Source of the DNA: Rapana venosa
Taxonomy: Eukaryota; Mollusca; Gastropoda; Neogastropoda; Muricidae
DNA length: 64,000 bases
Assembly: GCA_028751875.1 (NCBI GenBank)
Contig: CM054167.1
Span: 21,489,056 to 21,553,055, forward strand
Direction of reading: 5' to 3'
Made by a program: the position numbers and the translations under genes. Each line of letters starts with the position of its first letter. Positions within the stretch are counted from its first letter, which is position 1. A model generated the notes under the pieces. That model did no database searches. It worked only from the letters and a program-made list of their open reading frames with translations, and had not been told where the DNA came from. Below are positions 1 through 64,000 of this stretch, one piece after another.

Positions 1-310
1 CTTCTTCTTCTTCTTTGAAAACTCAGACAACAACTATTGTCTGTTATATTAGCGGAAATGCGTCATGCTACCATAAAAAGTGCTTGACAAGTCAGGCCCA
101 GCGCATCTGACTTCAGCATAAAAGAAAATTGTTATTTTTTCAAGTCAATATGGAAACAAAGGCACGACAATGGACCAAGAAGGCAGAAAATGCAGAGGTG
201 ACAGGAAGAAAAGGAACAAGGCAGAAACAAAGAGAAGGATAGAAAAGAGGAAATTTATAGCTCACAAAACTTCCAGAATGTGGGGATGCTATTTATACTG
301 ATACTAGTAA
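1..310 (-). mobile_element. Repeat family X copy (tail outward at the window edge)
   Basis: Reverse complement of 59440-59765: shared landmarks are CTGGGCCTGACTTGTCA, GCCTTCTTGGTCCATT and the outer (GAA)n tail. The first 117 bp are also an inverted match to 1610-1735. It is either a (GAA)n-tailed retroposon or one end of a DNA transposon; the window edge prevents a decision. Confidence 0.65.
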
Positions 311-544
311 TAGGCCCCTGGCATCCCCTTGGGGGGGAAAAAAACAGCATTTGAGGAAAACAAATCTTATAGCAAGAAAGAAAGGAACAAAAAATCGACC
401 CAAACAAAAAACAGCCATGAATGAATACCCTGGAAATATTTGCAGGTCGATACATGTGGATGCTAATTAACCTTTATTGGATGTTGCTTTTTATGACACT
501 CTCCCAGATACTGCAGTCTACGCAAGGTCCAGACATTTGGACAG

Positions 545-800
545 ACGCTTTGCTCTGTTGATGATACTGTTGTTGTTGTTTTGCTGCACACTGGCATTTT
601 GCTCTGTTAATTATACTGTTGTTGTTGTTGTTGCTGCACATACAGGCACTTTGCTCTTGATGATACTGTTGTTGTTGTTGTTGTTGTTTTGTCTGCAATT
701 ACTGTGTTGTGTGCCCCGCTTGCTCATTGATGATACTGTTGTTGTTGTTGTAGTTGTTGCACATACAGGCTTTTGCTCTATTGATTGTTGTTGTTGTTGT
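545..800. repeat. Tandem array of about 85-bp units rich in (TTG)n
   Basis: About three and a half units of TTTGCTCTGTTGATGATACTG, (TTG)n and GCACATACAGGCA. The apparent Gln/Asn or Leu/Val runs are repeat read-through. Confidence 0.8.
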
Positions 801-1265
801 TGTTGCTTGTACATTCCCCAAGCTTTACAGCAGCCCAGAATATGCACTCTGTCTCACTCATCATCCCACCTGGGAATCACCGTGAAAATGTAAACTCACA
901 CAAGTACACACTGGGATGAGAAGTTTACACATGTCTGTTTTCAAGTAAAAGGTAAAGGAGTCCCATAACCTATAAGGTCGTAGGGGAGCGAGGCGTTAGA
1001 GACCTCACTTCTCTAGGGCCAGCATATTGAGGGCGGCGCCCATCTCCTCTCCCTCGCTGTTTTCAACTACATCACCATTAAAGCAAGATCTACACTCCCG
1101 ACTTCAGAGGATTTTTTTTTTCCTTTGAAGGAGAGTGCAGGTTGTCATGCTAAGACTGAGAGAGAGAGCTTTGCCATGGTTGAAGACTCAATCTCAGCGT
1201 AGGATTTGAAAGCGTGTCAACATTTTAACGTAGGCCTTGGTGCGTTGTTTACATAACCGACAAAA
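785..1265 (+). repeat. Unclassified dispersed repeat Y (with SINE insertion)
   Basis: Shared with 60375-60720: (TTG)n, ACATTCCCCAAGCTTTACA, ACCTGGGAATCACCGTGAA, GATGAGAAGTTTACAC, ACTTCAGAGGATTTT, GGAGAGTGCAGG and ACGTAGGCCTTGG. The 951-1062 SINE interrupts it. Confidence 0.65.
951..1062 (-). mobile_element. tRNA/5S chimeric SINE 3' fragment
   Basis: It matches the last about 110 bp of the family (AGTCCCATAACCTATAAGGT to CTCTCCCTCGCTG). It is inserted in the repeat unit shared with 60375-60720, which is uninterrupted there. Confidence 0.82.
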
Positions 1266-1604
1266 CCTCTGGCCTGGGCTAGTTTTGATGTTTGATATAT
1301 TTCAGGTCGGGCAAAGGTGGTGCTCATGGGAGAAGAGCAAGTGGGGTCTCTTTGATAGCTTAGGGAACTCTTGAGTCTGGTGCAGTGCACTGTTCCATGA
1401 GCACTCTTTATTTTTAAGAGTCTGCTTGGCTGGTAGGACTGGCACCATCTGAATGACAAACTTGTACGAGGTATTTAAAATTGTGGAACTAGTAACGTTT
1501 ATGTTATTTTAATTTTCCCCTCCCTTCTTCTTCTTTGGTCATTACATGGATTACTGGCTGCTATATCAAATGTCGATGATGTTAGTTGTTACACGCTAAC
1601 ATGA

Positions 1605-1738
1605 TCACGCTGACGTTGGATGTGCTGGGCCTGACTTGTCAGGCACTGTATGTTTAAGGTCGTATGAGTCATATGATAAACAACAGTTGCTGTCTGAGCG
1701 TTCAATGAAGAAGAAGAAGAAGACTTGAATATGATTAA
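1605..1738 (+). repeat. Repeat family X 3' end, inverted relative to 1-117
   Basis: TGTGCTGGGCCTGACTTGTC, AACAGTTGCTGTCTGAGCG and (GAA)n. Together with 1-117 it forms inverted ends around a 1.74-kb unit without an ORF. Confidence 0.7.
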
Positions 1739-1740
1739 AG

Positions 1741-1808
1741 TTCTTTTCTTCTTCTTTGGTCCTTATAAGGATTACTAGCTCAGTAGCTGCCTATATATTA
1801 TATACACT

Positions 1809-1840
<32 letters not shown>

Positions 1841-2659
1841 GTCACTCACAGATACACTCAGACACAGACACACAGACACACACAGACACAGACACACAGA
1901 CACACACTCAACAAGCTAACTTGATAAGCCTTTGAAATTTCACCAGTACTTGATTTACTACAGAACAGAGAACAAGTAAGTGGTCAGTAGGCTAAGAACA
2001 AGTTCACACACATGCACGCACGCACGCACGCACGCACGCACATCCACATGACTGTGGCACAACATCACAAAAGACTCATGGACCAGAACGCAGTTTTAAT
2101 GTTTCCAGAAACATACATGTATTCAGTGTATATATATATATAATATGTTATGATAATAAATGATAAAGAGAACTAGAACCAAGAGGATTGCAGTGCATAC
2201 AATGTGAGTGATTGAAGACAACTTTATCTAAGGGGCTAGTGCTACCCAGGGAAGGTGTATAGATTTTCATTACATTTTTGTTACCCAGTCATTTCAACTC
2301 ATTGGTCTGTAGAATTTTAATGAAATTTAGCCAGCAGTGAGATATAAAGCATGGTAGTTGTATCTATAGAAAAAAATCTTTTTCGAATTGTATGATGGTT
2401 TAGTTAGTGTGGTAAAATATTCTTTTTTCTTTATTAGTTTGATCTGCTCCAAAATAAAGATAGATTTTATTTAGTTTCTCAACTAGCCTTTTACCAGTGC
2501 TACAGGACTGCAAGAAGCACACATGTCATTTTGCATCAGAGCAAGAAGATTAAATATTCATGACTGAGTTGAACATACTGTCAAGTCAAAAGTTAAAAAC
2601 ACTGTAACAGTCAGTTGACGCACAGCTGAAAACAGTATGTCTATCTATCTATCTATCTA

Positions 2660-2710
<51 letters not shown>

Positions 2711-2711
2711 G

Positions 2712-2774
<63 letters not shown>

Positions 2775-3497
2775 CTAACTGTCTATATCTACAATTTAAA
2801 CAAAATGAGTTCATAAGCAGATGGACAGTGGGGAAGCACAGTAGTGAGAGTGCATGCTTCAGACTACCATTATAAACTGGTAGAGTTGCTTAGTGTGTGT
2901 GGGTCTGTTCATGTTGCTGTAGTATAGTTTACTTCAACCTAGTTTCAAGGTTTATTTTTTTCCAGTAGTTAAGTCTGCATGCCTTTCCTTTCCTTAAACA
3001 GGGAGTCACCCAAATAACACTGGTTGTAGATTGAAGCAGAAACATCTTGAATTGCAGTACTTATCAAAGGATTTAATTTTTTTAAATTCTGATTTTTTTA
3101 ATGCTGCTTCATCTTGTGTGATGTTCTTGTCCTCCTGTTTCCATGCTGCTTGTTTGGATCTCCAAGCCACAGCCATACCCAGATTCGTTATGGTGCATCC
3201 TCTGGGTCAAAAGTCCACCAATTGCAATACCTTGTTTCCATGTGCTTGTATAGTATGGGGACATGATCTGTTTATAACATATATAGAGGGTTATAATTGT
3301 AAGATGTAAAAAAACAAAAACAAACATGACCCTCCCCCTCACCCCCCTCCCCCTCCCGAAAAAATAAATCTATAAGGAAATAAATATATGGACAGTCTGT
3401 AGACAGAGAGAAAAGAATGGTACTAGACTACTACAGCATGCAGTTATAGAGTGCTGGTACAAAGAGATAGTAAGAAAAAAGAAAATCATCATATAAA
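1741..3497. other. Non-coding stretch downstream of the CRD gene
   Basis: No gene recognised. It holds (TA)n at 1818-1842, CAGACA repeats at 1860-1910, (ACGC)n at 2012-2042, (TA)n at 2130-2142 and a long (TCTA)/(TCTG)n tract at 2638-2773. The 3' UTR of the CRD gene must extend into its right end; a minus-strand AATAAA (plus TTTATT near 2951) is a possible poly(A) signal, unproven. Confidence 0.5.
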
Positions 3498-3632
3498 ACG
3501 AAACCCAGCGGATGATAACGATAGACTACACACACAGAGCCATACATCTCAAACTCGAACCAACAAAACCCAGCAGATGCCAACGATAGACCCACACACA
3601 CAGAGAGCCGTACATCTCAAACCCCGACGGGG
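3498..3632 (-). repeat. 68-bp tandem duplication covering the CRD gene stop codon
   Basis: AACCCAGCGGATGATAACGA to CATACATCTCAAACTCGAAC (3500-3560), and AACCCAGCAGATGCCAACGA to CGTACATCTCAAACCCCGAC (3567-3628). The second unit contains the stop codon. Confidence 0.85.
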
Positions 3633-3943
3633 GGCATGGCGCAGGGCACGGTGGTATTGTCCTCCTGCAGGTAGTTGGAGGTGTGAGATGGGTAGCGGTG
3701 GCAGTGCAGCTTGGCGGGCCAAGGGAGGCCACCCCAGCTGTCGTGGAACTGGCGCCGGCAGTCATGCTTGACCTGCTGGCAGACCTCCCGGCAGGGCACC
3801 ACGTAGGCCTGGTCGCGAAGGGGCCCGTGGATGCAGAAGGGCATGAAGGCGCCGCAGAGCAGGAAAGGGAGGCGGCCCGAACAGCCCGATTCCACCATGG
3901 CCGAGTACTGCTGCATTTCCAGGGTGATCTCGTCCAGGTCGGA
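3617..3943 (-). CDS. Exon 3 of tandem-CRD protein: rest of second Frizzled CRD and stop
   Basis: Acceptor GTGCAG|TCCGAC precedes 3943 and the stop TGA is at 3619-3617, giving 108 codons plus stop. The reading includes MVESGCSGRLPFLLCGAFMP, then FC, VVPCREVCQQVKHDC, LPWPAKLHC and TVPCAMP. With exon 2 this supplies all ten CRD cysteines in the canonical order and spacing, plus the conserved LPWP/LxC block. The protein ends nine residues after the tenth cysteine, so it has no seven-helix region and is probably secreted. The stop-codon region (RC of TACATCTCAAAC) is repeated 68 bp further downstream. Confidence 0.9.
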   Translation of the reverse strand, partial: SDLDEITLEMQQYSAMVESGCSGRLPFLLCGAFMPFCIHGPLRDQAYVVPCREVCQQVKHDCRRQFHDSWGGLPWPAKLHCHRYPSHTSNYLQEDNTTVPCAMPPVGV

Positions 3944-3954
3944 CTGCACACATA

Positions 3955-3986
<32 letters not shown>

Positions 3987-4084
3987 CACACACACAGGCA
4001 GCGCAAGTCGTGTGGAGCTGGGGTTTGAGTGTAGCCGTTTGTGAGGATGGAGAAACACGTGTTATTATAATTTAAGACAAGTTT

Positions 4085-4315
4085 CCCTGAAGTCAGAATG
4101 CAGCTCTACCTTGATAATGGTAAGTTGTTTTTTTTTAACAAAACCGCATACACACGGGGACTGGATGTAAAAAAGCACATGAGTGCTTATTCCATTATCC
4201 TCGATATAAAAGAATAAATAAATAAATAAATAAAGGGGGAATAAAATGATCACACACGCAAAAATCTTGCCTTTGGTGAACCTCAGAGCTCTAGCCGAGG
4301 AACAGAGAGAAAATA
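4085..4315 (+). mobile_element. Hairpin-type SINE tail interrupted by an AATAAA-type SINE tail
   Basis: GAAGTCAGAATGCAGCTC (4090) begins the hairpin tail; an AATAAA-type tail (4136-4240, ending (AATAAATA)n) is inserted; the hairpin tail resumes with TTTGGTGAACCTCAGAGCTC and GAGGAAC at 4305. Confidence 0.75.
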
Positions 4316-4833
4316 GAAAAAGAAGAGAACTCAGAAATGCTCGTATTAATACCAATTAGGAAAAGGCTTTGAACTGAACATGTGCAGCTTAACTCTGGTT
4401 AAAGAATGTCGTATGATTGAAGGTGGGGGTGGGGTGGGGGGGGGGGGGGGGGTGTTAATGTATGACGAGAAAGGAGATGCTGATATACATATATACATGT
4501 GTAAATGTAGTAAATTTACTAAATATGTGTGCTTGATATGTGGGCTACACAAACACACGCACGCACACACACACACAAACACACGCACACACACACAACT
4601 TGTGTTTCAAGCAGTATCTCCTTCCTCTCTCCCAGCCCCCCCCCCCCCCCCTATTTTTTCTTCTTCCAATTTTCACTGTTTAGGAGAGACTGCTAAAGTA
4701 AAGACTTTTGTAATCCTGATAAGAATTTAAGAGAGTTGGTGATTAAAAAGAAAAAAATCATGATATCACATTCCTTCTTTTTTTTATTCTTTCATTCTTT
4801 CCAATTCTTTTTAAACAATTTTTTTTTCCCCTG

Positions 4834-4935
4834 AAGTTAGAATGCAGCTACCTTCTCAGTGGGCAAAAACGGACAAATACGCAAAATCTCACTGTTGGTG
4901 AACCGTAGAGCTTTAGCTGAGGAACAACAACAAAA
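4834..4935 (+). repeat. Hairpin-type SINE tail (solo)
   Basis: GAAGTTAGAATGCAGCTACC to GTAGAGCTTTAGCTGAGGAA and CAACAACAA. Similar solo copies: 15600-15700 (+), 24140-24240 (+), 27655-27770 (-), 36450-36555 (+), 39700-39765 (+), 48240-48345 (+), 58557-58675 (+), 62735-62830 (+). Confidence 0.75.
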
Positions 4936-5316
4936 AAGCCCGCCCCGATATTTTTTCAGTTCAAAATCAAACATCTTTTACCTGCTTTTTTTTCTTCTAA
5001 CATCCACAGCAATGGGTACTTTAGTATGGGATGTGACTGTGTGGGTTTATTGTTGCTCTAGTGTATGCTGTAGCAGTACGTGACTGTATCAACTATCATG
5101 ATATTGAAAAGAATATTAAATTTAATATGTATTTTGTTTGCCATGAAATGACACAAAAGGAAAGGAATAAACAGAAAGGCGATCTGTATTTTCTAAATTT
5201 TTGTGCAAAGTGAATGAGTTCCAAGCTCTTGATAACTGTGACTGACTGAGTTATATTGCTACATCTGTATATCTGTATATGTGACAAAATCGTTTAGCTG
5301 AATCTAAAAATCTATA

Positions 5317-5560
5317 TTTTCAGGATGTGTGTGTGTATGTATACTATTTCTGGGAAATGAGGCAGAGAGTGTCATGTATAATATATTCCATTATCCTCGG
5401 GGGGAAAAAAAAAATCTGAGCACTTTGATTCGTTGCTATATTTTCAGGATGTGTGTGTGTATGTATACTGTTTCTGGGAAATGAGGCAGAGAGTGTCATA
5501 TATAATATATTCCATTATCCTCGGGGGGAAAAAAAAAATGTGAGCACTTTGATTTGTTGC
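5317..5560. repeat. About 120-bp tandem duplication
   Basis: Two units, each starting TATTTTCAGGATGTGTGTGT and ending GAGCACTTTGATT(C/T)GTTGCT, nearly identical. The second runs into an L2-like LINE tail (TTCAGCGCTATATAAATTCC and (ATT)n, to 5643). Confidence 0.9.
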
Positions 5561-5561
5561 T

Positions 5562-5592
5562 TTACAAGATTCAGCGCTATATAAATTCCATA

Positions 5593-5644
<52 letters not shown>

Positions 5645-5645
5645 A
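5562..5645 (+). mobile_element. Solo L2-like LINE 3' tail with (ATT)n
   Basis: ACAAGATTCAGCGCTATATA then (ATT)n. Other solo tails: 57450-57535 (+), 27418-27530 (-), 54418-54490 (-), 21703-21800 (-, (CTA)n). Confidence 0.75.
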
Positions 5646-5989
5646 TAATTTATGAAGAGTGCCCCATGTTGTTTGCTCAGTCAGAAACTTCTCTGTGGTT
5701 TGCCTGCATGTGTAGCCTAGCCACAGGGTTTGTTTTTCCCCTCAGCAGCCTGTGTCCTAAGTTTACTGAGTGATAAAGTCTCTGAATACATCACATACAT
5801 GTGTCAAGTAGTTTATGAAACTTTTGTTTCGTAATCTGTAGTGTGGATGGTGAAGAACGAGAGGCCAAATTAACGAAGGCCTTACTCCGTCAACATGATT
5901 GTGTGACACTGTTTTGATATCTAGATCCTTCATTGACATTATAAATAAGCTCTGGTTGGTTCCGAGACCCTTTCACAGCTTTGGGAAAG

Positions 5990-6265
5990 TGGAAGTGTGT
6001 GTGTTTGTGTGTGTGTGTTTGTGTGTTGTGTTGATGTGTTGTGAGTGTGTGTGTGTGTGTGTATGTATGGTGGTAATGTGAGTGTTGTAATGTGAGTGTG
6101 TGTGTGGTGTAGTTAATGTGTGTGTGTGTCATGTGTATTATGTGTGTGTGTTAGTTAATGTGTGTGTGTTTCTGTGTGCATGTGCGTGCATGTGTGCGTG
6201 CGTGCATGCATGTGTGCGTGCTTGTGTGTGTGTGTGTGTGCTATAACTGGGATATATATATATAT
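5990..6265. repeat. (GT)n / (GTGC)n / (TA)n microsatellite cluster
   Basis: GT runs with interruptions from 5995 to 6240, then (TA)n at 6251-6270. Frames here are VCVC/HTHT artefacts. Confidence 0.9.
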
Positions 6266-7129
6266 ATATAATATAAAGGGTCTTGTTTGTCCTGTGTTTT
6301 GTTTGTTTGTTTTGTGTTGAAACAAACATTTTACAGTGTGGAAAGTACTGAGAGCTTTTTACTGTTCAAACTGCTTGATGTATTAGCAGTAAAATAAAAA
6401 ATCCTCAGCTTTTTTGTCTTTCAAGGTCTTCAAGAAGATGGGCTACTTTTAGTAACACAACAAGATCAAACCAAAGAGACGGTGCTCATTGATTTGCTGC
6501 AAGGAAATGGCGATGGGGTGTGGGGTGTTCTTTGGGGGGGGGGGGGGGGGGGGTGGAGGATGGGGATGGGAAGGCAGGATGTATCAAACTTGCATTCAGG
6601 CTGTGCCAGTCATATTTGTTGTCTCTTAAAAAGTGTAAGACTTACCCCAGTATTGAATGTTTTTGTGTGTGTGTGTGTGTGTGTGTTGAAAAGTTTGATC
6701 AATCTGATTTGCTGACTATCTTTGTTCTGTTGAGCACTGCTAGTGCTTCTGTTAGTGTTACAGTGTTAGTGTTATTACTGTGTTATTTTACTGTAGCTGT
6801 CATTCAACACTACAGCAGAAGTGAAAGGTCACACAGAGGAGTGGTGAGTCGTCCTTAATTGATTCTCCGATTCTCCTAGGGACTGGTTGAAGGCATTCAG
6901 CGTGGAGCATTAACTGCAGTAGAGGGAATGCCCCCAGGAAACATCAGCCCAGGTCATCTCGGAAGTGCCTGAGATAATGGCATCATGTCAATGGGTGTCA
7001 GATTTCTGACAGGCTGCCTCCAGAATGTTCCACAGAAAAGCAGAGCGAAGGAAACTAGCTAGCTAGTTAGTAGTAGTAGTAGTAGTAGTAGAAATAATGA
7101 TAGATTTTGGGGGTGGGGTGGGGTGGGGC

Positions 7130-7280
7130 AGGATAGTCCAGTGGTTAGTGCGGTGCTTTTTGATTTGAAGGCCCGGAATCGAGCCACCACAGAGTCGCCT
7201 GTTTCAAGGAATTTTACCCTAGAGTTAGCATCAGTAGACTCCACTCCCCCCAAAGTTGAGCTCTGTGGGTAGAGTATAGA
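7130..7280 (+). mobile_element. tRNA-derived SINE type 2, 5' half
   Basis: GGCAGGATAGTCCAGTGGTT head, GAGCCACCACAGAGTCGCCT and the GACTCCACTCCCCCCAAAG block; it ends just before the 20-bp minisatellite. Confidence 0.75.
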
Positions 7281-7299
7281 CAAAGAAGGGTATACATAC

Positions 7300-7880
7300 T
7301 ATAGGCATTTAAGGGTTTACTATAGGCATAGCAGGGTATACTACAGGCATAGCAGGGTATACTACAGGCATAGCAGGGTATACTACAGGCATAGTAGGGT
7401 ATACTACAGACATAGTAGGGTATACTACAGACATAGTAGGGTGTACTACAGACATAGTAGGGTATACTATTGGCATAGTAGGGTATACTACAGGCATAGG
7501 AGGGTATACTACAGGCATAGTAGGGTATACTACAGGCATAGTAGGGTATACTACAGGCATAGTAGGGTATACTACAGGCATAGCAAGGTATACTACAGGA
7601 ATAGCAAGGTATACTATTGGAATAGCAAGTTGTACTATAGACAAAGTAGAATATACTACAGGCATAGTACTTTTTTTATTAGTAGGGTATACTACAGACA
7701 TAGCAAGGTATACTACAGGAATAGCAAAGTATACTATTGGAATACAAGGTGTACTACAGACATAGTAGGGTATACTACAAGCATAGTAGGGTGTACTACA
7801 GGCATAGCAGGGTATACTACAGGCATAGCAGGGTATACTACAGACATAGCAAGATGTACTACAGGTATAGTAGGGTGTAC
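7300..7880. repeat. 20-21 bp minisatellite in the intron next to CRD exon 2
   Basis: About 28 units of GGGTATACTACAGGCATAGTA with small variants (GGTGTAC, ATTGGAATAGC), interrupted once at about 7668-7680. It ends about 35 bp from the exon 2 donor. Confidence 0.95.
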
Positions 7881-7914
7881 CATCTATAGACACAGCGTGG
7901 GTGCAGCGCAGTAC

Positions 7915-8063
7915 CTGCATAAAGGGGTTGGGCAGGGAGCCCAGGGTGTAGGGCATGTTTTGGCACATGGCCACAGGGTTGGGCTGGCACTCTGTGATTT
8001 GCCTCCGTCGCTTCTTGTTGGTCTCCCGCTTGGAGCGCACGCAGCCTTGGGACTTCTTGGAAC
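7915..8063 (-). CDS. Exon 2 of tandem-CRD protein: basic linker and start of second CRD
   Basis: Acceptor CACCAG|GTTCC at 8064/8063 and donor ATGCAG|GTACTG at 7915/7914 give a 149-bp exon that enters in phase 1 and leaves in phase 0. It encodes a lysine/arginine-rich linker ending in ETNKKRRRQITE, then CQPNPVAMCQNMPYTLGSLP. The C-x-P-x-x-V-x-M-C-x-x-x-x-Y signature with a following LPN is the classic beginning of a Frizzled CRD. KKRRR just before the domain fits a furin-type cleavage site that could release the two CRDs as separate ligand-binding units (inference). The intron after this exon starts about 35 bp from a large 20-bp minisatellite. Confidence 0.88.
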
Positions 8064-8129
8064 CTGGTGGGGTGCAGAGGCACAACAGACTGTTGTTAGC
8101 ATAGACATGTATAGTAAGACTGAGGCACA

Positions 8130-8135
8130 GAGAGA

Positions 8136-8185
<50 letters not shown>

Positions 8186-8195
8186 AGAGAGGTAC
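8130..8195. repeat. (GA)n microsatellite
   Basis: Nearly pure AG run from 8130 to 8190. Between here and 9380 only SINE pieces and AT-rich sequence are seen. Confidence 0.9.
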
Positions 8196-8419
8196 AAAGA
8201 ATATGTTAAGAAGAAAAAGAAAATTCGTGGCAAAGGATAAAAAGTGAAAAATTTACAGCAGACTGTTATGTAGTATAGTAAGATTGACGCAAAGAGAGAA
8301 AAAAGATAAAGAAAAGGATAATATATAATGTGTGTGGTATTTTTTAGATGTCATTGACTAATTTTCATTTGAAAGTGTGTGTATGGTGGGTGGTGGTGGT
8401 GGTGGGAGGGGGGGGGAGG

Positions 8420-8600
8420 TGAGGTAGGACAGCCTAGTGGTTAGAGCATTGTGCTCTCGAACTGATGGTGTGGGTTTGAGCCACCACCATTTTCAAGGGG
8501 ATTTTTCCCCTGATGTTAACATCAGTACTGACTCCGTTCCCCAGAATGTCCTGCAGATGAAACTTTGTGATCATCCAGTTTTGAACCATATACTGATATA
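8420..8600 (+). mobile_element. tRNA-derived SINE type 2, 5' half
   Basis: GGACAGCCTAGTGGTTAGAG, GTTTGAGCCACCACC and GGGGATTTTTCCCCTGATG, then a diverged body. It is preceded by a GGTGGT/G-run tract. Confidence 0.75.
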
Positions 8601-9382
8601 GTTGGTTGAGGCACTGAGATGAATGAATGAATATATCCATGGGTGTTTACAATTGTTATGTTTTTATTTGTAAATAATGCCACATCTTTATCTGAGCTTT
8701 TAAATCAGTTGGGTGACAGTCCTGATGTAGTTTCCATAAGTCTATACTACTATCTATAAATGACTTTGGCTTTGATAATCGGTAATCATGGTCAAGTTTC
8801 TCTGAGCTATTCTGATAAAACCTGTCTACTCTTAGCCTTCTCGGTGTCTTTTCTCTATATTTTTTCTGCTCTTTTTTCCTTCCTCCTTTTTTGGGGGTCT
8901 TGTTTTTTGGTTGCAAATCAATGTTGACAGGCCAGTTAAATCATATTAAAGACTACATTCAAAGAACTGTTCAAATACTTCCTCCTGCTTTTGTCGAGTC
9001 TGCAGTGGCTTAGTCTTGACTGTTGTGGCAGACACAGACGCAGACAGCAGCAAAGAAATTTGGGTGGACAAAGGAACGGTAGAGGAAAAAAAGCAAGACC
9101 AGGAAACGAAAATGGGGTCTGCTAAGATCGGTTCAGTTTGCGCTTTCACTTTCTGAACACAGTCAGGATTTTCTCTGATGACGTGTTCAGACTTGAAGGA
9201 AACATTCATTATACTAGGTCGTTAACAAAATCGACTTGAAAACAAGTCTTTGTTGTCACAGGGGTGAAGTAAAGTTATGTAGCCTTACAGAGCTTTACAC
9301 GCACTTACATGCACACACACAAAGACACACTTATATGGTGACAGAGACACACACACACATCCACACACACACATTATGTGCA

Positions 9383-9430
9383 CACACACATACAACAGAA
9401 ACACACACACACACGTGCACACACACATAC
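9383..9430. repeat. 5' copy of LINE target-site duplication in (AC)n
   Basis: The segment ACACATACAACAGAAACACA followed by (AC)n and CGTGCACAC is present here and again at 12291-12335, exactly flanking the LINE. The non-microsatellite part makes chance unlikely. Confidence 0.85.
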
Positions 9431-12290
9431 GTGTCTTGAAGGCTTGTCACTTAAGTGTAAGAAATATAGAACAGAAGAGGAAAGTAAAACAGATTATGCC
9501 GACCCAATCTCTGACAACAGTTCATACATTAATGCTCCAATTTCAGTGGATGAAGTTAGAGATGCTTTATTGTCTCTCTCTAACAAAAAAACATCTGTCG
9601 GATTAGATGCAGTTTCTAATGATATGTTAAAACATCTACCAGCAAACTTCATTTTTCTACTTCATAAACTGTTCAATAAATGTTGGATTGAAGGTGTTAT
9701 GCCAGTAAGTTGGAAACAGTCCATTGTTGTTCCAATTCATAAACAGGGAAAGCCCACAACAGACAAATCTAGCTACAGACCAATTGCTTTGACCTCACAT
9801 ACATGCAAGTTGATGGAGAGAATTATTATTAAAAGGCTTATGTACTTCTGTGATAAAAATAAAATAATCCCAGTCAATCAAGCGGGTTTTCAAAAAGATA
9901 GATCTGCCATAGATAACTTGGTTAAGCTATCAACGCATATAAAAATTCAGTTTGCAAGAAGAAAAAACGTTCTTGCAACATTTTTTGATATAAAAAAGGC
10001 ATATGATCAAGTTTGGCATGTTAAGTTGCTACATAAACTTAAGAATCTGGGTTTTTCTGGGTATATATATCATTATATTAAAGGTTTTTTGACTAACAGA
10101 AGTATACAGGTTAGAGTAGCTAAATCATATTCAAGTTTTAGATCTCTTCATATGGGACTACCTCAAGGTTCTGTAATATCGCCTCTCTTATTTAATGTTT
10201 TGCTGCACGATCTCCCTATGAAATTGTCAAAGGAAGTCGTCTTAGTGCAATATGCAGATGATATATGCATGTGGATGAATGTTTCTATGAAACGAAACAC
10301 ACCAAAAAGATCGTTAAACTACATTAAAAAGGTATACCAGAACCAACTTAACAACATCAATAAATATATGCTCGAAAATGGATTTACTTTATCCACAGAA
10401 AAAACATACTCTGTGCTTTTTAACAATAGCAGTAATCCAGATGAGCTACCAGCATTTAGAATTGGGACCGACCTGATTGAGTATAAAGATACTGTAAAGT
10501 TCTTGGGTGTCATTCTCACTTCTAAGCTAACTTGGAATGCACATATTGAACACAATTTAACTAAAGCAAAGAAAGGCTTAAACTTTCTGAAGATGGTAAG
10601 TAAACAGTTCTGGGGCCAAGACACATTAAATCTGAAATATTTAGCTACTTCTCTTATTCGTTCAAAATTATCGTATGGCCAAGAGGTATTTTTCAGTGCT
10701 CCTAAGTATTTACTTAAAAAGTTACAAAGTATAGACTGCAAAGCATACAGGCTTGCTCTTGGTGTGCCTTATCACGCCTCAGCCCTGGGAACATATAACG
10801 AAGTCGGCATTTTGCCTTTAGATGATTACCGTGAACTAGCATGTGCTAAATATGTGCTTAAGAACAAAACAACTGAAAACTTTATTTCGGAAGAAATAGA
10901 ATTACAATCAGAATTAGATTTTCCTAAAAGAGCAAAATATATTTCCTCTCTAATGCCCATAAGTACATATGTGTCTGATCTGGTACAAAACTCTGAAGTT
11001 AATCAACACAGCATGGACACACGAGAAACAATCTTACCTTGCCCATCATGGGAGATGAATAAAGCACACTTTGACATAGAGGTGTCTAATGTAAATAAGA
11101 ATGACAATTTGAATATAATGGTTTCTGCTGTCCGATCCCACATTCATCATAAGTATTTTGACCATTTACAAATTTATACAGACGGATCACGTTTAGATAA
11201 TCAAGAAACAGGTTCTGCTTTTGTTATACCAGCGTTGAAAATTGAAAAATCATACTATGTTGGTAAATATCACTCGATATTTACAGCAGAACTAATAGCA
11301 ATATTAATGGGTCTTACTTATATTCTTGATTTGCCATTGTATATATTCCAAATCCTTCTTTGCGTTGATTCTAAGTCGGTATTGTATGCACTAAAATCCC
11401 CATGTTATAAGAAAATTTCGAAAATAATATTAGAAATTAAGCATATCATCCATCTCTTAACATTAAAGGGCATAAGTGTGAATTTTTGTTGGGTGCCTTC
11501 ACACACTGGATTCTTTCCAAATGAGTGGGCAGATAGAGCTGCAAAAAAAGGTGCAAAACATGGAAGGGATGCAATAGAATTGCATGTACCTTTATCCTTA
11601 AAAGAGGGGTACAGCTTACTAGAACAAAAATCATGGAGAAAGATCACCGAAACTAATCAGCAAAATGAGAGATTTTTAACTAGAACTGCAATTAATACCG
11701 ATAATTTAACAGTCGTGAACCATTCAAAAGCTTGTGTAAATGTTTTTATGTCAAGAAGAATTACTGCTTTATTTTATAGATTGAAACTAAATGCATTGAT
11801 AACCAAATTCAGCAAAAATGGTAAATGTCTATGTGGTGAGAATATCACCAATACTCATATACTTTTTGATTGCCAGAGTGTAAAACCTTTCATGCCCCAT
11901 TTTTCTGAAAATTCCCTTACCAGCATATTCAATAATTTAAAACTGGCATTTGAAATTGTGAAAGGACTATACCGCAGTCCCTTAGGACATTTGTTATAGT
12001 TGCATTAACGTTAATGACTTGTTCTTATGTTGTTGGTTTTTTTTATAATTCCTGTTGCATTGCCAAGTTTCTTTATATGATTTTTTGTAAAAGCATGGGT
12101 TTTGGGGGGTTTTGGTTGTATTTTTGGTTGTTTTTTTATTTTTTATTTATTTTAATTTTATTTATTTATTTTATTTTTTTATTTTATTTTTTTATTATTA
12201 TTTTTTTAAACAAGACATCTACCCCTCCATTTGTACCCCCTCGTCTAATATCACTAGAAGTGAACAGACGTAAAATTGAAGTCAACAACA
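9431..12290 (+). mobile_element. RT/RNase H non-LTR retrotransposon (I-group, Nimb-like), copy 1, 5'-truncated
   Basis: The element is 2.86 kb and carries a long open RT plus RNase H frame, a 290-bp T-rich 3' UTR and a (CAA)n end. It is flanked by an about 45-bp duplication containing ACACATACAACAGAAACACA (9387 and 12293), a target-site duplication that includes part of an (AC)n microsatellite. No endonuclease or ORF1 precedes the RT, so it is 5' truncated. Having RNase H after RT in a single ORF places it in the I group of LINEs. It lies in the first coding intron of the CRD gene, on the opposite strand. Confidence 0.92.
9432..11999 (+). CDS. Reverse transcriptase-RNase H polyprotein fragment of the LINE
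   Basis: About 855 codons are open without a stop. RT motifs in order: TFFDIKKAYDQVW (motif A aspartate), GLPQGSVISPLLFNVLLHDL (motif B), VQYADDICMW (catalytic YADD). RNase H motifs follow: IYTDGSRL (first Asp), FTAELIAI (Glu), CVDSKSVLYAL (second Asp), WVPSHTGFFPNEWADRAA (His and final Asp). A Cys-rich C-terminus (CLCGENITNTHILFDC) follows, as in related LINEs. The apparent codons before 9432 are microsatellite read-through, not element sequence. An intact frame and a near-identical second copy suggest recent activity of the family. Confidence 0.93.
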   Translation, partial: CLEGLSLKCKKYRTEEESKTDYADPISDNSSYINAPISVDEVRDALLSLSNKKTSVGLDAVSNDMLKHLPANFIFLLHKLFNKCWIEGVMPVSWKQSIVVPIHKQGKPTTDKSSYRPIALTSHTCKLMERIIIKRLMYFCDKNKIIPVNQAGFQKDRSAIDNLVKLSTHIKIQFARRKNVLATFFDIKKAYDQVWHVKLLHKLKNLGFSGYIYHYIKGFLTNRSIQVRVAKSYSSFRSLHMGLPQGSVISPLLFNVLLHDLPMKLSKEVVLVQYADDICMWMNVSMKRNTPKRSLNYIKKVYQNQLNNINKYMLENGFTLSTEKTYSVLFNNSSNPDELPAFRIGTDLIEYKDTVKFLGVILTSKLTWNAHIEHNLTKAKKGLNFLKMVSKQFWGQDTLNLKYLATSLIRSKLSYGQEVFFSAPKYLLKKLQSIDCKAYRLALGVPYHASALGTYNEVGILPLDDYRELACAKYVLKNKTTENFISEEIELQSELDFPKRAKYISSLMPISTYVSDLVQNSEVNQHSMDTRETILPCPSWEMNKAHFDIEVSNVNKNDNLNIMVSAVRSHIHHKYFDHLQIYTDGSRLDNQETGSAFVIPALKIEKSYYVGKYHSIFTAELIAILMGLTYILDLPLYIFQILLCVDSKSVLYALKSPCYKKISKIILEIKHIIHLLTLKGISVNFCWVPSHTGFFPNEWADRAAKKGAKHGRDAIELHVPLSLKEGYSLLEQKSWRKITETNQQNERFLTRTAINTDNLTVVNHSKACVNVFMSRRITALFYRLKLNALITKFSKNGKCLCGENITNTHILFDCQSVKPFMPHFSENSLTSIFNNLKLAFEIVKGLYRSPLGHLL

Positions 12291-12492
12291 ACACACATAC
12301 AACAGAAACACACACACACACACGTGCACACACACACACACACACACACTCACACATGTGCACATTCACATACAAGTTACACACACACACAAACACAAAC
12401 AAAACACATACACACCACACCACAACACACACACAACACAACACCCACACCACACCACACCACACCACACCACACCACACCACACCACACCA

Positions 12493-12556
<64 letters not shown>
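12291..12556. repeat. 3' copy of the target-site duplication running into (AC)n / (CCACA)n
   Basis: After the LINE's (CAA)n end the duplicated target sequence resumes, followed by AC repeats, a CCACA pentamer block (about 12417-12495) and a pure AC run to about 12556. Long HTHT/VCVC frames across it are repeat artefacts. Confidence 0.85.
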
Positions 12557-12558
<2 letters not shown>

Positions 12559-14107
12559 TAACCCTAACACAGAGTCAGTAATTGTATTAAAGAAACTTCT
12601 CCAAAAAGTAACTTTTATGAGATGGTTATACTACCTGTAAAATAACAAACAAAGGAAAAAGAAAAGCCCCCCCAAAAAACCCCCACCAAAACAACAACAA
12701 CCCCCCCCTCCCTTCCACCTATTCAACACATGTGGGATCACTCCAAAAGCTCTAATTTTGCATGAGGCGTTTAGGTACGCACTATGCTTTAGTTTCAAAA
12801 TTAATCAATCAGAGAACTCTTAAGTAATACTGTCAGTTTTTGTTTCTATAAAGCATTTCTAAATTAATCAGATTTCATAGCTGAAATAATGAACTTTATG
12901 AAAGACAGCCAATGGAGGTAAAAGTAAGTGTATAATTTTGGACTAGTAAGACAGTAGTATACATGTATCATGTATATATTATGTAAATCCCCACCCAGTG
13001 TTGAAGTGTAGACAATTTCAGGGAAACTATTTGACAGGAATAACATTACTTTTGTTGGAATTAAGAAGTCTTGATGACATATGGTACACATGGCCAGGTT
13101 AAAACTTAAAGCTGTGTCAGTCATTGATGTAAGCTATATATGTGTGCCAAGGCCTATTGTATTTAACATGTTGAACATTTGTGCTTTAAAATGTGATGTT
13201 GAGATTGTCATCAGCCACGACAAGCTCTTAGTTAACAGTATAATTTGCGCTGCCCTTCATAGGAGGAACAATACTGTGAAGTTGAGTATCGCTGCTTAAA
13301 AGGTATAGTACTTGACTAATCAATGTGAATGGGGAGGATAGCCTAGTGGTTAGAGAGTTGTGCTTGTGATCTGGCGTTGGTGGCCTGAGTTTGAGCCACC
13401 ACTGAGGCACCTGTTCAAGGGGATTTTTCTTCTCTGGAGTTAACATTTGTACAGACTCCACTCCTCCGAAAGTCCTTCAGATGTGACTATAAACCGAGGT
13501 CCCATAGGTAAAAATTCAGACTTCATCTTGCACACACTTTGGGGGCCTGTTCCACCTTTCAGAGGAGTAGGCTATTGGGTGCGGGTAAGAATGGATGACA
13601 TAAATAAAAACGTATGCATATATGGGTGTTGTGCTTAGATATCTCTTTATGTAAGGAAGTAGCTGCCTTCATGCTGGGCAAAAGGCGGTAGCATATGCAA
13701 TAATATCATCATTGGTGAATCTTGGAACCTTAGCGGAGGAACCAAACAACAACAAAAAAAGAAAAAAAAAAAAAAAAGAAAAAAGGTGAGGAAGTAAACT
13801 GATAGCCCATCATGAACATGACATAGCAGAACTTGCAGCGCTCAACAAAAGAATTTCTCCCTGGCAGCATTTTCATTAAAAAAATAACTCATCTGACAGG
13901 GAAAACACACACTGTATGTAGATGGAAAGAACACTAACCCCAAACCATGTAGCGCACAACATGCTGATATGCTTTCCCTGAGGAAAGTGTGTGTGTGTGT
14001 GAAGGCAGGATTTTAAAAAGCAAGCTTGTAAGCTTACTCTTTTACCCTCAATAAAGATCACTTTGATTTGACTTGACTTGAGGAGGGCGGCTTGAATTTC
14101 ACACAGA
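12557..14107. other. Intron stretch with SINE and no gene
   Basis: AT-rich unique-looking sequence (12560-13330), the complete type 2 SINE (13331-13790), then unclassified sequence with (TTGACTTGAC)-like ends near 14060-14087. Nothing coding seen. Confidence 0.5.
13331..13790 (+). mobile_element. tRNA-derived SINE, type 2 (CTAGTGGTTAGAG head, hairpin tail), complete
   Basis: Head GGATAGCCTAGTGGTTAGAG with an A-box-like segment and TTTGAGCCACC as a decayed B box. The central block is CAGACTCCACTCCTCCGAAA, then ATAAACCGAGGTCC. The tail block has TAGCTGCCTTCATG, GCATATGCAA, TTGGTGAATCTTGGA and a (A)n/(AAAG)n end. It serves as the reference copy for the many fragments listed below. Confidence 0.85.
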
Positions 14108-14338
14108 GAAAAACCCCTCTGATTGTTAATTAATGCTATTGATTGAAAAAACAAACAAACAAAAAAACCCCCCAACAACCCATAAATAAATGAAACATAA
14201 TGAATTATTCCCCCCAAACCATGAAAAAACCCTCTGATTGTTAATTAATGCTATTGATTGAAAAAAACAAAACAACCCCCCCACCCCACCCCCCAACAAC
14301 CCATAAATAAATGAAATATAATGAATTATTCCCCCCAA
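14108..14338. repeat. About 115-bp tandem duplication
   Basis: Two units sharing CTCTGATTGTTAATTAATGC and CCATAAATAAATGAAA(C/T)AT, each with a variable A/C-run. It ends at the type 3 SINE head. Confidence 0.88.
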
Positions 14339-14474
14339 ATGGATCGGTGGTCTAGAGGTAACGCGCCTGTCTAGAATGCGAAAAGTCCGGGTCGGGTGTG
14401 TGCGTGGTTCGTATCCCATTTGGGCCCGAAAATTTCCCCCATCCATGAGACCATGAGTGGTGGTCAGGGTGCTA

Positions 14475-14505
<31 letters not shown>

Positions 14506-14740
14506 CGTGTGTTACACACAATTTTCAGCGCACGTCAAAGAACTCACGGCAAAAAGAGAGTTGTCCCTGGCAAAATTCTTAGAAAAAAGCCACTCTGATA
14601 GGGAAACAAATACAGTTGCAGACCAAAAAAAAAAAAAAAAAAAAAAAAGGGTGGCTGCTGCTCTTGTGGCGTTGACGCGCTCTCCCCCCGGGAGAGAGCA
14701 GCCCGAATTTAACGCAGAGAAATCTGACGTGACATAAAGT
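14338..14740 (+). mobile_element. tRNA-derived SINE type 3 (GGATCGGTGGTCTAGAGG head) with deeply conserved central domain
   Basis: Head GGATCGGTGGTCTAGAGGTA with a following GTGGTTCGTATCCC box-B-like block; centre CTTTCGGATGAGACGATAAA; 3' part GTTGTCCCTGGCAAAATTCT, an A-run, GCTCTCCCCCCGGGAGAGCA and AATCTGACGTG; (AAAAT)n tail. The 3' half resembles a SINE domain known from many metazoans (Nin-DC/MetaSINE type; from memory, not searched). Confidence 0.85.
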
Positions 14741-14772
14741 GGTATAAAATAAAATAAAATAAAAATAAACCA

Positions 14773-15040
14773 TTGTAAGTAATAAAAAAAAAAGACAACA
14801 ACACCAACCCAACTCCCCCTTCCCCTTACCTGCAAGAGTGGCACAGTCCATCTCCTGGATCCACAGTAAATAAATAAAAAAAGACAACAACAACACCAAC
14901 CCAACAAACAACCCAACACCAACCCAACAAACAACCCAACAACAACAACCCAACATCCATCCCCCTCCCCCCCACCTCCCCAGACCCCCACCCAACCAAC
15001 CTACCTGGGAGAGTGGCACAGTCCATCTCCGGTCCACAGC
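14773..15040 (-). repeat. Tandem duplication containing the CRD exon 1 splice donor
   Basis: GAGTGGCACAGTCCATCTCC occurs at 14837 and 15011 (175 bp apart). In minus sense the extra copy reads GAGATGGACTGTGCCACTCT then TGCAG|GTAAGG, a second good donor after a copy of the exon end. The spacer is made of ACAACAACACCAACCCAACA variants. Confidence 0.85.
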
Positions 15041-15432
15041 AGGCCGTGCGCTCCACCACGCGGCGCAGCCGACCTGGCCTTGGTGCAGGCTTGCGGCAGG
15101 GGTCCGTCTCAGCGGCCCGGGTCAGCGGGCAGTAAGGCGCAGAGAAGGCGCGGAGGTTTCGGAGCAGCCGCGTCCAGAAGGGCCACCAGGGCTGCGGCCA
15201 GTACACCGCCGCTGGCTGCGTGTGAAGCGTTGGCAGGCGGTGTGGTTGAGCCCACCAGGCCCCGGCACATGGGCACCAGCACCTCCTCGCACTCCAGCGT
15301 GGTGGAGTTGACCATCTCCTCCTCCTCCTGCCCCGCGCCGCCCAGGGCCCGCAGGGTCAGCAGGGTCAGGGTCGCCCAGCCCAGCCAGGGGTCATCTGGC
15401 CCGGGAGGTGACCCCGGTTTGGGTGCGGTCAT
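15005..15432 (-). CDS. Exon 1 of tandem-CRD protein: start codon, signal peptide, first CRD-like region (frame break)
   Basis: The ATG at 15432-15430 sits in a strong context (GTCACCATGA). The start frame gives a proline-rich head, a hydrophobic core (WLGWATLTLLTLRALGGAG) that looks like a signal peptide, an acidic stretch (QEEEEM), then ECEEVLVPMCRGL, which matches the first two CRD cysteines. This frame runs to a stop near 15109. The second half of the CRD is in another frame: RAFSAPYCPL, DPCRK and MDCATLPG correspond to the later CRD cysteines and the LDCxxLP motif. That second frame ends in phase 1 at the donor (CCCAG|GTAGGT, exon end 15005), which fits exon 2. The net effect is one extra base in the exon. 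GC content is high compared with the surrounding introns. The CRD1 assignment is weaker than CRD2. Confidence 0.65.
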
Positions 15433-16185
15433 GGTGACGGTTGTGGGTCGTGTGGTTGGTTGGGGGGTCGGTGGGTCCTGGTGTTCTGTTGTGTGGAGGA
15501 GGCTAGCTCTGAAAGATATCAGGAGGTGGTGAGGTTTGTTTTTTTTGGCAGATTCTGTGAGTGGGTTGGTCTAGACTATTTTCAGTTACTTAGCAGTTGT
15601 GTCCCCTGAAGAGAGGATGTGGCTGTCTCATGGTGGGTAAAAAACAAATCTTCTACCGTTGGTGTAACCCTCAAGCCTGCTGAACGTTAAAAAAAAAAGA
15701 AGTTATAAAAAGCTCCCCAAGTTAGTTATATTTAGAACAGTTCTGTCCCTTTTTCACAACACCCCACCCACTCCCCACCCACCCACCCATTGTTACCACT
15801 AAGAAAAGCAAGCAGCACCACATCACAAACAAAGTTTTTTGAACAAACAAGCGAATTTATATATAAATAATACCTTGAGTAAAAACCCCAAATGTATACT
15901 GTTACTTCACTTTAACACTTCTGTTTCTGCCATCAGAAGAAGAAAAAAAACAACAACAACCCAGCACAACAACAGGCAGTCAACTTGACTGCTGCTATGT
16001 CAATTCCCCCCCCCCCCCCCCCCCTTCCCTCTCCACACACACACCTTCATTTCTTGGCTAGATGTATGAAGTAGTTGTTGAAAACAAGCCAGTACTTGCC
16101 TACCTACCTACCTTGCTCTGAACACTCTCTAAGGAGCCTCTGAAAACGAATCTCAAACGTGTAACTATGATAAACTCTTCTCTCT

Positions 16186-16219
<34 letters not shown>

Positions 16220-16719
16220 CATCTCTCAATCTCCACTCTCTCTCTCTCCTCTCTCTCTCTCTCAACAACCACACACACACACACACACATCATTTATAAT
16301 GTGTTGCCAAGTATGAGCCAGAACTTCTTACCAAACACCCCTCCCCCCCCACCCCTCAACAGAAACCAAACCAAAACAAAAAAAGAAAAAAGAAAAAGAA
16401 CCCATTTACTGTGAGAGAAAGGTTTTCAACACTTACAGGCAGTGTTTGATTCAGGGAATTTAGCATGAACTTGGTAGTGGTGGTGGTAGTGGTTGTTGCC
16501 AGAACATAGAGCAAGTTATCTGGTCTTATCAGACACTCCATAGCAGAGGAGGGGGTGGGTGGGGGATAGGGGTGGGGGGCTGTAGTAGGGAGGGAAGGCA
16601 AGGGAAGGGAAGGTAAGAGAGAGTGTGTGTGTGCGTGTGTGTGTGTGTGTGTGTGTTGGTGAAGGAAGAAATAAAGGACAGACCTGTTATGTATGGTGTC
16701 AAATCTCAATGGTGTGTGT

Positions 16720-16733
16720 GTGTGTACGTGTGC

Positions 16734-16779
<46 letters not shown>

Positions 16780-17130
16780 ACTAAAACTGAGAGGGATGTG
16801 TGTGTGTGTGTGTGTATGTGTGTGTGTGTGTGTGGTGTGAGTGTGAGTGTGTGTATATGTGTGTGTGCGCGCGCGCGCGCGCGCGCGCGCGCGTGCGTGC
16901 GTGCGTGCGTGCGTGCTGCGTGGTGCGTGCGTGTGTGTGTTGTGTGTGTGTGTGTGAGTACTTAGACTAGAGAGATGGTGTGTGTTTATGTGTGTTGTGT
17001 GTGTGTATGTGTGTGCGGTGTGGTGTGTGTGAGTGGTGTGAGTGTGAGTGGTGTGTGTGTTACAGGTACTAAAACTAGGGGAAATGGTGTGTGTGTGTAT
17101 GTGTGTATTGTGAGTGTGAGAGTTGTGTGA
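16720..17130. repeat. (GT)n with long (CG)n blocks
   Basis: (CG)n at 16732-16748 and (GC)n at 16866-16894, each followed by GTGC/GT repeats. Alternating purine-pyrimidine over more than 200 bp. Confidence 0.92.
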
Positions 17131-17138
17131 GTGTGTGT

Positions 17139-17197
<59 letters not shown>

Positions 17198-17369
17198 AGC
17201 GCCAAGGACATGGCAATCACAAAGGTTTATGTGATCAGCAAGATGCCTATTCACAAGAGGACAGTGGGAGGGGGGCTGGGGACAAAACACATTGCCACAT
17301 ACTGAAAACTTGACTAAATTCAGCCCAGATAGTCATCTTGTCATGGATTCCATAACAGGGGCGGGGAGC

Positions 17370-17371
<2 letters not shown>

Positions 17372-17432
<61 letters not shown>
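17372..17432. repeat. (GA)n microsatellite
   Basis: Pure AG run of about 60 bp; a shorter one lies at 17142-17196. Confidence 0.93.
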
Positions 17433-17435
<3 letters not shown>

Positions 17436-17571
17436 ACATTGTGTGTGTGTAGAGAGAGTTCTTTCTGTGCTTCCCCCTGTAACTCTCATTACCCAATTGT
17501 TTTGTGGTCTTTCTCTCCTCCTCCCCCTCCCAGTATCTGTCATTCTCTGTTTTCTCACTTTCTCTGTCCCA

Positions 17572-17574
<3 letters not shown>

Positions 17575-17602
<28 letters not shown>

Positions 17603-17875
17603 ATGTCTCCCTTTGATCTCATGGTCTCTAGATCTATAGATATCTCATTATCGGGTCTATGTCTATTTCAGTACCTGACTGGGCCTGTCAGCGTGTCTGT
17701 CTGTCTGTCTGTCTGTCTCTCTGTCTTTCATGTCTCCCTTTAATCTCATGGTCTCTAGATCTCTAGATTACTCATTATCGGGTCTATGCCTATTTCAGTA
17801 CCTGATTGGGCCTGTCAGCGTGTCTGTCTGTCTGTCTGCCTGTCTGTCCGCCTGTCTGTCCGAGTGTCTTCTTGT
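17575..17875. repeat. (CTGT)n with a 128-bp higher-order duplication
   Basis: CATGTCTCCCTTTGATCTCA to GGGCCTGTCAGCG (17602-17690) is repeated at 17729-17820, separated by (CTGT)n. Confidence 0.88.
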
Positions 17876-17897
17876 GTCTGTCTGGTCCTGTGTGTGT

Positions 17898-17945
<48 letters not shown>

Positions 17946-19440
17946 GAAGTCGAAGTCAAGTCAAACTTTGTTTTCAGATGGTACATTGAATAAGCAGTGC
18001 ATTTGCTTTTGTTGTGTGTGTGTGTGTGTGTTGTGTGTGTGTGTGTGTGTGTCTTTTTCTGTATGTCTGTCTGCCTGTTTTGAGTGTCTTGTAGTGTCTG
18101 TCTCAGTGTCTGGTCCTGTGTGTGTGTGTGTGTGTGTGTGTGGTGGTGTGTGTCTTTTTCTGTCTCTGTGTCTTTTTCTGTTTGTCTCTGTCTGTCTCTC
18201 TATCTAGTATCTCTCTCTCTCTCTTTCTGTCCTCTGCCTGTCTGTCTGCTTACCTGCCTGCCTGCCTGTCTGTCTGTCTTTTTCTCTCTCTCCCTCGTTC
18301 CCCTCGCTCCCTCCATCTCCCCCCCCCCCCCTTCTCTCTCCCTCCCTCCCTCCCCTATCTCTCCCTCCCTCCTCCCCTCTCTCTGTAGAGATAGAAGGCA
18401 GTTGTGGTTGTGAAGGATGAAGACCAGACAGGGTATTGACAGCTGCTAGCCAGCCGTGTGTGTACAGACAGACAGGCCATTGACTGCTCTGCTGGGGTAT
18501 GCACGCACACATACGCACACACGCACGTGCACACTACAACACATGATACAACACCCTGCATACACACACACACACATTACACCATACCACAGCAGCAACA
18601 TAAAGTTACTGCTAACATCACTGGTATAACGTTCTTCATAATGAATAAAGCTATAGATAGCACACACATTTGCATACAGCTAACACAACCATGCCTGCTG
18701 CGCTACATTGCATAGCATACCTACTATATACACCCATCCATCAACTATAGTGCGCGTAAATAATTTACAGGTGTAATATAATTTATACTGTGTTCCGATA
18801 TAAAAAAAGCAGTGTTAAATGACCAAAAAATTTGTAAATAATATAAATATCTATTTAATATCAAGGATATATGATACAAAAGCACTTACGTGCTTGTATA
18901 CAGCACACCCCCCACGGGAAAGACGATGCTGAGCAATTCGTCACGTTCACGCACGAAACACCACACAAACACTAACAACCATTCTACACACACAGCAACA
19001 CACAGTTTAACAGATGCGCAATAATTGTGTTCTGGTCTTCTTCATCAAATAGAAGCGACAGCACTCTTGGCTGCTAGACGAAAATGCCTTCCTCTCAAAC
19101 CCCTGCAGTCAGGCCCATCCCATCAGTAGCCGGAGAGAATTGTTACAATAAAGTACTCGGGGGGGGGGGGGGGGGGGGGGGGACAAGGGAGGTGGACAGG
19201 AGGAGGAGAAAAGGAACAAGGCAGACACAAAAGAGGATAGAAAAGAAGGAATTCTAGCACAGAATTTCCAGAAGTGGAGACGCTGTTTATACCACCACCC
19301 CAGGGCAGGGGGGTGGGGGAATCGGCGGGAAGGGAGGGGGGGGGGGGGAAGGAGTTTGGGGAGGGGAAACTTTTGGCGTAATGATAGGTAGACAGCAATT
19401 CCATCAAGAAGGATCCTGTATCTGTCTAATCTCTTATCCA

Positions 19441-19912
19441 TGTCCTTCTGGGTGACCCCTAGGGTGCTTAGCAGGATTCTGGTGTGACCCCAGGTTTACT
19501 TTAGAAGTATCGGGTGTCTACCGGTGCTTCAAGCAGTTGGGTGACCCCCAGTTTGCTTTACAGGTTCTGGGTGACCCCCAGGGTTGCTTAGGGTTCTGGG
19601 TGCCCATGGGTTGCTGTAGCAGGTTCTGGGTGAACCCCCAGTGTGCTGTGCAGGTTCTGGGTGACCCCCAGGGTGCTGAGCAGGTTCTGGGTGACCCCCA
19701 GGGTTGCTTGTAGCAGTTCTGGGTGACCCCCAGGTTTGCAGTCTTGCAGGTTGTGGGTGACCCCCAGGTGCTTAGCAGGTTGTGGGTGACCCCCCAAGGG
19801 TGCTTTAGCAGGTTTGGTGACCCCCAGGGTGACTTTGCAGAGGTTCTCTGGGTGGTACCCCCAGGGTGCTAATGACAGGTTCTGGGATGACCCCAGTGGT
19901 GCGTGAGCAGGT
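19441..19912. repeat. Minisatellite, about 35-40 bp unit (GGGTGACCCCCAGGGTGCTT)
   Basis: About 12-13 units of GTTCTGGGTGACCCCCAGGG and TGCTTAGCAG with many small indels and substitutions. A single related unit occurs at 48102-48120 and 32068-32090. Confidence 0.92.
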
Positions 19913-21705
19913 GGAACACACAAGGGCAACAACACCTATGTCGTTGTTTTATCTGCGTAATAAGAAGCATTGAAGGAGACAAGATCCAGAAGATGAGGAG
20001 TGGCTGGCCTGCCTGCCATATTTGTGCGCAAATCTTCTTACCTGTGTACATAGTCTACTGCTATTATTTCTGATACTTTACTATGACGGTTGATGTGCGT
20101 CCATTTGAGTGAGTCGTGAGAGAGCATATCTGGCGAAAGGAACCCCCAGAGTGTAAGTTTTGGGAACGCCCAACAATAGCGAACATACTTGAATATTTAA
20201 CAAGACGCTGACTTCAGAGGCTGTGTGTGTGGTGTATGTAGTCGTGGATTGAATGTATAGTAAGAAGGAATACCATAACTCCTCTATCAAGGCAAACATG
20301 TTCAAAGCATTGTGGCCCCGGCCATGCTTTGTGTCATTAAGGGTTTTCTTGGCGTTATGACCTCAGCGTTCAACTGCACGAACCCTGTCCAAAGGTAAAT
20401 GGAAATCATTGTTTTTTACAAACTGCTTAGCATTATATTGGTTTAAATCACACCATGAAGACATACCCCAGTAAAGGCTATAAAAATTTTTATTGAACAT
20501 TAAAGGGAGAGGGGGGGGGAGGCGGTGTTGGAGCTCTGAGAGAGGGGTGGGGGGTGAGTAGTTTGAACTGTTAATGAGCGCATTAGTAGGTAACAACATT
20601 CCAGGGGAGAGAGAGAAGAGAGAGAGAGAGAGAGAAGGCAGTTTTACAGGTCTTATCTCTATAAGCTTATCCACTTTGGACAACAAGCACTCAGACAAGC
20701 CACCATAACAGCTAGTGTTTGATCTGCCAGACCAACATCAGGGTGCTTCGTCAGTTCTGTTCCAGGTCACCTATGACAGGATAAATACGGGGGGGGGGGG
20801 GGGGGAGGGGAAGCAGCTCCTTTAGCCGGCAGGGTGAGTGGGTGGTGTGGTGAAGAAGGAGGGGGCATTGTTGCAGCAGTGTAGTGTGGATGTGTTTGTG
20901 TGAGTGTGAATGTGTGTGTATGTTTGGTGGGTGTGTGGGTGTGTGCATGGGTGGTGTGAGTGTGTGTATAATGTTTGTGTGTGTGTGTAGTTGATGTGTG
21001 TATGCATCTGTGCATGGGTGCGTGTAGTGTGCATGTATGTTTGTGTGTTGTCATGTGTGTTGTGTGTTGTGGTGTGTGTGTGTTGTTGTGTTTATGGTCT
21101 GTCTATCCATGTGATTTTAGACAAATGGGATGGGGAGGGGGATGAGATGAAAAGTGAAATCAGTGTCAGTGGGTATGTTTACAGTAGAGTTGAATGGATG
21201 ATAGAAGGAAAAACAGATCTAATCATTATTCGTTGAACTTGAACTTAACGTACAAAATAAAACAATGACAAAAAAAGAAAAAGGAAAAAGAAAAAGAAAA
21301 GATAAACAAACTCGAGTAAAATAAATGCTAGAATGTGTGCGTGTGTGCGTGTGTGTCTGCATTATATCTGTGCAAAGGCTGTAAGGATAATCTTCAAATT
21401 AACATCCAAGTGTGTGAAAGTGTGCACATACACACACATTTTGTTGGTTTTGTTGTTACGCTGTCAGATCATGAGTGCAACACTCTAACCACCAGACTCT
21501 ACCCCCCCCCCCCCCCCTTCCTTACACAAGTGCCTGTTTAATAACACAGACACTTGAGAAAGAGAGGCAGAGTCAAGCCAAGTCAAAACACTTTAATCAT
21601 CCTGTGAAAGGCAATTTACTGAAGAGTAGGCCATAGTGTGCCCATGGGAATGGATGACAAAATTTATAAAGCTACACACACATGGGGACTAGATAATAAT
21701 AACAA

Positions 21706-21764
<59 letters not shown>

Positions 21765-23164
21765 ATGTATGGAATTTATATATAGCTGAATCTTGTAAAG
21801 CAACAAATCAAAGCACTCAGATGACATGATTTTTTAAATTTTTATTTATTTATTTATTATTTTATATCAAGGATGAATAGAATAAGCACTAATGTAAAAA
21901 AGCACCTGAGTGCTTACTCCATTATCTTTGAAATAAAAGAATAAATAAGTAAATAGAATAGGCACATTGAAAGAAACCGTTATCAGAAAATGAAAAAGAC
22001 ACAAGAAAGAGCTGTACCTTTCAGATTGCACTGGTATTTTACTTCATAGTCTCTCCGCCATCGGTTCGATGTGCACAGCCAGTAGTGCAGTGTGTATTGT
22101 ATACATGTACATACCCGTTCCTGTGTCTGCCAGTTTAGTACAAAGGGATGATTGATCAAATAACATCTACACTGCAGATCTGTGCCTGCTGAGCTCTCAT
22201 TGATAGCCTGAAGAAAGGAAAGGAGCAGAAGGCCTTGTTATATACTTTTAAAGTTAAATAGTCATGCTGCATGTATTGTGTGGAGTGTAATGTGAACATA
22301 TGTGCTTATATATTTGGGTGTTTTACGTCGTGTAGTGTAGTCAAGAGACATTAATTTTTTTCTATAGTGGACAATAAAGGTTGTACCATGTATCTTGTGT
22401 TCTTCTGTTGAAGGTTTTTCCACTTGAAGTGATAGTTATTAGATGACAGGGGAAATGGATTGTGAGTCTAAGGGAAAAGAGGGAGGAATATGTGTGAATG
22501 AGCATGTATGTGTGTTTTAGTGTGTGCGTAGGAGAGATCAATGAAGTCGGAGGGAGGGAGGGTCGGAGGGAGGGAGGGAGAGAGAGAGAGAGAGAGGGTG
22601 CTTGATAAGTGTGTTTGTGTGTGTTCACTTGCATGTGCATGCAATGCATACCTATGTGTGTGTATACATGTGGTTGCTTGCTGTCCAGAGCAAAACAGCA
22701 CAACAGAATGTATCGCCTGGAAACAGAAAAGACTTATTACTTAAGGACAATCAGATCTATAGTCCCTTTTCGGACTTGAGTTTCCTTTTTTGGAATCTTA
22801 ATTGACCATTCTTCAGGCTGATTTGGCTAAATCTGTAGAGTGAATGTTGGCACATGTGCGAGAGGCTTCATCTTGGTCTAATTGCATTGACTACTGTAAT
22901 TCACTCCTGGCTGGTCTGTCTTCTCAGAGAATTGGTTGCCTTCAACACATTCAGAATAGTGCATGTTGCCTGTTTGATTTTCAGAGAATCAAAGAAAGAT
23001 TACATCACTCCATTTTGGGCCAAACTCCGCTGGCTTCCAGTTGCTTCTTGAATCAAATTCAATATTGCTGTTCCATTTTTTGTTGTTGCAGTTTTGATGG
23101 ATCTTTACCAATTTTAGACTTTATCTCTCCTCTCTTCTTCAGGTTTATTAGCTTTCTTGTCATC

Positions 23165-23316
23165 TGGGGACGGGATAGCTCAGTGGTGGGAACACTCGCT
23201 TTCCTCCAGCCAAGTTAAGAAGCGTTGAGCGTGGTTACCAGTTTGGATGGGTGACCATTTGCGTGCCTTGGCTTCAGTACAGTTCCCCAGTTCACCCAGC
23301 TGTAAATGGGTAAAGG
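23165..23316 (+). mobile_element. tRNA/5S chimeric SINE, left half (broken by a second copy)
   Basis: It starts GGGACGGGATAGCTCAGTGG, which contains a consensus RNA polymerase III A box (TAGCTCAGTGG). Then AAGTTAAGAAGCGTTGAGCG and TGGATGGGTGACC (23211-23266) align with the 3' half of 5S rRNA (AAGCUAAGCAGGGUCGGGCC and UGGAUGGGAGACC). It breaks at about 23310, where a second copy is inserted, and resumes at 23603. Confidence 0.85.
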
Positions 23317-23602
23317 GTAAAGGAGTCCCATAACCTATAAGGTCGTAGGGGAGCGAGGCGTCAGAGACCTCACTTCTCTAGGGCCAGCATATTGAGGGCG
23401 GCGCCCATCTCCTCTCCCTCGCTGCTTTACCTTCCCTGACCCTAAAGAGGGCAGGTACCCATTTACAGCTGGGTGAACTGGGGGAACTGTACTGAAGCCA
23501 AGGCGCGCAATCGGTCACCCATCCAACTGGTAACCACGCTTGACGCTGCTTAACTTGGCTGGGGAAAGCGAGTGCTCCAACCACTGAGCTATCCCGTCCC
23601 CT
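23317..23602 (-). mobile_element. tRNA/5S chimeric SINE, full-length inverted copy inserted in another copy
   Basis: This is a complete about 286-bp copy on the minus strand. Head (reverse complement of GAGCTATCCCGTCCCC) at 23602 and 3' end (ACCTTATAGGTTATGGGAC in minus sense) at about 23317. Insertion in the opposite orientation creates a long inverted repeat. Confidence 0.88.
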
Positions 23603-23760
23603 GGATATGGGTACCTGCCTCTTTAGGGTCCGGGAAGGTCAAACAGCGAGGGAGAGGAGATGGGCGCCGCCATCAATATGCTGGCCCCTTGAGAAGTGAG
23701 GTCTCTGAGGCCTCGCTCCCCTATGACCACATAGGTTATGGGACACCTTTACTGTACCTT
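23603..23760 (+). mobile_element. tRNA/5S chimeric SINE, right half of the interrupted copy
   Basis: It continues the copy begun at 23165, from GGGTACCTGCCTCTTTAGGG to TTATGGGACACC, then returns to L2-like LINE sequence. Confidence 0.85.
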
Positions 23761-24417
23761 TACTCAAAACCAGCTACAAATCATTTAGTCAGTGATTTTG
23801 TTGTTGCTATCCAGTTGCTGTTCTATGGAACTCTCTCCCACCTATTCAGAGTCTCCATGCTTTCCAAACTAATCTTAAAACTTCCTTGTGACAGCTAAGC
23901 TGTGATTCTACCATACGATCTTTAAACTACACTGCACTGGGTTGTCCGTGTATGCATGTTTGTGCATGAACAACCACTAGTGCATTCTGCTTAACAATAA
24001 ATGTATAAATTTGTAAAGTTGCATTCTTTCTTTGTGCGCGTGTTCATGGATAACAACATGCTTGAAACCTATCCACTGGAGTATTGCCTTCTTCAAGAAA
24101 AGATTGATTAAGTAGTACTGTTATCATACCCACACACATATCCCTGCAGTCAGAATGCATGTACATCAGTGGTGGGCAAACGGTCGCATACGCAAAGTCT
24201 CACTTTTGATGAACCTGGGAGTTGTTGTGGAGGAAGAGAAAACCCCGTCAAAATACACATGGCGTAACTCAAGTGCTTTCATTTCCACTGTTACGGACCA
24301 TGGGCTTTGTTGGAAGAGGGTTTCAGTTTTGTTGTGCTTCCTGTATGTGTGTGGAAGATTCAGTGTCGTGATCTTGAATTGATGATGGCAGTTTGATGAT
24401 TCCAATTAGCGGAACAG

Positions 24418-24481
<64 letters not shown>

Positions 24482-24594
24482 AGATCAGAGAGTGTGTGTG
24501 TGTGTGTATGTGTGTGATCAGTGTGTGTGTGTATGTGTGTGTGTGTGTGTGTGTGATCACAGTGTGTGTGTTCTTTTTATTCTTTCGTTTATTC

Positions 24595-24934
24595 TTTATT
24601 CTTTTATACCGAGGATAATGGAATAAACACTAATGTGCTTTTTTACATCCAGTCCATGTGTGTATGTGGTTTTGTAAATTCTGTCATCTGTTCCCACCGG
24701 CACACAATGGCCTACTCTTTCGAAAAGTGGAACAGGATTTAGTGTCGCAAGATGTTCTGCATGCGTTTGCACATGGGCCCTCGGTTTATAGTCTCATCTG
24801 AAGGACTTTTGGGGAGAGTGGGTGGAGTCTGCACTGATGTTAAGTCCAGGGGAAATTATCCCCTTGAACGGCAATCGAACCTGGGTCGTCAGATTGCGAG
24901 CGCAATGTTCTAACCACTAGGCTATCCCGTCTCC

Positions 24935-24935
<1 letters not shown>
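24595..24935 (-). mobile_element. tRNA-derived SINE type 2 with AATAAA-type tail
   Basis: In minus sense it runs GGGAGACGGGATAGCCTAGT head at 24935, GATTGCCGTTCAAGGGG, the central block with TATAAACCGAGGGCC, AAGCACATTAGTG, ATTATCCTCGGTATAAAAG and an (AATAA)n end. This is a complete copy of the second tail version. Confidence 0.82.
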
Positions 24936-24974
<39 letters not shown>

Positions 24975-25051
24975 GTAAAAATGTGATGTGCCTGCCTTTT
25001 AGTTTTTTTTTGTACTGTAAATTATATACAATGTTAGTATGTGTGTGTGTG

Positions 25052-25084
<33 letters not shown>

Positions 25085-25267
25085 TCTTGCAATTGTACAT
25101 GTGTGTATTTATATACATGTGTGCATGCTTGCATGTGTTTTTTTGTGCCTGGGGGTAGCTTGGGTGCATCCAAACACACATGAAGATGGAACTAAGGATG
25201 CAGTGTAAGAAACTCAATACTATAAAAACAGACTGGTCTGACTTGCTGGGCTTTAAACCAGCCTAAG

Positions 25268-25308
25268 ATTTCAGGAGTGTACCCCCCCCCCCCCCCCCCC
25301 CACTGCCC

Positions 25309-25365
<57 letters not shown>
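25268..25365. repeat. Poly-C followed by (CA)n
   Basis: About 20 C at 25281-25301 and a 50-bp CA run at 25313-25365. GT-rich tracts continue at 25479-25735 and 26065-26240. Confidence 0.92.
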
Positions 25366-25367
<2 letters not shown>

Positions 25368-25754
25368 CTCCATCTCTTCCTCAGCTTCATCAGGGTAAAG
25401 TGTTTTAAAGGTACTTACTGTTTTGAATTCATACTGGAGTGCTTCCAAGCTTTTCTTCATCTTTTCAGGAAGTGTGCGTTGTGTGTGTGTGTGTGTGTGT
25501 GTGTGTTTGAGAGGGGTGTGTTTGTGTTTGAGAGGGTGTGTTTGTGTATGTGTGTGTGTGTGTGTTTGAGAGGGGTGTATGTATGTGTGTGTGCGCATGT
25601 GCAAGTGTGCGTGTTTGTGTGTGTGTTTGAGAGGGTGTGTGTGAGTGAGTTACATGTGTGTTTGTGTGTTTGTTTGAGAGAGGTGTGTGAGTGTGCATGT
25701 GTATTTGAGGTAGGTGTGTTTGAGAAGTGTGTTTTTTATTTAATTTACTTTATT

Positions 25755-26075
25755 ATTTTATATCGAGGATAATGGAATAAGTACTTATGTGCTTTTTTTA
25801 CATCCAGTCCCCGTCTGTGTGTGGTTTTGTAAATTCTGTCATCTGTTCCCACTGGTAAAAATGGCCCACTCTTATGAAATGCGGAACAGGATTTACTGTG
25901 TGCGCAAGATGTTCTCTGTGTGTTTGCACATGGGGCCTCGGTTTATAGTCTCATCCAAAGGGGAGTCTGCACTGAAGTTAACTCCAGGGAAAAATATCCC
26001 CTTGAACGGGAATCGAACCCGGGTCGTCAGATTGCCAGCGCAATGTTCTAACCACTAGGCTATCCCATCTCCTGT
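25755..26075 (-). mobile_element. tRNA-derived SINE type 2 with AATAAA-type tail
   Basis: Similar to the copy at 24595-24935; head at 26072 (GGGATAGCCTAGTGGTTAGA in minus sense), with a well-preserved GGGTTCGATTCCCGTTCAAG box-B region and tail ATTATCCTCGATATAAAAT. Confidence 0.85.
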
Positions 26076-26438
26076 GTGTGTGTGTGTGCGCGTGCATGTG
26101 TTTTTAAGAGGTGTGTTTGTCTGAGGTGTTACGTGTGTGTGTGTGTGTGCGTGTGCGTGTGTGTGTGTGTGTGTGCATATGTGTGTGTGTGTGCACGTGT
26201 GTGTGTGTATGTATGTTGTGTGTGTGTGTGTGAAAGTGATTATGAGTACAATGCTCTAACTGCCAGACTAGTCAGTCTGCCCCAAGGGCAAACTGAAAAC
26301 TGACCCCCCCCCAAAAAAAAAAAATAAGAGGAAAAAAGTGTGGGATGATTGCTATACCTGCAGGCAACCACTCCATGATTTGCCCCTCAGTGGAGAAGAG
26401 GCTGTGGAATGTTGTCATTTAAAAAAACAACACCTCTC

Positions 26439-26473
<35 letters not shown>

Positions 26474-27654
26474 TGTGTGTATGTGTGTGTACATGTGTGT
26501 GTGTTTGTACATGTGTGTGTATGTGTATGTATCATGTATGTGTGTGTGTGAGAGAGAGAGTAAAATACTTTCACGTGTGCAGTGCTGTGTACACTTTAAA
26601 CTATCTCTTTCAAACTGTTAGTACCTACTACACTAACAGTGTTTGTGTATCACACATACATATTGACATAATTATTATGTTCGCATATAAGTACTGGTGT
26701 GTGTGTGTGTGTGTTCATGCGCACATGTATGTGTGTGTGTGTGTGTGTGTGTGTACACATTTGTGCTTATGTGCACGAGTTATGCACAATGACAGAGCCT
26801 TTAATCTAGAAATGGGCACAAGCTGAACTCAAGAGAGGGAGAGAGGGAAGGGGGGGAGGGGGGTGCAGGTGGGGTGAGAATGCAGACTGAGAGGGAGAGG
26901 AGGGGGACAGGAGAGAAGATGTTATGCAATAAGCCATTAGCGTAGTTTTGGCATGGGTAGATAGTATAGTGTCATGGAAAATGTACTTTGGCCTGTGGCC
27001 CAGATCAATCACGGTGCTATCAATACAGTCTGTAATATTATAAATAACACAATGGGCTGTGTGAAACATCCTGAAAAAGTGGGAAGGAGATGGTGCTCTG
27101 TGATACCATTATCAGACCCTACCCTGAAAAGTGAAAGTAAAGTAATAATAAACCAACTCAACCAACCAACAAGCAAACAGTAACTAGCACATGTATACAT
27201 GTATGAGAGTTTGCCTAACACTAACAAATAGGTGAACAGAAACACATAATATGCATGCACACACACATGCACGCACATGCATGTACAGACACACACACGC
27301 ATGCACACAAGCACACACACGCATGCACGCACACACACGCATTGGAATTCCTGAGCACAGACGTCAGTTGGAGTCATCTTTATCTCATCCAACATGAGTG
27401 TAACACAAGCATATATAATAATAATAATAATAATAATAAATGGAATTTATATAGCGCTATATCTTGCAGAGACAAATCAAAGTGCTTGCACTCAACTCAT
27501 TCTTACACAGTCATACAGCCAGTGACAAGTAATAGTTCCATCAAGTCCAAATGTGCACACACGCACGCACACACACACCACACACAGAGGTCATATATAA
27601 TATTTGTTCCATCCTAATGCATTCACATTGCATTTTTTGTTTTTGTTTTGTTTT

Positions 27655-28030
27655 TGTTTTGTTTGTTCCTCAGCTAAAGCTCCAAGTTCACCAATGGTGA
27701 GGTTATGCATGCGACTGTTTTTATTCAGGTAGGCAGCTGCATTCCGACTTCGGGGATACAGTTGGGAATTGAACCTACCAATTTTGCCAGAACATTTGAA
27801 AGATACTTCCCTGCTCTTTCCAATTTTCAACAGTCGTGAGTTCTTTTGACGTACTCAAGTCTGAAAGCACATGGGTCTGACTAGTTTAGAGTCTTCTCCG
27901 AAAGACTTGACTTTCAGTTTGATTTTCCCGTCAAACTGGGAAGAATGGCCAGCACTGGGAATCGAACCCAGAACCTCACGGTTTACTTGTTAGGCAGGCG
28001 AAAGTTTAAACTACCCTGCCACCTCCCTCC
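27655..28030 (-). mobile_element. tRNA-derived SINE type 4 with hairpin tail, complete
   Basis: In minus sense: GGAGGTGGCAGGGTAGTTTA head (28028), GTTCTGGGTTCGATTCCCAG, the SINE centre with AGACTCTAAACTAG, then tail GCATGCATAACCTCACCATT and GAACAAACAAAAC at 27655. It shows that type 4 and type 2 share the same hairpin tail. Confidence 0.83.
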
Positions 28031-28157
28031 TTACATTGCATTTCTGCAAACACCTGGTTAAGTTACAGAAACCGTAAACACTGCCCATGTTATGGATTAC
28101 TCACGAAGAAAAAAGATGAGAAAATGTCAAATCTCCATTTTCATAGTCTTCACTAAC

Positions 28158-28418
28158 ACTAATGACAGGTAAAGGTAAAAGGTAAAGGTGTCCCATAACC
28201 TATAAGGTCGTAGGGGAGCGAGGCGTCAGAGACCTCACTTCTCTAGGGCCAGCATATTGAGGGCGGCGCCCATCTCCTCTCCCTCGCTGCTTTACCTTCC
28301 CTGACCCTAAAGAGGACAGGTACCCATTTACAGCTGGGTGAACTGGGAGAACTGTACTGAAGCCAAGGCGCGCAAACGTCACCCATCCAACTGGTAACCA
28401 TGCTCGACTAATGACAGG
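28158..28418 (-). mobile_element. tRNA/5S chimeric SINE with perfect 12-bp target duplication
   Basis: ACTAATGACAGG occurs at 28158-28169 and 28407-28418, precisely flanking a minus-strand copy that lacks the tRNA head (5' truncated inside the 5S-like part). The duplication shows retroposition by target-primed reverse transcription. Confidence 0.9.
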
Positions 28419-28429
28419 GGCTGTAAAAA

Positions 28430-28716
28430 AGGTGTCCCATAACTTATGTGGTCATAGGGGAGCGAGGTGTCAGAGACCTCAGCTTCTCTAGGGGCTACCA
28501 TATTGAGGGCGGTGCCCATCTCCTCTCCCTCACTCCTTTACCTTCCCTGACCCTAAAGAGGCAGGTACCTATTTACAGCTGGGTGAACTGGGGGAACTGT
28601 ACTGAAGCCAAAGCGTGCAAACGGTCACCCATCCAAACTGGTAAACCACGCTTGTCACTGCTTAACCTTAGCTGGGGGAAAGTGAGTGCTCTGACCACTG
28701 AGCTATCCTGACCCCA
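28430..28716 (-). mobile_element. tRNA/5S chimeric SINE, near full length
   Basis: A second minus-strand copy begins only 12 bp after the previous one. It carries 3' end, body, 5S-like part and head, with about 10% visible divergence from the other copies (for example ACTTATGTGGTCATAGG). Confidence 0.85.
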
Positions 28717-28879
28717 CCAGGGGCAGTACAGTAGACCTATTATTTTCATTGTTGTGTTGTGTGGTATGTATATATAAAAAAAATGCTCTGTATGTGTGTG
28801 ACACTTTTTGTTTTGTGTTTTTTGTTGTTGTTGTTGCGGAAAGTGAAATCTGAAAGTGAAAGTGGTTGGTGTGTTGCAG

Positions 28880-28930
28880 AAAGCTGGTGAAGAGTTTTCA
28901 GCCCAAGAAGAAGGAAGAAGATGAGTATCA
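28880..28930 (+). CDS. F-BAR exon a (51 bp): KLVKSFQPKKK segment
   Basis: Acceptor TGTTGCAG|A and donor TATCA|GTAAGT. One base completes an incoming codon, 16 codons read KLVKSFQPKKKEEDEY, and CA is left over. This aligns with the LSKKYQPKK(N)xEEEEY segment that follows the first long helix of CIP4/FBP17. The CA joins the G that opens the next exon to make CAG (Gln), which confirms the phase. The upstream exon (family motif YAKQLR) was not located. Confidence 0.85.
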
Positions 28931-29095
28931 GTAAGTATGAGTTAAATTATTGTGTACAGCTCTGCCTGCTCTCTCTTCTCTCTCCTGGTGTCTCAGATGT
29001 TGCTTTCTTCCTTGTTGGGTTTGTCTCATGCGCCCCCCCCCCCCCGCCTTTTTCTCTCTCTCTGTTTCTTTCAGTCACTGTGTGTGTGTGTGTGG

Positions 29096-29134
<39 letters not shown>

Positions 29135-31159
29135 TTTTCTCTTTCTCTCTCTGTATCTCTCTCTGTCTTACTCTGTCTCTGTCTCTTTCTGTGTCTGTCT
29201 GTCTCCTTCCACCTCTTGTTTTCTCTGCCTGTCTCAGTGTTTGTCTGTCTGTCTTATAATTACGATGTCTTAAGTTCTCATGTTTTTATAGTTCTTAGTT
29301 TTTTTCTTTTTAGAAAAAAAATAAATTTTAGTTTGTTCTGGTTTTTACTGTTTAATTGTTCTTAGGATGCCCGCGACCTCTTTATGTGATGGTGTTGTTT
29401 AGGATGTGTCTCTTTCTCTCTCTGTACTCTCTCTGTATTTGCTCTGTCTCTTACTGTAGTCTTACATTCCTCCACCTCTTTTCTTTCTGCGCATGTCCTA
29501 ATGTTTGAGTCTGTCACTGCTTAGAGTCTGAGTTGGCTCAGGGTTGTTGTAAGTTCTTAGTTGTATTTTTAAAACATACATGCAAATAGTTCTTGGTTAT
29601 GGTATGTACTAAATCTTGAGTTTTATCTAGACCAGCACCTTTCAATGTAATCAAAATAAGCAATGGACTTTTGTAAGTCATTTCACAGAGCATAAGTACA
29701 AACTCTCATCTGTTGAAAAAAAAAATTGCAATGGGACCATGGATAGAGCATTTTTCATGTTCAGGGGCCGAGGAAAGGGCTAGATTGTAAAACGTTGAAG
29801 CATTTCACTGTGCACAGAGTCTCTCTAGAAACGTTTTCAAACTCTTGAGTTTTGTTATATAGCATTACATAATCACATCTTGTATACTATAATCGACCAT
29901 GTATTAAGTATAATTATTGCGTTAGAGGAAAGTTGTGTATTTCAACATGTGTATAGATAGTCGACTATAGTTGTGTTACTTCAAATAACTATTGCTTAGA
30001 GGGAAGTTATGTAGCCCCTTGTCAAAATGCCTGCGGCAAGCAATGTGCATTAACTATTTCAGATTCATTTCTTTTCAATGTTCTCTCTCAACAATGTTCT
30101 ATCTCACACACAATGTTCTCTCTCACACACAAGTTCTCTCTCACACAAATTCAATCTCTCCCACAATATTTCTCTCTCACACACAATGTTCACCTACACA
30201 CACAATTCTCTCAGATGACCCTGGTTCCCCTGAGTAATAACCCTCCCATAAAGCATTGTTGCGGTCCCAGTTTTTCATTTCCATCTTAACAGCAATGACT
30301 CATACCAATTCCTACTCACAAATGCGTTTTGCACACAGATGTTTGTGTGTTATGTGTGTTTGCGTGTGCTGTCAAAGCAAGATCATCACTTAAACATTTT
30401 GGTTGACCCTGCAGGTGCCATCAAAATGTTGTAAAAAAACCCACCCCACGCGCACAGAATGTCAGTTGATCCCTAGCAAATATAGACAACAACACAAAGT
30501 TACATATCTGGAATTATGTTAAATATAAATATGTGGCTTCTGAAAAATTAAAACAAAGAGTAAGTATGACTCTTCTATGACAGTATCATTCTTAGTGTGG
30601 AAAGTAAGGCAAATTTAATAGAAATTTGTCGTGACCCAGAATGCAAAGTTATAGTACAATATGAAATAACCAACAAGTCAAACGTCCTTCCATGCAAAAT
30701 TTGAAGAATTATACAGAGAAACAGTTTTTTTTTTAGCAAATTTGTTATATTACATATTTGGTGGTAAATTAACGAAGAGTGAACAGGATGATCACTTGAC
30801 AGTATCACGGACTGTGGAACCTAGGGACAACTGAATGTTCCAGGAATGTCAAATTCTGTCCTTGTGTTCCTTATGTCTCATTCTTCGTAATACTTGGAAT
30901 TTTATTCAGTCCTGTCACTACTGTGTAGGATTTTACCGGGAACTGTTTTTTGTTGTTGCAGCTATTGTTATGTTACTGTACATTTTTGGGGTTGGTTTGG
31001 GTGTGACTACAGGCCTCTTCCTGTGACTGTGTGAACTACACTCTAATGTGCATTGTTCAAAATTCTCTGTCCTTTTGTTCCTTTGATAGTCCTCTCTTTC
31101 CTCTCTGGCATGTGCACTTGGGAATTTATCTTTCTAAAAAAAAAAATATAAAAAAAGAA
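28931..31159. other. Intron stretch without recognisable genes
   Basis: TC/GT repeats at 28975-29255, ACACAATGTTCTCTCTC-like short repeats at 30090-30215, and otherwise AT-rich sequence with no coding signal. Confidence 0.5.
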
Positions 31160-31577
31160 TTTCTTGACTAGAGCTCTTGAGGTTCACCAGTGGTGATATT
31201 TGTGCATACTCAACCGTTTTTTGTTCCCCATTCAAAGGTAGCCACATTCCGACTTCAGGGATGATGTCTAGACATGATACATCATTGTGCATGCATTTTT
31301 TATTTTATTTTTTGCTATCAGTTCTTACCAGCATTAACTACCTACTTTTCAGAAAGGCAGAATGGGTTCAATGGGCAGAATGTCCTTGCACATGAGGACT
31401 TGGATTATTGTCTCATCCACAGAAGACTTTTGGGGGAGTGGAGTCAGTATTGATGGTAACTCCAGGGGGGAAAAATCTCCTTGAACAGGTGCCTCGGTGA
31501 TGGCTCGAACCTGGGCTTGATCCTGGGCCGTCAGATCATGAGTGCAACACTCTAACCACTAGGCTGTTCCACCCCTT
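31160..31577 (-). mobile_element. tRNA-derived SINE type 2 with hairpin-type tail
   Basis: Head at 31572 (GGAACAGCCTAGTGGTTAGA in minus sense), central GACTCCACTCCCCCAAAAG block and the tail with GAACCTCAAGAGCTCTAG near 31165-31190. Confidence 0.8.
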
Positions 31578-31755
31578 GAACCGAACTTCAAAATCAGTCG
31601 TTCAATTTGGCCCAGGCCAAAAGTTTTATATGAATTAGTAATTGATCAGCTCAGTGCCATGGCCTGTATCAAAATATTGTTATGCTTTAACATATTGTGT
31701 TGAAATTGTCTTCAGCCATGCCAAACTCTTAGCATACCATTAACAACATGTATGC

Positions 31756-31900
31756 TTCTTCTTGTTCTTGTTCTTGTTTTGTTGTTGTTGTTGTTCTTCT
31801 TCTTTTTTTCTTCTCTTCTTCTTCTTCTTCCTTTTTTGTCATGTTTCTCCCAGGGGAGGTTTGACATTGATGAGCCTTCTCCATCTCTCTCTTTATAGGA
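31756..31900 (-). mobile_element. 3' end fragment of the same LINE with (GAA)n tail
   Basis: It repeats the final about 60 bp of the relic at 36545-36835 (GGGGAGGTTTGACATTGATG in plus sense), followed by TTTTTTGTCATG and a CTT/T-rich block, the reverse of the (GAA)n tail. Confidence 0.65.
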
Positions 31901-32148
31901 GAAAAAAAAATCCTCTGGGCAGAGTATGGTTGCCTATAGTATTATAGTGAGGTACATGAAGAGAGTCATGATTAGTGCCAACATTTCATCCAGTGTGCAC
32001 TTTCAGTCTCAGGATGGTTCCCAGATGGGACAAGTGCGGAATCAAAGTGCATATATTATACTCTGCTTGACCCCCAGGGTGTTTAGCTGGGGAATACGCA
32101 ACAGCAACAATTGTTCTTTTTCAGCTTGTGTAAACCGTTAGTTTTCTG

Positions 32149-32179
<31 letters not shown>

Positions 32180-32374
32180 CTTCTCTTTGTTGTATGTCGA
32201 TGCCCTAACTGAACTCACACACTGATTGTTCATCTGATCTGTATGTACTGTATCTATAAACAATGATTTGTTTGTGTTGGTCTGTCAGCATGGATGGCAT
32301 GTATAATTTATAGTGTACATGGTGTAGACTGAGTTCAGACATTGGCTTTGCTTTGTGGAGCAATTGTTTGTTGG

Positions 32375-32413
32375 TCTCTCTCCTCTCTCCTCTCTCATCT
32401 CTCTCTCTCTCTC

Positions 32414-32447
<34 letters not shown>

Positions 32448-32503
32448 CTCCTGAGTCTTTCTCTCTCTGTCTATAGATCTGTCAGTCTCTCGCTCTCTCT
32501 GAG

Positions 32504-32535
<32 letters not shown>

Positions 32536-32954
32536 CTCTCTCTGTGGAATGTATTCTTGTGGATTGAATTTTAATGTTGATCCATTGTCTTTCTAAAGAA
32601 TTGTGTATACTTGTTTCAGTTCCCACATCCCTCTCTCTTCCTTCCTTCCTTCTTCTCTGTCTTTCATCACCCCCCCCCCCCCCCCCCCCCCCCCACTTCT
32701 TTGAATAAATCATTCAAATTCCAGTTCCCCTCTCTCTCTCTCTGAGTCTCTCTCTCTCTCTGTCTCCCCCCCCCCCCCCCCCCCCCCCTCTCTCTTTCTC
32801 CCTCTCTCTGTCTCAGTCTCTCTCTGTCTCTTTCTTTGAGTCTCTCTCTCTGTGTCTGTCTGTCTATGTGTGTGTGTGCGTGTCTCTCTCTATCTCTGTC
32901 TCTCTGTCTCTGACTCTGTCTCACTCTGTCTCTCTCACTCTCCTCTCTCTCTCA

Positions 32955-32986
<32 letters not shown>

Positions 32987-33150
32987 CTCTCTCTCTCCTC
33001 TCTCTCTCTCTCTCTGTCTCTCTGTCTCATCTCTCTCTCTCTCTCTTCACTCTCTCTCTCCTCTCTCTCTCTCTGTCTCAGTGTCTGTCTGTCTCTGTCT
33101 TTGTTTCTCTCTGTCTGTCTGTCTGTCTGTCTCTCTGTGTCTCTCCTTAC
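32375..33150. repeat. Long polypyrimidine tract (TC)n with poly-C runs
   Basis: (TC)n blocks broken by CTGT repeats and two poly-C runs (about 25 C at 32669-32694; about 23 C at 32766-32789). Adjacent Ser/Leu frames are artefacts. Confidence 0.93.
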
Positions 33151-33194
33151 CCCCCTTCTTTTGTGTGTTTACAAAACGTTGACCATATGTTCGG

Positions 33195-33373
33195 ATGGGG
33201 GCAGGATAGCCTAGTGGTTAGAGTGTTGAGCTCACAATCTGGCAGCGAGTGTTCAAGCCACCACAGAGGCACCCGTTTAATGGGATTTTCCCCCCTTGGA
33301 GTTGATATATCGGTGCCAACTCCACTTCGCAGAAATTCCTTGGATGAGACTATAAACAGAAGTCCCATATATT

Positions 33374-33430
<57 letters not shown>

Positions 33431-33650
33431 TGTGTGTGTGTGTTGCATGTATGTATGTATGTGTGTATATATACACACACACATACATACATACATGCAA
33501 TACATACATACATAAACACACACACACACACACACACATGCGAATGCACACAGAAATTAAAATCCTGTGCACACATACGCTGTAACACAAAATCTCACCA
33601 TTGGTGAACCTCGGAGCTCTAACTGAGGAACGGAAAAAAATCCCCAAACA
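33195..33650 (+). mobile_element. tRNA-derived SINE type 2 interrupted by (TA)n/(GT)n palindrome
   Basis: Head GGGGCAGGATAGCCTAGTGG and centre up to AAGTCCCATATATTATATAT at 33380. The hairpin tail (CTCACCATTGGTGAACCTCG) resumes at 33592. The 33370-33545 spacer is microsatellite and palindrome. Confidence 0.78.
33368..33545. repeat. (TA)n and long palindrome
   Basis: (TA)n at 33368-33427, then a near-perfect 58-bp inverted repeat (33443-33500) from TTGCATGTATGTATGTATG to CATACATACATACATGCAA with a TATATATA centre, flanked by (GT)n on the left and (AC)n on the right. Confidence 0.9.
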
Positions 33651-33775
33651 AATCAACCCGGCAAACAGACAGATGAATTGAATACACCCCTTCCCCCCTT
33701 TAAAGGAAAAAAAAATCTTGAATTAGATTAAAACTTTCATTCACTCATAAAAGACCTCATAACTCAATGGATTTC

Positions 33776-33828
<53 letters not shown>

Positions 33829-34539
33829 GTCAAATTTTTATTTCAGATTGTACATTGAATTAGTAATGCATTTGCTCGTTTTTTAATTTTTTATCAAGCC
33901 ATCTATGTAGGAACAAAAACCGGCTTGATCAATATTATCCAACTACATTGTTATCATAACCAATAATAATAAAACTAACTCCAAAAGAAAAATAGAAACA
34001 GAGAAAAAAAGAAAGAAAACACAAACACACACACACTCACTCACACGCGACCAAAAACAAAAAAATCTCATTAACAACAAAAATGGACCCCCCCCCCCCC
34101 CCCCCCCTCCCCAAACAAGAAAAATACACTGCATAACTCGTACACACATACACACGTGCACACGCACACACACACACACACAATGCAACGCAATATAACA
34201 CAACACAACACAACACAACACACACTCACACACATTCATACACACACGTACAAACATGTGCACATGTGTGTGTGTACGTGTGTGAGTGTACGTGTGTGTG
34301 TGTATACATGTGTCTGTACACGTGTGTGTGTGTTCGCACACGTGCATGTGTGTGTGTGTGTGTGTTCGCGTGTGTGTGACAAAGTGAGGTTGATACTTGC
34401 TAGTGAAGCCTTTATTCAGCAGGTAATGAATTGACACTTTGTGTGCATATTCTGTGGGGTAGAGAGAAATGGGACTAGATGTTTGCAAAGTAATTAATTG
34501 GGAGGAGAGAGAGATATTTTACATTTTTATTGTATTCTT

Positions 34540-34880
34540 TTATTTTATTCTTTTATTTTGAGGATAATGGAATAAGCATTTATGTGCTTTTTTTTCATCC
34601 AGTCCCCATGCATATGTAGTTTTGTAAATTTTATTATCTGTTCTCATGGCACAAAATGACCTACTTTTTAAAAAAGCGGAACTGGTTTTAACGTGTGCGC
34701 AAGATTTCTGCATGCGTTCGCACCCGGGACCTCGGTTTATAGTCTCATCCGAAGGACTTTTAGGGGGAGTGGAGTTGGCATTGATATTAACTCCAGAGGA
34801 AAAATCATCTTGAATGAGAATTGAACCCGGGTCAGCAGATCACGAATACATCACTCCAACCACCAGGCTATCCCGTCACA
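34540..34880 (-). mobile_element. tRNA-derived SINE type 2 with AATAAA-type tail
   Basis: Head at 34878 (TGACGGGATAGCCTGGTGGT in minus sense), central block with TATAAACCGAGGTCCC and tail ATTATCCTCAAAATAAAAG. Further tail-only fragments in the same orientation lie at 34965-35070, 35090-35240 and 35350-35465. Confidence 0.8.
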
Positions 34881-35869
34881 GAGGGAGGAAGGGAGGGAGG
34901 GAGAGTGTTTGTGTGTGTGTGTGTGTATTTGTGTTTATTTTATTTATTTATTCTTTTTTATTTTATTTATTTTATTCTTTTATTTCAAGGATAATAGAAT
35001 AAGCACTCATGTTCTTTTTTTCATCCAGTCCCTGTGTGTATGCAGTTTTTTTCAATTTTGTCATCCATTCACATGTGTGTGTGTGTGTTTATTGTTTTCT
35101 TTCAAGGATAGTGGAATAAGCACTCATGTGCTTTTTTCATCCGGTCCCCCTTGTGAATTGTATATTTTGTCATCCATTCCCACCGGCACACAATGGCCTA
35201 CTCTTCTGAAAAGTGGAACGGGTTTTAACATGTGTGCAAGGTGTGTGCGCACACGCACACGCATGCACATGAACATGCTCACACATATGTGTGCTGGCAT
35301 ATATATTGTATATGTGTATTTTAAAAAATTAATGTTTAATTTTTGTTGATATTCTTTTATTTTGAGGATAATGGATTTAACACATGTGCTTTTTTTTTTT
35401 ACACCCAGTCCCCAACTTTGTTAATTGTCATCCATTCCCACTGGCATACAATGGTCTAATCTTCTGAAAGTGTGCGTGTGTGCGCGTGTGTGAGTGAGTG
35501 TGAGTGTGTGTGTATCTGTTTTCAGGGCACTTTAGCAAGATACTTAGTGTGCATGATGTGTGTGGGTGGAGAGGAGGGACTGGCTGTGCGCACATCATTG
35601 ATTGCCTCAGGCAAATTAATCAGTCAGTTAGGAATTTGAACTTTGCGTTGCAGGTTAATATGCTTGCTCACACACATGCATGCAGGCTTGCACACCTAGC
35701 GCCTCACACATGACTTTACACCAGACATGGACATACAGACACACACTGACACAGAGGCAGACACAGACTCAGACAGAGAGACAGATAGAACATGGCATGC
35801 ACGAATGCATGCACACACACACGCACAGGTACACACACACAGGTATACACACACAGACACACCCAGACA

Positions 35870-35877
35870 CAGACACA

Positions 35878-35960
<83 letters not shown>

Positions 35961-35984
35961 ACACACACACACTGACACACACAC

Positions 35985-36042
<58 letters not shown>
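35870..36042. repeat. (AC)n microsatellite
   Basis: About 165 bp of AC with a few CTGACAC interruptions; further AC runs at 39940-40020 (80 bp, pure). Confidence 0.95.
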
Positions 36043-36046
<4 letters not shown>

Positions 36047-36544
36047 AGCCAGACAGAGATGTATAACTTTCCATTCACACCACCAGATTCAGTAAAAGAA
36101 AAAAAAAAGGAAAAGCTAGGGCACAGATGATGGAGTACACTCTTTCCCCTAGTGGGAAGGACTCCCTGAGGAGTGCAGGAAAAACCAACAGAGAGGAGTG
36201 TCACCTGACTGTAACAGGCTAACGTGTCATGTCGTTAAGTGGTTTCTTAGCTGGCTCAAGTTGTTCAAGTATGCGAACCCAGTCAGAAAGCAAATTCTGG
36301 AATTAATTTCTTAACCACTTCAGTACATCGCTTTACATAAACTTTTGATGAAAAGACAAACCCGATAAAATAGCAATAAAAAAAAAAAGAAGATTTAATT
36401 AAATAGAAAACCAAGAGGGAAGGTTGCAGGATGTTGCTTAGACATTCACGTTTTTGAAGTCAGAACACAGCTTCCTAGATCAAAATGGCGAAAGACAAAA
36501 CATGGCTGCAGACACACAAAAATTTCACCTTTGGTGAACTTTAG

Positions 36545-36835
36545 AGCTTCATCATCTTCTTCTTCTTCTTCCTTTTTTTGTCATGTTTCTCCCAGGGGAG
36601 GGTTGACATTGATGAGCCTTCTCCATCTCTCTCTGTTTTGAGCTTCCTCCTTATTTATGCCCCTTTCTCTAAGATCATCTGCAATACAGGCAGCCCAGGT
36701 CTTGCTAGGTCTTCCCATTGGTCTCTTTCCATCCACTACGAAGTTCATTGCTTTTTTTTATGATGTGGTGGTCTGCTTTCCGTTGAACGTGCCCAAACCA
36801 GTGCAGTCTATTGGTACTAGCTACAGACTTTAGAC
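36545..36835 (-). pseudogene. RTE/BovB-style LINE C-terminal relic
   Basis: The minus strand reads LHWFGHVQRKADHHI, then a short frame slip, NFVVDGKRPMGRPSKTWAAC, IADDLRERGINKEEA and NPPLGET before a stop, and then a (GAA)n tail. The (L/G)HV.R..D...GRRP.GRP..TW signature is typical of the C-termini of LINE ORF2 proteins of this kind. Only the last about 100 codons remain. Confidence 0.7.
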
Positions 36836-37329
36836 TTTAGAGCTTCAGCTGAAGAACAAAAAAAACAAAAACCAACCCCCCCTCCCCATCCCCCCAAACA
36901 ACCCCTTAGTGGAAACTGCGAATGTAAAACGAATACTCTCTTACCAAATATAATACTCAGCATTCCATCAGAAGTTTCCTCAGGAACTTTTTCAAACTTG
37001 GGGGATAGGGTGCTTGGCGGGGGAGTTTTCATCTCTGGTGAGCGTACATGTCCACTTTAGGACATCAGTCACTTAAGGACACAACCAAACACTCTGGGAA
37101 TCCATTCCCTTCTGCTGGATTCAGTTTGACTTGAGGCTGCTGTGTCAAGACCTCCTTGTCTTCTCTCTGTAATTATTGGTCTGTCTGTCTGTCTGTCTGT
37201 CTGCCTTGTCCGTCTGTCTTGTCTGTCTCAGTGTCTGTCTGACTTTCTGTCTGTCTGTGTGTATTGTGTTGTATTGCACTGTGTTGTATTGTTTTGTATT
37301 GTATTGTACTGTATGCCACGTTCAGTCAT

Positions 37330-37420
37330 TCAGACAGATTTATCTGTGTGAAATCCTTCGAGCTGCTCTCTTTGGGGAGAAAAGTGTCGCCACAAGAGCA
37401 GCGCCACTCATTTAATAAAA
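37330..37420 (-). mobile_element. SINE type 3, 3' fragment
   Basis: GTGAAATCCTTCGAGCTGCT, CTTTGGGGAGAAAAGTG and GCCACAAGAGCAGCGCCACT match the 3' conserved part of type 3; it ends in A-rich sequence. Confidence 0.7.
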
Positions 37421-37602
37421 ATAAAAGATTACACAAGTATAATTTTTATCATCTGTCTGTCTGTCTGTCTGTCGGTCTGTCTTTATTTCTCTCTCTCTGT
37501 GTCTCTGTCTCTGTCTGTCTGTCTGTCTCTCTCCCTCAGTGTGTGTGTGAGAGAGGGAGGGTGCATATATTGTGTGTGCTTACAAGTACATGTGTGTGTT
37601 AC

Positions 37603-37680
<78 letters not shown>

Positions 37681-37734
37681 CTGTGTGTGTGTTACTCTGT
37701 GGTGTGTGTGTGTGTTACTGAGTGTGTGTGTGTG

Positions 37735-37766
<32 letters not shown>

Positions 37767-38299
37767 TGTAATCCATTCCCCATTAGATCAAATTGAAGGT
37801 TGCTCTCAGAGAATACTTTCTCTTCTTCCACTACTGCAGTAGTGTAATTTATTGGGTGGTCTGTCTGTCTGTCTGTCAGTCAGTCAGTCTGTTGGATTCC
37901 CTGTCACAGTGTCAGATCAAATTTGAAGATGTTCTTAGGATGATACTTTCTCTTATTCCTCTACTGTAGTCTGTAGTTTAATTATTGGATGGTCTGTCTG
38001 TCTATCAGTCTGTTGAATTCTGTGTTAGATCAGATTTTAAGTGTGTTCTTAGGATACTTTACCCTTTCCACGACTGTCATGTAATTATTCGATGGCCTGC
38101 GTGTCTGTCTGCCTGCTTGTCTGTGTGTCTGTCTGTCTGTCCGTTTGTATGTCTGTTACCTCATGTATTCCCTAGGCTCTGTCAGACCAAATTCAAAGCT
38201 GCTCTTGGAAGACTTTCTCTCTTGTAGTGTGTGTAATTATTGGATGTCTGTCTGTCTGTCTGTCTGTCTCAGTGTCTGTCTTTTCATATGTCTGTTTCA

Positions 38300-38725
38300 G
38301 TGTCTGTCATCTTAAACATCCAGATCATGGTCGTCGCTCTTTCTCTATTTCTGTTCCATCCTTCTGGAACAACCTTCCTCTCTCTCTTTGACAGAGGCCT
38401 ACCTACATATGACACATTTAAATCCAGCCTCAAGACATATTTGTTTCAAACCTAACTTTTTCCCTCTTTTCATCTCAAAACTGCCCCTGGCTTCAACAGC
38501 CAAAATCCCATTACCCTGCCAAAGCCTACAACCTGTGTGTGTGTGTGTGTGCGCACGCGCACATGTGTATGTATATATAGGTGCGTACATTTGAATTTTG
38601 TTTAAGCTTTTTGATAGTTATTGGCTGCATGACTGTAAGAATATGTTGAATGCAAGCGCTCTGATTTGTCTTTGCAAGATATAGCGCTATATAAATTCCA
38701 TTTATTATTATTATTATTATGATAT
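38300..38725 (+). pseudogene. L2-like LINE 3' end relic
   Basis: LPTYDTFKSSLKTYLFQT at 38396-38455, then a 3' UTR with GTGT/GCGCAC repeats and the tail GATATAGCGCTATATAAATT and (TTA)n. It is collinear with 57000-57390. Confidence 0.85.
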
Positions 38726-39204
38726 AAGTTTAATTTGATGCTGCACTGAACTACATGCTGTCTTTCTTCCTTCTACTGTTGTGTACTTATTGGTTGGTCT
38801 GTCTGTCTAATGTCTGTCTGTCCATCCATCCATCTGTCCGTATGTGGGTCCCTCTGTCAGTCAGTGTGTCAGTCAGTCAGTCTGTTTGTCCATCAGTCTG
38901 TCTGTCTGTCCATGATAGTTTTGTTGGCTCATCAGAAACAAAAGTTTCTGTCTGTCTGTCTGTCTGTACATGATGTGAGAGTTTTGCTGGCTCGTCAGCA
39001 GCACAAGTTTCTCTGTGAAGATCTCAGTGCAAAAACTACTTCTCTAAATGCACGCAGCGGCATAAAAGCTGAGGTAGAATTATTTTATCTTTTTCTTCGG
39101 CACAAGGTTCGGATGACTTTGATGGGTTTTGCACAGGTCTGTAGCAAATGTCCGCATTGTTTGTTGCGGGTCTAGATAGAATTTCATCTTTCACAAGCTT
39201 GGAA

Positions 39205-39475
39205 TAAGAAGAAGGTGGCAGGACGGTCAAGACATTCATCTGCCTAACAAGTATAAGACGTGAGGTTCTGGGTTCGATTCCCAGCCTTGCCCTTTCTTCT
39301 CACTTTTGACGAGAAATTCGAACTGAATGCCAAAGTCCTTCGGATGAGACTGTAAACTGAGGCCTTGTGTGTGAATGCATGCAGAACATTTAGTGCACAG
39401 GTTAAAAACCTGTTCTGCCTTTTTTGGAAGAGTATTTTGTGCTGGTAGGAACGAGCATTTGAAGAAGAAGAAGAC
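39205..39475 (+). mobile_element. tRNA-derived SINE type 4 (GGTGGCAGGACGGTCAAG head)
   Basis: GGTGGCAGGACGGTCAAGAC head, CTGCCTAACAAGTATAAGAC, an excellent B box in GGTTCTGGGTTCGATTCCCA, and the shared centre GTCCTTCGGATGAGACTGTA. It ends with (GAA)n-like AAGAAGAAGAAGAC. Confidence 0.83.
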
Positions 39476-39935
39476 GAAGAAGGAACAGATGACAAAATGT
39501 CAAAAACGCATGCACACATACATGTATTGTTTAGACACCATTCCCGAACTCGGGATACGGCTACCTAAATGGTGTGTGCGTGTGTGTGCGCGTGTGTGTG
39601 TGTGCGTGTGTGTATGTGTGTGTATGTGTGTGTATGTGCATCGTGCATGCGTGCGTGCGTGCGTGCATGGGTGGGTGGGTGTGTGTGGGGGAGGGGAAGG
39701 TTGCATAAGCAAAAATCTCACCACTGGTGAACCTTGGAGCTCTAGCCGAGGAACAAACAAACAAACAAACAGAAAAGCCAAGGGTAAGATTCTTCACCCT
39801 CCCTCCCAGTGAATTGTGTGTAGCATGTTGGTGCCATGGGGGGCGTTGGCATTGCTGGTGGCATTGCTGGTATGTTATGTTTTTTTCATGGGTTGTTGAG
39901 AACATCAGGAAAGCTGTTCACGCATGGTATGCACA

Positions 39936-40022
<87 letters not shown>

Positions 40023-40544
40023 AAATCTCTTGAAGCCTTCTGTGTCTAGCACCACCAGGGCCAAACTGTATTCTGGAATGTAATCAAAATATCACAGACT
40101 CCAAAAACACACCAAAATTTTTTGTTAGCAATCTTGTGTTTTTACATGGCCTAGGTTTGAGTCACATGGCTAACTCTTCAAGGATAGAGGGCAGGAGGGA
40201 GGTAGGAGGGGTGGGGGGGGGGGGGGGGGTGGAGAGGTGGGGGGGGGGGGGTGGAGTGGAGTGGATATAGGTTTAACGTAGACTCTTGTATATATATGAT
40301 TGTGAAAATATGCTTTTTTTCTTTTTCTTTTATTCTTTTATATCGAGGATAATGGAATAAGCACTTATGTTGTTTTTTATATCCAGTCCCCGTATGTATG
40401 CGGTTTTGTAAATTCTGTCATCTATTCCCATCTCTGTCATCTATTCTTGTGTGTGTGTATGTGGTTGTGTGTGTGTGCATTTGTGTGTGTGCATATGTGT
40501 GTGTGTGTGCACATACACACATGCATGCATGTGGTGTGTGAGAA

Positions 40545-40545
40545 A

Positions 40546-40629
<84 letters not shown>

Positions 40630-40635
40630 CACACA
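40545..40635. repeat. (GA)n followed by GACA repeats
   Basis: 80-bp AG run, then ACAGACAGACAG and a GT tract to 40706. Similar GA tracts at 42093-42150, 42483-42510 and 42548-42640. Confidence 0.93.
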
Positions 40636-40666
40636 GACAGACAGACCGACAGACAGACAGTACACA

Positions 40667-40706
<40 letters not shown>

Positions 40707-41004
40707 CGAATGTGTGTGTTTGTGTGTGTGTGCATGTAAGCGCACTTGCATGCATGTGTATGTGCGTGAGTGTACTTGCATGCATGTTATACATACTAAA
40801 GAACCCAGCTTGGTGAATGGGAGGGTGACGTCAGTCCTGGCCTGTAAGACAGATCATCATCAGTATCGGATACCCACAGTGTGGTGTGTCACTGTGTCAC
40901 AAGGTTTTGCACCAACACCAACTGGGAAATCGTTCTTCAGGCTGGGGGTTCCAGACGGTTAACACCCAATCCTCTCCTCCTCCTTTCCTTTCGTTTCCTC
41001 CTTT

Positions 41005-41462
41005 CGGGGGCAGGCCAGCCAAGCGGTTAGAGCGTTGAGCTCACGGTCTGACAGCACGGGTTTGAGCCACGACCGAGTCGTCTGTTCTGTGGATTCTCCC
41101 CCCCCCCCCCCCCCCCCCCCCCCCTCCCTCATAAAGTTAACCTCAGTACCGACTCCACTCCTCTGAAAGTCCTTCAGCGGAGGGGACAGAGTGCCTGACT
41201 TTTATCTCTAAACAAAAAAAAAAAGGTCCTTCGGAAGATACTATAAACTGAGGTCCCATGTGCGAATGTGAACAGAGCATCTTTTGCACATGTTAAAGCC
41301 TGTTCCACTTTTTTGGAAGAGTAGGCCATTGTGTGCCTGTAGGAACGGATGACAAGATTTACTAAACTGACTGCATGCACTTTGGGGGGGGGGGGGGGGG
41401 AGGCTGGATGTAAAAAACAGCACACGAATGCATATTCCATTATCCTCGACATAAAAGAATAA
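41005..41462 (+). mobile_element. tRNA-derived SINE type 2 with AATAA tail
   Basis: CAGGCCAGCCAAGCGGTTAG head, a 27-C run, a central block that appears twice (GTCCTTCAGCGG at 41168, GTCCTTCGGAAG at 41226), a 20-G run and the tail ATTATCCTCGACATAAAAG. The duplicated centre suggests an internal rearrangement. Confidence 0.78.
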
Positions 41463-41581
41463 TAGTAATGATAATAAATATCCTTACTGAAGTCCTACAC
41501 AGTAAAAACAAAAAACAAAATTGTTAAATTTAGAGTTGGTAATTATACGCTCATCTCAGTTCTAGATCCAAGGGCAAACAG

Positions 41582-41893
41582 AGTTAAGGTTAAAAGAAAA
41601 AAGGTAAAGGTGTCCCATAACCTGTCATAGAGGAGCGAGGCCTTAGAGACCTCACTTCTCTAGGGGCCAGCATATTGAGGGCGGCGCCCATCTCCTCTCC
41701 CTCGCTGCTTTACCTTCCCTGACCCTAAAGAGGCATGCACCCATTTACAGATGGGTGAACTGGGGGACTGTACTGAAGCCAATGCGCGCAAACGGTCACC
41801 CATTCAACTGGTAACCATGCTCGATGCTGCTTAACCTTGGCTGAGGGAAAGAGAGTGCTCTGACCACTGAGCTATCCCGTCCCCAGTTAAGGT
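41582..41893 (-). mobile_element. tRNA/5S chimeric SINE with 9-bp target duplication
   Basis: AGTTAAGGT at 41582-41590 and 41885-41893 flank a full-length minus-strand copy with the (AAAAGGTAAAGG)-type 3' tail. Confidence 0.88.
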
Positions 41894-42100
41894 AGTAATA
41901 AAAGGAGAATGTTGGGTATGGCAGTGCCATCCTGCGGGTGTGTTTACCGTGGTGTTTATGCCCCCACTCCTGCTGCTGCTGCTGCTGCTGCAGTATCCAT
42001 CATCCACCCAGAGGGGCTTAGCATTGAACCACACTCCTCTGTCTGGGGCCATTAAAAAAAAAGAAAAAAAGCAAGTCTTGGTGCAAGGGGGAAGAGAGAC

Positions 42101-42150
<50 letters not shown>

Positions 42151-42487
42151 TGGGGAAGTTAGCGGGGAGGGGGTGGGTGGGAGGGGAGGCGAGGCAGGCA
42201 GGCAGACAGACAGACAGAAATAGAGTGAGCCATGCAATGAGTCAATTAGAGAGACAGACCGACAGACGGAAAGGCAAAGAGGCATACAGATAACGAGTCA
42301 GTGAGAGAAAGAGAGAGACAGGGAGGGAGGGAGGGAGAGAGGAGGGAGGGAGGAAGGAAGGGAGGGAGGGAGGGAGAAAGAAAGAGGGAGGGAGGGAGAG
42401 AGAAGATCAGGCAGGCAGACAGACAGACAGACAGACTGACAGACAGACAGAGAAATAGAGTGAGACATAGGTAAAGTAAGTCAAGGG

Positions 42488-42518
<31 letters not shown>

Positions 42519-42546
42519 GGCAGATATATATATTTAATAGGTCAAT

Positions 42547-42619
<73 letters not shown>

Positions 42620-43039
42620 AAGAGAGAGAGAGAGAGAGAAGCGCTAGCGCTGATGAATAAACACAGAACTTTGTGGTTGTGGTAGCTCTTTGCCCTTTTC
42701 CCCCACAGTGCTTTTAATGCTCTTGTTTGCATTCATAGGCTGACTTTTGTTGTTGTTGTTTGTTGGTTTATGTGGTTGAAATTGGCTTTGGTGAACCTTT
42801 TGTGTGTGTGTGTATGTGTGTGTGTTTGTGTGTGTGAGAGAGAGAGAGAGAGAGAGGTAGAGAGAAAATAAATGATCTTTAATTTGCGGGGGTAAAGATT
42901 TTAGGTCAAGCCTAGTCTTACAATCTGTCCTTGTAAACATACATGTATAATGCGTACATCAGAAATGATCAGGAAAATATGGAAATCAATAAAATGTCAG
43001 GGAAAATACACAGACACAGACACATGCACACACTCACAC

Positions 43040-43076
<37 letters not shown>

Positions 43077-43089
43077 GTGTACACACCTG

Positions 43090-43165
43090 CACGAACCCAG
43101 AACCTCATTGTTTACTTGATAGGCAGGTGAATGTCTTAACCATCCTGCCACCTTCCTTCTTAGTT
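43090..43165 (-). mobile_element. SINE type 4 head fragment
   Basis: ACCCAGAACCTCATTGTTTA, CTTGATAGGCAGGTGAATG and CTGCCACCTTCCTTC (plus sense) match the type 4 head reversed. Confidence 0.7.
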
Positions 43166-43353
43166 TGGAGTAAGTCTGTGTTGATGTGGTGGGCAGGTTT
43201 ACATTTATTTATTTATTTATCTATTTATTTATTCTTTCTTTCTTTACTTTCTTTCTTTTATTTATTCTTTATGTTTGAGGATAATAGAATAAGCACTCAT
43301 GTAGGTTTAAAAAAAAAAAAAATCTAGTCCCGGTGTGTACGCAGTTTTGTAAA

Positions 43354-43757
43354 TCTTGTCATGGAAAAGTAAGGACTTAGTGATGCTTGTGTAGGCATTG
43401 CTGGGTGTTCTGTGGAGGTGGTGTGCATTAAGCCTGTGTTGATGTGGTGGGCAGGTTCACGTGGAAAAGTAAGGACCTTAGTGATGCTTGTGTAGGCATT
43501 CCTGTGTGTTCTGTGGAGGTGGTGTGCATCAAGCCTGTGTTGATGTATTGGGCAGGTTCACGTGGAAAAGTAAGGACCTTAGTGATGCTTGTGTAGGCAT
43601 TCCTGGGTGCTCTGTGGAGGTCGTGTGCATCAAGCCTGTGTTGATGTGGTGGGCAGGTTCACGTGGAAAAGTAAGGACCTTAGTGATGCTTGTGTAGGCA
43701 TTCCAGCATGTTCTGTGGAGGTGGTGTGCATCAAGCCTGTGTTGATGTGGTGGGCAG
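43354..43757 (+). repeat. 101-bp tandem array phased to the acceptor of F-BAR exon b
   Basis: Units start GTTCACGTGGAAAAGTAAGG at 43455, 43556 and 43657, with exact 101-bp spacing, and the real exon follows at 43758 with the same GTTCACGTGG. Each unit ends with GATGTGGTGGGCAG, a full copy of the acceptor. An earlier partial unit (43176-43198) is separated by a SINE fragment (43245-43360). Confidence 0.95.
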
Positions 43758-43905
43758 GTTCACGTGGGCTCGGGCGTTTGTGGACATGGTGAAGGAGATC
43801 CACGACCTGGCCGGTCAGCATGAAGTCATCGCCGAGAACCTGCAGAGCTCCTTGTCCAGAGACCTCCAGACGGTCGTCACGGAACTCAAGCAGGAACGCA
43901 AAAAG
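43758..43905 (+). CDS. F-BAR exon b (148 bp): AGQHEVIAENL helix
   Basis: Acceptor GGGCAG|GTTCACG and donor AAAAAG|GTAACA. It reads FTWARAFVDMVKEIHDLAGQ, then HEVIAENLQSSLSRDLQTVV, and ends in ELKQERKK. The AGQHEVIxEN motif and ELKQERK are diagnostic for CIP4/FBP17/TOCA-1 F-BAR domains. It leaves in phase 0. The exon's first 10 bases and its acceptor are repeated in an upstream 101-bp tandem array. Confidence 0.95.
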
Positions 43906-44099
43906 GTAACAGTTCTGTTGCAAGGTGTCTGGTCTGGTCTGATCTGATCTGATCTGAAGTGTCAGGGAGGGTGTATTATTGTGAGCCTGGTTGCAGAACA
44001 GGGTTTCTGTTGTTGAAGATCTGACGCAACGATCAGCAAAAGAATCTGAACGTGAAAAGAATTTGTTGCTATTGTTGTTATAATCATGATCAGTATTAT

Positions 44100-44133
44100 A
44101 TTTATCATCATCATCATTATTGTCATTGTGTTT

Positions 44134-44170
<37 letters not shown>

Positions 44171-44300
44171 CCACCACCACCACCACCACCACCACCACCA
44201 TTACATGAAAAGAATTTGCTATCATTATTGTTATCATCATTATCAATGTAATTATTATCATCATCATCATCATCATCGTCATCATCATCATCATCGTTGC
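44100..44300. repeat. (ATC)n / (ACC)n microsatellites
   Basis: Two diverged copies of an about 130-bp block with ATC runs. His-rich or Met-rich frames are artefacts. A CTT run follows at 44445-44505. Confidence 0.9.
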
Positions 44301-44706
44301 TATTAAAATGGCTGAATGTACATAGTATTTGCCAGTTTTAAAAAACATTTTCTTTTACTTGCGTCGACATATATCAGTGCATGCATCAGTCATAATGATG
44401 ACCGTAATCATTGTTATTTTTTATTATTGTTGTTATCATTTCTTCTTCTTGTTTCTTCTTCTTCGTCTTTTTCTTTTTCTTCTTCTTCTTCTTCTTCTTC
44501 TTATCAATATTAATTATCATTAAAGTGGCTGAGAGTGCACGGCTGTTGCCTTATCTTCTTCCTCGTGTTGACATACATGTATCAGTGCATGTGTTAAAAA
44601 AGTGTTGTCAATGTTATTGGGGATGAAAAAAAAATCATAAGGAAGTTTCAGAACACAGTTTGTCAAGCTTTTGTTCAAAGGTGTGTGAAAGAGTGTTGTG
44701 TGTGTG

Positions 44707-45977
44707 TTGTTGTTGTTGACTTCAATTTTACGTCTGTTCACTTCTAGTGATATTAGACGAGGGGGTACAAATGGAGGGGTAGATGTCTTGTAAAAAAAAA
44801 AAAAATATATAAAAAACAAAAACAAAAAAACAAAAACAAAAAAAAAACAACCAAAAATACAACCAAAACCCCCCAAAACCCATGCTTTTACAAAAAATCA
44901 TATAAAGAAACTTGGCATTGCAATAGGAATTATAAAAAAAACCCATAAGAACAAGTCATTAACGTTAATGCAACTATAACAAATGTCCTAAGGGACTGCG
45001 GTAAAGACCTTTCACAATTTCAAATGCCAGTTTTAAATTATTGAATATGCTGGTAAGGGAATTTTCAGAAAAATGGGGCATGAAAGGTTTTACACTCTGG
45101 CAATCAAAAATTATATGAGTATTGGTGATATTCTCACCACATAGACATTTACCATTTTTGCTGAATTTGGTTATCAATGCATTTAGTTTCATTCTATAAA
45201 ATAAAGCAGTAATTCTTCTTGACATAAAAACATTTACACAAGCTTTTGAATGGTTCACGACTGTTAAATTATCGGTATTAATTGCAGTTCTAGTTAAAAA
45301 TCTCTCATTTTGCTGATTAGTTTCGGTGATCTTTCTCCATGATTTTTGTTCTAGTAAGCTGTACCCCTCTTTTAAGGATAAAGGTACATGCAATTCTATT
45401 GCATCCCTTCCATGTTTTGCACCTTTTTTTGCAGCTCTATCTGCCCACTCATTTGGAAAGAATCCAGTGTGTGAAGGCACCCAACAAAAATTCACACTTA
45501 TGTCCTTTAATGTTAAGAGATGGATGATATGCTTAATTTCTAATATAATTTTCGAAGTTTTCTTATAACATGGGGATTTTAAAGCATACAATACCAACTT
45601 CGAATCAACGCAAAGAAGGATTTGGAATATATACAATGGCAAATCAAGAATATAAGTAAGACCCATTAATATTGCTATTAGTTCTGCTGTAAATATCGAG
45701 TGATATTTACCAACATAGTATGATTTTTCAATTTTCAACGCTGGTATAACAAAAGCAGAACCTGTTTCTTGATTATCTAAACGTGATCCGTCTGTATAAA
45801 TTTGTAAATGGTCAAAATACTTATGATGAATGTGGGATCGGACATCAGAAACCATTATATTCAAATTGTCATTCTTATTTACATTAGATACCTCTATGTC
45901 AAAGTGTGCTTTATTCATCTCCCATGATGGGCAAGGTAAGATTGTTTCTCGTGTGTCCATGCTGTGTTGATTAACTT
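44707..45977 (-). mobile_element. RT/RNase H LINE copy 2 (inverted, strongly 5'-truncated)
   Basis: On the minus strand this matches copy 1 from about 10999 to 12290: RNase H domain, Cys-rich C-terminus, 3' UTR and (CAA)n end. Only a handful of residue differences are visible (for example K/L, I/T, G/D, L/M substitutions), so nucleotide identity is probably about 98%. Like copy 1, its flanks are GT/AC repeats on both sides (44696-44706 and 45978-46018). It lies in the intron between F-BAR exons b and c. Confidence 0.92.
44974..45977 (-). CDS. RNase H and C-terminal part of the LINE polyprotein (truncated)
   Basis: The frame is open from the truncation point to the same stop as copy 1. It keeps IYTDGSRL, FTAELIAI, CVDSK and WVPSHTGFF, i.e. 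all the RNase H catalytic positions, but has no RT. The upstream methionine and residues read in frame before 45977 come from flanking GT-repeat sequence, so this is not a functional start. Confidence 0.85.
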
Positions 45978-46063
45978 GTGTGTGTGTGTGAGTGTATATG
46001 TGCGCGTGTGTGTGTGTGTTTTCATGAGCTGACAGTGATTCATGTATTCTGTACATGTTGCAG

Positions 46064-46126
46064 CATTTACAAGAGGGGGCCAAGCTGCAGGAACAGTTGA
46101 GGCAAAGCGCTCAGGCTTTAGATAGA
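46064..46126 (+). CDS. F-BAR exon c (63 bp)
   Basis: Acceptor TTGCAG|CATTTA and donor GATAGA|GTGAGT. Its 21 codons read HLQEGAKLQEQLRQSAQALD plus R, aligning with the (N)FHDGRKAQQHIExxWKQLExSK segment of the family. Both borders are phase 0. It lies just 86 bp from the truncated 5' end of LINE copy 2 at 44707-45977. Confidence 0.88.
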
Positions 46127-46219
46127 GTGAGTCCCTCTGTTCACATTGCTTTCCTCTGTCTCTCTCGCCTTTCCTACTTTAACAGTAGTTTTATCTGGGG
46201 GGTGGGGAGGTGGGGGGTT

Positions 46220-46660
46220 GGGGGAGGCAGCCTAGTGGTTAGAGAGTTGTGCCCATGGTCGGACAGTCTGGGTTTGAGCCACGAACGAGGCAACCCCCCC
46301 CCCCCCCCCATCCCTTTTGAGGGTTTTTTTCTCTCTCCCCCTGGAGTTGACATCAGTACCAGCTCCTCTGCCATGAAATTCTTTTAGATGAGACTGTAAA
46401 CTTAGAGCCTGTGTGGCTAGCGCATGCAGAAGGTCTTGTTAAAAATCCGTTTCTCTGTTCAGAAAAGTAGGTCATTGTGTGGTGGTGGGAACGGATGACT
46501 ATCTATAAAAAAACGCATGCACTCTAGTGTGGTGTTTAGATACTATCCCCATAGTCGGACTGTGGCCAGCTTGATAATGGGCAGTAAAGGGTCGCATACG
46601 CAAAATCTCGCCATTGGTGAACCCCCCAGAGCTGTAGCCAAGGAGCAGGGGAAAGAACCC
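46220..46660 (+). mobile_element. tRNA-derived SINE type 2 with hairpin tail
   Basis: GGCAGCCTAGTGGTTAGAGA head, GGTTTGAGCCACGAACGAGG, centre GATGAGACTGTAAACTTAGA and the tail TTGGTGAACCCCCCAGAGC. It lies just downstream of F-BAR exon c. Confidence 0.8.
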
Positions 46661-47381
46661 CGCTGCTCCAAAACCATCCTCTTCCAACCTTTCAGGTTAT
46701 CCAGAGCCTGACGCCTTTTGCAGAGACCCAGGCTTTGGCACCCAACTGAGATACACTGAGGAATCTGATGAAGAACTCTTCAGTGCCGTGCCTCAATGTC
46801 TCCCCAGGAAAAGAAGATAGTCTGACACACTGTACAGTATATAATCATGACAACAGAAATAAAACGTGGGTTGTTGTTTTTGGGTTTTTTTGCCTGTTCC
46901 AAAGTCAGATTTGGCTCGTATACTTATTACATGAGACTTAATTTCCATATGTTCTCACCCTGTCATCTTCCTGTTTTGCATGTGTTTTCATATGGTCGTA
47001 AGGGCTACCCCCCTCCCATCCTCCCCAATGATGCATCAATTGGGCGAAGATTGTGTTGCTCACCTTTGACCTCTCTGCTATTTTCTGCTTGAAATTTCAA
47101 AGTCAGTAAATCATATTTTGTAGGTGGCCTTCACCATGGTGTGGTTCAAGTATTTTTGACTTGACATACATCTACTCCCAAAACCCCTTTGTATTGCATT
47201 TCATTACACTTCCATCACATCCATACTTAGCTTATCGTTTGGTGTGGTAGTGTGAAGCATTTATTTCACACACAAATAAACGCACTCCTCTCTCATTGAA
47301 AAAGATCAGCAGCAATACCTACCTCTGAATTTATTTTGAAAAATGTTAAACGTTGAGATTTCAACAGAAAATAGCAATCGC

Positions 47382-47694
47382 CATGCTGAAATCCTGGAGG
47401 CACCATGGTCGAGTGGTTTAGGCGGTCAACTCGTGATCCAGAGGTCGCGGGTTCGATCCCCGTTCGGCTTGGTGTTGTGTCCTTGGGAAAGACACTTTAC
47501 TCCTATTTTCCTCACTCCACCCAGGTGTACAAGTGGGTACCAGCTCTGCTGGGGAAGTATCTGGCGACAGACTAGCGTCCTGTCACAGGGGTGGTGAAAA
47601 ACCATCAGTTCGCTTAACGCTACAGAAACCGGGATAAGCTCCGGCTCTATGGGCCTTCTGGCTCAAAAGAACATACTACTATACATGCTGAAAT
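47382..47694 (+). mobile_element. tRNA-derived SINE type 5 with 11-bp target duplication
   Basis: CATGCTGAAAT at 47382-47392 and 47684-47694 flank the insert. The head GGCACCATGGTCGAGTGGTT, then GTCGCGGGTTCGATCCCCG, is a well-preserved tRNA (Ser/Leu-like) with both A and B boxes. The body TGTGTCCTTGGGAAAGACAC and CACCCAGGTGTACAAGTGGG is a widely seen invertebrate SINE body. The insertion is young-looking. Confidence 0.92.
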
Positions 47695-48239
47695 ACACAG
47701 AGAGGTCAAAGTTGAGCAACACAATCTCCATTCAATTGACAGATCATCCAAACAAAGATCATGAGGATCCTCCATAAATCAACAATAGCCCACGCCAACT
47801 GAAATTTCCATTACTGGTGTCTGCTAAGTGCCAAGACCAACATTACAATGTAATTACACTTTGAAGTACTGTGTTGAGATTGTCCTTAGATGATTATGAC
47901 AAGCTCTGAGCATAACAAACTATACAATCCTTTATTAAAGGAGAACCAAAATACCCCCTGCTCTGAAGTCGGAGTATGGCTGCACATATGGTGATGTACC
48001 TTGAAGACAGTCATGAATACAAACAGACTTCACACCAAGTGTGTCCGAAAGGTCTCACAATGATTTCCTGGTGTAGTGAGTTAGGCTGCGTGCATATTCT
48101 GGGTGACCCCCAGGGTGTGTATATGTGTATGTGCATGCATGTGTGTGTGTACTTGTTGTGTGTGTGTGTTTGTTTGAAGATAAAAAAGATTAATATAAGT
48201 TAGAAGAGTCAAGTGTATATCATCTTCACCATTATTCAT

Positions 48240-48345
48240 CCCGGAAATTGGAATGCGGCTACCTTTATGGTGGGCTAAGATGGTCGCGTATGCAAAAACT
48301 CACCATTGGTGAACCTCGTAGCTCTAGCCGAGGAAGGAAAAAAAT
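48240..48345 (+). repeat. Hairpin-type SINE tail (solo) upstream of F-BAR exon d
   Basis: AATGCGGCTACCTTTATGGT, TGGTCGCGTATGCAAAAACT and GAACCTCGTAGCTCTAGCCG then AGG. CCTCG/CGAGG bases pair around an 8-9 base loop. Confidence 0.75.
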
Positions 48346-48483
48346 TCATTACGAGTGGGGTTTTTTTCCCTTCTTCTTCTAGATGCAATAATCTTCTTGT
48401 AATTTGTTTTTCTTTTTCTAGACGTACTAATCTTCTTGTCATTGTCATTCTGTTGATTACCGTTTATTGTGGTTTTGTTTCAG

Positions 48484-48588
48484 TCCAAAAAGCAATATGA
48501 AAAAGCGTTCAGAGATTCGGAGAAGGCGATGGACAACTACAGAAAAGCAGACGCAGACATCAATCTATCACGAGCTGAAGTAGAAAAG
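48484..48588 (+). CDS. F-BAR exon d (105 bp): DADINLSRAEVEK
   Basis: Acceptor TTTCAG|TCCAAA and donor GAAAAG|GTTAGT; 35 codons, phase 0 at both ends. It reads SKKQYEKAFRDSEKAMDNYR then KADADINLSRAEVEK. The (K)xDADINxxxAxVEK motif is conserved in FBP17/CIP4/TOCA-1. Confidence 0.93.
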
Positions 48589-48679
48589 GTTAGTCGGCAT
48601 TTCATTCTTTTTTTTCCCCCCTGAATTGTTTGTTTTCATGTATGTCTTTTTGGTCGCTGTCACTATTGTGATCTCTTCC

Positions 48680-49115
48680 AGGTTTAGATGCTGCGTAATA
48701 TCCTCGAAGTCAGAATGTGGTCCCACTCTCACCTTGTTGCACAACACCTACGCTCATTTGGAAAAGCCCAGCTCTTTGCTTGCATTCTCTTCATTGACTT
48801 CTCCTCTGCCTTCAATGCCATCGAACCACATCTCCTAGCTCTCAAATTCCTTTCACAGAATGTCTGTCCTGGGAACATTCTTTGGGGTTATGAACTTTCT
48901 CATGAACTGAACACAGTGTGTTGGATTTTAAAAAAAAAAATGTATCAGCTGAAAAGTCAGTGTTTGCTGGTTCTCCTCAGGGCACTGTTCTGTCTCCTAT
49001 TCTTTTCACTCTGTACAGTAATGACTGGCCTGTTTCTGACATTACACCGTCGATTAGATATTCAGATGAATCCGCTCTTGAATATCTGTCCAACTCTCAT
49101 CCCATGTATATCTAA
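48680..49115 (+). pseudogene. Non-LTR reverse transcriptase relic in F-BAR intron
   Basis: Two frames carry RT motifs: FIDFSSAFNAIEPHLLALK (motif A region, 48797 on) and GSPQGTVLSPILFTLYSND (motif B, 48974 on), followed by IRYSDESALEYL, which is a mutated YADD motif C. Stops and frameshifts separate them. The clade is uncertain (Rex/CR1-like phrasing). Confidence 0.75.
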
Positions 49116-49227
49116 AAAAATGAAGCATTTTCCTCCTGATGTAAAAGAGACCAGCTGCATCCCCTTCATTTTTCATTGCGTTTCTGTTTGAAATTGTCTC
49201 CGTTCATGATCCCTTTTTCTGTGTGTG

Positions 49228-49387
49228 GAGAAATGTCTGTAGTGTGTGTTCATAGACAGCAAAGAGTATTGTCTGTTGTGTGTGTTCTCAGTAAAGAATA
49301 TTGTCTATTGTGTGTGTTCTCAGTAAAGAATATTGTCTGTTGTGTGTGTTCTCAGTAAAGAGTATTGTCTATCGTGTGTGTCCACAG
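49228..49387 (+). repeat. 32-bp tandem array phased to the acceptor of F-BAR exon e
   Basis: Unit starts at 49260, 49292, 49324 and 49356, with exon e at 49388: exact 32-bp spacing. Each unit ends in a CAG acceptor (GTGTTCTCAG or GTGTCCACAG) and begins (C/T)AAAGA(A/G)TATTGTCT, resembling the exon start CAAAGGATGATAATG. Confidence 0.95.
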
Positions 49388-49516
49388 CAAAGGATGATAA
49401 TGAACCAGAAGGCTCAGACGTGCGAGGAGTGTAAAAGTGAATATGCCAACGTTCTCCAACAGTTCAACACTAGTCAGCAGGAGCACTATCAGACCTCCAT
49501 GCCGCAAGTCTTCCAG
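49388..49516 (+). CDS. F-BAR exon e (129 bp)
   Basis: Acceptor TCCACAG|CAAAGG and donor TTCCAG|GTCAGT; 43 codons, phase 0. It includes KAQTCEECKSEYANVLQQFN and HYQTSMPQVFQ, matching the KxxYxxxLQxFNxxQxxYYxxxxPxxFQ block of the family. The acceptor closes a 32-bp tandem array whose units all end in CAG and restart like the exon. Confidence 0.92.
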
Positions 49517-49594
49517 GTCAGTATGTGTGTGTATATTTCATTTTATTTAATTAATTAATTTATTTATTTAATTTTATTTATACCATTTTAAATC

Positions 49595-49982
49595 ATTGCA
49601 GATTTCTCTGCATGAAATTCAGGCTGCTCTCCCCGGGGAGAGCACGTCGCCACAAGAGCAGCGCCACCACCCATTTTTTGTCTGTTTTCCTGTCTGCAAC
49701 TGTATTTGTTTCCCTATCAGAGTGGGTTTTTTCTACAGAATTTTGTCAAGGACAACTCTCTTGTTGCTGTGGGTTCTTTTACATGCGCTAAATAATTATG
49801 TGTAGCACACGGGACCTTGGTTTATCGTCTCATCCGAAAGACTAGTGCCCAGACCACCACTCATGGTCTCATGGATGGAGGAAAAGTTTCGGGTCCAAAC
49901 GGGATTTGAACCACTGCACACTTCCGACCCGAACTTTTCGCTTTCTAGACAGGCGTGTTACCTCTAGACCACCGATCCACAT
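49595..49982 (-). mobile_element. tRNA-derived SINE type 3
   Basis: Same family reversed: it starts (plus sense) with CAGATTTCTCTGCATGAAAT and GCTGCTCTCCCCGGGGAGAG and ends with ACCTCTAGACCACCGATCCA. Located in the intron after F-BAR exon e. Confidence 0.87.
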
Positions 49983-50139
49983 ATATATATATGCGTATGT
50001 GTGTGTGTGTTTGTGTGTGTATGTGTGTGTGTGTGTGGAGGGTGTGTGTAGGTGTGTGTGTAGGATGTGTGTGTGTGACTATGTGTGTGTGTGTGCGTAG
50101 GTGCACGCACATATGCAAACTCCTGTGTACAATGCAGGA

Positions 50140-50505
50140 TAGTACAACACAACAAAGTACAAAACAGTACAGTACAGTACAATGCAATATAATATATATC
50201 AATACTGTACAATACAATACAATGCATATCAGTACAGTAGAATACAGTATAATAAACACACCACACCACACCACACCACACCACATCTCACCACACCACA
50301 CCACACCACACCACATCTCACCACACCACCACACCACACCACACCACCACCGCACCACACCACACACCACACCACCACACCACACCACATCTCACCACAC
50401 ACTTCCCACCACCACCACAACCACCACACCCCACCACACCACATCTCACCACATCTCACCACACCCACCCCACCACACCACACCCCACCACAACCACCAT
50501 GATAT
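50140..50505. repeat. Degenerate (ACAGT)/(CACAC)n minisatellite
   Basis: GTACAATACAATGCA-type units (50140-50250), then CCACACCACA/CATCTCACCA units (50258-50500). Confidence 0.9.
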
Positions 50506-50852
50506 TCTAAAGATTTTACTTCACATACATAATTTGCTCTACAAATAATCGATTTCTATGCCCAAAATATGCTGTATTGCGAAGAAAATGTATTCCTTTG
50601 TATTATTACAGATTTCCATCGAATCTGAAAGTGCAGCTTCTTTGTATGAACGCTAAACCTAGTTTGATGTTTAAAGTTGGATTATTTCTTACTAAATGTT
50701 TAGATATCAGAAGTAAGTATGTTCACCTTACATGAAAGTATATGATTAACTGTTGTTCCTATGGGCCATATGGCCTGCAAAAACTGAATTAAAGTTATTG
50801 TTATTGTTATTGTTAACCACCACATCACACCATAACGGGTATACCGTTGCAG

Positions 50853-50999
50853 CATCTTCAAGACATGGAGGAGAAGCGGATCAGCAAAGTGCAGGAGTGC
50901 ATCCAGCAGTGTTCGGTGACGGAGAAGAACGTCATCCCCATCATCAACACCTGCATAGAGGGCATGGCCAAAGCCTCCGCCAGCATCGACAGCGCTCAG
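50853..50999 (+). CDS. F-BAR exon f (147 bp)
   Basis: Acceptor GTTGCAG|CATCTT and donor GCTCAG|GTAACG; 49 codons, phase 0. It reads HLQDMEEKRISKVQECIQQC, then a VIPIINTCIEGMAKASASID segment. This aligns with IQEMEERRI and VIPIIGKCLDGIxxAAxSID of FBP17, the last long helix of the F-BAR fold. Confidence 0.94.
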
Positions 51000-51290
51000 G
51001 TAACGTAACCTTACTGCCCCCCCCCCACCACCAACCACACACACACACACACACATACACACACACCTCTCTCCTTATTTTCCATCTTTTGCTTCAGGGG
51101 GACAGGATGGCTTAGTAGTTACAGCCTTGAGCTTGTGATCTGAGAGCGTATTGTTGCCCACACCTCTCTCCTTTCTTTTCCACCTCTCGCTTCAGGGGTA
51201 CAGGATGGCCTAGTGGTTAGAGCGTTGAGCTTGTGATCTGAGAGCGTAACGTTCCCTGCACCTCTCCTTTTCCACCCCTCACTTCAGGGG

Positions 51291-51749
51291 TGCAGGATGG
51301 CTTAGTGGTTAGGGCATTGAGCTCACGATCTGAAGGTGCTTGGTTGAGTCAGCACCAAGATGCTTGTTCGAGGGGATTTTTTCCTCCCTTGAAGTTAACA
51401 TCAGTACTGATTCCTCTTCCCTGGAAAGTCCTTCGGGTGGGACTTTAAACTGAGGTCTAGTGTACGGGTGCATGCAGAACATCTTGCATACCGATATTAT
51501 GAAATGTGGCTTTTTTGGTGTCTTTCGAGATTATGGTACGTATCAGTGTGCCTGTCAGTATTGTAATTGCCCTTCATGGGATGATTAAAGTGTTTTTGAC
51601 TTGACTTGACTTGATTGCACACATGTTAAGACCTGTACCGCCTTTTGGAAGAGGAGGGCTTTGTGTGCTGGTAGGAACAGTTGACAGACTGAAAAAGCCC
51701 AAAACAAAAAAAGCAGCCACATATGCACTGAAGTTGGCATGCAGCTACC
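51291..51749 (+). mobile_element. tRNA-derived SINE type 2, left part (continues at 54328 after the piggyBac insertion)
   Basis: GCAGGATGGCTTAGTGGTTA head, then central block and tail up to GCATGCAGCTACC, exactly where the piggyBac-like element begins. The last piece of the tail is at 54328-54395. A smaller insert ending in (TTGAC)n lies at about 51500-51612. Partial extra heads at 51096-51150 and 51192-51250 form a short tandem series. Confidence 0.82.
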
Positions 51750-52545
51750 TTAACCCTCTTGTCCCCGATCCGGCCGCAGCCGACAGTAACGGAGGCTGCC
51801 GCTAGATTCCAATCCGACCGCAGCCGACAGTTGGTGCTGCCCACGTGGGCAGTACTTTTCCATCACACACAGATCTCGCGGTTTTCACACTATGTGTCTG
51901 AACATTGGTGGGGCGATGCAGGGAGGGTGTCAGAGGATGCCAGTGATAAATTTAGACCACTAACATGCGTGTAGTGGGGAGGGAAGGAAGAAATAACAGC
52001 CAGCGACCGGAATGCTTTTCAATGGTGCAGCGTGGCGAAAAAAAAAGGCGTTTTCTTTAGTAGCAGATGATTCATCTGATTAGCGAGACGATAAATTGAA
52101 TGTTATTGCCTTGGAAGACATTTGAACGAGAATTGTTAAGTGAGTCCAATATTAACCCTAGTAGCGCTGAATATGCAGCAACAAGCCTCACTTCTATTGG
52201 CTGAATTAACATTGGCTAGCATTGTTTTGGAGCAGGGTGGGCTCAAACAACCCTTGGTATTGATATATAAAACTGAATTAAATGTGTTAAGCTATATATC
52301 ACTGGAAAGAACAGATAATATGCTTTTAAATGAGTGTAATTTTATAATAGTGTGTAGTGATTATGATTATGTAAAAAAAATCACAAAAAAAAAATTGTGT
52401 GCGCACTACTGATCACTGTTTCATCGTCAGGGTCCCGGATCGATTTTAACACGATAAGCAAAGTTCTTGCGGTGCATAAATGTCATGATTAGGTAAACAC
52501 TATTTCTTGACATTAGTTTTCAAAAAATAAGGAGTTTGTATCGCT

Positions 52546-52815
52546 TTATCGGTCACCAAATACTCGGAAAAGTTCAGCGAAAGGATCGACGCCATCGTGA
52601 CCAATCGTGACCGTCATGGGGAATGTGCGAAGTGGTGGCTTTCTATGACGAAAATACAAAGATCGCTTGATTTCATGTGATGCAAAGTATTCAGCAGCAT
52701 AGCGATTTGACTCAACACAGTTATTTCGAAGCCTCGTTGCGTCAAAATAAAGTAAAACAATCTGTGACGTCGAAATCGCCGAGTAGCGAAGAAGTCCATC
52801 CAGCAAAACTAGCAC
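52546..52815 (-). pseudogene. piggyBac transposase fragment (element B)
   Basis: The minus frame contains IVLLYFDATRLRNNCVESNR followed by YAAEYFA. This is the same (E)(T/S)NRYA landmark as in element A, in a clearly different sequence. It continues to a stop near 52546 without the catalytic core, so it is a deletion derivative. Confidence 0.65.
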
Positions 52816-53179
52816 CGCTCGATTCAGTCCGATCGCGATCGATTTTTAACCAAGTTTTTAAAAATATTCCACAATCCTTACCTCATCGTCTCTCTCATTG
52901 TTTATTTCAACCAAATCCAGCCTCTAAAACTCCTCCTCGCTGTCAATATTGTAAAAAAGCTCGAAAAACGCTTGAAGAAATTCTAGTGCAAACACTGGCC
53001 GCCATTTTTGTTGAAGACGATCTCGGCTGGTCCGAAAAAAAAACAAAAACACTCTTAACCAATCAGATTCTTCGTTGCTTGTGTGTGTCAAACGACCTTC
53101 ACCCCTTTCTGCGGGCCTTAACATTCATTGGCTGACCTTTGAAAGCGAAAGTAAGCTTTCAACTATGATCACCCACGTC

Positions 53180-53240
53180 ATCCCGGAATATTCCGGGATC
53201 CGCCACACAGCTTAGACCCGCCTTTACCGGAATATTCCGG
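53180..53240. promoter_or_regulatory. Pair of perfect palindromes near the end of piggyBac-like element B
   Basis: A 20-bp perfect palindrome (ATCCCGGAATATTCCGGGAT, 53180-53199) and a 14-bp one (CCGGAATATTCCGG, 53227-53240) lie 28 bp apart, within 80 bp of the element's terminus. They are probably subterminal transposase-binding or hairpin sites (inference). Confidence 0.6.
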
Positions 53241-53429
53241 GAACCGTGCTTCTAGAGTTAAATGATTACGAGGAAGAGGAGGAAGGAAATGCTGCAGTTA
53301 TGGAGAAGAGTGTGCCTGAAAATAATGTGCTACACAGCACATTCCTGACCTGTGCTACACACACCGACTGTGGAGAACTTTGACCTCCTGGCCGGTCCGC
53401 GGCATAGACGCCTGAAAGCGTGATGCCTT

Positions 53430-53558
53430 TTGACTGTTTTCTCATTATTACCACACTTTTGCTTTGAAACTGCAATGGCAGAAACGAACAGATATGCTGA
53501 TAATGAAAATAGCAAGAAGGAAAATAACATAGGTCTCCGGTCTGCCAAGGTTCGACAG
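53430..53558 (+). pseudogene. piggyBac transposase fragment (element A)
   Basis: The frame reads FSLLPHFCFETAMAETNRYA followed by DNENSKK and ends in RSAKVRQ at CAG|GTGAGA. The xxETNRYAxx motif after an F-rich stretch is characteristic of the start of the piggyBac transposase domain. The catalytic DDD region is absent, so this is an internally deleted, non-autonomous copy. An acidic stretch just upstream (53263-53290, EEEEE) resembles the acidic N-terminus of such proteins. Confidence 0.7.
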
Positions 53559-54327
53559 GTGAGAGCAATGGGCACACCCCTCCCCCCCCACACACACACA
53601 CACATCCATAATTTGTACTTTTTGTGATGCGATGTGACCCTGTGCCACCACTACGACTACTTTAGAGACTACCAACATTAAAATTTTGTAGAGTTACAGT
53701 TCTGTGTTGTTTCGAAATTGTCACACCTGTGCTGTGACAATGGTGACAGTGTGACAGTCATGTACAATAATACACTTCTGTACACTTAACAAACATGTGG
53801 TAGCACACGCAGATATGAACTGCAGTATAAAGGTCACATGTCGATTGAATATGACTTGTTTTCAAAAGAAAAAATAGTTAAACAAAACTTCTGTCTCCTC
53901 GAGACATACCATAAAACAACAGGTGCTATGGGGACATTGTGTGACACATCCTTGAAGCACTATTTCACATAACTATTGTAAACACATCAGCTGGTATCAC
54001 TCCTTATTCGAGACTGATATGCTTGAACTATTGTCAAATCCATGCAGGATTTTGCTGTTTTAATCATATATACTATATTTTTACCTGTGATTGGTGACAG
54101 ATAAGGTGACAATGACAAGACATCTGGTGACCAGACACATAAACTTGCGCCTAAATGCAAGTACAAAGACATACCTAGCTTGTAACAAAATTTCAGCTTG
54201 ATAACTTGTCATGCACACACACAATTGTCTTAGGAGTAAAGTAAGTCAGATGGAAGTAGAAAACCTGCAAAGAATTCAAAATCTACAGGCAGTTTAGCTC
54301 TGTAGAATCCAACAACAAGAGGGTTAA

Positions 54328-54395
54328 TGGTGGGTTAAACGGTCGCATACACAAAATGTCACTATGGGCGAATCTTAGATCTCTAGCTGAGGAAG
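54328..54395 (+). mobile_element. Last part of the SINE tail split by the piggyBac-like element
   Basis: TGGTGGGTTAAACGGTCGCA through ATCTCTAGCTGAGGAAG, the hairpin-type tail whose first half ends at 51749. Confidence 0.85.
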
Positions 54396-54563
54396 ATCAC
54401 CAGCACTGGGGAAGTATAATAATGATAATGATATATGGAATTTATAAAGTGCTGTATCTTGTGAAAACAAATCACAGCATTTCCATTCAACCTATTTTTC
54501 ACTCATGCAATCAACCTCAATTAGTTTAAAACAAATTCAAATCTACATAGTGTGCATGACATC

Positions 54564-55207
54564 ACCCGAGGAGGATCACCAGCACTGGGGAGGTATCATA
54601 TCCCCACAGCATGGGATATACACTGTGTAATTGTACATCAGTGAAAATCACCAACACTGGGGAAGTATCATATCCCCACAACATGGGATATACACTGTGT
54701 AATTGTACATCAGTGTAAAATCACCAGCACTGGGGAAGTATCATATCCCCACAGCATGGGATATACACTGTGTAATTGTACATCAGTGTAAAATCACCAG
54801 CACTGGGGAAGTATCATATCCCCACAGCATGGGATATACACTGTGTAATTGTACATCAGTGAAAATCAACAGCACTGGGGAAGTATCATATCCCCACAGC
54901 ATGGGATGTACACTGTGTAAATGTACATCAGTGAAAATCACCAGTGAAATACCAGCACTGGGGAGGTATCATATCCCCACAGCATGGGATATACACTGTG
55001 TAATTGTACATCAGTGAAAATCACCAGCACTGGGGAAGTATCATATCCCCATAGCATGGGATGTACACTGTGTAAATGTACATCAGTGAAAATCACCAGT
55101 GAAATACCAGCACTGGGGAGGTATCATATCCCCACAGCATGGGATATACACTGTGTAATTGTACATCAGTGAAAATCACCAGCACTGGGGAAGTATCATA
55201 TCCCCAT
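54564..55207. repeat. 72-bp minisatellite (CCAGCACTGGGGAAGTATCA)
   Basis: Nine units with 72-bp spacing, two of them lengthened by ACCAGTGAAAT to 82 bp. Each has an ATATCCC / GGGATAT inverted repeat. One further partial unit (54393-54417) precedes an inserted L2-type tail. The L2-like LINE starts at its right end. Confidence 0.95.
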
Positions 55208-57361
55208 CCCACCACAATGTGCCTTCCTCTTTGAGCACCATCACTGAAACCTTAATCCATTCAGCAAAGACAAAGTATTACTCTGCTCAAGTTCTTGATG
55301 CTACGTCCATAAAATCTCTCTTTTCCCTCACCTCAACTCTTCTGGGATCCGCAAAGGCAAGCCCTCTACCCACTGTTCACAGCCCTTCCGAACTTCCTGC
55401 TATATTTTCTTCATTCTTCTCTGACAAAGTCCGCAACATTCGCTCCAGACTGGATCAGACTCTTTCCAACCCGCACCTCCTGATCCCCAATTCACTGGCA
55501 TTCCTCTCATTTTCTTTCATCCAACAAGTGAGAATGAAATCAAGACAATTCTGAAAGAAATGGCAATAAAATCATGTGATCTCGATCCTATACCTGCTTC
55601 TCTTCTCATTCAGTGCATTCCACAGCTCATACCCACTATCACGAAAATAGTAAACTCATCTCTTCTTTCAGGAATTTTTCCATCAGCTCTCAAAACTGCT
55701 TTAGTTACACCTCTACTCAAAAAGCACGACCTCGACCCTAACATTCTGAAGAATTACAGGCCTGTTTCTAACCTACCTTTTATCTCTAAAGTCCTTGAAA
55801 AAGTTGTTCTGAAACAACTCAATAGCCATCTTCATTCCAACAATCTCCTTCCCCCTTTTCAGTCTGCCTATCGTGCCAACCACAGCACCGAGACCACCTA
55901 GTCCACACCTTCAACACCTTTTGCACGCTTCTGACTCAGGAAAAAATATCCCTTCTCACTCTCCTCGACTTGTCTGCAGCCTTTGACACTATAGACCACT
56001 CAATTCTTCTCTACCGTCTCCAGAACACGTTGGTATTAAAGACACAGCCCTCACCTGGTTCAGTTTCATACCTTACAGACCGATTCCACACAGTTACAGT
56101 AAATAAGATTCAACAACACCTGCCAAACTGAATGTGGAGTCCCCACGGGTCAGTTCTCGCCCTGTTCTTTTCACTCTCTACACTGCCCCACTTTCACATA
56201 TATAAACCGTCATCAAATCAGCCATCATTTTATGCAGACGACTCTCAGATTCTTAGCAGTGAAACTCCCAAAACCTGCCTTCCCTCTTGACAATATGTCC
56301 TGCTGCCTCAAGATATCCAAATTGGATGATAGAGAACAAGTTACAACTAAATGCAGATAAAACCGAAGCCATGCTTATAGGGACCAAACACAAACCTCTT
56401 CCATAACAACAGCTTCATAGAATTCGGCAATACGTCTGTCCCTCTATCCACTGTAGTGAAAATCTAGGGTAGCAATCGATAACACGCTCTCCATGCAAAA
56501 ATTCATCACCCAAACCTGCCAGTCGTGCTACTATCAATTACGGCGCATTAGTGCAGTTCGAAAGTATCTGTCCACTGATGCAACACCCAAACTAGTCACA
56601 TCTCTCATTCTCTCACGTCTGGACTATTGCAATTCCCTTCTGGCTGGTCTGCCAGCATCATCTATCCACCCTCTTCAACGTATACAAAACTCTGCAGCTC
56701 GACTAGTCCTCAGAAAGAAAAAATCTGAGCACATTACTCCTCTCTTGCGATCTCTCCACTGGCTGCCTGTGCCACAGAGGATAAACTATAAGATCTGTAC
56801 CCTCTGTTACAAAAGTCTCCACAAAACGGCACCTTCCTACCTCTGTGAATGTCTTTATTTGTACACTCCTTCTCGTTCCCTCCGCTCTGCTGCAGATACC
56901 TTGTGCTTAAGAATACCTAGATTCAACCAGTCCACTGTTGGCCGTCGCTCTTTCTCTGTTTCTGGTCCAGTGATCTGGAACGACCTCCCTCTCTCCCTTC
57001 GTCAAAAGCCTACTTATGATGCTTTTAAATCCAGCCTAAAGACGCATTTATTTCAAACCTAAGATTCTCTCCTCTTGTTTCATCTTATCTCTGTCCCTGC
57101 CCTCAATAACCAACTCCCCCCCCCCCCCCCCCCCCCCCATTAGCCTGCCCGAGTGTACAACTTTGTGTGTGTGTGTGGGCGCGCGCGCGCGTGTGTGTTT
57201 ACATTTGTATTTGTAAAAAACTGTTAATTGTGCTCGTGTGTGTGTTTACATTTGAATTTGTAAAAATCTATTAATCGTAACTGGCTGCATGTGAAAGAAT
57301 AGGATGAATGAGAGCGCTTTGATTTGTTTTTTTGCAAGATTTAGCGCTGTATAAATTCCAT

Positions 57362-57396
<35 letters not shown>

Positions 57397-57400
57397 GCTC
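55208..57400 (+). mobile_element. L2-like (CR1 superfamily) LINE, 5'-truncated and mutated
   Basis: Fragments in several frames make a degenerate RT: KSCDLDPIPASLL, NYRPVSNLPFISKVLEKVVL and QSAYRANHSTET; DLSAAFDTIDHSIL (motif A); FYADDSQIL (motif C); then an intact C-terminal frame (56493-57062) with SRLDYCNSLLAGLP, QRIQNSAARLV and WNDLPLSLR. The 3' UTR has a poly-C tract and ends in GCGCTGTATAAATTCCATG followed by (TTA)n. It starts directly at the end of the 72-bp minisatellite. Confidence 0.9.
55560..57062 (+). pseudogene. L2-like LINE reverse transcriptase pseudogene
   Basis: Open blocks at 55560-55901 and 56493-57062 are joined by a stretch with stops and frame changes (55902-56490) that still shows the AFDTIDHS and YADDS motifs. 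No endonuclease is seen upstream. The C-terminal block ends PTYDAFKSSLKTHLFQT, the same ending as the relic at 38310-38455, showing a shared family. Confidence 0.85.
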
Positions 57401-57898
57401 CAATAAGTGTACATGGCACGTTGTTGTGACTGCACTAATCTGATGACAAGCGCTTCGATTTGTTTTACAAGATTCAGCGCTATATAAATACCATACATAA
57501 TTATTATTATTATTATTGTTATTATTATTATTATGACCATTCTCCAAGGTAAGGTTGAGGGGCAGAAAGAAAAGAGGGAGACCACTTAACACCCTACATT
57601 GCCAATCATCATTGAGATCAGTGGTCTGGGAGGAGGGCCACTATGGGAGATCGTAGAACTCAGCAGAGACAGAGAAAAGTTGGCAAACGCTGGTGGCATT
57701 ACGTGGTTTTCTTACCATCGATGGAAATAGGTGACTAGGTAAAGGTGTCGTCATCACCCCTATCCTTACCCTAGCTACTTCCCCCTCCCCTTCCCCCCCC
57801 CCCCCCCCCCCCCCACCACCTTCCCGTTTTGTTTTGTTGGTTTAAAAAAAATTTTTTTTCTCTCCAACTGACATGGAATCTGGCTGTGCGTTCTTCAG
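57115..57898. other. Intron stretch before F-BAR exon g
   Basis: Poly-C (57116-57138), (GC)n at 57179-57190, two L2-type tails, and poly-C (57796-57814); no coding signal until the acceptor at 57898. Confidence 0.6.
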
Positions 57899-58081
57899 GA
57901 CTCCAAGTTGGTGGTGGAGCGCTTCAAGTCGGGCTTCCCCATCCCCCAGGACGTGGCCTTCGAGGACCTCAGCGTGACGGGAGGCAACGCCGCCCACCTC
58001 AACAACTCCAAAAACCACACCCCCAACCCCCCCAAGAACCCTGGCAAGCGCAGGCTGTTTGGCATCTTCGCTACCTCCAAG
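57899..58081 (+). CDS. F-BAR exon g (183 bp): end of F-BAR and start of the linker
   Basis: Acceptor TTCTTCAG|GACTCC and donor TCCAAG|GTAATT; 61 codons, phase 0. It begins DSKLVVERFKSGFPIPQDVA, continues FEDLS, and ends in a proline/asparagine/lysine-rich linker with GKRRLFGIFATSK. The DSxLVxExxKSGFxxPxDxxFED motif marks the F-BAR C-terminus of the family. The GK(R/L)LxxF(I) segment resembles the basic membrane-binding linker after it. HR1 and SH3 exons should follow but were not recognised before 64000. Confidence 0.93.
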
Positions 58082-58262
58082 GTAATTGTTGGGCCGGGTC
58101 TGGCGACAGAGAGAGAGGGGGGGAGGAGGGGGGGGGACGCTTGGTGTGAGTGAACTGGGGTGTGGTGACTGGGTGGATTTTTTTTTTTTACGACTGGGGA
58201 TTTTTTGGGGTGGGGGTGGGGTTGGGTTGTTGGAGAGGGTAAGAACTCCTCACTTTCACAGT

Positions 58263-58680
58263 CGGCGTAAGAAGGAAGATGGCAGGGTATGGGACAGTTA
58301 AGATGTTCACCTGCCTAACAAGTAAACTGTGAGGTTTTAGGGTTTGATTCCCGGCCTTGCCATTTCTTTCTAGTTTGATGGGAAAATCTAGCTGAATGTC
58401 AAGCGTTTCTTGAGGAGAGACTCCAAACCCGTCGGACCTGTGCGTTTTCGGACTTGCGCACGTCTAAACAACTCGTGACAGTTGACGATCGTTAAGAGCA
58501 GGGAGGTTCCTCCCAACTGTCCCTTGAAAAAAATTGGTAGGTTCAATTCCCAATTGTGTCCCTGAAGTTGGAATGCAAGCTACCTTTAATCGAGGGCAAA
58601 AACGGTTGCATGTGCAAAATAAAAAAAATCTCTCCATTGTTGAACCTTGGAGCTCTGGCTGACGAACAGAAGAAAAGAAG
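58263..58680 (+). mobile_element. tRNA-derived SINE type 4
   Basis: GGAAGATGGCAGGGTATGGG head, CTGCCTAACAAGTAAACTGT, GGGTTTGATTCCCGGCC, a diverged centre and a hairpin-type tail with GTTGAACCTTGGAGCTCTGG. It begins 180 bp after F-BAR exon g. Confidence 0.8.
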
Positions 58681-58776
58681 AAAAAAGTAACTATATTTAT
58701 TATCAATCATCATCATTGCCACTGCCACTAACATCAAGCTGCAGCATCAGCAGCATCAGTCACGGTGCGGTACAAA

Positions 58777-59128
58777 AGAAAAGTGGTGTGTGATTCAGTG
58801 GTCCCTGTTGCCCGGTGAGGGGTCCTCCTCTGCCATGTCTGCGGTGAGTCGGTCTGTCTGTCTGTCTGTCGGTCTGTCGGTCTGCCCAGGCTTTCTGCGG
58901 AGTCTGCGGATGTATAGGGGACTGTTCTGGATGGGACGTAGTGGTCATGCTCGCAGCTGAGTGGATGTCGCGCTCCATCCTTGAAGCTTCCCTCCTCCTC
59001 CTCCTCCTCCTGCCCATTTTCCGAGCACTTCTGTTGATGCTGTTCTTGCCGTCTCTTTCTTGTTCTTCAGGGTCTTTGCCTCTGCTTCTTCTAGTTGCTT
59101 CCATTCCCTGGCAGCTCTTTCAGCCGTA
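58777..59128. other. Unassigned sequence after F-BAR exon g
   Basis: CTGT repeats at 58854-58885 and CCTCCT repeats near 58990. Open frames on both strands are low-complexity; no HR1 or SH3 motif could be recognised. Confidence 0.4.
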
Positions 59129-59415
59129 TTCTTCTCTCCCCTTGCTCTTCAGACTATGTTGATGAGCCATGTTCTTCTCTCCCCTTGCTCTTCAGGCAAT
59201 GTTGATGAACCATGTTCTTCTCTCCCCTTGCTCTTCAGGCTATGTTGATGAGCCATGTTCTTCTCTCCCCTTGCTCTTTCTTTAGACTATGTTGATGAGC
59301 CATGTTCTTCTCTCCCCTTGCTCTTTAGACTATGTTGATGAGCCATGTTCTTCTCTCCCCTTCGCTCTTCAGACTATGTTGATGAGCCATGTTCTTCTCT
59401 CCCCTTGCTCTTCAG
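59129..59415 (+). repeat. 43-bp array of acceptor-like units
   Basis: Seven units of TTCTTCTCTCCCCTTGCTCT, TCAG, ACTATGTTGATGAGCCATG. Spacing of the CAG positions is 43, 43, 47, 43, 44, 43. Each unit is a strong polypyrimidine tract plus AG. Confidence 0.93.
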
Positions 59416-59439
59416 ACCACGTTTATTCCCCTTTGATTG

Positions 59440-59765
59440 GAAGCTGGGAGCCTGACAGTGTAAATAGCATCCCTACATTCCGGAAATTCTGTGCTAAGAA
59501 TTTCTCTCTTTACTATTCCTCTCTGTTGTTTATACCTTGCTCCGTTCCTTCCCGTCGTCTCCTCCTTGTCTGTTCTCTGCCTTCTTGGTCCATTCTCCTG
59601 CCTTTTTGTCTAGAAAGACTTGAAACAACACAACAGTTCTCTCCCACACCAAAGTCGGATGATGCGCTGGGCCTGACTTGTCAGGCGACCAAAGGCAGTG
59701 CAACGCATGTTTTTGCTCGTATGACCGGCTGATGCTGTCTGAGTGTTTGAAGATGTTGGAAGAAG
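59440..59765 (+). mobile_element. Repeat family X, full copy
   Basis: AATAGCATCCCTACATTCCG to GCGCTGGGCCTGACTTGTCA and GAGTGTTTGAAGATGTTGGA. It is collinear with the reverse complement of 1-310. A third partial copy (AATTTCCAGAAGTGGAGACG, minus orientation) is at 19170-19300. Confidence 0.7.
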
Positions 59766-60374
59766 GGCCTACGTTGATGTTGGACTGATGATGGCGTCTG
59801 TTTGATGCGCTGTTGTATGTTCTGCTGTCTGACTCTCCTGGGCTCTGCTGTGACTTGACTCCCACCCTCACCCCATCAGCTTTTGTTCTTCAGCGGATTA
59901 CCGGCATGTTGAAAATATAAAAAAAAGGCCTTTGTTTCAGATCATGATGAACAGCCTGTGCTTTTTTTGTGTGGTCTGTTTCCTAGCTCCCACCTCATGG
60001 GATGTTCTACCTTTTTTTTGGTTGTTGTTGTGTACATTGTTCTTTGTTTTTTTGGTGTTTTTAAAAAACATATTTCAGATCCTCTTTAAAGACGATGCTC
60101 TTTCTGACTTAGTCATGAAAAGTACATGTTGGTTTTCTTTTGTTTGTTTTTACACCTTCAAATTCGTTTGATTTATTTGTGTGCTGGAAGATGTGTGTGT
60201 TTGCGTGAGTTTGAATATCCTGTTTCCTGTTGCCAATGAAAGAGAGAAGGAGAGAAAGAGAGAGAGAGAGAGAGAGAGTTTATATGATGCGTTTTTAAAA
60301 GTCGTTGTTGTGTAATGCCTTATTGGCGTTTTCCGACATTACTATTTTTAACTTGTAAGGCAGCATATGTCAGG

Positions 60375-60720
60375 TTATTGTTGTTGTTGTTGTTACGTGT
60401 TCCCCAGCTTAACACCCTGAAGATCACCCAGCATATGCCCTTTCTCTCGCACATACACCCGGGAATCATTTCAAGGCCGTAAGTACGCACCGGGTGAGAA
60501 GTTAGCGTTTATGACTCTTCTTCAAGTACCTTGCCACGTAGGCAGCCATACTGAGACTTCTGAGGATTTTCGTTTCCATCCTTTTAGAGGAGAGTATGCT
60601 AAGAACTTGTCCTAGCTGACAAAGACAATCTTAGAAGTTAGATGTAGGCCTTGGAACTTAGCGTACAGCAAAAACTGACCAAGCTTTTGGCGCTGTGTGT
60701 ACGTCAGATTAGATGTGATG
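60375..60720 (+). repeat. Unclassified dispersed repeat Y
   Basis: Uninterrupted relative of 785-1265, beginning with (TTG)n and GTTCCCCAGCTTAACACC; roughly 70-75% similar by eye. Confidence 0.6.
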
Positions 60721-61459
60721 AATATTGTATAGTGGCAGCGGTGGTGGTGATGATGATGAAGGCAGTAGCAGCAGTAGTTGGTTGGTAGTCATAGAAGAAG
60801 TAGTAGTTCTGCTCTGTATGTATCGATTCGCTGTTTGTGAGCATTGAAGAGGATTTTTTTTTGTTTTTTGGTGGTGGTTGTTCTCAAGCAGTATTTTTCA
60901 GGGTGACTTAAATCACCTGCTTTTGTTGAAGCAGAGGAGAGGTGTCGATGAGTATGAACAGTGAACATAACCAGTAAGAGATCAGTATGCAGTGTGGGTG
61001 GGGGGGGGGGTGGGGGGGGGGGTGGGGGAGGACCCAAACCCGGGACCCAAACAACAATATGGATATGTTATATACATAGAAGGTTGTTTTATTTTTATTT
61101 TCCTTTTCCTTATAAATGTTCAGAGCATGTGTGGGGACCCCCCCCCCTCCCCCCAAAACCCTTTTTGTTGATTAATATGCACATTTATTAATGTTTATTT
61201 CTTTCTTTATTCTTTTGTGGGTATTTTTGTGTTATAGATAAGTTGTTAAACAAAAGCTGACATGAAAGTGTTTCACCATGTGTTTTTTGTTGTGTTGTTT
61301 GTTTTGTTTTGGGTTGTTGTTGTTTTTTTTGTTGTTTTGTTGTTGTTTTTTTGCCAGTTTGGGTTTTAAATTGTTTTGTTGTTTGTTTTTGTTGTTTTGA
61401 ATCTGTGTAAAACTTGAGGACAAGGCTTTGTAATATTCCTGTGCTTAATTTCTTTGTAA

Positions 61460-61695
61460 AATTTTGTATTGTATTGTATCGTATCGTATTGTTTTGTTTT
61501 GTATTTTATTGTATTGTATCATATTGTATTGTACTGTATTGTATTGTATCATATTGTATTGTATTGTATCATATAATATTGTATTGTATCATATATTGTA
61601 TTGTATCATATTGTATTGTATCATATTGTATTGTATCGTATCATAACATATCGTATTGTATTGTACTGTATTGTATCGTATTGTATTGTATCGTT
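61460..61695. repeat. (GTATT)n pentanucleotide repeat
   Basis: About 45 degenerate units of TATTGTATTGTATC type. Ile/Val/Tyr-rich frames are artefacts. Poly-G tracts lie at 61000-61027. Confidence 0.92.
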
Positions 61696-61697
61696 TA

Positions 61698-62202
61698 CAG
61701 CAGATTTCTCTGCGTGAAATTCAGGCTGCTGTCAAAGTCAAAGTCAAAAGTCAATGTTTATTTTCAGATGGTACACTGCTTTTTTTTTCCTTCCATCAAG
61801 TCGTCTGTCTATCTAGGAACAGAAACAACTTCATCATCAATAACAATAATGTTTAAGCTGTCCCTGGGAAGAGCACATTGCCACCAGAGCAGCATCAAAT
61901 GTTTTTTCTCTTTTTTTCTTTTCCTGCTTGCATGTGTGTTTGTTTCCGTATCAGAGTGGCTTTTTTTTTTCACTACAGAATTTTGCTAGGGACAACTCTC
62001 TTCTTGCCATGGGTTCTTTTACGTGCGTTGAATGTGTGATGCACGCAGGACCATGGTCTATTGTCTTATCTGAAAAACTAGCACCTAGACCACCACCCAT
62101 GGTCTAGTGGATGGGGGAAAAGTTTGGGTTGAAACGAGGATTGAACCAGTGACTTAATGCTTTTTAGGCAGATGCGTTACCTCTAGACCACCGCTCCACA
62201 TA
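61698..62202 (-). mobile_element. tRNA-derived SINE type 3 with internal insertion
   Basis: CAGATTTCTCTGCGTGAAAT at 61701, an inserted about 125-bp piece beginning CAAAGTCAAAGTC (61735-61860), then GTCCCTGGGAAGAGCACATT, body and ACCTCTAGACCACCGCTCCA at 62200. The insertion begins and ends within the GCTGCTC..CCCCGGG hairpin. Confidence 0.82.
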
Positions 62203-62234
62203 TTTGGTTTTAAAGGGGAGAGGGGAGTGCAGGG

Positions 62235-62710
62235 GAGGGGATGGTAGCCTAGTGGTTAGAGCATCGTGCTCACGATGTGATTGATGGCCCAGGATTGAGC
62301 CTGGGTTTGAGCCACTATTCAGACGCCCATTCAAGGGGGATTTTTCCCTCCTGCAGTTAGTATCAGTGCTGCTCTCTCGACTGCCCCTGAATGTCCTGTA
62401 AAACTGAGACCCCTGTGTGAGAACCCACACAGAGAACATCTTGTGCACAATTTGATTCCCGTACTACTTTTTTTTGAAGAGTAGACCATTCGTGCTGGTA
62501 AGAACAGATGACCACACAAAAAAATATATGTTAAAAAAAAAATATTCGTGCACACTGGGTGTCATGTTTAGATAATTATTATCCCCAGAGTCTGTCCCCG
62601 AAGTCGGAATGCGGCTACCTTCATGGTGGGCAAAAACGGTCACATGATTATATCGCAAAATCTCACTATTGGTAAACCTTGGAGCGCTATAGCTGAGGAA
62701 CAACAACAAA
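62235..62710 (+). mobile_element. tRNA-derived SINE type 2 with hairpin tail, complete
   Basis: GGGGATGGTAGCCTAGTGGT head, GGGTTTGAGCCACTATTCAG, centre, GTCGGAATGCGGCTACCTTC and hairpin tail followed by (CAACAA)n. A second tail-only unit follows at 62735-62830. Confidence 0.82.
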
Positions 62711-63094
62711 AACAAAAAAAACATCGCCAAAGTCTGAAATCCGCTCGCTTTAGGGTGGGGTGGGGGTGGGGTGGGGAATGGTCGCATGTGCAAAAACGTC
62801 AGCATTGAATCTTGGAGCTCTAGCCGATACACGAACCCCCCCTCCCCCCTTCCCCCCCCCCCTTCCCGAAAAAAATCATATTATGGTGTCTTTCTATAAG
62901 TTAAACTGTAGCAGCGAAGTCTCAACAGTAACCTGAGCGTGTTGTGTCTGCTTTGCTCTGTCTTCCCATTAAGATCGTAGGAGTTCTGGTAGGTAAGAGG
63001 GTGTGTGTTGGTGCTGTACTGTGCTGTACTGTGCTGTGTGTGTGTGTGCACACTGTGCTGTACTTAGTGTGTAGGTTTGCAGAGTGCTTCTCGC

Positions 63095-63746
63095 AGTCTT
63101 GTCTCTTGTCTGTCTCCTTCCTGTATTTCTGTCTGTCTCTCTGTCTGTCTGTCCTGTCTGTCTTTCTTCTCTCTCTCTTTCCTCCCCTCTCTCTCTTTCC
63201 TCTCCCCCCCTCTTTCTCTCTCTCCCCCTCTCTTCCTCCCTCCCTTCTCTCTCTCTCCCCCCTCTCCTCTCCCTCCTCTCTCTCTCTCTCTCCTCCCTCT
63301 CCTCTCTCTCTCTTCCTCCCTCTCTCTCCTCTCTCTCTCTTCTCTCTCTCTCCTCTCTCTCTCTCCCTCTCTCCCTCTCCCCTCTCTCTCTCTCTCTTCT
63401 CTGTGCTACTCACTCTCTTCGTTTTGCACTCTGTTTTGATGGTTTCTTTTGCGTGTCTCTGTCTGTCTGTCTGTCGTCTTTCTGTCTCTCTCTCTCCCCC
63501 TCTCCCTCTCCTCTCTCTCTCCTCTCTCTCTTCTCTCTCTCTCCCCCTCTCCCTCCCTCTCTCTCTCTCTCTCTGTGCTACTCACTCAGTCTTCTGTTTT
63601 GCACTCTGTTTTGATGGTTTCTTTTGCGGTGTCTCTGTCTGTCTGTCTGTCTGTCTCTCTGTCTTCCTCTCCTCCTTCCTCTCTCCTCCCTCTCTCTCTC
63701 TCCCTCTCTTCTCTTTCTCTCTCTCCTCTCTCTCTCTCCTCTCTCT

Positions 63747-63777
<31 letters not shown>

Positions 63778-64000
63778 CTCACTCAGTCTTCTGTTTTGCA
63801 CTCTGTTTTGATGGTTTCTTTTGCGGTGTCTCTGTCTGTCCTGTCTGTCTGCTCTTTCTGTTCTTCACTTCTCTTTTCTGCCACTTTCTCTCCTCTCCTC
63901 TTGCTGTTTCTTTCACGTTCTTTTCTCTGCTTCTCTCTCTCTTGTACTCTCTCTTGTCTTCTCGTCTGTTCCTGCCTCTTCTTTCTGTTTCTCTCTCTCG
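63095..64000. repeat. Pyrimidine-rich tract with a higher-order repeat
   Basis: (TC)n/(CCCT)n sequence in which TGTGCTACTCACTC, TTTTGCACTCTGTTTTGATGG, TTTCTTTTGCG and (CTGT)n recurs at 63402, 63576 and 63771, i.e. 170-195 bp units. It runs to the window end. Confidence 0.92.

Follow-up and report, generated by a model that had tools for sequence, protein, structure and literature searches.

Whether tRNA-type and 5S-type pol III parts can share one start is a question for which a hybrid SINE head would be a natural test, and such a head was proposed at positions 23165–23760 of a 64-kb stretch of Rapana venosa DNA (hereafter “the window”, meaning the whole stretch analysed). The first-pass annotation had described this locus as a SINE in which a tRNA-like A box is joined to a 5S rRNA-like segment. 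Herein we ask what the element is, where the two parts of its head come from and how they could have been joined. How SINEs come by new pol III heads is, as a rule, deduced from finished families, and this genome appears to hold both a hybrid and young fusions; with a finished hybrid and many young, differently joined fusions in one genome, the steps become directly comparable. Our preferred reading, to which we give a probability of roughly three in four, is that of a high-copy SINE with a tRNA-half/5S pol III head, made by template switching, transcribed by pol III and inserted by a LINE.

Nested copies at the locus and further copies in the window

The motif TAGCTCAGTGG, the 5S-like A-box segment and GGATGGGTGACC were all found where the first-pass annotation had placed them. 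Its treatment of 23165–23760 as a single SINE had to be abandoned, as the interval contains two copies in opposite orientation, one nested in the other (Table 1). The unit has a length of ~290 bp, and a BLAST search with it against the 64-kb window identified six copies (A–F) with pairwise identities of 77–95%. The earlier count had been six or more; the window has six, and heads are retained on four of them (A, B, D, and E), C and F being 5′-truncated. Copy C was inserted at the tail of copy D. The 5S-like segment of the host copy A matches the genome’s own 5S at 80% across 45 bp (BLAST). Target-site duplications (TSDs) are exact for three of the six copies (C, E, and F), imperfect for two (B and D) and not clear for A. 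Two duplications, of 12 and 9 bp, had been proposed; the shorter one (copy E) is exact, the longer one (copy B) is imperfect with two mismatches, and further exact ones were recovered in C and F. Retroposition, as had been suggested, is evident from the TSDs, the 5′ truncations and the wide dispersal of the family. The long inverted repeats I1 and I3 were also considered as parts of a foldback element, which was rejected, as they are the two nested SINEs.

Table 1 Copies of the chimeric SINE and their parts in the 64-kb window (TSD, target-site duplication).
Feature	Positions	Strand	Basis and remarks
Copy A (host SINE), head and linker	23166–23312	+	A box 23176–23186; 5S-like segment about 23212–23256
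Copy A, body and tail on the far side of copy B	23614 to about 23763 (end approximate)	+	BLAST
Copy B, complete element inside copy A	23313–23601	-	BLAST, TSD
Copy B, tRNA-like 5′ half	23561–23598	-	tRNA model positions 1–37; RF00005, 14.1 bits, truncated, below gathering score
Copy B, A box TAGCTCAGTGG	23581–23591	-	consensus fits the A-box pattern without mismatch; identical letters in copy B
Copy B, segment like the 5S internal control region	23512–23561	-	own 5S bases 44–93, 41/50
Copy B, left TSD	23301–23312	.	10/12 bp same as 23602–23613
Copy B, right TSD	23602–23613	.	12 bp, 2 mismatches to left
Copy C, 5′ truncation within the 5S-like part	28169–28406	-	exact 11-bp TSD at 28158–28168 and 28407–28417
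Copy D, head present, 3′ end approximate	28422–28715	-	TSD 7 bp exact or about 10 bp imperfect (by eye)
Copy E, head present	41591–41884	-	exact 9-bp TSD at 41582–41590 and 41885–41893
Copy F, 3′ part only	945–1056	-	exact 10-bp TSD at 935–944 and 1057–1066

A composite head of tRNA-like and 5S-derived sequence

The first-pass annotation had proposed aligning the family consensus to the species’ own 5S rRNA and tRNAs, and in this alignment, run against the own 5S and some of the own tRNAs, the 5S-like part rose far above shuffled sequence. Consensus bases 42–91 align without gaps to bases 44–93 of the own 5S (the commonest sequence among eight fetched of the 47 listed Rfam 5S matches), with 42 of 50 positions identical. 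The score of this alignment is 34, whereas 2,000 dinucleotide shuffles averaged 8.2 and peaked at 17, none reaching it. Identities amount to 15/15 in box A, 4/6 in the intermediate element (IE) and 16/18 in box C, taking the box positions (50–64, 67–72, and 80–97) as they are printed in PMC6204057, and the control region known from SINE3 elements is thus present. The Rfam consensus 5S and Xenopus and Drosophila 5S sequences led to the same outcome (0/1,000 shuffles each), and the isolated 5S part gave 12.6 bits (E 1.3) against the Rfam 5S model, in a gap-free alignment over a slightly different stretch (50–106). Similarity to 5S is confined to this segment: none was detected in head bases 1–41 (1,847/2,000 shuffles as good), where the 5S-derived 5′ end of the SINE3 type is absent, nor in consensus bases 98–285 (129/500 shuffles as good). 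The register is equally specific, with an offset of 2 giving 45/56 identities and none of the 14 alternatives tried between −6 and +8 exceeding 19/56.

Chance similarity was rejected on these grounds, namely the gap-free match, its absence from the shuffles and the single fitting register. The same findings, together with the fully conserved box A, refute the reading of the element as an ordinary tRNA SINE with a 5S-like part acquired by chance or convergence, the probability of which we put close to nil in spite of the tRNA half, the A box and the fact that no 5S was called by Rfam at gathering level. Indeed, Rfam at gathering thresholds returned no match across the whole window, with neither 5S nor tRNA called in the window or region scan; however, a control consisting of an ordinary tRNA-type SINE head (24840–24945) was likewise not called a tRNA, so that little can be read from a missing Rfam call in heads of this type. 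ARAGORN reported no tRNA in the window. Four sub-threshold Rfam matches (two human lncRNA families; region scanned alone, E up to 10) were taken as chance, the best of them reaching an E of 0.016 and 20.1 bits, where the gathering score is 37.

Upstream of the 5S part, the tRNA-like 5′ sequence that had been reported is indeed there, with a perfect A box and without a B box at zero or one mismatch. With standard patterns for both boxes, the A box has no mismatch in the family consensus, and the best B-box-like sites carry two mismatches in seven informative places; of the A and B boxes that define SINE2 elements, the head accordingly has the first and lacks the second. Bases 4–41 of copy B align to positions 1–37 of the Rfam tRNA model with one inserted base, a truncated match of 14.1 bits (E 0.48) that stays below the gathering score of 29. 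Against the genome’s own tRNAs (14 fetched from a list of 51 matches, corresponding to 10 distinct sequences of only two kinds), the best score of the first 45 head bases was equalled by 4 of 500 shuffles, a match that is weaker than that of the 5S part and above chance. The first bases also agree at 22 of 28 positions with the consensus of 14 tRNA-type SINE heads from the window, a result equalled by only one of 2,000 shuffles. Judging from the sequence, a tRNA or a tRNA-type SINE could alike have been the source of the 5′ part. The predicted fold of the head RNA is mildly better than that of shuffles (z = −1.88, 9/200 as good), and we make no structural claim from it.

The modest tRNA match, set beside a 5S control region that is the strongest match of all, would also suit an ordinary 5S-headed SINE of the SINE3 type, the first 43 bases of which drifted or were replaced and in which the A box is a coincidence; what is described of published 5S SINEs in PMC10886601 includes greater divergence upstream of the promoter motifs. 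Such an origin leaves the rarity of comparable matches among the shuffles, to own tRNAs as well as to tRNA-type SINE heads, without an account, as it does the perfect A box and the alignment to tRNA model positions 1–37, which needs a single inserted base, and we regard it as distinctly improbable. We therefore retain the reading of a composite head, in which a tRNA or tRNA-type SINE contributes its 5′ half, up to about the anticodon-loop position, and 5S bases 44 to ~93 follow directly.

Both parts lie close to their native places: the 5S part sits two bases off its native distance to the start, and the tRNA part starts at base 4. Since the A box of the tRNA part and the control region of the 5S part are each near native distance, both promoter types could share one start, and the shared register may matter for function. 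The putative pol III start would be at the first bases of the element, GGGGACGGGATAGC, where the 5S-type control region would recruit TFIIIA and subsequently TFIIIC and TFIIIB, aided by the A box of the tRNA part. Substitutions among the window copies number 11/163 in the tRNA part, 12/242 in the 5S part and 28/758 in the body, hence the promoter parts are not more conserved than the rest, which is expected for dead insertions and gives no support either.

Genomic spread and fusions of 5S to SINE 5′ ends

The family is spread over many contigs. We sampled 20 hand-placed 10-kb pieces on 20 contigs (139,664 of 200,000 bases readable), in which BLAST detected eight fragments of the SINE. Four of these carry the head, and all four span the tRNA and 5S parts, including one strongly decayed copy (L028), as do all four head-bearing copies in the window. 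Scaled genome-wide, this corresponds to roughly 130,000 fragments (95% interval 56,000–257,000), an estimate that derives from eight fragments in hand-placed pieces and counts unreadable genome bases as readable. Both matches to the own 5S in the sampled pieces (E up to 0.05) proved to be heads of the chimeric SINE. A DNA search of the genome with the head consensus returned no matches, which we do not read as absence, as very common words were skipped and the window lies in the same genome; scanning viral contigs and contigs of prokaryote genomes by pattern also returned none.

The head is followed by a body, in which a 38-bp motif (29/38) is shared with another tRNA SINE of the genome, and by a tail of (CCTTTA)n type. 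A 5S-headed parent with the body of the chimeric SINE was not seen among the copies examined. A LINE that recognises the SINE tail would insert the element. No partner for the tail was found in the window, the only sequence compared (short exact motifs and BLAST), the sole match outside the SINE copies being one 9-base motif at 57738. The window contains LINE copies, at 9342–11999 (+) and, by eye, a shorter one at 44974–46110 (−); the matches listed for the LINE open frame mostly carry PF00078 and PF00075.

Fusion of 5S to SINE 5′ ends is frequent in this genome. Among the best candidates scored in the 2.28-Gb assembly there were 47 Rfam 5S matches, and the flanks were read for 44 of them. In 23 of the 44 (from the set L003, L006, L043–L062, and L067–L082), the 5S is fused to the 5′ end of a SINE: in 17, the 5S and its trailer run in sense into the start of another tRNA SINE (GGAGGCACCGTGGTCGAGTGG...), and in six into the chimeric SINE. 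A further six (seven with L078, which was missed by the pattern) are joined to a third repeat, and what remains, 15 matches or 14 when L078 is left out, consists of apparent genes or other sequence. SINE-fused copies thus make up about half of the 5S matches read, by which naive 5S gene counts would be inflated. The third repeat (...CCTGGGCTTTATCACAGTTCTTGATTAAACCATTGACGCTGGGGGCAACAGC...) is attached to 5S 3′ ends in L059, L060, L072, L073, L076, L078, and L079. Besides these, L077 has its 5S joined to what appears by eye to be a 5′-truncated tRNA-SINE body, and L080 to another tRNA-like sequence.

The junctions mostly differ, with 13 distinct strings among the 17 fusions to the other tRNA SINE and six among the six to the chimeric SINE, and the first bases of the 5S are missing in a few (e.g., L061, L070, and L074). 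The trailers ATCTTTT, ATTCCTTTTT, and GCTTT are also found at the apparently plain 5S genes L082, L007, and L001, and all three fusions with the GCTTT trailer (L049, L058, and L074) additionally carry the 5S variant of the GCTTT genes. In five of the six fusions to the chimeric SINE, the SINE part, as far as it was read, has 96.5–97.6% identity with the consensus, which marks these five as young; the sixth (L057) is decayed. An exact 13-bp duplication surrounds the whole 5S-SINE unit of L003, and an exact 10-bp duplication that of L006. Since a repeat of at least 10 bp occurred at that place in 12 of 2,000 random flank pairs, the latter is fair, not strong, evidence. The three fusions to an intact chimeric SINE with both flanks read (L049, L055, and L061) have no TSD at the right place, L049 showing only a 9-bp repeat of tail-like sequence. 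The mostly differing junctions and the trailers of different 5S genes point to recurrent template switching.

The lack of TSDs in these three fusions would suit a head formed by DNA recombination or by insertion of one SINE into another, with no switch between RNA templates; nested insertions are present in the window (A/B and C/D), and DNA recombination is named as a route to SINE chimeras in the available text of PMC7245038. We consider this route unlikely, given that the 5S register is kept within two bases at the head junction, that many of the 5S matches read are 5S-SINE fusions whose junctions vary and whose trailers come in different 5S types, and that the exact duplication in L003 encloses one whole 5S-SINE unit.

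Proposed origin of the head and relation to known elements

Template switching by reverse transcriptase among SINE RNA, 5S RNA and a tRNA-type 5′ end would, in our preferred reading, explain the head. The likeliest process behind the 5S-SINE fusions would be a switch from the 5′ end of the SINE RNA to a 5S precursor RNA during LINE-driven reverse transcription. The hybrid head would have required a switch into 5S at about base 93–97 and, near base 44, another out of it to the 5′ half of a tRNA-type sequence. With the 5S terminator sitting between their two parts, the 5S-SINE dimers themselves would in many cases lead nowhere. A more far-reaching proposal, for which we would offer somewhat less than even odds, is that an in-register hybrid of a type 2 promoter (the tRNA A box) and a type 1 promoter (the 5S control region) with one start drives this high-copy SINE, and that LINE machinery keeps fusing 5S precursor to SINE RNAs, yielding candidate heads.

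A chimeric pol III promoter had been called rare by the first-pass annotation. This is weakened by the published 5S-tRNA SINE chimeras (AmnSINE1 and HaSE3) and holds insofar as these are described, in the parts of the literature available, as 5S rRNA plus a tRNA-derived SINE, not as a split head. A head split between a tRNA half and a 5S control region was not found in the SINE and pol III literature searched, as far as its accessible text goes, and its novelty is provisional. In AmnSINE1 and the DeuSINE superfamily, the 5′ head is formed by 5S, and Tu and GarnAlu are fused SINEs, not elements with a split head. 5S-headed SINEs, chimeras of 5S with tRNA-derived SINEs and 7SL-tRNA fusions are covered, in the portions consulted, by PMC3272025, PMC8010984, PMC7245038, PMC10886601, PMC5063351, PMC6337102, PMC10294476, PMC10498592, and PMC11121367.

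The closest parallel in SINEs is to elements with the 5S promoter boxes A, IE, and C, such as HaSE3 of Helicoverpa armigera, which is thought to have been born by template switching from the RNA of a tRNA-derived SINE to 5S rRNA (PMC3272025). HaSE3 has a 5S-like 5′ region followed by the body and tail of a tRNA SINE, and no tRNA piece ahead of it is mentioned in the sections available, whereas the chimeric SINE of Rapana venosa has a tRNA half with an A box ahead of the 5S control region. The SINE3 elements PxSE4 and PxSE5 of a moth share the three boxes as well, but only their 5′ region is described as 5S-like, and a tRNA A box ahead is not mentioned in the excerpted description (PMC8010984). 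The Ajax LTR elements of nemerteans resemble the present head in having kept only the promoter part of 5S (boxes A, IE, and C), yet they are LTR retrotransposons, and no tRNA half is reported for them in the text available (PMC10886601). The 7SL/tRNA chimeric SINEs (Tu and GarnAlu) likewise draw on two pol III RNA sources per SINE, with 7SL instead of 5S, according to the portion of PMC7245038 consulted.

Individual steps of the proposed mechanism have counterparts elsewhere. Double template jumps in LINE reverse transcription are described in the available part of PMC2104539, and the accessible text of PMC13174262 reports human LINE-1 chimeras with tRNA halves and with 5S pieces truncated at position 46, i.e., retro-chimeras with a partial 5S or half a tRNA. 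Unlike the present family, these are separate insertions, mostly antisense, with no amplified hybrid-promoter family reported in that text. In the human chimeras, the 5S pieces are for the most part antisense and commonly extend from the 5S start to a break at position 46 or 90 (PMC13174262, same portion), so that the parallel is confined to the breakpoint. Families of this kind could be missed when a survey accepts only SINEs with a tRNA-scan head, as was done for the bivalve curation described in the available part of PMC10294476.

The window also holds a divergent family of tRNA-type SINEs, at 24700–24937 (−), 26072 (−), 34877 (−), 33195 (+), and others, from which the 14 aligned heads were taken; several copies have A and B boxes, and the body contains GATGAGACTATAAACCGAGG. 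A tandem duplication (24529–24976 and 25683–26114, with a period of about 1,138–1,157 bases) carries one tRNA-SINE copy per unit. Lastly, an open frame at 3617–4105 (−) includes a cysteine-rich stretch, which we take to resemble a Frizzled-type domain.
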